From Lachnospiraceae bacterium (GTDB lineage Bacteria; Bacillota; Clostridia; Lachnospirales; Lachnospiraceae), in assembly GCA_017397645.1 (NCBI GenBank), contig JAFQIE010000033.1, positions 1 through 37,139 of the forward strand: a DNA stretch of 37,139 bases. Direction: 5' to 3'. Below, in pieces: positions 1 through 37,139 of this stretch. Numbering within the stretch: position 1 is the stretch's first letter; each line of letters begins with the position of its first letter. A program made the position numbers and the translations under genes. Below the pieces are notes generated by a model that was given only the letters and a program-made list of their open reading frames with translations, was not told where the DNA came from and made no database searches.

Positions 1-19
1 ATTTATTATTGTCTCCCAT
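1..19 (-). CDS. 5' end of an unknown gene, cut by the window edge
   Basis: Only the first six codons are in the window, read leftward from ATG at 19-17 (Met-Gly-Asp-Asn-Asn-Lys). The call rests on a near-perfect ribosome site, AGGAGGTGATG, at 34-24. The other ATG inside that site (26-24) stops after six codons. Nothing can be said about function. Confidence 0.4.
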
Positions 20-73
20 TTTTCATCACCTCCTATGACACATCATAAAAGGTAATGTAGCTTATAGCCATTA

Positions 74-137
74 TTATTCGAGTAAATCTTAAGAACCCCC
101 ATATATTATGCGAGTTTTCTTTCATTTACTCGAATAA
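74..137. repeat. 14-bp perfect inverted repeat with 36-nt spacer
   Basis: TTATTCGAGTAAAT at 74-87 is repeated as its exact reverse complement at 124-137. The right arm lies inside the last codons of the glycosidase remnant and the left arm lies beyond its stop. No U-tract follows either arm, so it does not look like an intrinsic terminator. It could be the scar of a small inserted or deleted element that broke the gene, or a binding site. Confidence 0.7.
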
Positions 138-228
138 CAAAACTTTTAGGATAACCGGGGATGGCTCCTTCGCAGTCAAAACCGGCTCCGGTCATGCGCC
201 AAAGGCCGTTTAAACTTATTTTCTTCAT
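106..228 (-). pseudogene. N-terminal remnant of a family 2 glycoside hydrolase (beta-mannosidase-like)
   Basis: A 40-codon frame starts at ATG 228, with GGAG eight bases upstream. The first 25 residues (MKKISLNGLWRMTG, then FDCEGAIPG) resemble the N-terminal strand of GH2 beta-mannosidases, where an LNG-W-L-TG motif leads to a V/IPG turn. The similarity stops right after PG and the frame ends at 106. Reading one frame over gives a few more family-like residues before a stop, so a frameshift followed by a larger deletion is likely. GH2 proteins are normally 600-1000 residues. The divergent AraC gene may once have controlled it. The family call rests on a short stretch and is moderately sure. 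Confidence 0.55.
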
Positions 229-381
229 TGCAAACTCCTTTTCCTGGTCAGGGCGGTATGGCCGAAGACCTGTAAAATTATTTGATGTTTATATTTTATT
301 ATGATAGAATCGTAGAAAACAATGGAATTATCGATTGTATTTTTGTAGTTTCTTACTATCCACAGGTTTCGGAGGAAGGAT

Positions 382-1164
382 ATGCAGATATTTAATTGTG
401 GAACGGATTTCCCGCATAATCCCGGAGAATACTGTACGCCCATTGTCAGGGATTGTTATTTTATCAGCTGTTTTTCCACCCCCTTTCTATATGAGGCGGA
501 TGGCGAACTGGTTGCCGGTAATGCGGGAGATGTTTTAATTATGCCGCCGGGGACGATGATATATCATGGACCCGTCGACAAAACGGAATGTTTTGTCAAT
601 GATTGGATGTATTTAGATGGAGAGGATTTTCGTAGCCTGCTGGAAAAGTATCCTCTCCCCTTGGGGCGGGCTTTTCATGTGGGGGATGTTTTGCTTTTAA
701 AAAAATGTATCGCCAGGATAGAGGAAGAACAACTCTTGAAGCGCCCCGGCTTCGAAGAATTGACAAATGCCATGATGACGGAAACTTTGATTTCGCTTCA
801 TCGACGATTCCGGCAGCAGAGGGATTTGGACTCACCCAAAATGCGGATTGGGGTAGCGCGGGAGGCTTTTTTACGGCAACCGGAAAAGGATTGGTCCCTG
901 CAGGAAATGGCGCAGGCGGCAAGGTATTCAGTGAGCCGTTTCTGTACATTATATTATCAGGAATACGGCTGTTCCCCCAAGGCTGACTTGTTGGAACATC
1001 GGTTGGAACTGGGAAAACAGATGTTGCTTTATGGCGATTATACGGTGACAGAGGTATCCGAGCGCTGCGGCTTTAGGTCCATCTATTACTTCTCCAAATA
1101 TTTTAAGGAAAAAGAGGGGTGTACGCCGAGTGAATACAGAAAATATATTAAAGTAGAGCATTGA
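382..1164 (+). CDS. AraC family transcriptional regulator
   Basis: 260 residues. The N-terminal half (about 1-150) reads as a cupin-like sensor domain, with an AGDVLIMPPGT turn near residues 48-60. The C-terminal about 100 residues form the double helix-turn-helix of the AraC/XylS family, ending in the signature CGFRSIYYFSKYFKEKEG followed by TPSEYRKY. The ATG is preceded by GGAGGAAGGAT. Such proteins usually activate a neighbouring carbohydrate operon when a sugar binds the N-domain. Here the divergent neighbour is only a glycosidase fragment, so the regulator may be orphaned. The ligand cannot be read from sequence. Confidence 0.9.
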   Translation: MQIFNCGTDFPHNPGEYCTPIVRDCYFISCFSTPFLYEADGELVAGNAGDVLIMPPGTMIYHGPVDKTECFVNDWMYLDGEDFRSLLEKYPLPLGRAFHVGDVLLLKKCIARIEEEQLLKRPGFEELTNAMMTETLISLHRRFRQQRDLDSPKMRIGVAREAFLRQPEKDWSLQEMAQAARYSVSRFCTLYYQEYGCSPKADLLEHRLELGKQMLLYGDYTVTEVSERCGFRSIYYFSKYFKEKEGCTPSEYRKYIKVEH

Positions 1165-1268
1165 GAAAAATGAAAAATAAGGTTTAACAACACAGATTTC
1201 ATAAAAAAAGCAAAAAATGAGTTGTTAAATAAGTGGAAGCCTAGTCAAACAACTGAAATAGTTTAAGT

Positions 1269-1297
1269 TTGACATATTAAGTGTAAAATGATATCAT
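1269..1297 (+). promoter_or_regulatory. promoter of the hipBA-like operon, with palindrome over the -10
   Basis: TTGACA at 1269-1274, a 17-nt spacer, then TATCAT at 1292-1297. The -10 overlaps a 10-bp perfect palindrome, ATGATATCAT (1288-1297), a plausible operator for autorepression by the HTH protein encoded at 1341. Further upstream, TTTAACAAC (1183-1191) and GTTGTTAAA (1221-1229) form a weaker inverted repeat in the AT-rich gap. Confidence 0.6.
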
Positions 1298-1340
1298 AAT
1301 AGTGCATATGTGAACTAATATATAATAAAATGAGGGTAAA

Positions 1341-1694
1341 ATGAGAATTACAGGATATGAGAATGAGATTGTAATCTTGAAGGAATTGGGTGATAGGATA
1401 AAGGAGTATCGTATTACACGCAATATTACGCAGTCGGAACTGGCTGAGAAATGTGGGATATCTACAAGTACAGAAAAACGTATTGAAAACGGAGATGATG
1501 TCAAACTATCGAATGTTATTAGGGTTATGATGGGGCTTGGGATTGCAGAAAATTTAGATATTCTGATTCCGGAGGAGCAACCGAGTTTTAAGGCGATTTT
1601 TGAAAAAAAACCCACGAGGAAAAGAGCACGTCAAGTAAATGATAAAAAGGGTACCACTTGGGTTTGGGGAGAGGATAAAAAGGAGGTATTATGA
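1341..1694 (+). CDS. hipB: HTH (XRE/Cro type) DNA-binding protein, HipB-like antitoxin
   Basis: 117 residues. An XRE-type helix-turn-helix spans about residues 14-75 (LGDRIKEYRITRNITQSELA, then a CGIS-S recognition helix). A basic, flexible C-terminal tail follows. The stop codon overlaps the start of the HipA-like gene (ATGA at 1691-1694), which implies translational coupling. By analogy with HipB, it should bind DNA as a dimer, repress its own promoter and sequester or recruit the kinase. The homology claim rests on domain and context, since the sequence is only generally XRE-like. Confidence 0.85.
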   Translation: MRITGYENEIVILKELGDRIKEYRITRNITQSELAEKCGISTSTEKRIENGDDVKLSNVIRVMMGLGIAENLDILIPEEQPSFKAIFEKKPTRKRARQVNDKKGTTWVWGEDKKEVL

Positions 1695-2980
1695 AGAAAA
1701 CAAGTACGGTTCGTGTAAAGATGTGGGGAACGACAGTAGGTTACCTGCATCAGGCAGAAAACGGAATCGTCGGATTTCAATATGACGAAGATTTTATAAC
1801 AAGTCAAATAGAAATTTCACCCTTGAGAATGCCTCTGTCCAACCTTACGTATTCTTTCCCTGCGCTTCCGGAAGGCACGTTTCACGGCCTGCCTGGAATG
1901 GTTGCAGATTCTCTTCCGGATAAATTTGGTAATATTGTTATCAACAAATATCTTGAAAGTCAAGGACGGGATGCTGACAGTTTATCTGTGATTGAAAAGT
2001 TGTGTTACACCGGCCAAAGAGGCATGGGAGCGTTGGAATATGAGCCGTCCTATGAATTGGTTGAAATAGATTCTGCTGTAGATATTGATGCACTTACGAA
2101 ATTAGCATCAGAAATTTTGTCCGAGAAGGAAAAAATTCACATTACAAAAAATGATAGTATGATGGCACAACTGATGGCATGTGGTTCTTCTGTCGGTGGA
2201 GCAAGAGCCAAAACACTTATTGCATGGAACCGGGAAACAAACGACATCAGGTCGGGACAAATCGATGCAGGTAGAGGTTACGAATACTGGTTATTGAAAT
2301 TTGACAATATCAAGAACAATAAAGATAAAGATGCCGTGCCGGACGAAGGTGAGTATACAAAAGTTGAGTACGCTTATTACCTTATGGCAAAAGAAGCCGG
2401 GATTCACATGAGCGAGTGTCGTCTTTATCAGGAAAATGAAGGCGCACATTTTATGACCAAAAGATTCGATAGAAAAGGGGCGGACGGAGAAAAGGTTCAT
2501 ATGCAAAGCCTATGTGCAATTTCTCATATGGATTTCAATTCACCACGTACTCATTCGTACGAGGAAGCTTTCGGAGTGATGAAAAAACTTAAACTTTCCT
2601 ACCGGGATTTCTTACAATTGTATCAGAGAATGGTTTTTAATGAATTTGCCAAAAACTACGATGATCACACAAAAAACATTTCCTTCCTTATGGATAAGAA
2701 AGGAACTTGGGCTTTGTCGCCGGCATATGATATCACTTTTTGTTATAAAAAAGACAGTATATGGGCCAGTGCCCACCAAATGCTAATTAACGGAAAATCG
2801 GACGATATCAAAAAAGAGGATCTTTTGCAAGTGGCACGAAATGTGGGGATAAGAAAAGCGGATGCGCTGAAAGGTATAGAGCAGGTTTTATATTCGGTCT
2901 CCAAATGGGAGGATTTCGCAAAGGAGGCTCAACTTTCAGAACGCAAATTCTTAAAAATAAAAGGACATATAAGAAGTTGA
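1691..2980 (+). CDS. hipA: HipA family serine/threonine kinase toxin
   Basis: 429 residues, the usual size for HipA. The N-terminal about 100 residues match the HipA N-1 subdomain (VKMWGTTVGYL; LPGMVADSLPDKFGN). The glycine/serine-rich loop GSSVGGARAK (165-174) fits the ATP-binding and autophosphorylation loop. The catalytic segment NYDDHTKNISF (Asp324) and the metal-binding PAYD (Asp347) are intact, so an active kinase is expected. E. coli HipA phosphorylates glutamyl-tRNA synthetase and induces dormancy; other HipA members use other targets, and the target here is unknown. The DUF3737 gene begins 14 nt downstream, so transcription may run on. Confidence 0.93.
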   Translation: MKKTSTVRVKMWGTTVGYLHQAENGIVGFQYDEDFITSQIEISPLRMPLSNLTYSFPALPEGTFHGLPGMVADSLPDKFGNIVINKYLESQGRDADSLSVIEKLCYTGQRGMGALEYEPSYELVEIDSAVDIDALTKLASEILSEKEKIHITKNDSMMAQLMACGSSVGGARAKTLIAWNRETNDIRSGQIDAGRGYEYWLLKFDNIKNNKDKDAVPDEGEYTKVEYAYYLMAKEAGIHMSECRLYQENEGAHFMTKRFDRKGADGEKVHMQSLCAISHMDFNSPRTHSYEEAFGVMKKLKLSYRDFLQLYQRMVFNEFAKNYDDHTKNISFLMDKKGTWALSPAYDITFCYKKDSIWASAHQMLINGKSDDIKKEDLLQVARNVGIRKADALKGIEQVLYSVSKWEDFAKEAQLSERKFLKIKGHIRS

Positions 2981-2994
2981 TTATAGGAGGCAAT

Positions 2995-3869
2995 ATGGAA
3001 AAGTACATTCAAAAGACCTTTACGGGGGAGAGAGCAATGTTTGGTACAAAGGGTGCAAGATTTGAGTATTGTACCTTTGCGGACGGCGAGTCTCCCTTGA
3101 AAGAGAGTCATGATTTGGAGATAGAGCACACCCTGTTTCGTTGGAAGTACCCCTTGTGGTACACCAGCAATGTGTCCTTGAAACACTGTACGCTATACGA
3201 AATGGCTAGAGCTGGCATCTGGTATGTGGATGGTATCAGTGTGGAGGACACCATCATTGAAGCACCGAAGAATTTTCGCCGTGCGAAGAATATTAGATTG
3301 TGTAACGTGGACATGCCCAATGCAGCAGAAACGTTGTGGAATTGTCAAAATATTGAGATGGATAAGGTCACTGCCAAGGGTGATTACTTCGCGATGAACA
3401 GCGAAAGTATCGTAGCTAGGGATTTCAAATTAGTAGGCAACTATGGGTTTGACGGATGTAAAAATGTGGAAATCCACAATGCCACCATGCTGACTAAAGA
3501 TGCCTTCTGGAATGCAGAGAATATCACCATCTATGATTCTTTTATTTCCGGTGAGTATTTAGGCTGGAATTCCAAGAACATCACGCTGGTGAACTGCACC
3601 ATCGAGAGCTTGCAGGGGATGTGTTATATCGATAATCTGGTGATGAAGAACTGTCGCCTGATGAATACCAATCTGGCATTTGAATATTCCAATGTGGATG
3701 TGGAGATTGTAGGAGAGGTAGAGAGTGTTCTGAACCCTGAAAGTGGCATTATCCACGCGGACAGAATCGGGGAACTGATTATGGACGGACGTAAAGTGAA
3801 GATTGACCAAACCAAGATAGAGGCAGGAGAGATTTTGAAGACCGCTGATAGAGCTGAGTGGGAGAGATG

Positions 3870-3870
<1 letters not shown>
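2995..3870 (+). CDS. DUF3737 family protein (predicted right-handed beta-helix)
   Basis: 291 residues from ATG 2995, chosen because AGGAGG lies five bases upstream; an earlier in-frame start would overlap hipA. The whole protein is a run of short repeats with spaced Asn, Cys and Ile (patterns like NITIYDSFISGEYLGWNSKN), typical of a parallel beta-helix and of DUF3737. No signal peptide or membrane segment is seen. The molecular role of the family is unknown. Its stop overlaps the next gene's start, so it is probably translationally coupled to the PatB/MalY gene. Confidence 0.88.
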
Positions 3871-5018
<1,148 letters not shown>

Positions 5019-5048
<30 letters not shown>

Positions 5049-5936
5049 TTCGGCTTCTTCTTCTGTTAAGCCTAAGGTCATTAGCTTGGTGATTTGCTCG
5101 CCTGCGATTTTACCGATGGCTGCCTCGTGAATCAATTCTGCGTCCAGACAGTTGGCAGTAATTTCGGGGATGGCACTAATCTTGGCGTTATCCATAATGA
5201 TACCGTCGCATTCGGAGTGACCGGCACAACGGTTGTTGCCGTTAATCTTTGAAAGGAACAGTTGATAGGAATCGTCCCTTGCCACAGAACGGGATACGAT
5301 GTTTGCGCTGGAGCCTTCTCCGTTTAAGTCTACGGTAAATGCGGTTTTGGCTGTCTGGGTACCATGGGTCATCAGTTTCTCGGATACTACCAACTTCGCA
5401 CCGTCTGCCAGTGTAGCTTTGGTGGAGCGGTCGGTGGAATCCACGCCCTTGATTTGCACGGTTTCCAATTCAAAATAACTGTTTTCTCCCATTTCGATGA
5501 TGGTCTCGGGGTTCATGATACGTTCCCCCTTGCCATCGCCGCTGCCGTAATGCTTTTCTACATATTTCACGTGGCTGTTTTTGCCGATGAAGAAGCTGTG
5601 GATACCGTCATGCTTACTTGCTTCGTCGCCGCTGTTGTGGATACCGCAGCCAGCCACGATGGTGATATCGCAGTCGTCACCGATATAGAAGTCATTATAA
5701 ACCATCTCGGTCAATCCGCTCTGACTTAAAACCACGGGGATATGCACACTTTCTTTCTTGGTGCCGGGCTTTATCACGATATCGATGCCCTGCTTGTCCT
5801 CTTTGGTCACAATATCTATATTTGCAGTGGTAGCCCGTGCTGCGCTGACACCGTTGGCTCTGATGTTGTAGGCCCCGGCGGGCACCTCGTGCAGGTCGGC
5901 CACCTGCTCTAATAACATTTTCTGTATATCGTCCAT
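5019..5936 (-). CDS. sufB: SufB/SufD family Fe-S cluster scaffold subunit
   Basis: 305 residues. It is much shorter than E. coli SufB (about 495) and close to the minimal SufB-like proteins of archaea and clostridia. The beta-helix core carries IVAGCGIHNSGDEASKHDG, GNNRCAGHSECDGIIMD and the conserved C-terminal HEAAIGKIAGEQI. It should pair with the SufC ATPase encoded 18 nt upstream to assemble Fe-S clusters. No SufD, SufS, SufE or SufU gene lies nearby. This fits the reduced SufBC arrangement that recent literature treats as an ancestral SUF-like minimal system. The sulfur donor is not evident from this window. Confidence 0.92.
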
Positions 5937-5954
5937 ATATAGTTCCTCACATTT

Positions 5955-6677
5955 TTATTCCTGATAGAATTTGCAACCTTCCGTACCCTTCAGTAGTTCA
6001 GGAAGAATCTCGTCCTTGCGCCCTCTGGCCTTTACGGTGCCTTCTGCCAATACCACAATCTCGTCGGCAATGTTTAGAATGCGCTCCTGATGGGAAATAA
6101 TAATCAGGGAGTTGTCACTGCTCCGATGCATTTCCTCAAAGACTTTGATCAGGTTATTGAAGCTCCACAGGTCGATGCCGGCCTCCGGCTCGTCGAACAC
6201 AGCCAAGGGAGTGTTTCGGGCAATGATGGTAGCGATTTCAATTCGCTTTAACTCTCCGCCGGAGAGACTGCCGTCCACGTCGCGGCGGATATAATCTCTG
6301 GCACACAAGCCTACTTTGGACAGATATTCACAGGCAGAAGAGAAGTTCGTCTTATCGCCTGCCGCCAAGGAGAGCAGGTCCAGGACCTTAATGCCCTTAA
6401 AACGGACCGGCTGCTGGAAAGCGAAGCTAATGCCAAGTTTCGCACGTTCCGAGATGGACATATTTGTGATGTCCGTACCATTGAAAAGAATCTGTCCCGA
6501 TGTGGGTTGCTCGATTCCCATAATCAGCTTGGCCAGGGTGGATTTACCCCCACCGTTGGGGCCGGTAATTGCCACGAAAGTGTGGTCATCAAAGGTGAGA
6601 TTAATATTCTTTATAATTTCCTTATGTCCCAAGTCGCCGTTTTCCACTTGGAAACAGAGGTTTTTCAGTTCAAGCAT
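5955..6677 (-). CDS. sufC: SufC-like ABC ATPase for Fe-S cluster assembly
   Basis: 240 residues. Walker A GPNGGGKST (about 40-48), ABC signature LSGGELKRIEIA, Walker B AVFDEPEAGID and the H-loop IISH are all intact. Replacing the common transporter D-loop with EPEAGIDLW is typical of SufC. It is a soluble ATPase that drives conformational change of the SufB scaffold. It is first gene of a two-gene minus-strand operon, with a good ribosome site (TTGGAGGTAACTC) before ATG 6677. Confidence 0.95.
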   Translation of the reverse strand: MLELKNLCFQVENGDLGHKEIIKNINLTFDDHTFVAITGPNGGGKSTLAKLIMGIEQPTSGQILFNGTDITNMSISERAKLGISFAFQQPVRFKGIKVLDLLSLAAGDKTNFSSACEYLSKVGLCARDYIRRDVDGSLSGGELKRIEIATIIARNTPLAVFDEPEAGIDLWSFNNLIKVFEEMHRSSDNSLIIISHQERILNIADEIVVLAEGTVKARGRKDEILPELLKGTEGCKFYQE

Positions 6678-6797
6678 GAGTTACCTCCAATGCGTCTTTT
6701 GATTGAGAAATGAATTTCTTTTAACAGTATATCACAGAACCTGCAAAAACCCATCACTTTTTTCAGAAAAAGTAAAATATTTTCCCCAAAATACCAC

Positions 6798-6826
6798 TTG
6801 ACTTTTTAGGGGAAACAATGTATTAT
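6798..6826 (+). promoter_or_regulatory. promoter of tRNA-Arg
   Basis: TTGACT at 6798-6803, a 17-nt spacer and TATTAT at 6821-6826. The start would lie about 24 nt before the tRNA. A 7-bp inverted repeat, TTTCCCC (6781-6787) and GGGGAAA (6809-6815), brackets the -35 hexamer. Confidence 0.6.
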
Positions 6827-6855
6827 AACCTATGTTGTCGGTGACGACACGAAAT

Positions 6856-6929
6856 GTGCGTTTAGCTCAGCTGGATAGAGCGTTTGGCTACGGACCAAAA
6901 GGTCGGGAGTTCGAATCTTCTAACGCACA
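6856..6929 (+). tRNA. tRNA-Arg (anticodon ACG)
   Basis: The acceptor stem GTGCGTT/AACGCAC closes a standard cloverleaf. The anticodon stem TTTGG/CCAAA holds the loop CTACGGA (anticodon ACG, normally edited to ICG). The T arm contains GTTCGAATC. The discriminator is A, and CCA is not encoded. Confidence 0.97.
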
Positions 6930-6934
6930 TAATT

Positions 6935-6970
6935 ATCGCTGTAGGCGTTATGCTTACAGCGATTTTTTTG
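6935..6970 (+). terminator. Rho-independent terminator after tRNA-Arg
   Basis: Arms 6935-6946 and 6952-6963 form a 12-bp stem with one G-T pair, followed by a run of T from 6963. It points rightward only, because the opposite side lacks a U-tract. Confidence 0.9.
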
Positions 6971-6983
6971 CGTTATATATATT

Positions 6984-7767
6984 TTACCGGCGGTACTTTC
7001 CCGGGGAGATGCCAAATTCTTTTTTAAATACTCTGCAGAAATATTGTAGCGAGGAAAAACCGCTTTGTTGTGCACATTCTTCTAAGGTGAGAAAGGGATA
7101 ACGCATTAGTTTTTTTGCATTTTGTAATCGTAGCGAGGTAATATATTCAGAGGGTGTCATATGGTACTTGGCCTTAAAAAGCTTTCTGAAATAGACCTCG
7201 CTTATTTTGATTTCGTCTGCCAAAGCGGAAATGCTGAAGGACGGATCCTTGAAATTGTTTTCCATATAGGACAGCGCATGCTCTATTTTTTCCTGATTGC
7301 TTCCAACCGGAGAAGAAGGTACAGATTGCGCTCGAAAGTTTCCATAAATTTTATACAGCACAGATATGCATTCTGTATGAGAAACCGGGGGAGACGGTAG
7401 TAAAGTGGAAAAGTAGTTTCTCGAAAAGTTGTTCCATGTGGTGGGAGCTCTCGAGAGAGAGTAAAGCACTATGCCGAGGTGTTTCCTGGCAGAATTCAAA
7501 ATCGCAGAAAATATGGTCATAGGAATCAGAATGGACATCCATGGTGTAAACTGCATGATGCGCCAAATACAATACATCTCCTGCATTGGCTGTAAATTCT
7601 ATCCCGTCGTCGAAACAATAGGTGCAACTTCCTGTGAGAATATAGACAAAAGCGTCACTGTGTCTGCCGTTTACCTGCAGGTGTTTGGGGCCGGGCAAGC
7701 TGTTTTTCATCACATGAATCAGGTTGTTGATATACAGGTTTTCTTCTGTGATAGAGAAAAGTCTCAT
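6984..7767 (-). pseudogene. AraC family regulator broken by a frameshift
   Basis: Two overlapping frames together make one about 261-residue AraC protein. The 5' part from ATG 7767 (ribosome site GGGAGA) encodes the cupin sensor half, with NAGDVLYLAHHAVYTM. The 3' part ending at 6984 encodes the double HTH (ISEVYFRKLFKAKYHM-TPSEYI, then SGFSSLQYFCRVFKKEFG, SPGKYRR). The switch is one extra base, most simply in the five-G run at 7387-7391. With four Gs the protein reads on as VSPVSHTECISVLYKIYGNF, which is typical for the family. It is either a real inactivating or phase-variable indel or a homopolymer sequencing error. The divergent gene at 7983 is the likely target. Confidence 0.88.
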
Positions 7768-7902
7768 TGTTGTCTCCCTTATTTTATGTCTTATTTATGT
7801 CTACAATTAAGTTTTTGCTTCGAAAACTTTGTTTTCATATCCATGATATTCTATTTATTCAAATTCCATCCTATTTTACACGTAAAATCAATAAGTGTAG
7901 TT

Positions 7903-7931
7903 TCGAAAAGTATAAAAATATCGAAAAGTAT
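7903..7931 (+). promoter_or_regulatory. direct repeats, candidate AraC binding sites
   Basis: TCGAAAAGTAT occurs twice, at 7903-7913 and 7921-7931, 18 nt apart. The second copy ends just before the -35 region at 7934. Tandem direct sites abutting the -35 are the usual arrangement for activation by AraC-type proteins, and a (frameshifted) AraC gene diverges from here. Confidence 0.5.
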
Positions 7932-7933
7932 CG

Positions 7934-7962
7934 TTTACGAAACATTGTTGTGGGAATATAAT
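7934..7962 (+). promoter_or_regulatory. promoter of the truncated activase gene
   Basis: Weak -35 TTTACG at 7934-7939, a 17-nt spacer and a perfect -10 TATAAT at 7957-7962. A poor -35 plus a good -10 fits activator dependence. The predicted start lies only about 14 nt before the first possible start codon. Confidence 0.6.
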
Positions 7963-7982
7963 GGAGATAATGATAGGTAGAT

Positions 7983-8645
7983 GTGATAGAAGAAGGGAAG
8001 CATGTATTCTTGCGGGAAAAATGTACACTTTGTGGCAAATGTGAAGCGGTGTGCCCGGAAAGCGCCTTTGAAATGATGGGCAAGGAAATGACCGCCGAAG
8101 AAATCGTGGCTGAGGTACTAAAGGATGAGGTGTTTATCAAGGCCAGCGGAGGAGGTGTCACCTTCTCCGGCGGAGAACCGCTTGCGCAGGTGGAATTTTG
8201 TGTGGAAATCGCCAAGCAGCTGAAAGTTCGGGATGTGAACATCGCAGTGGACACCAGCGGCTATGTAAGCCGGGAGGCAATCGATAAAATCCTGCCCTAT
8301 GTGGATACATTTCTATTTGATATTAAGGCTATCGATGATGAGGTGCACAAAACCTGCACCGGCGTGTCCAATCGATTGATTTTAGAGAACATCCGATATG
8401 TGGACTCTTTGGGGGTTCCCATGGAAATCAGATATCCATACATACCCACCATGAACGATGGGGAGGCGGCTGCAATAGGCGATTTTGTAAAAAGCCTTCA
8501 CATGGTGAAGAAATTGGAAGTGCTTGCTTACCATAATTACGCGGAAAGGAAGTACAATTGCCTGGGGCATGAATACCCGACCAAGGAGATTCCGCTACCG
8601 ACAAAAGAAGAACTGGAAATTGCACGTAAAAAGTGCTGTATTTGA
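7983..8645 (+). pseudogene. glycyl-radical-enzyme activase lacking its N-terminus
   Basis: 220 codons from GTG 7983. The sequence begins inside the ferredoxin-like insert (CTLCGKCEAVCP at about residues 15-26). It continues through SGGGVTFSGGEPLAQ, VDTSGY and FDIKAIDD, all standard for activases of pyruvate formate-lyase-like enzymes. Family members are about 290-310 residues and start with a CX3CX2C motif that binds the radical-SAM [4Fe-4S] cluster. That motif and one ferredoxin cluster are absent, and no trace of them was found upstream in any frame. The promoter sits directly against the truncation, so about 80 codons seem deleted. It is unlikely to be catalytically active. No glycyl-radical enzyme gene lies nearby. 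Confidence 0.85.
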
Positions 8646-8670
8646 ACGAAATTCTGGATTTCATGCTCTG

Positions 8671-8760
8671 TTACCTACTCGAATTTAGGAATGCTTACCC
8701 AGTAGGTAAAAAACCAAGAAAGCGACGCGAGAGTACGATAGGACAAAACCACTTCTTTCA
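8671..8760. other. non-coding stretch with an inverted repeat, unknown
   Basis: TTACCTACT (8671-8679) and AGTAGGTAA (8701-8709) form a 9-bp inverted repeat with a 21-nt loop. A low-complexity stretch, AAACCAAGAAAGCGACGCGA (8711-8730), and further non-coding sequence follow. No reading frame of note is seen. It could be a small structured RNA, a dispersed repeat or debris from the decayed activase locus. Confidence 0.35.
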
Positions 8761-8774
8761 ATTTGTGTCAAAGA

Positions 8775-8803
8775 AAAAAGCACCTCACATGGAGGTGCTT
8801 TTT
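8775..8803. terminator. bidirectional Rho-independent terminator
   Basis: AAAAAGCACCTC (8775-8786) pairs perfectly with GAGGTGCTTTTT (8792-8803) around a 5-nt loop, and both strands have a U-run. It separates the activase remnant from the decarboxylase operon and probably serves the latter. Confidence 0.9.
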
Positions 8804-8823
8804 CTGATATGCACAAGATTTAT

Positions 8824-9093
8824 TTAATCTTTCTTCTTAGACTTAAAACTGTTCATGATCATGGTTGTCAGCATAATCAGTATCATCGCTACAAAGAGAG
8901 CTCCCATACCTTTGCCTAAAATCTTCACACCATCCATGACAGAATCATCGGGGGCTTCCGTACTTACTTCTACGGAAGCATATACTTCTTCGCTGGAAAC
9001 TACTTCCTCACTGGAAACAATTTCTTCACTGGAAACTTCTATAGATTCTACAGAAGAATTGTCTACTGCAGCACTAACCAATTCGTTATTCAT
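8824..9093 (-). CDS. small single-pass membrane protein, probable Na+-decarboxylase accessory (gamma/delta-like) subunit
   Basis: 89 residues. The N-terminal about 58 are acidic and Ser/Glu-rich, with three consecutive six-residue repeats (VSSEEI, VSSEEV, VSSEEV; residues 20-37). One hydrophobic helix follows (about 63-82, GALFVAMILIMLTTMIM), then a KSKKKD tail. The gene starts 12 nt after the decarboxylase beta subunit, with GGAGG upstream of ATG 9093. Partners of that subunit (OadG/MmdD type) are small one-helix proteins, so this is the natural candidate. The order is unusual, though: OadG normally has its helix at the N-terminus and the charged tail after it. Confidence 0.6.
   Translation of the reverse strand: MNNELVSAAVDNSSVESIEVSSEEIVSSEEVVSSEEVYASVEVSTEAPDDSVMDGVKILGKGMGALFVAMILIMLTTMIMNSFKSKKKD
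8983..9036 (-). repeat. three 18-nt coding repeats
   Basis: Three tandem units encode the VSSEE(I/V) hexapeptide in the small membrane protein. The units differ mostly at third codon positions, so the repeat is not brand new. Confidence 0.75.
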
Positions 9094-9105
9094 AATTCTC
9101 CTCCT

Positions 9106-10266
9106 TTATCCGATACTTCTAACAAGCTGAATAATTAAACCGCCTGCGATAGCGGAAGCAATCTGTCCTGCCACATTAGCACCTGCAGCATGCATGATGA
9201 TAATGGTTCCGGGATTCTCTTCCTGAGCCATTTTCTGTGCCACACGGGATGCCATAGGGAATGCGGAAATACCGGCTGCACCAATCATGGGATTCATTTT
9301 TTCTTTTGCAAAGAGGTTCATAAACTTCGCCAGCAAAATGCCGCCAAAGGTATCAAATACGAATGCAGCCAAGCCGATAACCATAACGATTAAGGTTTCG
9401 ATGGTTACAAATTCTTCAGCTCTCATACTGAAGGAGATGGTGATACCGAGGAGCAGGGTGATTAAGTTTGTCAGAGCATTCTGTGCAGTTTCGGACATGG
9501 TCTGCAATACACCACATTCTCGAATCAAGTTACCAAACATCAAGAAACCAACCAAGGAAACAGATGAAGGTGCAATAAATCCAACGATAATGGTGGTCAA
9601 GATAGGGAACAGAATACGTGTTGTCTTAGAAACGCTTGACGCTTCGTATTTCATGGTGATTGCACGCTCTTTCTTGGTGGTAATCAATTTGATTGCCATA
9701 GGCTGTACGATGGGTACCAGTGCCATGTAGGAGTATGCCGCTACAGCGATTGCACCAATCAACGGTGAACCGTGCTCAAGCAACTGGTGTGATACTAAAA
9801 TTGCGGTAGGACCGTCAGCGGCACCGATGATACCTACGGAAGCAGCCTCGTTCAAGCCCCATTCAGGATAAATCAATAAGGAAGCGATAAGTGCGATGAA
9901 GATACCCAACTGCGCTGCTGCACCGAATAAAAACAGTATGGGCTTGGACAACAGGGGACCAAAGTCGATCATAGCTCCGATACCGATGAACAACAGTACG
10001 GGCAATGCCTCAGAAGCGTTGATTCCGACGTTGAAAAGCCATTCAATAATACCGGTTACTTCCTCGCCATTTGACAATGTTTGAGTGACTGCACTAGTTA
10101 AAGGAAGGTTGACCAAAATCGCACCAAATCCCATGGGCAGAAGCAATGCGGGTTCGTATTCTTTTTTGATAGCTACATAGATTAATGCAGCACCAATCAA
10201 ATACATTACCAAATGTTGCCAACTGATTTCGCCAAATCCTTGCCATAAAAATGAAAAGAATTCCAT
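9106..10266 (-). CDS. oadB: sodium-ion-translocating decarboxylase beta subunit
   Basis: 386 residues and strongly hydrophobic, with about 9-11 membrane segments. It has the family hallmarks GIIGAADGPTAI (Asp151, the counterpart of the Na+-binding Asp of OadB/GcdB) and the C-terminal HAAGANVAGQIASAIAGG. This subunit couples decarboxylation of carboxybiotin to Na+ export. The partner carboxyltransferase (alpha) and biotin-carrier genes are not in the window, so the substrate (oxaloacetate, glutaconyl-CoA or methylmalonyl-CoA) cannot be decided. It is co-transcribed with the small protein downstream. Confidence 0.95.
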   Translation of the reverse strand: MEFFSFLWQGFGEISWQHLVMYLIGAALIYVAIKKEYEPALLLPMGFGAILVNLPLTSAVTQTLSNGEEVTGIIEWLFNVGINASEALPVLLFIGIGAMIDFGPLLSKPILFLFGAAAQLGIFIALIASLLIYPEWGLNEAASVGIIGAADGPTAILVSHQLLEHGSPLIGAIAVAAYSYMALVPIVQPMAIKLITTKKERAITMKYEASSVSKTTRILFPILTTIIVGFIAPSSVSLVGFLMFGNLIRECGVLQTMSETAQNALTNLITLLLGITISFSMRAEEFVTIETLIVMVIGLAAFVFDTFGGILLAKFMNLFAKEKMNPMIGAAGISAFPMASRVAQKMAQEENPGTIIIMHAAGANVAGQIASAIAGGLIIQLVRSIG

Positions 10267-10390
10267 TTTGTCTCCTTTCGACCGTCGTCTTTGACGGCAT
10301 GTACTTTTTCCACCATTTTATCTCAATTTGCAGTACTTTACAATGCGACGTCGGTTAAGAAATGGTAAAGAATGGTTTATAAGGATTTAA

Positions 10391-10419
10391 TTGTCTTTAC
10401 CAATAAAACCAAGTATAAT
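10391..10419 (+). promoter_or_regulatory. promoter of the HAAS-like membrane protein gene
   Basis: TTGTCT (10391-10396), a 17-nt spacer and TATAAT (10414-10419). An AAGGAAGG ribosome site follows at about 10464. Confidence 0.65.
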
Positions 10420-10480
10420 GATGCGTATAAATAGACGAAGTGTGTGGAAACTACATATAATAAAGGAAGGATAACCGATT

Positions 10481-10993
10481 TTGACAAAACAGGAGTTTTT
10501 GAAAACATTGCAAAGCAGCCTGACGGGCAAAATTTCTGACAGACAGGTGGCTGAGCATTTGAATTATTATGAGGAATACATTTCATCTGAAATTCGAAGC
10601 GGAAAACCAGAGGCAGAGGTGATGGATAGTTTAGGCGATCCCAGACTCATTGCCAGGAGTATCTTGGCGGCAGGTGGCGGTGAGGAGCAGACTGGTGCAA
10701 ACGCCGATGGCAGAGCCGAGGGATATTACAGTGGCGGGGCGAATGGACGCTACCAAAGTGGAGCCGGCGGCCAATATGGTGGCGGTTCTAGTGGTTACTA
10801 TGGCGGCGCAGATGAACCGCCTACGGGGAGGACATTTCGGATTCCTGCGTGGGGCTGGATGCTCATCGTGGTTTTGGGATTGATGCTTATTTTCAGTTTG
10901 GTATTCTCCGTGATTAGAATACTATTTCCGATTCTGTTCCCGATTATGATGGTGATATTTTTTATAAAATTATTTCGGGACTGGCTGAATTAG
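10481..10993 (+). CDS. HAAS/DUF1700-like membrane protein with Gly/Tyr-rich linker
   Basis: 170 residues from a TTG start. Residues 1-60 form the helical HAAS-type domain (MTKQEFLKTL-SSL, EHLNYYEEYISSEIRSG, SLGDPRLIARSI) seen in DUF1700 proteins, which often act with PadR-like regulators. Residues about 65-110 are a Gly/Tyr/Ser-rich low-complexity linker (GYYSGGANGRYQSGAGG). A hydrophobic hairpin of two helices follows (about 123-165), ending in KLFRDWLN. No PadR gene is adjacent. The role is probably a membrane-associated envelope or stress function; the exact function is unknown. Confidence 0.75.
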   Translation: MTKQEFLKTLQSSLTGKISDRQVAEHLNYYEEYISSEIRSGKPEAEVMDSLGDPRLIARSILAAGGGEEQTGANADGRAEGYYSGGANGRYQSGAGGQYGGGSSGYYGGADEPPTGRTFRIPAWGWMLIVVLGLMLIFSLVFSVIRILFPILFPIMMVIFFIKLFRDWLN

Positions 10994-11079
10994 TGTTATA
11001 ATTTCTGTTTTTCTTCACATACTATGACCGTAACTGTTAACAAGAAAATGCCGTAAATACGGCGGGATGTGAGGAAAAT

Positions 11080-11235
11080 ATGGAAAACAACAATAATAAG
11101 TATAGCAACGCTATGGACAATGCTGACAATTGCAAGAATGCGCAGAGCAAAAACGATAAAGCGCAAAATGCAAAGAACAGCCAGAACAAGAACCAGGGCG
11201 GTCAGAATAAGAACAGTCAGAATAAGACCAACTAG
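11080..11235 (+). CDS. small Asn/Lys/Gln-rich hydrophilic protein
   Basis: 51 residues, mainly Asn, Lys, Gln, Ser and Ala (MENNNNKYSNAMDNADN at the start, QNKNQGGQNKNSQNKTN at the end). A GTGAGG ribosome site lies just upstream and a strong terminator begins 13 nt after the stop, so this is a compact stand-alone gene. No hydrophobic core, signal peptide or motif is visible. The composition loosely recalls gamma-type small acid-soluble spore proteins, but no diagnostic repeat is present and the likeness may be only compositional. A small GCCGT/ACGGC hairpin (11050-11063) lies in the leader. Confidence 0.6.
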   Translation: MENNNNKYSNAMDNADNCKNAQSKNDKAQNAKNSQNKNQGGQNKNSQNKTN

Positions 11236-11247
11236 TATGAAGTTGCT

Positions 11248-11280
11248 ACAGGGGATGCCTTTTGGGTGTCCCCTGTTTGT
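11248..11280 (+). terminator. Rho-independent terminator
   Basis: ACAGGGGA (11248-11255) pairs with TCCCCTGT (11269-11276), followed by TTTGTTTG. It ends the small Asn-rich gene. Confidence 0.85.
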
Positions 11281-11395
11281 TTGCGCAAGTTGTTCTGCTC
11301 TTTGATGTAATTCTATTTACTTTGAGGAAGAAATTTTGTATACTTGGAGTGTCCTTTCTTGGGACAATGGAATCAAGGATAGATGGGAAAAGAAC

Positions 11396-12547
11396 ATGAA
11401 AAGATACGAGTTGATTGCCCCCTGCCATTTTGGTATGGAATCAGTGTTGAAACGTGAAATAGATGATTTGGGATATGACATTGCTGAGGTAGAGGATGGC
11501 CGTGTGACCTTCTATGGTGACGAGGAAGCCGTTTGCCGGGGGAATGTGTTCCTGCGCACCGCAGAGCGTATTCTTATTAAAATAGGAAGCTTTTATGCGC
11601 AGACCTATGAAGAATTGTTTCAAGGTACCAAGGCGCTGCCCTGGGAAGAATTCATTCCCGTAGATGGGAAGTTTTGGGTGACCAAGGCGGCCAGTGTGAA
11701 GTCGAAGCTGTTTAGTCCTTCCGATATTCAGTCCATTACGAAAAAAGCCATGGTGGAGCGCCTGAAAGATGTCTATCATGTGAATTGGTTCGCTGAGGAC
11801 GGAGAAAGTTTTCCCATCCGTGTGTTCCTTATGAAAGATAAAGTGACGGTAGCATTGGATACTACAGGAGAGTCCCTGCACAAAAGAGGATATCGTAAAC
11901 TTACAGCCAAGGCACCCATTGCAGAGAATTTGGCTGCGGCATTGATTATGCTGACTCCCTGGAGAGGGGATAGGATATTGGTGGACCCTTTCTGTGGAAG
12001 TGGTACTTTCCCCATTGAGGCAGCCATGATGGCCGCCAATATGGCACCGGGTATGAATAGAGAATTCAGCGCCATGAATTGGGAGCATATTGTAGGCAAA
12101 AGACTTTGGTATGACACTTTGGATGAAGCCAACGAAATGGTGGATTTGAGCGTAGACACCGACATCCAAGGCTATGACATTGATGACAAAATGGTGAGCA
12201 TTGCCAGAGAGAATGCCAAGCTGGCAGGCGTGGACAAATTGATTCATTTCCAAAAGCGTGGCGTGGATATGTTGAGCCACCCCAAGAAGTACGGCTTTAT
12301 TATCACCAATCCTCCCTATGGCGAGAGATTACAGGAGCAGAGTGAAATGCCCGCCCTGTACCGCACCATTGGCGAGAGATATAAGGCGTTGGATTCTTGG
12401 AGCATGTATTTGATTACAGCCTACGAAAACGCCGAGCAGGATATCGGTAAAAAGGCGGACAAGAACCGCAAGATTTACAATGGTATGATGAAGACTTATT
12501 ATTATCAATTTATGGGGCCTAAGCCACCTAGGAGGACAAACACATGA
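11396..12547 (+). CDS. THUMP-domain class I SAM-dependent RNA methyltransferase (RlmL/YpsC-like)
   Basis: 383 residues from ATG 11396, chosen because MKRYELIAPCHFGMESVLK is the usual N-terminus and GGGAAAAG precedes it. A ferredoxin-like plus THUMP RNA-binding region covers about 1-155 (FWVTKAASVKSKLFSPSDIQ). The Rossmann methyltransferase domain carries DPFCGSGTFPIEAA (about 197-210, SAM-binding motif I) and NPPYGERL (about 304-311, the base-flipping catalytic motif of N2-guanine/N6-adenine methylases). It resembles the N-terminal half of E. coli RlmL, which makes m2G2445 in 23S rRNA. It overlaps the ITPase gene by ATGA. Confidence 0.93.
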   Translation: MKRYELIAPCHFGMESVLKREIDDLGYDIAEVEDGRVTFYGDEEAVCRGNVFLRTAERILIKIGSFYAQTYEELFQGTKALPWEEFIPVDGKFWVTKAASVKSKLFSPSDIQSITKKAMVERLKDVYHVNWFAEDGESFPIRVFLMKDKVTVALDTTGESLHKRGYRKLTAKAPIAENLAAALIMLTPWRGDRILVDPFCGSGTFPIEAAMMAANMAPGMNREFSAMNWEHIVGKRLWYDTLDEANEMVDLSVDTDIQGYDIDDKMVSIARENAKLAGVDKLIHFQKRGVDMLSHPKKYGFIITNPPYGERLQEQSEMPALYRTIGERYKALDSWSMYLITAYENAEQDIGKKADKNRKIYNGMMKTYYYQFMGPKPPRRTNT

Positions 12548-13137
12548 AGCGCATGATTTTTGCCACCGGCAATGCAGGAAAAATGAAGGAAATCCGCATG
12601 ATAATGGAAGGCACCGGTTATGAGGTGATTTCCATGAAGGAAGCGGGCGTGGATATCGAGATAGAGGAAAATGGCAGTACATACGAGGAAAATGCCATGA
12701 TTAAGGCTAAAGTTGTAGCGGCCATCACAGGTGATACAGTGTTAGCTGACGATTCCGGATTGGAAATTGATTATTTAAATAAGGAGCCCGGGGTGCAGTC
12801 TGCCAGATATTTGGGGGAGGATACACCCTACGCGATTAAGAATGCGAGTTTGATCAGCCGGCTGGAGGGTGTGCCAGACGAACAACGCACGGCCCGTTTC
12901 GTGTGCGCCATTGCGGCGGTTTTGCCTGATGGAAGAGAGTTGACCACGCGGGCAACCATTGAAGGTAGAATAGGATACGAAGAAAAAGGGAATCATGGAT
13001 TTGGATATGACCCGATTTTCTATGTGCCGGAGTTTGGAAAAACTACCGCAGAATTGACGGAAGAAGAAAAGAATCAGGTGAGCCACAGAGGAAAGGCTTT
13101 GGAGCTGATGAAGAAGGAACTGAACCGCACAATCTGA
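12544..13137 (+). CDS. rdgB: XTP/dITP diphosphatase (Ham1/RdgB family)
   Basis: 197 residues, full length. The N-terminal FATGNAGKMKEI, the acidic VLADDSGLEID (about 60-70, catalytic metal site) and the C-terminal GFGYDPIFYVPE and SHRGKAL are all family signatures. It hydrolyses non-canonical purine nucleotides (XTP, ITP, dITP) to the monophosphate and pyrophosphate, keeping them out of DNA. It is translationally coupled to the methyltransferase gene. An 8-bp inverted repeat (GAAGTGCC 13136-13143 / GGCACTTC 13180-13187) lies at its stop codon, without a U-tract. Confidence 0.96.
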   Translation: MKRMIFATGNAGKMKEIRMIMEGTGYEVISMKEAGVDIEIEENGSTYEENAMIKAKVVAAITGDTVLADDSGLEIDYLNKEPGVQSARYLGEDTPYAIKNASLISRLEGVPDEQRTARFVCAIAAVLPDGRELTTRATIEGRIGYEEKGNHGFGYDPIFYVPEFGKTTAELTEEEKNQVSHRGKALELMKKELNRTI

Positions 13138-13193
13138 AGTGCCTGTCGTATATAATAAACATAAAGAAACATGAAGAATGGCACTTCATAACC

Positions 13194-13223
13194 TTGACAC
13201 AAGGTGGATTCATAGGATATAAT
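13194..13223 (+). promoter_or_regulatory. promoter of tRNA-Pro
   Basis: Consensus TTGACA (13194-13199) and TATAAT (13218-13223) with an 18-nt spacer, about 40 nt before the tRNA. Confidence 0.85.
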
Positions 13224-13264
13224 ACACAAGTGCATGAGGCGCCCATAATGCGTTATATGTATCT

Positions 13265-13339
13265 CGGGGTGTGGCTCAGTTTGGCTAGAGTACCTGGTTT
13301 GGGACCAGGGGGTCGCAGGTTCGAATCCTGTCACCCCGA
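13265..13339 (+). tRNA. tRNA-Pro (anticodon TGG)
   Basis: Acceptor CGGGGTG/CACCCCG; anticodon stem CCTGG/CCAGG with loop TTTGGGA; T arm GTTCGAATC; discriminator A; CCA not encoded. Confidence 0.97.
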
Positions 13340-13435
13340 TGAAGCCTTTTTTGACTCCCTTGATCTCTGTAAAAACATGAGATATTTCCTTTGGAAATAG
13401 TGATAAAGTTTTCTACAGAAAATACAATAAAAGTG

Positions 13436-13464
13436 TTGACAAGTATTGTGGTTATAGGGTAAAA
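13436..13464 (+). promoter_or_regulatory. promoter of the Arg-His-Gln-Lys tRNA cluster
   Basis: TTGACA (13436-13441), a 17-nt spacer and TAAAAT (13459-13464). No terminator-like structure is seen until 13867, so the four tRNAs are probably one transcript. Confidence 0.8.
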
Positions 13465-13498
13465 TATGCTTCGTCGGTTTGCACACCGACAATGGTTT

Positions 13499-13572
<74 letters not shown>

Positions 13573-13577
13573 CTTAT

Positions 13578-13652
13578 GGTGGGTATAGCGCAGTTGGTTA
13601 GCGCGCCAGATTGTGGCTCTGGAGGCCATGGGTTCGAATCCCATTATCCACC
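13578..13652 (+). tRNA. tRNA-His (anticodon GTG)
   Basis: Acceptor GTGGGTA/TATCCAC with the encoded extra 5' G at 13578 and discriminator C, both hallmarks of tRNA-His. Anticodon stem CCAGA/TCTGG with loop TTGTGGC. Confidence 0.97.
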
Positions 13653-13698
13653 TTTCATTACATGATGTGTCGTAATGACACGCTTGGTGTCATATCAT

Positions 13699-13770
13699 AG
13701 GGCTATCGCCAAGCGGTAAGGCACAGCACTTTGACTGCTGCATTCGCTGGTTCGAATCCAGCTAGCCCTG
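13699..13770 (+). tRNA. tRNA-Gln (anticodon TTG)
   Basis: Acceptor AGGGCTA/TAGCCCT; anticodon stem CAGCA/TGCTG with loop CTTTGAC; T arm GTTCGAATC; discriminator G. Confidence 0.97.
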
Positions 13771-13784
13771 TTCAAAATTAATAT

Positions 13785-13857
13785 GGGCCACTAGCTCAGG
13801 TGGTAGAGCACTTGACTTTTAATCAAGTTGTCCGGGGTTCGAGTCCCCGGTGGCTCA
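13785..13857 (+). tRNA. tRNA-Lys (anticodon TTT)
   Basis: Acceptor GGGCCAC/GTGGCTC with one G-T pair; anticodon stem CTTGA/TCAAG with loop CTTTTAA; T arm GTTCGAGTC; discriminator A. Confidence 0.97.
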
Positions 13858-13866
13858 GCAAAAAAG

Positions 13867-13897
13867 AAGCGGAATCCTAACGGGTTCCGCTTTCTTT
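13867..13897. terminator. bidirectional terminator shared by the tRNA cluster and the CLC gene
   Basis: Arms 13867-13877 and 13882-13892 form an 11-bp stem with U-rich tails on both strands. The last codons and stop of the CLC gene lie inside the hairpin. Confidence 0.88.
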
Positions 13898-15139
13898 ATC
13901 TCCAACTTTACGATCGATAAATTCCAATCCTAATTTGCTGTACACAATCTTTTGTTGACTATATAATCCCGAAAAACCGGATAACATATAGGAAACTACA
14001 CATACAAGGGCAAACAACCCAATGCTTTGTGTACCGAACAATTCCACAGACAGAAGTAAGGAAGCCAATGGACTGTTGGTAACGCCACAGAACAGACCCA
14101 CCATACCCAGTGCTGCGCCGAATCCTGCAGGCAAGCCCAACAGCGGCGCGAAGGTGCATCCGAAGGTGGCACCTATAAAGAATACGGGCACAATTTCTCC
14201 ACCTTTATAACCAACGCCCAAGGTAATGGCGGTGAACAGTATTTTTAATAAGAAGGCATAGGGGACAGTCTGTCCGGCAATGGCTTGTTCGATGATGTGA
14301 TTGCCGGCGCCATTGTAGTCATAGGTGCCAAGGAGCAAAGTCAGGGCGATGATGGCAGTACCGCCTGCTAAAACCTTGATATACGGGTTTGGAATCCATT
14401 TGGAAAGCAGTTTACTACCATCCCTGAATGCCTTGCAGACAAAAATGCTTAAGACTGCCAGGAGGATACCCAATAGAATGACCTTTCCGGCGGAGAGGGG
14501 TGAAAACTCCACAAAATCTGTCAGTGGGTACGCATGAGGGTGTGCACCTAAATGCTCCGCAATCCACACACCAATCATGGCTGATAAAAAGCAGGGCACC
14601 AAGGCGGCGTAATACATCACGCCTACACTGACCACTTCCATGGAAAAAACGGCAGCTGTAAGGGGAGTACCAAACACTGCGGCAAATGCCGCAGACATAC
14701 CACATAGAGTCATCACGCGACAATCCTTGTCCGACAGATGGAGTATACGGCCGATTTTGCCCGTAATAGAACTACCCAACTGCAAAGCTGCGCCTTCTCT
14801 GCCCGCAGAACCACCAAATAAATGGGTGATGGCAGTGGAGAAGAAGATTAGGGGCGCTGTGGCGGAGGGGACAGTTTCGTTGTCCCGCACAGCCATAAAT
14901 ACGGCGTTGGTAGATCCGCCGGCGGAAAGCCTGGTGTGTCGGTACAGGTAAACCACAATCAGTCCTGCAAAAGGCAGAAGATAAATCAACCATGGGTTTG
15001 TGGACCGAAAATGTGTGGCGGCCTCCAGCACATGCACGAATAGCGTTCCGATGGGACCAACAATCACGCTACACAGGGTGGCGAGAGCAATCCATTTCAG
15101 TAAGGTCAGTATATATAGTTTGGCAGTTTGGAAATTCAT
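13877..15139 (-). CDS. CLC family anion channel/antiporter, possibly fluoride-type
   Basis: 420 residues with about ten membrane helices. The gating-glutamate motif is clear: GGSAGREGAALQLG (about 109-122, Glu115). The GSGIP selectivity motif of chloride-type CLC proteins is not recognisable. The corresponding early helix reads LSAGGSTNAVF, and the later GxFxP-type loop reads GEIVPVFFIGATFG. The GGSxGREG pattern and altered filter recall the fluoride/proton CLC-F clade, but this is an inference from motifs. No fluoride riboswitch is seen in the 250-nt leader. The gene is monocistronic, with its stop inside a shared terminator. Confidence 0.85.
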   Translation of the reverse strand: MNFQTAKLYILTLLKWIALATLCSVIVGPIGTLFVHVLEAATHFRSTNPWLIYLLPFAGLIVVYLYRHTRLSAGGSTNAVFMAVRDNETVPSATAPLIFFSTAITHLFGGSAGREGAALQLGSSITGKIGRILHLSDKDCRVMTLCGMSAAFAAVFGTPLTAAVFSMEVVSVGVMYYAALVPCFLSAMIGVWIAEHLGAHPHAYPLTDFVEFSPLSAGKVILLGILLAVLSIFVCKAFRDGSKLLSKWIPNPYIKVLAGGTAIIALTLLLGTYDYNGAGNHIIEQAIAGQTVPYAFLLKILFTAITLGVGYKGGEIVPVFFIGATFGCTFAPLLGLPAGFGAALGMVGLFCGVTNSPLASLLLSVELFGTQSIGLFALVCVVSYMLSGFSGLYSQQKIVYSKLGLEFIDRKVGDKESGTR

Positions 15140-15276
15140 TATGGTTACTTCCTTATCATTTTTGTACGAAAACTCTTACATTCTATCACATAGGGTGGGA
15201 AATGTGTAGATGGAGTTTTTAAAATATGCGTGATAAAGGGAATGTTAAAACATATTATTTGAAATTATAATAAGGG

Positions 15277-15330
15277 TTATTCGTTTTAAATATTCCTTAA
15301 ACGAATAAGAAAAATATTAAAGCGAATAAC
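15277..15330. promoter_or_regulatory. three TTATTCG/CGAATAA operator-like elements
   Basis: TTATTCGTTTTAA (15277-15289) and TTAAACGAATAA (15297-15308) form an inverted repeat. A third half-site, TTAAAGCGAATAAC (15317-15330), is a direct repeat of the second, 20 nt on, and ends three bases before the -35. This is a plausible binding array for the winged-HTH protein encoded just downstream, or for a regulator shared with the divergent CLC gene. Confidence 0.55.
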
Positions 15331-15332
15331 TA

Positions 15333-15361
15333 TTGACATTAAAAAGAATAAAAAGTAAAAT
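15333..15361 (+). promoter_or_regulatory. promoter of the wHTH-ATPase-STAS gene
   Basis: TTGACA (15333-15338), a 17-nt spacer and TAAAAT (15356-15361), followed by GGGAGG at 15376-15381 before ATG 15392. Confidence 0.8.
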
Positions 15362-15391
15362 GTAGGTAACTAAAAGGGAGGTATATGTGCC

Positions 15392-16408
15392 ATGAAATTT
15401 GCTGAAGGAAAAAAGAATGCTGTGATTCTGTATTTATTACAAAAAATCGAGCAAGATGATAAGTCTATTTCCAAAGCTGTTTCCGAAGCATTTTCGATAA
15501 ATCAAAATACTGTACACACCTATATAAATGAATTGGTAGACAACAGTATTATTGAACGGAAGAAACGCGGACAATATAGGCTGGTAAAAAAAGAATATGA
15601 GTATGATTTGAGGCGTTCGAACGGAGATTTAGACACGGATACCTACGCATATGATAATTGCATGTTCCCACATATTAAGGGATATGCACCAAATATCGAT
15701 GCAATTTGGAGCTATTCATTTAGCGAAATGATAAACAATGTGGTTGATCACTCCAATGCTGAGAATCTTAAGATAATTATTGAGCAAGATTACTTGAATA
15801 CTACGGCAATCATAGCAGATGATGGAATAGGAATCTTTAAGAAAATAAAGGAACATTTTGGATATAGCACCTTAGATGAGGCTATTTGTGAATTGTTTAA
15901 AGGAAAGCTCACAACAGACTCGGCGAATCATTCGGGAGAAGGTATTTTCTTCAGCTCTAAGCTAATGGATGATTTTTTTATCGTATCTGATGGGAAAATA
16001 TTTACGAATAATAAATATGATAATAGTATGATTGTCAGTTTGATTGAGAGTACCACCAAAGGCACATGTGTTATTATGAGCCTGTCCAATCATACACACA
16101 AGAGTCCCCGGGATGTATTTGATTTGTATGCAGATGTAGATGGAGGATTCACTAAAACAAGGATTCCATTAAAAAACATATTTGACAGCATGCCGGTATC
16201 TAGATCTCAGGCAAAGCGCGTGTGTAATCGATTAGAAAGGTTTGAAGAAGTCATATTAGATTTTGAAGATGTAGAGTGGATGGGACAAGGATTTGCGCAC
16301 CAGTTATTTGTTGTATTTGCAAATCAGCACCCGGAGATTCAGATGATTCCTGTGAATATGAATGAAGATGTTACTAAAATGCATACGCATGTCATTAAAT
16401 CTATTTAA
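15392..16408 (+). CDS. winged-HTH / GHKL ATPase / STAS-like (DUF4325) fusion protein
   Basis: 338 residues with three parts. Residues 1-70 form a winged helix (SINQNTVHTYINELVDNSII then a basic wing KKRGQYRL). Residues about 100-235 are a histidine-kinase-like ATPase: N box EMINNVVDHS (about 112-121), G1 ADDGIGIF (about 142-149) and G2 HSGEGIFFSS (about 179-188). No phosphoacceptor histidine domain is present. Residues about 255-338 match the STAS-like DUF4325 fold (VILDFEDVEWMGQGFAHQLF). An anti-sigma-kinase-like ATPase and a STAS-like partner are thus fused to a DNA-binding domain. By inference it is a one-protein signalling switch that may autoregulate through the upstream sites. Signal and targets are unknown. 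Confidence 0.82.
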   Translation: MKFAEGKKNAVILYLLQKIEQDDKSISKAVSEAFSINQNTVHTYINELVDNSIIERKKRGQYRLVKKEYEYDLRRSNGDLDTDTYAYDNCMFPHIKGYAPNIDAIWSYSFSEMINNVVDHSNAENLKIIIEQDYLNTTAIIADDGIGIFKKIKEHFGYSTLDEAICELFKGKLTTDSANHSGEGIFFSSKLMDDFFIVSDGKIFTNNKYDNSMIVSLIESTTKGTCVIMSLSNHTHKSPRDVFDLYADVDGGFTKTRIPLKNIFDSMPVSRSQAKRVCNRLERFEEVILDFEDVEWMGQGFAHQLFVVFANQHPEIQMIPVNMNEDVTKMHTHVIKSI

Positions 16409-16426
16409 TTATTATGTGAATTCTAT

Positions 16427-16455
16427 TTGACATACCAAACCAGAAATGATACTAT
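16427..16455 (+). promoter_or_regulatory. promoter of tRNA-Leu
   Basis: TTGACA (16427-16432), a 17-nt spacer and TACTAT (16450-16455). Confidence 0.75.
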
Positions 16456-16486
16456 GAATTGGCGTGGTCGTGAGATTACGTCATAT

Positions 16487-16567
16487 GCGGATGTGGCGGA
16501 ATTGGCAGACGCGCCAGATTTAGGTTCTGGTGTCCCCGACGTGCAGGTTCAAGTCCTGTCATCCGCA
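16487..16567 (+). tRNA. tRNA-Leu (anticodon TAG)
   Basis: Acceptor GCGGATG/CATCCGC; anticodon stem CCAGA/TCTGG with loop TTTAGGT. A long variable arm (class II) follows, then T arm GTTCAAGTC; discriminator A. Confidence 0.97.
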
Positions 16568-16570
16568 CGA

Positions 16571-16604
16571 AAAAAGACTTAGGTTTCATTCCTAAGTCTT
16601 TTTT
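16571..16604. terminator. bidirectional terminator between tRNA-Leu and the MATE gene
   Basis: AAAAAGACTTAGG (16571-16583) pairs perfectly with CCTAAGTCTTTTT (16591-16603). U-runs exist on both strands. Confidence 0.92.
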
Positions 16605-16609
16605 GTTTG

Positions 16610-17974
16610 TCATGTTGCATTTTGTGCTGCATTCGGCAACACCCTTTTCATAAACTTCCTATATTGGAATATCAAAAATACCGAAGCACCCACCCAGGCG
16701 CCCACTTCCGCACCGAAGATGCCTTTTTGTATTCCCAGATAACCCACGATCAATGAAACGCCTACTCGAATTCCTAATTCGATAAAGCCGGAAATCATAG
16801 GGGTCACGGAATCGCCCATACCCTGCAGGGCAGAGAGGTAGACGTATAGCAGGTACAGGAATGGCAAAAACACAGCCATAACAAAGAGGAAGGAGTAGCC
16901 GATATTCTCTGCTTCCAGCATCATCGTAATGTCCTCGGAAGAAATAAACAGTTTGACAATGAATCTGCCAAGCGCAATCACGATGGCACCAATCATCAAC
17001 GATGTACCGATGGATAATTTGACAGCGTCCACGATACCTGCTTTGATGCGGTCGATTTTTTGCGCACCGTAATTTTGGCCCACATAGGTGGTCACAGCAT
17101 ATCCGTAAGAGACAGCGGCGATTTCCAAAAGACCAAACAGTTTGTTGGCAGCGGTAAAGCCGGAAATGAAGCTGACAGAGAATCCGTTCACAATGGCAGT
17201 AATCATCATACCGCCGATACAGATGACCAGATTTTTGGCAGCCACGGGTGTGCCGAGAAACAATAGATTTTTCAAAATAGCAAGGTCTATTTTGAGGTCA
17301 TTCTTGCTAAATTTCAATTCTTGCGTACGACACATCTTAATACAGCAGATGACACCGGCAATAAACTGTGCCAACACGGTTGCAGCCGCTGCTCCGCCGA
17401 TGCCCCAGTGCAAAACATAGACAGCGACTAAGTCCAGGATAATATTTGTGACAGACGCCACTATCATAGCAATCAGCGGAGTTTTGCTGTTGCCGATGGC
17501 ACGCAAGGTTGCAGCGCAGTAATTATAAAACATGGTAGCTACAATGCCGCCGAAAATAATCCGGGTGTATAGCTCCGCCATGGGTCTCAGCTCGGCAGGA
17601 ACACGCAACATAAATAGGAAGAAATCCATCCCCGCTTGACCGATGACCAGACATACCAAAGAAATCGCCCCTGCAAGAAGGGCAGATTGTGCTACGTATT
17701 TTTTGAGTTCTGCCCAGTTTTGTTCCCCAAACTTTTGGGCGATGCGGACAGAAAAACCTTGGCTGTAGCCAAAGGCAATGCCAAGCAGCAACCAGCACAG
17801 CCAGTCAGAACTGCCCAGCGCAGCCAAAGCATGCATGCCAACGCCCCGGCCGACGATTGCGGTATCCGTAACGGTATATAGTTGTTGAAAAATATTTCCG
17901 AACATCAGGGGCAGCGCAAAGGAAAAGAGTAGTTTCATGGGCTTGCCCTGTGTCATATTGATATTTTTTTGCAT
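16610..17974 (-). CDS. MATE family multidrug/metabolite exporter
   Basis: 454 residues and twelve predicted membrane helices in two similar halves. The N-terminal MTQGKPMKLLFSFALPLMFG, FQQLYTVTDTAIVGRGVG and the mid-protein GTPVAAKNLVICIGGMM are typical of MatE proteins of the NorM/DinF type. They export cationic compounds using a Na+ or H+ gradient; the substrate is unknown. The gene lies 25 nt after the CYTH gene and is probably in the same transcript. The start at 17974 has AAAGGA rather far upstream; an internal Met seven residues in is a possible alternative. Confidence 0.93.
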   Translation of the reverse strand: MQKNINMTQGKPMKLLFSFALPLMFGNIFQQLYTVTDTAIVGRGVGMHALAALGSSDWLCWLLLGIAFGYSQGFSVRIAQKFGEQNWAELKKYVAQSALLAGAISLVCLVIGQAGMDFFLFMLRVPAELRPMAELYTRIIFGGIVATMFYNYCAATLRAIGNSKTPLIAMIVASVTNIILDLVAVYVLHWGIGGAAAATVLAQFIAGVICCIKMCRTQELKFSKNDLKIDLAILKNLLFLGTPVAAKNLVICIGGMMITAIVNGFSVSFISGFTAANKLFGLLEIAAVSYGYAVTTYVGQNYGAQKIDRIKAGIVDAVKLSIGTSLMIGAIVIALGRFIVKLFISSEDITMMLEAENIGYSFLFVMAVFLPFLYLLYVYLSALQGMGDSVTPMISGFIELGIRVGVSLIVGYLGIQKGIFGAEVGAWVGASVFLIFQYRKFMKRVLPNAAQNAT

Positions 17975-17999
17975 TGTTATTATGGTTCCTTTGATTTAT

Positions 18000-18497
18000 T
18001 TAAACTTGGCACAGCGCCAAATAAGAATTGTGGTACTTCTCATTATAGGTTACATCTTCGTCAAACCATTCGGGTGGCAGGAAAGCCTGTGCAGATTCCT
18101 TGCTGCCAAATTCCACTTCAGCAATTACAAGTGGTGCCAGTTCACCCTCAAATACATCCAACTCAATGGTCAATGTATAGTCGTCGGGGGGAGCCGGAAA
18201 ACCTTCTTTTTGCTTAAACTGGGGATTGTTTAAAGGAATCAGATATCTGCGTTTGGAAATGATCCGTCCGTCGGCTTTTAATAATAAGTGATAATAAGCC
18301 TCCATCGTTAGGGGCAGATTGTATTCTTCCCTAGCCATCATGCCGCTGCCTTTGTAGGTCATGTAGTACTGTTCGTCCTCTTTTCGGATGCGGATGACGG
18401 GATTGGTATTCAAATAAGCCTGTTCGATGTGTCGAAAGGCATACTGGTCTAAATTATCAGGTAAATCTTTTACCGTAAATTTTCTTTCGATTTCCAT
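18000..18497 (-). CDS. CYTH domain protein (triphosphate tunnel enzyme)
   Basis: 165 residues. The N-terminal MEIERKF carries the ExExK signature (Glu2, Glu4, Lys6). Tunnel-strand motifs follow: RIRKEDEQYYMTYKG, ISKRRYLIP, TIELDVFEG and IAEVEFGS. CYTH proteins hydrolyse inorganic triphosphate or related triphosphates, or rarely make cAMP; bacterial short forms are usually triphosphatases. The ribosome site AAGAGG precedes ATG 18497. It is first gene of a two-gene operon with the MATE exporter. Confidence 0.9.
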   Translation of the reverse strand: MEIERKFTVKDLPDNLDQYAFRHIEQAYLNTNPVIRIRKEDEQYYMTYKGSGMMAREEYNLPLTMEAYYHLLLKADGRIISKRRYLIPLNNPQFKQKEGFPAPPDDYTLTIELDVFEGELAPLVIAEVEFGSKESAQAFLPPEWFDEDVTYNEKYHNSYLALCQV

Positions 18498-18552
18498 AAG
18501 AACCTCTTTTCGTATGTACGATGTTGTGTGATGGCGTGTGCCACCAATACAT

Positions 18553-18581
18553 ATTCTATCACAAATTGGATATTATCCCAA
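18553..18581 (-). promoter_or_regulatory. promoter of the CYTH-MATE operon
   Basis: On the minus strand, TTGGGA (18581-18576), a 17-nt spacer and TAGAAT (18558-18553). Confidence 0.55.
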
Positions 18582-18644
18582 GAAGATTTCTATAAAGATT
18601 TCGTTAAATACAATAGAAAAAATTCACATGGTTTTATTCGATTA

Positions 18645-18673
18645 TTGACATAATTATCCCCTGTGGATATAAT
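18645..18673 (+). promoter_or_regulatory. strong promoter of the repeat RNA
   Basis: Consensus TTGACA (18645-18650) and TATAAT (18668-18673) with a 17-nt spacer. Initiation is predicted near 18680, well ahead of any start codon, so a roughly 190-nt non-coding transcript comes first. Confidence 0.88.
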
Positions 18674-18680
18674 AATATTG

Positions 18681-18868
18681 TAAGAGAAGCGTGCTTCTCA
18701 AGTGGGCTAACACTTTAATCTGATATGCTAGTCAATCTTGTGGTTGACCGTTGGCGGACAACACTAAAATCCGATAGATATACCAACTATGTTGGTCGTT
18801 GGCAGACAACACTAAAATTAGCCGCAAAGAGAGAGTAAATAGCACTTTGGTGTTATTACTCTCTCTTT
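18681..18868 (+). ncRNA. tandem-repeat RNA, candidate type III antitoxin
   Basis: No reading frame is present. A 5' hairpin, GAGAAG/CTTCTC (18684-18699), is followed by two full units and one partial unit: 18701-18748, 18749-18796 and 18797 to about 18825. The last two share a 22-nt start with one mismatch (18749-18770 and 18797-18818). Each full unit can form two hairpins joined by an A/T-rich strand. In unit 2 they are GTTG/CAAC and ACCAAC/GTTGGT; in unit 1 they are AGTG/CACT and GTCAA/TTGAC. The sequences differ but pairing is kept, which supports an RNA structure. The array ends in a terminator hairpin directly before a nuclease gene, as in ToxIN-type systems. The antitoxin role is inferred. 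Confidence 0.7.
18826..18868 (+). terminator. Rho-independent hairpin between repeat RNA and nuclease gene
   Basis: A 13-bp perfect stem (18826-18838 with 18856-18868), extended inward through a short bulge to a TTTG loop. The following tract is only UUU then AUAAUUAUAA, so it should be leaky. In type III toxin-antitoxin loci such a hairpin sets the RNA-to-toxin ratio. Confidence 0.85.
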
Positions 18869-18893
18869 ATAATTATAAGGGGGGATTTATGGT

Positions 18894-19541
18894 ATGAAAT
18901 TTACCAAGGAAGGAGCAAGACGTACGGTCTTGAACTGCGCAAAGCAGTATCAAGAGAAACTGGAAAATAAAACACTACTTATTGTATACCGAGAAAGAAA
19001 AGATAATTCCATTCGGTCAATTGAGGTGACTTTTTATCCGAGAAACTATCAACATCTTACGGGTGTTGAAATTCAGGATGAAGAGGGCAACACTCTTCGA
19101 AATCAATCAATTAATTTTTATCGAAAGTGTATAGAGAATAAGCTTAGTACCGATGAAATCCAGTTTAAGAATGATGGAACAACTCAACTGAAACTGCAGG
19201 CATTACCGGCACTTATGGATGTTAAAAAAATCACTAAGATTACAGGCGATTACAATGGAAGGCGTCCTTATTTGCTAGTGGACAAAATAATGGGAGGTGT
19301 GAATTTTTGTTTGGGATTGACAAAAGAAGGTTCAGAGTATGTTCCGTCTTCTGCATTGTTAGAAGATATCAGAAATTTAACTAACTCGCCATCACAAGTG
19401 CTTGCAATATTTGAGAAAGACAAAGGAGACGAAATATATCGCACTGTAAGGCATGTGGCAAAGGGATTAAATATACATAACATCGATTTGCCTATAGAGA
19501 TAAAAGCGAAAATATGTATAGAAAAGGATGTTGAAAAGTAG
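18894..19541 (+). CDS. probable PBECR4 (BECR-fold) nuclease, candidate RNase toxin
   Basis: 215 residues, soluble, with no signal peptide. Landmarks read like PBECR4 proteins (phage Barnase-EndoU-ColicinE5/D-RelE-like nucleases). They are an N-terminal helix ending CAKQYQEKLENK, then IEVTFYPRNYQHLTGVE (about 41-57), FYRKCIENKLS, DGTTQLKLQALPAL, ITGDYNGRRPYLLVDKIMGG and LLEDIR. The HLTG segment is the most diagnostic. It lacks resemblance to ToxN, CptN or TenpN. The ribosome site AAGGGGGG precedes ATG 18894. A two-codon frame (ATG GTA TGA, 18889-18897) overlaps the start. Placed behind repeats and a leaky terminator, it is a strong toxin candidate. The family call is from memory and moderately sure. 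Confidence 0.65.
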   Translation: MKFTKEGARRTVLNCAKQYQEKLENKTLLIVYRERKDNSIRSIEVTFYPRNYQHLTGVEIQDEEGNTLRNQSINFYRKCIENKLSTDEIQFKNDGTTQLKLQALPALMDVKKITKITGDYNGRRPYLLVDKIMGGVNFCLGLTKEGSEYVPSSALLEDIRNLTNSPSQVLAIFEKDKGDEIYRTVRHVAKGLNIHNIDLPIEIKAKICIEKDVEK

Positions 19542-19558
19542 ACTCAATGAGCTATAAT
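19531..19558 (+). promoter_or_regulatory. promoter of the DJ-1/PfpI gene
   Basis: TTGAAA (19531-19536), a 16-nt spacer and TATAAT (19553-19558). The -35 lies in the last codons of the nuclease gene. Confidence 0.6.
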
Positions 19559-19589
19559 AATACCATAATAAAATTCCGGGAGGGAAGAC

Positions 19590-20138
19590 ATGAATAAATT
19601 AGCAATTTTTTTCGCAGATGGATATGAAGAAATTGAAGCGTTGACCGTGGTGGACATCTGCCGTAGATGTGGCTTGGAGATAGATATGGTGGCGGTAGAG
19701 GAAGTGGATAAGGTAACCGGCTCCCATGGTATTTGCGTGGAAATGGACAAGACCCTTTCCCAAGTGGATTTTGATTCTTACGATATGTTGGTCCTGCCCG
19801 GCGGTATGCCCGGCACGAAAAATTTGGAGGCCTGCGAGAAGTTGATGGAGCAGGTGGATGCCTTTAATGCGCAAGGAAAATATATTGCAGCCATTTGTGC
19901 GGCACCCAGTATTTTCGGGCACAGAGGTTTGGTGGATGGCAGAAGTGCCTGTTGTTATCCCGGATTTGAGAGCCATTTGACCGGTGCAAATGCCACAGAA
20001 AATATGGTGGAAATATCTGATCATGTGATTACTTCCCGTGGGATGGGAACAGCAATTCCGTTTGCACTGGCTATTGTCAGTGTGTTCTTGGGTGAAGAGA
20101 AGGCAAAAGAGATGGGCAAGTCCATTATTTATTGCTAA
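19590..20138 (+). CDS. DJ-1/PfpI family protein (YajL/ThiJ-like)
   Basis: 182 residues. Flavodoxin-like fold with the nucleophile elbow AAICAAPSIFG (Cys about 103) and the conserved Glu16 in FADGYEEIEAL. A C-terminal GMGTAIPFALAIV segment completes the signature. These proteins act in protection from carbonyl or oxidative damage; exact activity varies (deglycase, glyoxalase, chaperone) and is disputed. Ribosome site GGGAGGG before ATG 19590. The M18 peptidase gene starts 15 nt downstream, so the two are probably co-transcribed. Confidence 0.93.
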   Translation: MNKLAIFFADGYEEIEALTVVDICRRCGLEIDMVAVEEVDKVTGSHGICVEMDKTLSQVDFDSYDMLVLPGGMPGTKNLEACEKLMEQVDAFNAQGKYIAAICAAPSIFGHRGLVDGRSACCYPGFESHLTGANATENMVEISDHVITSRGMGTAIPFALAIVSVFLGEEKAKEMGKSIIYC

Positions 20139-20153
20139 GGAAGGATATATATC

Positions 20154-21434
20154 ATGAAAGAGTTTCAAACGCGTGCCAGAAAAATGTTAGATTTCATAGA
20201 TGCGAGCCCCACACCCTATCATGTGGTGGAAAACTTGCAAAAAATGTTAGAAAGTCACGGATATCGTGAATTAAAGGAAACGGATGCATGGCAGGTAAAA
20301 CCCGGTGAAGGATATTTTGTTACCAGAAATGGTTCGTCTGTGATAGCGTTCCGCATGCCTGCAGATGAAAAGTCAATCAAGGGATTCCACATCGTGGCGT
20401 CCCACAGCGATTCGCCCTCCTTTAAGGTGAAGGAAGTGCCGGATATGCAGGCAGAAGGTGTATATGCCAAATTAAACACGGAAAAGTACGGCGGTATGAT
20501 TCTTTCCACTTGGTTGGACAGGGCCCTGTCCGTGGCCGGTAGAGTGGTGGTAAAGGATAGCGCGTCAGTACGCCTGGTCAATATAGATGAGGACTTGTTA
20601 GTGATTCCCAATCTGGCTATTCATATGAACCGTGATGTGAACAAGGGTGTAGAATACAATCCTCAGGTGGATATGTTGCCACTGTTTGGAATGTGTGGCG
20701 ATAATAAAGCGCCTTTTATGGAAAAAGTGGCGCAGGCAGCAGGTGTATCTGTAGAGCAGATTCTGGGACATGACCTGTTCCTGTACCCCAGAGAAAAAGG
20801 ACGTATCATCGGCGAGAACGGAGCATTTGTACTTTCTTCCCGTTTGGATGATTTGCAATGTGTCTATGCTTCCATGACTGCGTTCGTGGAGACGATTCCT
20901 AATGAATACATCAATGTGTGCGCGGTGTTTGACAACGAGGAAGTGGGAAGCGGTACCAAGCAGGGGGCAGATTCTACCTTTTTGGAAGACGTTTTGGCGC
21001 GAGTGGGAGAGTCGTTGGGAGTTTCACGCAGCGAGTATTTACGACTTGTTGCAGGAAGCTTTATGATTTCTGCGGACAACGCCCACGCCGTACATCCCAA
21101 TCGGCCGGAAAAGGCAGACCCCACCAACAGACCATTTCTAAATGGTGGTGTGGTGATTAAGTATCATGGCAGTCAAAAGTATTGCACCGATGCGGTATCC
21201 GGAGCAAAAATCAAAGCACTTTGCGAAAAGGCGAAGGTGCCTTATCAAACCTATGCCAACCGCTCCGACGTGGCAGGCGGTTCCACACTTGGAAATCTAT
21301 CCAACGCCCATGTGTCCCTATCCGGCGCGGATATCGGTTTGCCCCAGTTGGCAATGCATTCCGCAGTGGAAACCGCAGGCGTGAAAGATACCAAGTATGC
21401 GCAGGATATGTTTGCGGTGTATTTCGCAGAGTAA
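20154..21434 (+). CDS. apeB: M18 family zinc aminopeptidase
   Basis: 426 residues, the usual length. Zinc and catalytic motifs are present: ASHSDSPSFKVK (first zinc His), STWLDRALSVAGRV (bridging Asp), CAVFDNEEVGSGTKQGA (catalytic Glu pair), SADNAHAVHPN and the C-terminal MHSAVETAGVKD (last zinc His). It is a cytosolic dodecameric-type metallopeptidase that removes N-terminal, often acidic, residues from peptides. It forms a two-gene operon with the DJ-1 protein and ends in a terminator at 21457. Confidence 0.95.
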   Translation: MKEFQTRARKMLDFIDASPTPYHVVENLQKMLESHGYRELKETDAWQVKPGEGYFVTRNGSSVIAFRMPADEKSIKGFHIVASHSDSPSFKVKEVPDMQAEGVYAKLNTEKYGGMILSTWLDRALSVAGRVVVKDSASVRLVNIDEDLLVIPNLAIHMNRDVNKGVEYNPQVDMLPLFGMCGDNKAPFMEKVAQAAGVSVEQILGHDLFLYPREKGRIIGENGAFVLSSRLDDLQCVYASMTAFVETIPNEYINVCAVFDNEEVGSGTKQGADSTFLEDVLARVGESLGVSRSEYLRLVAGSFMISADNAHAVHPNRPEKADPTNRPFLNGGVVIKYHGSQKYCTDAVSGAKIKALCEKAKVPYQTYANRSDVAGGSTLGNLSNAHVSLSGADIGLPQLAMHSAVETAGVKDTKYAQDMFAVYFAE

Positions 21435-21456
21435 AATGTACTTTATAGAGTTAAGA

Positions 21457-21500
21457 GGAATTTCTTTGGCTTACTATTAAGCTTTGGAAGTTCCTTTTTT
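21457..21500 (+). terminator. Rho-independent terminator after the M18 peptidase gene
   Basis: A long imperfect stem (arms from 21457 and to 21494, GGAA/TTCC at the base) is followed by six T residues (21495-21500). Confidence 0.8.
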
Positions 21501-21559
21501 ATTGTTTGTAAGGGTAATTTGTTATTGCTGGGAACTGTAATCGGTATTTGCACTAAGTA

Positions 21560-21784
21560 TATGCGGTTGAAGCTGCGAGTTTATTGATTTGGGCGGTATG
21601 CTACTGGACGCGTATGCGGTGGGAATTATGAGTTTGCTGATTTGAGCCGCATGATATCGGGAGCATATGCGGTGGAAATTATGAGTTTGTTGATTTGAAC
21701 CGTACGATACGGGGAGTATTTACGGTTATTTTCGGACTTTGCCTGATTTTGTCTGTAATAATGAGCATTTGTATGCGGTCAAAA
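21560..21784. repeat. degenerate 53-nt tandem repeat, four units plus a partial
   Basis: Units start at 21560, 21613, 21666, 21719 and 21772, exactly 53 nt apart each time. Each opens with TATGCGGT or a variant. Units 1-3 share a GAGTTTrTTGATTTG-like core and unit 4 is the most diverged. In unit 2, ATGCGG near the start and CCGCAT (21648-21653) can pair. The period is not a multiple of three and no long frame crosses it, so it is non-coding. The rest of the 21435-21937 gap holds only the terminator and a second short repeat. Confidence 0.8.
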
Positions 21785-21806
21785 CGAGTAAAAAATAAAT
21801 GTCAAC

Positions 21807-21850
21807 CGCAATGCGCTTTATAATTTGTCGCAATGTGCTTTGTAATTTGC
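21807..21850. repeat. 22-nt direct repeat, two adjacent copies
   Basis: Copies at 21807-21828 and 21829-21850 differ at only three positions. Each reads CGCAATG-GCTTT-TAATTTG in outline. They sit about 90 nt before the subtilase start. Function unknown; an upstream operator or simple slippage product are both possible. Confidence 0.75.
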
Positions 21851-21937
21851 CGTCGATGATGAAAAAGGCTTCCTTTTAGACGCACGTGTCGGCCAAGGGC
21901 AGAATAAGAATAGTAAAAAGACCTATTGGTAGCGGAT

Positions 21938-23842
21938 ATGAATGAAAAACTGGAAGACTTGCTTCGTTTTGCACTGGAGACACCGGAGGAAGTGCGTCAG
22001 CAGACAGAGGATTTGAATACAGGGTTTGATGAGGACGCGAGAACCTGGGAATTGATTGTAAAATATCATGGTAGTTTAGAAAAGTTGGAGGAAATGGGAG
22101 TACAGGTGGAGTATTTAATTGCCGGGTATGCCATTCTGACAGTGCCGGAGGCATTGGTGGAAGCAGTGGCGGCATTGGAGGAAATTGAGTATGTGGAGAA
22201 GCCGAAGCGGTACTTCTATAGTCAAATCAGACCTAGGGAAACTTCCTGCATTTTGGAGCTGGGACCGGCGTTTACCGGGCAAGTGGGTGCTGACCAATTT
22301 GGGAACGCCGGTACGGTAGGTTTGTCGGGAAAAGGTATCTTAATTGCTGTCTTGGATAGCGGAATCGAATATAGACTCCCAGAATTTCGTCGTTCGGACG
22401 GCACCACTAGGATCAAATACTTGTGGGATCAAACCATCGTAACAGCGGATGGCCGGGATGGAAATGCACAAGAAGCTGCGATGGGAGAGCAAACGACACA
22501 ACAGGGTGTCGTTTATACGGAGGAACAAATAAATGTGTTGTTGGCAGAAGAAGACAGCACGTCAGATATGTCCCCGAACGGTACGGAAAATGTGGCGCAA
22601 AATCTCACCCGTCCCAGTCCGGACACATCCGGCCATGGCACAGCGGTGGCAGCTATAGCAGCAGGGAATAGTGATACTTATCAAGGGGTAGCTCCGGCAG
22701 CGGACCTGATTGTAGTGAAATTAGGAGTACCCGGAGTATTTTCCTTTCCTCGAACCACGGAGATTATGCGTGCGGTATCCTTTGCGGTGCAAAAAGGGGT
22801 GGAGTTACAGCAACCACTGGTCGTCAACTTGAGTTTTGGCAATACTTACGGAGCCCACGATGGCAGTTCCTTGTTGGAACGGTTTCTGGACAACGCAGCA
22901 GAAATTGGCAGAACAGTGATTTGCGTAGGTACGGGAAATGAAGGGAGTAATGGAGGTCACGCAGCGGGTCGTGTGGGAGAAGATAGTTTCGGTGTTGAGG
23001 TTGGAGAGAACGGAGGAAATACTGCTTTTGTAGAACTGGCGGTGGCGGACTACGAGACAAGTCTTAACGTGCAATTATGGAAAAACTATCAGGATGATTT
23101 TGAGGTGTATTTACTAGCACCTTCGGGAGAAGAAGTGCAGATCACTCAATCTGTGGAGGGTGGCAAATACACTATAGATGTGCAGAATACAAGAGTGCTG
23201 ATTTATATCGGAGAGCCCACGCCATATTCGGTGGCTCAGGAAATCTATTTGGAATTGCTTCCCTTAGATGGAAGTTTCATTAATTCCGGCATCTGGACCT
23301 TTCGATTAGAAGGAAAGGATGTGACTGATGTTTCCGGAGGATTTTACTATTTCTACCTGCCTTCCGGCGCAGTGAGAAATGAGAGAACAGGATTCCTGCG
23401 TCCCAATCCGGAGGTGACGCTGACCATTCCTTCCACGGCGGCCAAGGTCATCACTGTGGGAGCCTATGACCCGGTGTTTGAATCCTATGCTGACTTTTCC
23501 GGACGGGGATATGCAGATGCAAATCGCACCATTGGCGTGGTGATGGCGGGACTGACCAAGCCGGATTTGGTGGCACCGGGAGTGGATATCCTTGCACCAA
23601 ATACCTTTGGCGGACTTAGTGAGATGTCCGGAACTTCCTTTGCTACTCCCATTGTATCCGGTAGTGCGGCACTGCTTATGGAGTGGGGGATTGTGCGTGG
23701 CAACGACCCGTTTTTGTATGGAGAAAAAATAAAAGCCTACCTGCGCAAGGGAGCAAGGCCCCTGCGCGGGGAGGCTATCTATCCTAATGAACGGGTAGGT
23801 TGGGGTGCATTGTGCGTAGCAGACAGTTTCCCGGGAATATGA
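21938..23842 (+). CDS. S8 family subtilisin-like serine protease (Csp-like)
   Basis: 634 residues from ATG 21938 (MNEKLEDLLRFAL is the usual start; TTG 21926 is an alternative). A short propeptide-like region covers about 1-90 (WELIVKYHGSLEKLEEMG). The catalytic triad is intact: Asp near 139 in AVLDSGIEY, His near 233 in SGHGTAVAAIAAG and Ser near 566 in MSGTSFATPIVSG. A roughly 150-residue insert sits between the His and Ser blocks. No Sec signal is present. The layout resembles clostridial CspB-type subtilases, known in C. perfringens and C. difficile for processing the spore cortex lytic enzyme. A germination role here is only suggested. The gene is convergent with DUF4317 (10-nt gap). Confidence 0.92.
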   Translation: MNEKLEDLLRFALETPEEVRQQTEDLNTGFDEDARTWELIVKYHGSLEKLEEMGVQVEYLIAGYAILTVPEALVEAVAALEEIEYVEKPKRYFYSQIRPRETSCILELGPAFTGQVGADQFGNAGTVGLSGKGILIAVLDSGIEYRLPEFRRSDGTTRIKYLWDQTIVTADGRDGNAQEAAMGEQTTQQGVVYTEEQINVLLAEEDSTSDMSPNGTENVAQNLTRPSPDTSGHGTAVAAIAAGNSDTYQGVAPAADLIVVKLGVPGVFSFPRTTEIMRAVSFAVQKGVELQQPLVVNLSFGNTYGAHDGSSLLERFLDNAAEIGRTVICVGTGNEGSNGGHAAGRVGEDSFGVEVGENGGNTAFVELAVADYETSLNVQLWKNYQDDFEVYLLAPSGEEVQITQSVEGGKYTIDVQNTRVLIYIGEPTPYSVAQEIYLELLPLDGSFINSGIWTFRLEGKDVTDVSGGFYYFYLPSGAVRNERTGFLRPNPEVTLTIPSTAAKVITVGAYDPVFESYADFSGRGYADANRTIGVVMAGLTKPDLVAPGVDILAPNTFGGLSEMSGTSFATPIVSGSAALLMEWGIVRGNDPFLYGEKIKAYLRKGARPLRGEAIYPNERVGWGALCVADSFPGI

Positions 23843-23852
23843 GTGAGAAAAA

Positions 23853-24998
23853 TTATTCTTCCGCATCCTCCTCGGCATTGGTACGTACATGAATACCATT
23901 CACTTCCACATCGCCGTTTAATTCGATGACCAGACATCTGCGACCGTTGATGGTGCGGGTTTCTACTAAATCAGTGCGTTCCGGATTCACTTTGATGACT
24001 ACATCCGGGGTTTTCACCTCGAAGGTTTTTACGTTCATTACATTGTTCATCACAAGGTCCGTGTCTTCGCCGGCAACAGCGCGGTAATGGGTGTCGAAAC
24101 GTTCCAGCTTTTCGTTGGAAACGCCACTGTCAGCCAAAATGGTTTTCACCTCATCCTTATCTAAAACCATCAGCTCAGGAATTTCCTTTTGCTGCTGCGT
24201 CATTTCTGTTATTTTTTCGTGGATGTTTTTGACGATTTCGATGTCGCAGTCCTCGCCTAAGGTTTCCTCCACAATGGTTTGGAAAGTCTCTTTTTGCAAA
24301 CCGGCAGAAAGGGGCAGGGGACAGCCCAGAAGACAATCTACAAAGCTCTGTTTCAGATTCTCTGCATCCTTCGTATAGTACAAGGTGCTATGTATGTCGG
24401 CACTCCTGTCATTGAATGCGGGGAAAAGGAATGCCGCATCGGGCAGACTAACTACCCAGTCCCTGGTGCGGTTGTGGAACATGTTCTCCTCGGCGTCATA
24501 GCTTAATCCCGGTTTGGAAAGCTCTACTGGGCATATGCAAGTCAGAATATATTCATAGATTTCATCGGAAGCATCCTCCATCTCCGTGCCGTCAGTGGAT
24601 TTACCGGGCACGTCATATACATCGTGTACCACTAAAATCAGATAATTCCCCACAAACTCATAATCGGAAATAATGTGATTGTAATAGGTTTCCAAAAGGG
24701 CATCGTCCTTTAATTTGCTGTCCCGGAGTGCCAGCAGTAATTCATGGCTTCCACCTTCCAATTCCTGTTCCAGGGGAAACTCCAGTGTAAGCAGATTCTT
24801 GCCGGGAGTACCGGACAGGGATTTGCGGAAGATTTCAAAATACTTAAACATTTCTTCTTCGGGCAATGCCAGGAAAGGCTGTTTGAACTGTGCCTTTATA
24901 TTCTTCTCACCGTCCACATAGCAGCCGCAGATGCGGGTGAAGGAGCAGTTTTTCGGTGTCATTAATTTCTTGATTTCAGAGATTTCCTGTTTTGTCAT
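23853..24998 (-). CDS. DUF4317 family protein
   Basis: 381 residues from ATG 24998, with AAAGGA just upstream; an upstream in-frame start is less likely. The protein starts MTKQEISEIKKLMTPKNCSF with RICGCYVDGEKNIK, characteristic of DUF4317, a family found mainly in Clostridia. The middle (about 150-200) is acidic and the C-terminus ends in EDAEE. No catalytic motif, signal peptide or membrane segment is evident. The family's function is unknown. It may be transcribed from the duplicated divergent promoter region at 25093-25217. Confidence 0.88.
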   Translation of the reverse strand: MTKQEISEIKKLMTPKNCSFTRICGCYVDGEKNIKAQFKQPFLALPEEEMFKYFEIFRKSLSGTPGKNLLTLEFPLEQELEGGSHELLLALRDSKLKDDALLETYYNHIISDYEFVGNYLILVVHDVYDVPGKSTDGTEMEDASDEIYEYILTCICPVELSKPGLSYDAEENMFHNRTRDWVVSLPDAAFLFPAFNDRSADIHSTLYYTKDAENLKQSFVDCLLGCPLPLSAGLQKETFQTIVEETLGEDCDIEIVKNIHEKITEMTQQQKEIPELMVLDKDEVKTILADSGVSNEKLERFDTHYRAVAGEDTDLVMNNVMNVKTFEVKTPDVVIKVNPERTDLVETRTINGRRCLVIELNGDVEVNGIHVRTNAEEDAEE

Positions 24999-25092
24999 AG
25001 GGTTCCTTTCTGATGGAAAAATCCACATCGTCATGTTTCGTCTCGTATCGATTAGTATAACATAAAACGCTATAAGAGAACAACCTTCTCAC

Positions 25093-25217
25093 ACTGTAAT
25101 TCATAAATACCTCAAAATGCTAAAATCCTGTTATTTTAGGATATTATCTCGGATTGTTTCACCTATGATTTTACTATATAATTCAAGTGTAAAAGGGGAT
25201 TTACAAGGATTTCATGG
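25093..25217. repeat. decayed duplicate of the AraC/metallo-hydrolase divergent promoter region
   Basis: Positions 25093-25179 align without gaps to 35882-35968, with about nine mismatches in 87. After a 20-nt deletion relative to the other copy, 25180-25217 aligns to 35989-36026 with about eight mismatches in 38. The left end keeps the AraC start (CAT 25102-25104, then homology stops). On the right the metallo-hydrolase start codon has become ACA. This accounts for about half of the 24999-25336 gap; the rest shows nothing recognisable besides the lipoprotein's ribosome site. Confidence 0.85.
25154..25182 (+). promoter_or_regulatory. promoter candidate for the giant lipoprotein gene
   Basis: TTGTTT (25154-25159), a 17-nt spacer and TATAAT (25177-25182) inside the duplicated segment. 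The -10 is a better match than in the parent copy. Transcription would give about a 150-nt leader before ATG 25337. Confidence 0.6.
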
Positions 25218-25336
25218 TTTGCATGAAGCGCTTTCTGTAGCAAACCAATGGAAGAGGGTAATGTTTATGGATGATATTACCATGAGATGGATTGGGAGAA
25301 ATAAGATAGAATTGAATGAAAAGGAGGAGTTACATT

Positions 25337-28300
25337 ATGAAATGGAATCAGAAAGTAATTAGATTGACTGCGATGTCGTTGAGCTTGCTGCTTATGCTAA
25401 CGGCGTGCCAGGTTCCGGAAGGTGTAGAAGTGCCATCCGGTGTCTCTATTCCTTCTGACTTGTCGGATTTGACATCAGAAGAGTTAGAACAACTGGAATC
25501 CTATTTAGAAGATACGGAAACGTCCGTAGATTCTGAAGACGCAGAAGACAGTGCTGAAGCCGGCGACGAAGGCGGACAGACGGACGCAGACGCGGCCGGC
25601 AGGGAAGACGCTACAGATGCACAGAGTATCACAGATGAGGAGGCAGATGCAGAAGCGGAAAACGGTGATGCAAAGAGTGCAGTTACCCTGCCCTCCGGAC
25701 GTGAGTGGGTGAAATACATACTGGATGTAGCAGAGTATAAAAGAGCCTATAAGGATTTACAGGCAGCATTTGGTGACGACTGGGATGCCTATGTGGATCA
25801 CTATCTGACCACAGGCCTTTACGAGGGCAGAGATCAGGGTAAGCTTTTCGACCCCTGGGCATATGCCGAGGCCTATCCCGATGTGAAAGAAGAATGCGGC
25901 GATGATGCCAATAAAATTATCGAGCATTATGTAACCTTCGGTATCAAAGAAAACAGACCCATCGGTACCACGGAAGGATACGAGGACTTTGCAGATAAGA
26001 CTTCCAGAGAAGCTATGGTGGGTGAGGCTATCGACAGAACTCCCAGTGGAAGATTAGAGGCATTGGTTAAGCATGCTGAAAATGCGTTGCTTTATGGCAG
26101 AAATATTGAAGGCGCGCTGTATCCTCAGTTGCTTGTTGACGGAATTGACCCTGTAACGAAAGAACCTGCCATATGGAATAAATTTACCAGTGATAAGTAT
26201 TATGTTTCTAACCTTTACGGGCAGAGTCTTTTGCTAAAGATGTTGGAAGGTTTGACTTGGATTACCGGAGAAGAGAAGTACAAGGATGCAGCTTACACGC
26301 AGATACAGATGCGTTTTGACGACCCGGAATTGGCGGATGTCAACGGCCTTCCCTATGCAGGTGACCATGTATTGTTCGATGTTTTTGCTGGGAAAAAGTA
26401 TGCTGTCGCTCATGAGACCAAAGATGACCAGTTGCCTGTAGAGTTGTATTACAGAGTGGACCCTGAGGGCTTTGAGAGATTTGTTACGGCATACTGGAAC
26501 GCACATATTTTTGATCCTTCCTGCTTGGTAATGAATCGTCATGGAGAATTCAACAAGCCGATGCAGAATGGTGATTTTTGGAGTTCGGAATATACCAATC
26601 CCTCCCCTTGGATTGAGTCCAGTACGGCTCCCTTCATTGTTACGGCAAATGATATGATTGATTTGGCCGGCTATCTGTCAGTCCAAACCGGCGACCCCAA
26701 GTATATCGCGTGGGGCAACAGACTTTTGGATAAATACATTGCCATCACCAACAAGGAAACGGGATTGACCGGATCTGTGTACGGCATGATGTATAAGACA
26801 TCGACAAATGCCCGCGACAGATTTCTTCAAAACTTCGCAGGTGCAGACTTTGTGGATGCCACCGGCGTGGATTATAAGACGCTGACCGAGGACGACTACG
26901 AGATTTGTGGCGAGACGATGATACTGCAAAAGACTACGCTGAACAGTACTACCGGCTACGGGCCTCAGGCATACATCAATCTCTACAGACTGACGGGCGA
27001 TGAAAAGTACTACGATTTTGTTAAAAACAACTTATTGGGATTTGTTAGATATGTATATGATCCCGTAAGACATGTATATAAAACACCTATGTCCACCAAT
27101 GGAACGGACTTTAACCCCGGTGAGGATAACGGCCCCATACTGGTGGCGCCTAGAGCCGGCTATTATAGACAAGAAGGCTTGAGCTTTGCAGAAAGTGAAA
27201 CACCTGCCGATCTGTCGCTGTGGGGATTAATAGAAACGGTTAACATGCTGAAAGATGAAGACGCTGCTGAGAAAGCAGAACTGTGGGAAGCGGCCCGCAC
27301 ATGGGCAGTCCATGCAGGTCTGGGAGATATCGGTACCGCACCCGGCGAAAATGTGAATGTTAACCTGAATACGCAATCTACAAGTGTCGCCTATACAATG
27401 ACTGTGATTTCCCTTTATAAATATACCGGACATCAGCAGTACTATGATTTAGCGGTAAAAATGGGCGAAAACATTATAAAAGAATATTTTAACGAAGAGA
27501 CAGGATTGTTCACTTCCAATAGCAAGGCACCTTATGTGAAATTCAATTCACAGCAGATGTACGCTGTATTCTGTGTGGAAGCTATGACCAGGGGCTTGTT
27601 GGATCAAATCAACCTTGACTTTGCGGCATCCGGAGTGGAGACGAATCACGATGGTATTGGCTCTGAGGCGACAGAGTCGGATGTATTCTATGGCAGAAGC
27701 AAAGTAAGAATTAAGAAGCTTGACCTGGGAACGGAAGCATACTCTCTGGTTATGGATCAAGTTCCCAATATTGAGATGAATGATATCTACGGACATGAAT
27801 CTGAAAGAGCTATCCGTCAGATGGTGGCGCTTGGTATCATGGATGTGGATGCTAATGGTAACTTTACTCCGGAAGCATCGGTTACCCGTGGTAAGTTTGT
27901 ACAAATGGTGGTGGAATTATTCGGATTTACCGATACATCTGTGCCGGCAGACTTTAGATTTAGTGATGTGGCAGGCAAGTCTTACTATGAGGCTGTTGTT
28001 GCTGCAGAAAATGCAGGAATTATGGATGAGAATATGGGTGCGACTCTTTTTGATGGTGAGAAAATTGTCACCAGAGAAGAGATGGCCTCCATCATTGTGA
28101 AAGCACTGCAGGTGAAAAAGCCTGAAATACCTTGGCATGTTGCAAATGCGTTGTATCGTATTCAGGATGCGGACAGTATTTCGGCATGGGCAAAGGATTA
28201 TGTGGATATCGCCACCAACTATCGTTTGATGATTGATATCACGGAGGATATCTTTAATCCCAAATTAGATGTGAATAACGCTATGGTGGCAGATACATTC

Positions 28301-31300
28301 CAGAACATCTGCAGATACATTGAACTGCCTCAGCTTCAGAAAATATCAGCTACCATCAGCCCTTATAATGCAGACCGCCAGGTGATCACCTGGGAAACCT
28401 CGGATGCTACAGTTCTGGAGATAGATGAACAGGGAAGACTTTATCCTTTGAAGAGTGGTTCTGTGATTGTCACTGCCACGGCGGACAGTGAGATTTCAAA
28501 GATTGAGGTCATTATATCCGAAAAAGAAGGATGGATGATCAAGGAAATCTATGTAGACGGTGAATTATTAGAGAACTTTAATGCAAATACCAGAGCATAT
28601 GAAATGAATTTATATCTGGGTACGACCACGGCACCCGCAGTTACCGCAGTGAGCTATAGCGGAGAGCCGGTGGATGTGAAGTTGCCCGATGAGCTTCCCG
28701 GAAGAGTGGAACTGAATGTACACGGCTATGATGTGAAATATACCATTGACATGGATAATACTTTAGTAAATTATGCGGTCAACGAGAATTTCAACCATAA
28801 GATAAACACGTCACTGACAAATGTTGTCTCCGAGCAGTATAACTGGATAGTCAATGGTACATCGGTGAAATATGACCCGTTCTGGAAGGTGATTCCCAGA
28901 AACTGGGTAAACCCCAATGAAGAAGGATACGGATGTATGTGGTTTCCTTATCGTCATGAGCTTGCCTGCCCTAGTGGTGCGACAGCGAGACTGCGGATAG
29001 GAGAGGAATATGAGTACTTCTTTGGTCCCCAGCAGGACGATATGCTCTTAATTATCGAACTTGAATTTGCCGTAAAGAATATGGCGGATAAGGTAGATGG
29101 TTTTAATATTACCTTCAATGAGCCGACAACTTCGGGAACCAAATCGATAGCGCGTATCAATGTGGTAAATAATGAAATCAAGCGTAGAACCAATTCTACT
29201 AAATTTAATCAGGGAACTATTCAAAAGATAGAGGATGAACGGTTTTATCAAATAAGGCTTGTTGTAGATAAAAAGACCGGCACCTTTGATTACTATTTGG
29301 ATGGCGTATTACTGGAAAAGGATGTTGCACCGTTCCACGCAGCAGTTACCGGTTTTGGAACTATAGGATTCCAAGTTCCACACCAGGCAGAATACTGTAA
29401 CGCTGAAATGTTCTTTGACAATATTAAGGTATATGAGCTGCAAAAGAGCGTGGTGGAAGAAACATTTGACCAGAACCCCGTTCCAACCCACTCACCGGAG
29501 CCGACAGCATCACCAAATCCTGCATGGGTAGAGTTCCCCGTGAACGAAACCTATGACGATTATGAGGTGGGCACTTTGGCCACTGCAACAGCAGAGAATA
29601 AGGGTTATATATGGGATATCGTAGGCGATGTTTATCCCGACCTTGTGAAGGTAGTGGCAAAGAGTACTGTAGACGAAAATGCGTCAAGTACTGATAATTG
29701 TTTGGAAATTCCTTACGACTACGCAGCAGGTGCAGGCACTTATCGGCTTACCCTGGACCAAAACCTAATGTATACATTAGGCGCAGAAGTTTCTGATAAT
29801 AAATCCATCGTGTTCGAAATGGATGTAGCGATAGACGGGGAAGGCACGAAGGAAAATGGATACAGAATTTACTTTAGTGAGAGACGAGGCGGAGGAAGTG
29901 CCTCCGTGGCAAGAATTGCCATTAAGGAAGATTCTGTCGCAAGAATGATTAATTCCAGTGTTGTCAATAAGAAAAAGATGTATCCCATGAGCAAGGGTGA
30001 GTTTGTTCATATGAAGGTGGTAATTAATAAGCAGACCAAACAGTTTACTTATTATGTTAACGGAACTCCTGTCGAAATAGATATAGCTCCTTTTTCATCT
30101 GGTGTTCCTAACTTCGGTACGATTTACTTTACGTCACTTGCAGAAACAACAAACGTAGATAGTAGCTTGTACGTTGACAATATGAAGGTATATGTGGAGG
30201 AGACGCAGCCTAGTCCTACAGAGGAACCCCTACCCACACTGAAACCCACAGCGGCACCTACAACGGCACCTACAGCGGTACCCACCGCGGTTCCCGGTGC
30301 AACTCCGACGGTAGCACCTACAGCAGCCCCTGAAGAAACCGCAGACCCGTATCATGTAAATCTCAATTTTGATGATGTTGCATTAGGAACCAAGATTAGT
30401 AGTTTTACTGCGGGAGATGTGTATTTTTGGAATACTGCCGGACGTGTAGGCAATGGAAAGGTGGTAGCCAAGACAGATGCGGTTGCGGATGCAAGTGCAA
30501 GTGACAAATGCTTGATACTGACCAGTGGCACTTTGCCGGGATATTATGTTCTACGACTTAGTAAACCGATTTATCTTGGGCAAGAGACGTTTAAGGATAG
30601 TAATCTGATTGTTGAGTTAGATGTTGCTATTGTAGGTACAGATACATCCAAGTCACCTATGGCGTGGTTCTATTTTGGTCAAAATGCAACCAATGACTAT
30701 GAAAACCAGCTTACAACGTTCTGCTTAGAGAATCATGATGGAACAGATCGTTGGGTACGTATTGATGATCAAAATACAGATGATGCTACGGCAACCACTA
30801 ACAGATATGTAGGACCCACAGTTGAAAGAGGGAAATTCGCAACATTAAAGCTTGTAGTGAACCGTGGAAATGAAAGTAATTCCTGTAGCTATTATTGGGA
30901 TGGTCAGTTGGTGAAAACCAGCACTTACAATGGCGCACCCTTCAATGAGAGCTCTTTCAACAAGGACAGCAATTGGGGCGGTATAGAATTCAGCGAATTG
31001 AAAATAGGTATACCCACACAGCTGAGCACTTCAGATCCCAAGATATATATCGATAATCTAAAGATATATACGGAAGCGGTTTCGACAGCGATGCCTACAA
31101 CGGAGCCTACCGTAGCACCCTCGGCAGAGCCTACAGCGGCACCCACAGTGGAGCCTACAGCAGAACCTACCGTAGCGCCTTCGGCAGAGCCTACAGCAGA
31201 ACCTACAGCAGAACCTGTGTTGCCACCTGATGAAACACCTACTGCGGAACCTACGATTCCGTCCGGTCCATCTATAGTGAGCGAGAATTATGATTCCAAA

Positions 31301-31978
31301 GGCGGGAAAACGCTGGTAGAAACAGCGACTGACGGATACACATGGACACTATCTAGTGAGACGGAGGAAGCGCTTGTAATCTCAAAGGCTGATGCTATTG
31401 GTGGTGATGCCAGTGATTATTGTGTAAAACTTCCCAGTAGCAACAGTTACGTTCTACGTCTCGCAGAGGCGGTAGCTCTTGAAAACAGCGAGTATAGTGA
31501 GAGTAATTTGGTAGTGGAATTGGATGTAGCTTTTGTAGGAACTACAATGGTTGGTACATCGGCTATATTTGAACTCGCAGACCAGGATGGTTCGAGTCAA
31601 TTTCTTAAGTTTAACGCGGAGAATAAAGCTGTAAGCGGCACCTATGCTGACCGATGGATGCGTGTGCATAGTACCTCTCTGAGTTATGTAGGACCGACCA
31701 TTGATAAGGGCATCTTTGGCACGTTGAAGATGGTAGTTAATCGTGGAGGATCTAGCGCAGATACTAGTTGTAGTTACTACTGGAACGGCCAGTTGGTGGA
31801 AGAAACCATTTATTTCAATAAAACCTCACAGAAATCCAAGGCGGCAGCGAGTAGCTTCAAAAAGTATAATAATGTAAGTGCAGTTGAGTTTGACCGGTTT
31901 ACCATTCAGGTACCTCAACTTGATGATGGTGAAGATGTTGCTGTGTACATCGACAATTTGAAGATATATACAGAATGA
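25337..31978 (+). CDS. giant SLH- and LamG-bearing surface lipoprotein, probable polysaccharide lyase/hydrolase
   Basis: 2,213 residues from ATG 25337 (AAGGAGG nearby). A lipoprotein signal ends in the lipobox LTAC (Cys24), followed by an acidic Ser/Glu/Asp linker to about 120. Residues about 125-215 hold a YKDLQAAFGDDWDAYVDHY / GLYEGRD module. About 225-760 is an alpha/alpha-barrel-like region (SVQTGDPKYIAWGNRLLDKY; YRLTGDEKYYDF; AVHAGLGDIGTAPG) that may be a PL2-like pectate lyase, unsure. Three SLH domains follow (about 811-1000), then a Big-like domain (about 1005-1070) and four LamG-like domains (about 1150-1370, 1400-1620, 1672-1912, 1979-2213). The later ones are separated by Pro/Thr/Ala/Glu linkers. 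Likely exported to bind the wall and plant glycans. The GH105 gene follows. Confidence 0.85.
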   Translation: MKWNQKVIRLTAMSLSLLLMLTACQVPEGVEVPSGVSIPSDLSDLTSEELEQLESYLEDTETSVDSEDAEDSAEAGDEGGQTDADAAGREDATDAQSITDEEADAEAENGDAKSAVTLPSGREWVKYILDVAEYKRAYKDLQAAFGDDWDAYVDHYLTTGLYEGRDQGKLFDPWAYAEAYPDVKEECGDDANKIIEHYVTFGIKENRPIGTTEGYEDFADKTSREAMVGEAIDRTPSGRLEALVKHAENALLYGRNIEGALYPQLLVDGIDPVTKEPAIWNKFTSDKYYVSNLYGQSLLLKMLEGLTWITGEEKYKDAAYTQIQMRFDDPELADVNGLPYAGDHVLFDVFAGKKYAVAHETKDDQLPVELYYRVDPEGFERFVTAYWNAHIFDPSCLVMNRHGEFNKPMQNGDFWSSEYTNPSPWIESSTAPFIVTANDMIDLAGYLSVQTGDPKYIAWGNRLLDKYIAITNKETGLTGSVYGMMYKTSTNARDRFLQNFAGADFVDATGVDYKTLTEDDYEICGETMILQKTTLNSTTGYGPQAYINLYRLTGDEKYYDFVKNNLLGFVRYVYDPVRHVYKTPMSTNGTDFNPGEDNGPILVAPRAGYYRQEGLSFAESETPADLSLWGLIETVNMLKDEDAAEKAELWEAARTWAVHAGLGDIGTAPGENVNVNLNTQSTSVAYTMTVISLYKYTGHQQYYDLAVKMGENIIKEYFNEETGLFTSNSKAPYVKFNSQQMYAVFCVEAMTRGLLDQINLDFAASGVETNHDGIGSEATESDVFYGRSKVRIKKLDLGTEAYSLVMDQVPNIEMNDIYGHESERAIRQMVALGIMDVDANGNFTPEASVTRGKFVQMVVELFGFTDTSVPADFRFSDVAGKSYYEAVVAAENAGIMDENMGATLFDGEKIVTREEMASIIVKALQVKKPEIPWHVANALYRIQDADSISAWAKDYVDIATNYRLMIDITEDIFNPKLDVNNAMVADTFQNICRYIELPQLQKISATISPYNADRQVITWETSDATVLEIDEQGRLYPLKSGSVIVTATADSEISKIEVIISEKEGWMIKEIYVDGELLENFNANTRAYEMNLYLGTTTAPAVTAVSYSGEPVDVKLPDELPGRVELNVHGYDVKYTIDMDNTLVNYAVNENFNHKINTSLTNVVSEQYNWIVNGTSVKYDPFWKVIPRNWVNPNEEGYGCMWFPYRHELACPSGATARLRIGEEYEYFFGPQQDDMLLIIELEFAVKNMADKVDGFNITFNEPTTSGTKSIARINVVNNEIKRRTNSTKFNQGTIQKIEDERFYQIRLVVDKKTGTFDYYLDGVLLEKDVAPFHAAVTGFGTIGFQVPHQAEYCNAEMFFDNIKVYELQKSVVEETFDQNPVPTHSPEPTASPNPAWVEFPVNETYDDYEVGTLATATAENKGYIWDIVGDVYPDLVKVVAKSTVDENASSTDNCLEIPYDYAAGAGTYRLTLDQNLMYTLGAEVSDNKSIVFEMDVAIDGEGTKENGYRIYFSERRGGGSASVARIAIKEDSVARMINSSVVNKKKMYPMSKGEFVHMKVVINKQTKQFTYYVNGTPVEIDIAPFSSGVPNFGTIYFTSLAETTNVDSSLYVDNMKVYVEETQPSPTEEPLPTLKPTAAPTTAPTAVPTAVPGATPTVAPTAAPEETADPYHVNLNFDDVALGTKISSFTAGDVYFWNTAGRVGNGKVVAKTDAVADASASDKCLILTSGTLPGYYVLRLSKPIYLGQETFKDSNLIVELDVAIVGTDTSKSPMAWFYFGQNATNDYENQLTTFCLENHDGTDRWVRIDDQNTDDATATTNRYVGPTVERGKFATLKLVVNRGNESNSCSYYWDGQLVKTSTYNGAPFNESSFNKDSNWGGIEFSELKIGIPTQLSTSDPKIYIDNLKIYTEAVSTAMPTTEPTVAPSAEPTAAPTVEPTAEPTVAPSAEPTAEPTAEPVLPPDETPTAEPTIPSGPSIVSENYDSKGGKTLVETATDGYTWTLSSETEEALVISKADAIGGDASDYCVKLPSSNSYVLRLAEAVALENSEYSESNLVVELDVAFVGTTMVGTSAIFELADQDGSSQFLKFNAENKAVSGTYADRWMRVHSTSLSYVGPTIDKGIFGTLKMVVNRGGSSADTSCSYYWNGQLVEETIYFNKTSQKSKAAASSFKKYNNVSAVEFDRFTIQVPQLDDGEDVAVYIDNLKIYTE

Positions 31979-32075
31979 CCGGTAGTAGAGCCTACGGCGG
32001 CACCTACAGTTCCGTCTGGTCTATCTGTAGTGAGTGAAAACTATGATTCATATGCAGCGAAACGTATCAGTGAAA
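31979..32075 (+). pseudogene. vestige of a fifth linker plus LamG-like repeat after the stop codon
   Basis: Read in the same frame as the lipoprotein, the sequence after the TGA gives PVVEPTAAPTVPSGLSVVSE and then NYDS. This matches the linker and first residues of LamG-like unit 4 (IPSGPSIVSENYDSKGG). The match ends after about 30 codons. The lipoprotein therefore once had a further repeat that was lost by a stop mutation and deletion. Confidence 0.85.
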
Positions 32076-32081
32076 TAAGGA

Positions 32082-32147
32082 AAGAAAGCACCGCCTTTGG
32101 TAGTCTCGAACTGACAGACAAAACTGTACAAGGAAAGGTGCTTTCTT
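32082..32147 (+). terminator. long hairpin, possible terminator or processed structure
   Basis: AAGAAAGCACC (32082-32092) pairs with GGTGCTTTCTT (32137-32147); CCTTT/AAAGG extends it inward and a small ACAG/CTGT hairpin sits in the loop. The trailing tract is weak in U, so it may act only partly as a terminator between the lipoprotein and GH105 genes. Confidence 0.5.
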
Positions 32148-32199
32148 CCATTTGTGAAACAAAAAGATATGCTAATGGCGTTCAAAAGGGAGAGATACT

Positions 32200-34287
32200 A
32201 TGAAACCATATTTTTCAGATTTAAATAAGAAGCCCATAATCGGGACCACGCAGGAAATTATCCGTACCGTGGTAGAACGATATATCAAGGAAAGCCCGGC
32301 AGAACCGTTGGCATATAGAGCATACACAGAGGATGGCTTCAGACGGGACAAGACGGGATGTTTTGATGTGGATTTTGACAAAATATTTCCCGATGCGCAG
32401 GAAGGGGATTATGCCTATGCCTACGCACAGTTTAACATCATGAAAGGATTGTCCTCCTCGTTTCGTTTTTGTTCCGCTGGCTTGACGGAAGTGTATGTGA
32501 ACGGGGAGAGGGTTGCAAAAACCTCTATAACAGATGAATTAGTCGGTAAGGATAGAGTGATTACCGTGCCACGCAAGATGGGATATAACACTGTTTTTGT
32601 GAAGTGTAAAAAGGACGCTCTTGGCTTTGGATTCCGATTTGGAGCCCAGAGACATAAGGCTAGTCCGGTGGAGTTTTACAAGGCGTTTGCGGACAATGCA
32701 GAAGAACTGGGCTGGAATTACTGCGGTCCCTTCAAGGAAGATATCTATCCGGAACCACTATCCGGAACCCCTTCTATGGAGGAGCACTGGCTTCCCAAAC
32801 CGTACAATCCGGGTATGCCTAATATCAAGGGACACACCAAAATGTATGCGGTAAGCACGTTGATAGCGGAGGCGGAAGGTAAAGTTACCTTCTGCGCTCA
32901 GGCAGATGCGGAGATGGAATTGTACATAGATGGTGTTCTTCAGGGAGAAGGAAAGTCAAAGCTTTGCGCAAGTTTCGACTTGACGAAGGGAACCCACGCA
33001 GTGGCAGTGAAATTGTGTAACAAGGCGACAAATTGTACTTTTACTGCACAGGCAGAAGGGGCAAAACTAGTTTTGCCGGACTGCACGAAAAATGTAAAGG
33101 GCCAGTGGCTGTATCTGGACAGTACCGACGAAAGAGCCCAAAAAGGATTTGATCAGTATCAGCTTTATGAGGGGTATGACCGTGGGGAAAAGACCTATTT
33201 TATGTGCGGGGAAAACACCTATCTGCGACCGGTTTTGGAAACCGAGCAGTTTGGCCGTCTGACCTATCCTAACGGCGTTATTCTCTATGGATTGCTGGAG
33301 GCAGGCAACTTTTTGCAGGATGCGGATATCTTAGGTTATGCCCATGCCCATTTAGAAGCCTGCTATGGTCCCTTGGAACTGGGTCTATGGGAGATGGAAC
33401 GATTTGGTTGGGCATGTGTCACCCATCGACTGATGAATATGGATATGCTGAATGACTGTGGCTCTTTAGGTGCAATGGTTTTGGAGGATTATTTGAAATA
33501 CAACCGGGATGAAAGAATTCGTTTTTTGGCAGAGCATGTAGCGGATTATATTCTGCATAAGCAGGAGCGTTTGGAAAACGGTATGTTCTACAGGGAAATG
33601 ACGGGAACCTATCAGGAACAGACTATATGGGCAGATGATATCTATATGTCCATTCCCTTTATGGTGCGGTATGCACAGATAACGGGAGATGAAGCTGTTA
33701 TGGACGATGTGGTGAACCAATTGTTGTGCTGCAAGGAAAAACTTTACATGCCGGAGCACAAACTGTTGGGCCACATATATAGCATTCGCCATGAAAGATG
33801 TACAAATGTGCCCTGGGGAAGAGGAAACGGCTGGGTGTTGTTCTCTCTCACGGAGGTCTTGCAAGTATTACCTAAAGAACACAAACATTACGGAGAGATT
33901 GAACTGTTCTTTCGCCAGCTGGCAGAGGGCTTCTTAAAATGCGTGGACGGAGACGGAATGATTCACCAGATACTTTGGGATATGGATTCCTTTGAAGAGG
34001 CCTCCGGAACGGCTATGTGTGCGTCTGCATTCGCACGAGGGATTCAGATGGGACTGTTACCCGAAAACGGGTATAAAGAAAGTGTAGAACGCTCGGCAGA
34101 GGCACTAAAAAAATACTGTATTGATGAGGAAGGAAATATCTACGGTGTGTGCCGCGGTTCCGGATGCTCTTTCCGTAAGGATTATTATAAATATGATTTG
34201 AGTTGTACTATTAACGATGTGCATGGAACGGGTATCGTGCTGATAGCCCTGATCGATGCGCAGCGCCTTCTGAAGGGGGAAAACTGA
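32200..34287 (+). CDS. GH88/GH105 family unsaturated (rhamno)galacturonyl hydrolase with N-terminal beta-domain
   Basis: 695 residues, no signal peptide, so cytosolic. About 1-320 form two beta-rich sandwich modules (YVNGERVAKTSITDE; ELYIDGVLQGEGKSK) likely for sugar binding. About 330-690 is the alpha6/alpha6 barrel of YteR/YesR-type enzymes: GRLTYPNGVILYGLLEAG, the catalytic-Asp segment WADDIYMSIPFMVRYA (about 476) and VPWGRGNGWVLFSLTEVL (about 536). Such enzymes remove the 4,5-unsaturated uronic acid left by pectin or rhamnogalacturonan lyases. GGGAGAG precedes the ATG and the stop overlaps the next start (TGATG), so it is coupled to the EEP gene. Confidence 0.92.
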   Translation: MKPYFSDLNKKPIIGTTQEIIRTVVERYIKESPAEPLAYRAYTEDGFRRDKTGCFDVDFDKIFPDAQEGDYAYAYAQFNIMKGLSSSFRFCSAGLTEVYVNGERVAKTSITDELVGKDRVITVPRKMGYNTVFVKCKKDALGFGFRFGAQRHKASPVEFYKAFADNAEELGWNYCGPFKEDIYPEPLSGTPSMEEHWLPKPYNPGMPNIKGHTKMYAVSTLIAEAEGKVTFCAQADAEMELYIDGVLQGEGKSKLCASFDLTKGTHAVAVKLCNKATNCTFTAQAEGAKLVLPDCTKNVKGQWLYLDSTDERAQKGFDQYQLYEGYDRGEKTYFMCGENTYLRPVLETEQFGRLTYPNGVILYGLLEAGNFLQDADILGYAHAHLEACYGPLELGLWEMERFGWACVTHRLMNMDMLNDCGSLGAMVLEDYLKYNRDERIRFLAEHVADYILHKQERLENGMFYREMTGTYQEQTIWADDIYMSIPFMVRYAQITGDEAVMDDVVNQLLCCKEKLYMPEHKLLGHIYSIRHERCTNVPWGRGNGWVLFSLTEVLQVLPKEHKHYGEIELFFRQLAEGFLKCVDGDGMIHQILWDMDSFEEASGTAMCASAFARGIQMGLLPENGYKESVERSAEALKKYCIDEEGNIYGVCRGSGCSFRKDYYKYDLSCTINDVHGTGIVLIALIDAQRLLKGEN

Positions 34288-35078
34288 TGATTTTGTACAA
34301 TCAGAATATCTGGGGAAACACAGACCAACCGGTGGGAAACCGTCACATTATGATAAGGGAAATGATTGAGGAGATATGTCCTGATGTGGTGACAATGCAG
34401 GAGTGCAATCCTACACGTAGTCGTGTGGGTGAGTATCCCATGCAGGAGATTTTGCAGCCAGAGTATTTGGAGGTTTTGCCGGAGAAGGCAGATGCAAACT
34501 ATGCACCGATTTTCTACAGGGCTGAGACAGTGGAATTTGTGGAAGGTGGATTTTGCCCTTTTAGCGGTAAGAACTTTGGAACATCCAAATCCTTCACTTG
34601 GGCGGTTTTTGTGGAAAGAGCCACCGGCAAAAGATTTGGCGTGGTATCCATGCACTTTTGGTTTAAGGCCATCGACGAAACCGATGCCGAACAACGCAGG
34701 GAAAACGCAAGGGAAGTGTGCGGGGCAGTGAATGAAATTAAGAATAAGTACAGCATTCCGGTTCTTGCGGCAGGAGATTTGAACAGTACGGATGCCACCA
34801 ATCACACGTTGGCGGGGTATGAGGAAATGATTTATCAAGGAATGAAGGATGTGCGGGAACTGGCGAAACATTCCTGTGACACACATACCATTCACAGTTA
34901 TCCCGTGCATGACGAGAACGGGAATTATATTTCCGCAGACGAGCCATACCGGACAATCGATTATGTGTTGGTGTCTGACGAGAATCTGATAGATGCAGAA
35001 AGCTTTGAGGTGTCGACGCACCAAAAAGCTTTGCTTAGTTCAGACCACTGTCCAATGGTTATTGCGTTTTATCTTTGA
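34287..35078 (+). CDS. endonuclease/exonuclease/phosphatase (EEP) fold hydrolase
   Basis: 263 residues. Motifs of the EEP/DNase I-like fold are in order: N-terminal YNQNIWG, metal-binding Glu in VVTMQECNP (about 38), AAGDLNSTDA (about 163), TIDYVLVSDE and SSDHCPMVI (about 253). No signal peptide. Family members cut DNA, phosphoinositides or other phosphodiesters. In carbohydrate operons some act as sugar or lipid phosphodiesterases. It is translationally coupled to the GH105 gene, which hints at a job in glycan or glycerophosphodiester breakdown, but the substrate is unknown. Confidence 0.88.
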   Translation: MILYNQNIWGNTDQPVGNRHIMIREMIEEICPDVVTMQECNPTRSRVGEYPMQEILQPEYLEVLPEKADANYAPIFYRAETVEFVEGGFCPFSGKNFGTSKSFTWAVFVERATGKRFGVVSMHFWFKAIDETDAEQRRENAREVCGAVNEIKNKYSIPVLAAGDLNSTDATNHTLAGYEEMIYQGMKDVRELAKHSCDTHTIHSYPVHDENGNYISADEPYRTIDYVLVSDENLIDAESFEVSTHQKALLSSDHCPMVIAFYL

Positions 35079-35086
35079 AATGGCTT

Positions 35087-35893
35087 TTACAAAAGAATAT
35101 CCGAGTTATTATTCTTTTGTCTATATTGCAATGGGGTCATCTGTTCGCTTGTTTTGAAAACACTGATAAAGTGTGACGCATTGCTGAATCCGCATAACTC
35201 AGAGATTTCTTCTATGCTTAAGTCGGTGGTACGCAAGAAAATCACTGCCTTTGCCAGTCGAACCTTCTTCTGATATTCACATGGGGATATTCCCAACTCT
35301 TTTTTAAACTTGCGCTGGACATGTACAGGATGCATATGAAACTTCTGTGAGATTTTTTCGAGTGTTAACTGTTCACTATAGTTTTCATCAATGTATTTCT
35401 TGATTTGATATGTCGTTGCGGCCGTATTGTTTCTTCTCTGTGTCTTATGCTGTGCCTTGATTCTTGATAACAGGAGCCAGAGGATACTCATGCATTCGAA
35501 TTCTTTTTGCTCAATAAAGGCGGCAATCAACTTTGGGAAAAGGCTGAGCTCCGTTTCTACGTCGGGGAGAGATATAAAGGACGGGATAGGTGCAAATGCT
35601 TTTACCCACTGCTCCTGGTTTTTAACTATAAAGTGCATCATATAGATGTCCTCGTAGCGGTAACTGTATACTTCGTCTCCGGGACGAATAAATCGGATGG
35701 AACCTGCGGTAATGGGATATCGTTTCCCATTGATCACGGTAGCGCCGCCACTTTTCAAGAACATAACCAACTCGTATCGTTGGGGAATCCTTTTTTGTGT
35801 TGGATTACAAATATTAAAAAAATTATTTGTCTGTACATGGGGCACATATGCCGCCTTAGTAATTTCCATATCGATTCCTATACTGTAACTCAT
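35087..35893 (-). CDS. AraC family transcriptional regulator of the pectin-type locus
   Basis: 268 residues from ATG 35893 (GAGG five bases upstream; a GTG two codons earlier is less likely). N-terminal cupin sensor with TAGSIRFIRPGDEVYSY (about 65-80). C-terminal double HTH: LTLEKISQKFHMHPVHVQRK, FKKELGISPCEYQKK, then SELCGFSNASHFISVFK and TPLQYRQK. It is divergent from the metallo-hydrolase gene and shares a 120-nt promoter region with it, which is also copied in front of the giant lipoprotein. It probably activates both when a breakdown product of the polysaccharide is present (inference). Confidence 0.93.
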   Translation of the reverse strand: MSYSIGIDMEITKAAYVPHVQTNNFFNICNPTQKRIPQRYELVMFLKSGGATVINGKRYPITAGSIRFIRPGDEVYSYRYEDIYMMHFIVKNQEQWVKAFAPIPSFISLPDVETELSLFPKLIAAFIEQKEFECMSILWLLLSRIKAQHKTQRRNNTAATTYQIKKYIDENYSEQLTLEKISQKFHMHPVHVQRKFKKELGISPCEYQKKVRLAKAVIFLRTTDLSIEEISELCGFSNASHFISVFKTSEQMTPLQYRQKNNNSDILL

Positions 35894-36026
35894 AAACACC
35901 TCAAAATGTTAACTTTTTGTTATTTTAGGATATTATTTCGGATTGTTCCACCTATGATTTTACTATATGATGGAATCAGCAAAATGTCAATTCAAATGTG
36001 AAAGGCAATTTATGAAGATTACATGG
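35882..36026. repeat. intact copy of the duplicated divergent promoter region
   Basis: Parent of the segment at 25093-25217 (about 90% identical over the first 87 positions by hand alignment). It includes the first codons of the AraC gene, the intergenic region and the start of the metallo-hydrolase gene. Conservation is highest across 35919-35968, where regulator contacts and the promoter would be expected. Confidence 0.85.
35943..35971 (+). promoter_or_regulatory. promoter of the metallo-hydrolase gene
   Basis: TTGTTC (35943-35948), a 17-nt spacer and TATGAT (35966-35971). It places the transcript start after the upstream ATG at 35967, so that ATG cannot be the translation start. Confidence 0.65.
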
Positions 36027-36683
36027 TTAGGACAGGCGGGATTATTGTTCGAAACGGGAGGACAGAGAATTGTAGTGGATCCCTACTTGTCGGATAGCGT
36101 TGCAAAACTGAATCCACAGAGCAAAAGACGCGTTCCTGTGGAAGAAAAATTTTTATATATAAAACCGGATGTCATCATCCTGACCCATAATCATGGGGAT
36201 CATACAGATATGGAAACATTGTGTCATTATCTGACGGAGGATTCCGGGGTATTGGTGCTGGCCTCTAAAAATGCGTGGGCCCGCGTGCGAGAGTTTAAAG
36301 GAGACAATAACTATGTGATGTTCAATTGCCACACTACTTGGACGGAACATGGAATTACATATAAGGCGGTAAAAGCAGAACACTCAGACGAATTTGCCAT
36401 AGGTGTCTTGGTGGAGGCAGAAGGAAAAACCTACTATATTACCGGGGACACTTTATATAATGAGGAGATATTCGCGGACTTACCCGAAAAGATTGATTAT
36501 GTGTTTCTTCCCATAAACGGGTATGGCAACAACATGAATATGGCGGATGCGCAAACTTTTTGTAAAAGAATTGACGCAACTGCGATACCCATGCACTGCG
36601 GATTGTTTGATGATATTGATATGCAGGGGTTTGAATATGAGCCAAAGCGTGTGCCACAGTTTTTTGAAGAAATAACTTTGTAA
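36012..36683 (+). CDS. metallo-beta-lactamase fold hydrolase (UlaG-like)
   Basis: 223 residues from ATG 36012, chosen because MKITWLGQAGLLFE is the family N-terminus and the promoter rules out an earlier start; AAAGG precedes it. The zinc motif THNHGDHTDM (about 57-66) is intact. Later ligands fit VKAEHSDE, ITGDTLY and MHCGLFDD. UlaG-like enzymes include L-ascorbate-6-phosphate lactonase, so a sugar-acid lactonase role would suit a uronate pathway; this is inference. The SDR gene starts 12 nt downstream in the same operon. Confidence 0.9.
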   Translation: MKITWLGQAGLLFETGGQRIVVDPYLSDSVAKLNPQSKRRVPVEEKFLYIKPDVIILTHNHGDHTDMETLCHYLTEDSGVLVLASKNAWARVREFKGDNNYVMFNCHTTWTEHGITYKAVKAEHSDEFAIGVLVEAEGKTYYITGDTLYNEEIFADLPEKIDYVFLPINGYGNNMNMADAQTFCKRIDATAIPMHCGLFDDIDMQGFEYEPKRVPQFFEEITL

Positions 36684-36695
36684 GGGAGACCGGCC

Positions 36696-37139
36696 ATGAA
36701 ACGAGCAGTTTTGATTACAGGTGCCGCATCAGGCACAGGGTTTTGCATTGCAGAAAGATTTGCCAAAGAAGGTTATGCTGTTTTTATTACCAGCCGAAAT
36801 GGAGGCGATGCTGAAAAGTCGGCGGAAGTGATACGGCAAACATATGGTGTTTATGCAAAGGGATTACAGATATCTTCCGGCTCCATGGTAGAAGTGGATG
36901 AGGCTTTTGATGAAGTAGAAAAGTCCGGGTATTATCTGAGTTCGCTTGTTTTGAATGCCGCAGATTTGGGCATGAACATGCCTGTACTTACAACGGATAT
37001 TGACGATTGGATGCGTGTCATAACTACGAATCTGGGCTGGAATTTCAAAATCACACAAAGAGCAGCGAGATTAATGACTAAGGCCGGAGGTTCCATTGTT
37101 TTTGTTGGGTCCAATACGGCGAATAGAGCCATTAAAAAC
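36696..37139 (+). CDS. short-chain dehydrogenase/reductase, truncated by the window end
   Basis: First 148 residues of an SDR. ATG 36696 follows AAGGGAGACC. The Rossmann nucleotide motif TGAASGTG (about 8-15), an NAA-type strand motif (LNAADLG, about 84-90), a conserved Asn in TTNLGWN and the catalytic Ser region IVFVGSN (about 136-142) are visible. The YxxxK site lies beyond the edge. ISSGS and the acidic-rich segment are normal. In this operon it may oxidise or reduce a uronic-acid-derived sugar, but the substrate is unknown. Confidence 0.9.
   Translation, partial: MKRAVLITGAASGTGFCIAERFAKEGYAVFITSRNGGDAEKSAEVIRQTYGVYAKGLQISSGSMVEVDEAFDEVEKSGYYLSSLVLNAADLGMNMPVLTTDIDDWMRVITTNLGWNFKITQRAARLMTKAGGSIVFVGSNTANRAIKN

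What the first reader, a model, noticed from the sequence alone, without database searches (positions are those of the whole stretch)
18645..19541. Candidate new type III toxin-antitoxin system: repeat RNA plus BECR-fold (PBECR4) nuclease
Seen: a consensus promoter, about 190 nt of non-coding DNA with two full 48-nt-scale repeat units and one partial, a long intrinsic hairpin with a weak U-tract, then a 215-residue gene. Known: ToxIN, CptIN and TenpIN share exactly this order, with repeats of roughly 35-50 nt, and their toxins are endoRNases of the ToxN (MazF/Kid-like) fold. Inferred: this toxin instead resembles PBECR4, a different RNase superfamily, so the locus could be a fourth kind of RNA-antitoxin system.
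Basis: partly seen in the sequence, partly recalled or inferred. Interest (0 to 1): 0.9.

Follow-up and report, generated by a model that had tools for sequence, protein, structure and literature searches.

The report
Nuclease gene paired with pseudoknot RNA
A bacterium carries a small two-part unit, a gene for a predicted RNA-cutting enzyme preceded by a gene for a knotted non-coding RNA; the two seem to have evolved as a pair, and the RNA most likely holds the enzyme in check, which would make it a new branch of RNA-controlled toxins.

Summary
At 18645-19541 lie a perfect promoter, a ~140-nt repeat RNA, a hairpin and a 215-aa gene matching Pfam PBECR4 (E=1.7e-38). Among 52 PBECR4 loci found by protein searches, 17 have the window's RNA type directly upstream and 18 have Rfam drum RNA at gathering score. 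The window's RNA carries two hairpin-plus-pseudoknot modules, backed by compensatory changes (34 of 38 pairs, 32 distinct RNAs). The pseudoknot resembles that described for the type III antitoxin CptI. RNA type follows the protein tree. RNAs also occur without the nuclease, beside nuclease stubs and in viral contigs. The protein does not resemble ToxN. Best reading: a type III-like RNA-antitoxin module with a BECR-fold toxin; it works like ToxIN/CptIN but is not a member of those families. Pairing of RNA and protein is well supported; toxicity, neutralisation and RNA processing are inferred. Stand-alone RNAs (10 of 18 RNA-first loci) could instead mean that the RNA has a role of its own. I found no paper linking PBECR4 to either RNA, but the main drum RNA paper was not available.

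The parts
18645..18673 (+). promoter TTGACA-17-TATAAT
   Evidence: 12 of 12 consensus match; a consensus match, not shown to be active
18683..18824 (+). type A RNA (not in Rfam): 5' hairpin, half repeat, two modules of hairpin plus pseudoknot
   Evidence: covariance model R1, 130.7 bits, E=2.3e-26 (the window is one of the 13 rows the model was built from); no Rfam match in its place up to E=10
18684..18699 (+). 5' hairpin P0 (GAGAAG/CTTCTC)
   Evidence: 6 of 6 pairs change on both sides among 32 rows, 78.1% of cells paired
18705..18823 (+). closing helix P1: 18705-18710 with 18818-18823
   Evidence: 6 of 6 pairs change on both sides; 97.9% paired on A6, 95.7% on A7
18719..18806 (+). long-range helix S2b: 18719-18722 with 18803-18806; joins the 5' half repeat to the last pseudoknot loop
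   Evidence: 4 of 4 pairs change on both sides; 100%, 95.4%
18731..18748 (+). hairpin P2a: 18731-18735 with 18744-18748
   Evidence: 94.3% on A6 but 49.2% on the sequence-only alignment A7, where the arms are poorly aligned
18750..18773 (+). pseudoknot of module 1: S1a 18750-18753/18759-18762, L1 = G18754, S2a 18755-18758/18770-18773, A-rich loop 18763-18769
   Evidence: S1a was not part of the model: 96.9%, 94.4%, 2 of 4 pairs change on both sides; S2a 98.4% and 98.1%, 4 of 4. Loops counted
18782..18796 (+). hairpin P2b: 18782-18787 with 18791-18796
   Evidence: 93.1% on A6, 54.1% on A7
18798..18817 (+). pseudoknot of module 2: S1b 18798-18801/18807-18810, L1 = G18802, S2b 5' strand 18803-18806, A-rich stretch 18811-18817
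   Evidence: S1b was not part of the model: 100%, 97.2%, 2 of 4 pairs change on both sides
18826..18868 (+). terminator-like hairpin between RNA and gene
   Evidence: 13-nt perfect inverted repeat, weak T tract; hairpin present in the fold
18894..19541 (+). PBECR4 gene, 215 aa; His54 (19053-19055) and Ser153 (19350-19352) are the candidate catalytic pair
   Evidence: PF18813 E=1.7e-38; H54 29 of 29, S/T at 153 in 28 of 29 homologues; their role is inferred from Iyer et al. 2017 (passages)

Best explanation
[quoted passage not shown] One promoter transcribes the RNA; the hairpin after it stops most transcripts, so the RNA is in excess and only some transcripts reach the nuclease gene (inferred from the layout). 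The PBECR4 protein is a BECR-fold endoribonuclease (predicted). The RNA folds into two modules, each a hairpin plus a pseudoknot, and the 5' half repeat closes the array by pairing with the loop of the last pseudoknot (supported by covariation). The nuclease probably binds the pseudoknots and may trim the array into ~50-nt units, and the bound RNA blocks its active site (inferred by analogy with ToxI and CptI). When RNA supply stops, for instance during phage attack, the nuclease would be freed and stop growth (inferred). A sister clade does the same with drum RNA in place of the pseudoknot array (association shown, role inferred).
For: Protein: PBECR4, conserved H and S/T as in BECR RNases. 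Layout: of 52 PBECR4 loci brought in by protein searches, 17 carry type A and 18 carry drum at gathering score directly upstream, 5 more carry sub-threshold drum matches in place. RNA-first test: a pattern from the RNA alone found 8 viral contigs; 8 of 8 match the model and 5 of 8 have PBECR4 next downstream, two of the five near-copies. Structure; loop 1 a single G in 25 of 32 (module 1) and 31 of 32 (module 2), no gap between the stems in 31 of 32, A-rich loop of 7-8 nt; CptI is described with a one-base G loop 1, coaxial stems and an A-rich loop 2 (PMC4627078 and PMC5086642, passages). Co-inheritance: type A is one side of a branch (97/84) and A against drum needs one change on a 50-row tree. 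Asymmetry: RNA without nuclease in 10 of 18 type A loci; RNA next to a nuclease stub or split gene in L058, L082, L083, L049, L050; the two of 52 loci where I saw no RNA hold a split copy (L016) and a copy short at its N-terminus (L033). Unit: relatives of the genus have the flanking gene pair without the insert.
Against: No experiment: toxicity, rescue, binding and processing are not shown. Ten of 18 type A loci and 9 of 23 drum loci have no PBECR4 downstream; one Clostridia genome (G344) holds three stand-alone type A RNAs and another (G334) five stand-alone drum RNAs, which simple loss of the toxin explains poorly. Drum RNA is single-copy, so tandem repeats are not general. Eight loci have other leaders that I judged by eye only. 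The hairpin is a weak terminator. A hairpin plus T run upstream is common also for other genes: 38 of 107 controls against 41 of 52.
Confidence: 0.7

Rival explanations
1. The RNA is a positive partner: PBECR4 is an RNA-dependent or RNA-guided nuclease (a defence ribonucleoprotein), and the RNA directs or activates it instead of blocking it.
For: Co-inheritance and tight association fit any obligate ribonucleoprotein. The loops of the P2 hairpins vary between loci. For AbiF, which has the same layout, authors discuss an RNA-guided ancestry of Cas13 (PMC12373285, passages).
Against: RNA kept while the nuclease is a stub (L058, L082, L083) and RNA alone in viral contigs (L097-L099) fit a protective RNA better. 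The pseudoknot has the loop pattern reported for the antitoxin CptI.
Confidence: 0.14
2. The RNA is a cis-acting leader (attenuator or autoregulatory site) that only sets expression of the nuclease gene.
For: It lies between promoter and gene and ends in a hairpin.
Against: Type A and drum RNAs occur with hairpins after them and no nuclease gene (10 of 18 and 9 of 23 loci), including viral contigs. A leader has no use there.
Confidence: 0.08
3. An independent small RNA (with its own trans role, for example sRNA or decoy) to which PBECR4 is secondarily attached.
For: Many stand-alone copies, some multi-copy in one genome (G344 three type A, G334 five drum), at unlike sites as far as the 3-kb loci show.
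Against: Two unrelated RNA types with the same nuclease family, each tracking its own protein clade, makes the nuclease the constant partner.
Confidence: 0.06
4. An ordinary ToxIN, CptIN or TenpIN locus.
For: Same gene order, repeat length in the known range (36-50 nt, PMC12373285 passages) and a pseudoknot RNA.
Against: Profile comparison with 13 ToxN proteins gives probability 0.1-0.6% against 96.9% between the two PBECR4 clades; PF13958 not hit by any of 29 homologues at E<=1; the RNA model finds nothing at 14 ToxN loci. CptN and TenpN profiles were not available.
Confidence: 0.02

Closest known systems
CptIN (type III toxin-antitoxin, Eubacterium rectale)
   Same: Promoter, ~2 repeats, hairpin, toxin gene; H-type pseudoknot with a one-base G loop 1, coaxial stems and an A-rich loop (PMC4627078, PMC5086642 passages; our counts).
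   Different: Toxin is PBECR4; each repeat carries an extra hairpin; the array is closed by long-range helices P1 and S2b.
ToxIN / AbiQ (type III)
   Same: Gene order and repeat pseudoknot RNA.
   Different: No sequence relation of the protein; different RNA; two modules here against 2.8-5.5 repeats reported for ToxI and antiQ (PMC5086642).
AbiF-RCd22 (Clostridioides difficile prophage)
   Same: A non-ToxN protein whose upstream RNA, with two repeated motifs and a terminator, neutralises it by direct binding (PMC12373285 passages).
   Different: Abi_2 family protein, motif RF03085; the window's protein and RNA match neither.
drum RNA (RF02958)
   Same: Stands at the same place upstream of the sister PBECR4 clade.
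   Different: The window's own RNA is not drum (no match up to E=10); drum is single-copy. The papers in which I saw drum mentioned give it no function (passages).
PBECR domains of phage polyvalent proteins
   Same: Same predicted BECR RNase fold family and H plus S/T residues (PMC5512222, passages).
   Different: There described in large virion-linked proteins or solo in phages, without an RNA partner in the passages that I saw; here a solo, mostly chromosomal gene with an RNA.

Membership tests
PBECR4 (PF18813) | score above the curated cut-off over most of the profile | tested here: met
   133.3 bits against 27, profile 2-185 of 188
[quoted passage not shown]
   H54 29 of 29; S/T at 153 in 28 of 29. 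Placement of the residues in helix and strand was not tested, the structure predictor being off
Type III TA (ToxIN/CptIN/TenpIN) | tandem nucleotide repeats upstream of the gene | tested here: met
   two 28-nt copies, 48-nt spacing, plus a half unit; short, and not reported by Tandem Repeats Finder
Type III TA (ToxIN/CptIN/TenpIN) | palindrome acting as terminator between repeats and gene | tested here: inconclusive
   13-nt perfect palindrome in place but weak T tract, not picked by the scanner
Type III TA (ToxIN/CptIN/TenpIN) | pseudoknotted RNA | tested here: met
   S1 and S2 helices covary
Type III TA (ToxIN/CptIN/TenpIN) | toxin homologous to ToxN | tested here: not met
   hhalign probability 0.1-0.6%; no PF13958 match. 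CptN and TenpN not tested apart
Type III TA (ToxIN/CptIN/TenpIN) | toxin cleaves RNA, is toxic, processes the antitoxin and is neutralised by it | not testable with these tools
   needs experiment
drum RNA (RF02958), for the window's RNA | reaches gathering score | tested here: not met
   no match in 18400-19600 up to E=10
AbiF-type RNA system | Abi_2 protein and abiF RNA motif | tested here: not met
   no such Pfam or Rfam match
Known defence systems | match to a PADLOC model | tested here: not met
   window protein none up to E=10; 29 homologues, only single weak matches, best E=0.0018

The most novel reading that the evidence does not exclude
PBECR4 nucleases are a toxin superfamily, unrelated to ToxN, held in check by cognate structured RNAs of at least two kinds. 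This gives the drum RNA family a function (antitoxin), and phages carry stand-alone copies of the RNA as decoys that disarm the nuclease.
Probability: 0.5. Interest if true: 0.9.

Novelty: new variant of a known kind. Interest (0 to 1): 0.8.

Why it matters
If true, RNA antitoxins are not tied to the ToxN fold: nature has paired RNA inhibitors with a BECR RNase, with two unlike RNA architectures in two sister clades, one of which shares the pseudoknot plan of CptI. It would give an orphan Rfam family (drum) a testable role, add a likely phage-response module present in 29 of 391 sampled genomes of the class, and offer phage-borne RNA decoys as a parallel to pseudo-ToxI (PMC3475682, passages).

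Tried and rejected
Rejected: ordinary ToxIN member; drum RNA in the window; phage or plasmid cargo in general: tblastn with the window protein gave 3 of 50,697 phage records and 0 of 72,556 plasmids, and protein-based scans of viral contigs found nothing with the window protein or A3 and one locus with A4. Known defence gene, NCBIfam family (only single weak matches), solved relative (nothing relevant).

The simple hairpin test separates PBECR4 from controls only modestly (41 of 52 against 38 of 107); its start-codon choice misplaces some genes.

Rows dropped: in the tree broken copies L012, L016, L019, L049, L050 were left out, L043 was lost because I gave wrong coordinates, L020 was cut to 260 residues; several long branches are flagged there, L053 above all. 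A1 held 13 type A RNAs, leaving out L035 and the near-copy L037. A6 was made from 32 sources, leaving out L069 (34 bits, the weakest hit), L097 (cut by the contig end), L102 (near-copy) and L037; A7 held 27 of its rows.

Full report
What is there. The window lies in a 1.8-Mb, 74%-complete genome of 46 contigs; its nearest named relatives are Lachnospiraceae MAGs. Between a CYTH-domain gene (18000-18497, minus strand) and a DJ-1/PfpI gene (19590-20138) sit a 12-of-12 promoter at 18645-18673, a non-coding stretch with two 28-nt direct repeats 48 nt apart, a hairpin, and a 215-aa gene. The gene matches Pfam PBECR4 at E=1.7e-38 and nothing in NCBIfam or PADLOC up to E=10. The non-coding stretch has no Rfam match of its own (the weak matches listed there lie elsewhere, far below gathering scores, or, for one, spans the hairpin and gene start at 13 bits against 298). 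Tandem Repeats Finder did not report the array, so on the window alone the repeats are modest.

Relatives. PBECR4 occurs in 14 of 99 genomes near the window, 29 of 391 of its class and 3 of 299 of its phylum (including the window's own genome and one already seen). Together this gave 52 loci after removal of three duplicates; some are near-copies (L036/L037; L038/L039/L040/L051). Directly upstream of the gene, 17 of 52 carry the window's RNA type (type A), 18 of 52 carry Rfam drum RNA at or above gathering score, and 5 more have weaker drum matches in place (L095, L050, L041, L042, L017). Of the other 12, ten have a promoter-like, non-coding leader ending in a hairpin by eye (L013, L014, L015, L020, L031, L043, L044, L045, L046, L048), and two have none that I could see: L016, split by a stop, and L033, short at its N-terminus. 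I make no statistical claim for those judged by eye. An automatic test for a hairpin plus T run within 110 nt of the start was positive for 41 of 52 PBECR4 genes and 38 of 107 other genes of the same loci.

RNA structure. On an alignment of 32 distinct type A RNAs fitted to a covariance model, 94.1% of cells pair, 34 of 38 pairs show changes on both sides, and 0 of 500 shuffles reach this; sliding the partners by 1-3 columns drops pairing to 24-40%. That alignment leans towards the modelled helices, so two checks matter. The S1 helices, not in the model, pair in 96.9% and 100% of cells, with double changes in two pairs each. On a sequence-only alignment of 27 RNAs the helices P1, S2b, S1a, S2a and S1b still pair in 94-98%, while the two P2 hairpins fall to 49% and 54% because their arms are not aligned in register. 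S1 and S2 interleave as an H-type pseudoknot: loop 1 is a single G in 25 of 32 (module 1) and 31 of 32 (module 2), there is no gap between the stems in 31 of 32, and the A-rich loop is 7-8 nt long. In the last module the S2 partner is not downstream but at the 5' end of the RNA, so the array closes on itself; S2a and S2b differ in sequence in 29 of 32 RNAs. The crystal structure paper on CptI describes an H-type pseudoknot with a one-base G loop 1 and a long, A-minor-forming loop 2 (PMC4627078, passages), a close parallel.

The pair evolves together. On a 50-row protein tree type A is one side of a branch (97/84) and 96% of 200 bootstrap trees agree; A against drum (weak drum included) needs a single change; all four labels need 6 changes against 24.6 in shuffles. 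Four of the 20 type A rows were found through the RNA, so their label is not independent. Long branches are flagged and the root is unknown. L031, L045, L013 and L015, next to the type A clade, carry other leaders; that of L045 reads by eye as two further pseudoknots.

RNA without nuclease. A scan of 391 class genomes with the RNA model gave 18 loci in 16 genomes: 7 have PBECR4 downstream (one of these, L055/L049, interrupted by a stop), L058 keeps RNA and hairpin but only an N-terminal stub of the gene, and 10 have none (one of them, L069, is a weak 34-bit match). Drum gave 23 loci in 18 genomes: 14 with PBECR4 or a piece of it (three of these truncated: L082, L083, L089) and 9 without. A pattern from the RNA alone found 8 viral contigs; all 8 match the model, 5 have PBECR4 downstream and L097, L098, L099 do not. 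L099 has the RNA just after endolysin and holin genes, L097 shares its contig with a terminase gene, while for L098 only a DNA invertase was recognised. This is the pattern expected of a protective RNA, retained when the toxin decays and useful to phages as pseudo-ToxI is (PMC3475682, passages). It can also be read otherwise: three stand-alone copies in G344 and five in G334 may point to a separate role.

A unit that inserts. Of 61 genus genomes, 56 have the DJ-1 neighbour; loci were given for 30, one being the window. In 25 of the other 29 the CYTH gene lies beside it, divergent, with 110-719 nt between them in 24 and 1309 nt in one; the window has 1093 nt. None of the 29 has PBECR4 or the RNA there. 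RNA and gene thus came or went together.

Protein. His54 and Gly57 are invariant in 29 of 29 homologues and position 153 is S/T in 28 of 29, as expected of BECR RNases with a helix His and a C-terminal S/T (PMC5512222, passages). Profile comparison with 13 ToxN proteins from related genomes gives 0.1-0.6% probability, against 96.9% between the type A and drum clades of PBECR4. The RNA model finds nothing at 14 ToxN loci. The fold itself could not be predicted.

Reading. The most likely function is a toxin-antitoxin module of type III style with an unrelated toxin. Shown: gene identity, RNA structure by covariation, association, co-inheritance, RNA persistence without nuclease, insertion as a unit. 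Inferred: RNase activity, toxicity, neutralisation, processing, response to phage. It is not a member of ToxIN/CptIN/TenpIN as far as tested (ToxN homology not met), but failing that test does not weaken 'works like'. AbiF-RCd22 (PMC12373285, passages) is a precedent for a non-ToxN protein with a type III-like RNA.

Literature. Searches for PBECR4 (0 papers), drum RNA (1 paper), drum with Rfam terms, PBECR/BECR (18 papers listed) and type III systems showed no paper that links PBECR4 to an RNA; I saw listings, abstracts' beginnings and passages, no whole paper. The paper that I recall as the source of drum (NAR 2017) was not held, preprints are not in the library, and its text may mention neighbours.

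Noticed in passing
type A RNAs, hairpin after the RNA (e.g. L030, L007, L011): The terminator-like hairpin often holds the motif CTGCGG (or CTACGG, TTGCGG) in or near its loop: 14 of 32 type A RNAs, not in the window; perhaps a protein or RNA contact.
   Followed up: partly
L045 upstream of PBECR4: Another leader type that reads by eye as two tandem H-type pseudoknots with 5-8-bp stems.
   Followed up: no
L064, L065, L066, L067, L070, L071 (one unnamed genus of the class): Stand-alone type A RNAs, three in one genome (G344), with promoter-like sequence and hairpin but no nuclease.
   Followed up: partly
L090-L093 (G334): Dispersed toxin-less drum RNAs that share the same flanking sequence, as if copied by a mobile element.
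   Followed up: no
L053, Enterococcus phage Efs 1-1-1: Three copies of RatA (type I RNA antitoxin, RF01776) surround the type A RNA and PBECR4 gene.
   Followed up: no
G037 contig 29 (L020, L117): A ToxN-family match (525-1022) lies about 1.4 kb from a PBECR4 match (2411-2878) on the same strand.
   Followed up: no
window 1341-2980: HTH plus HipA-like gene pair, a probable type II toxin-antitoxin locus.
   Followed up: no
window 21559-21716: Three tandem copies of a 53-nt unit between an M18 peptidase gene and a CspB-type subtilase gene.
   Followed up: no
window 15392-16408: 338-aa protein with HTH-like start, HATPase domain and C-terminal STAS-like DUF4325, directly before a tRNA at 16487.
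   Followed up: no
window 31093-31216: Twelve-base repeats encode a Pro/Thr/Ala-rich linker in a 2220-aa predicted secreted protein.
   Followed up: no
L120, between CYTH and DJ-1 genes: A different insert (353-aa ORF) at the same intergenic site as the window's module; possibly a site that takes up cargo.
   Followed up: no
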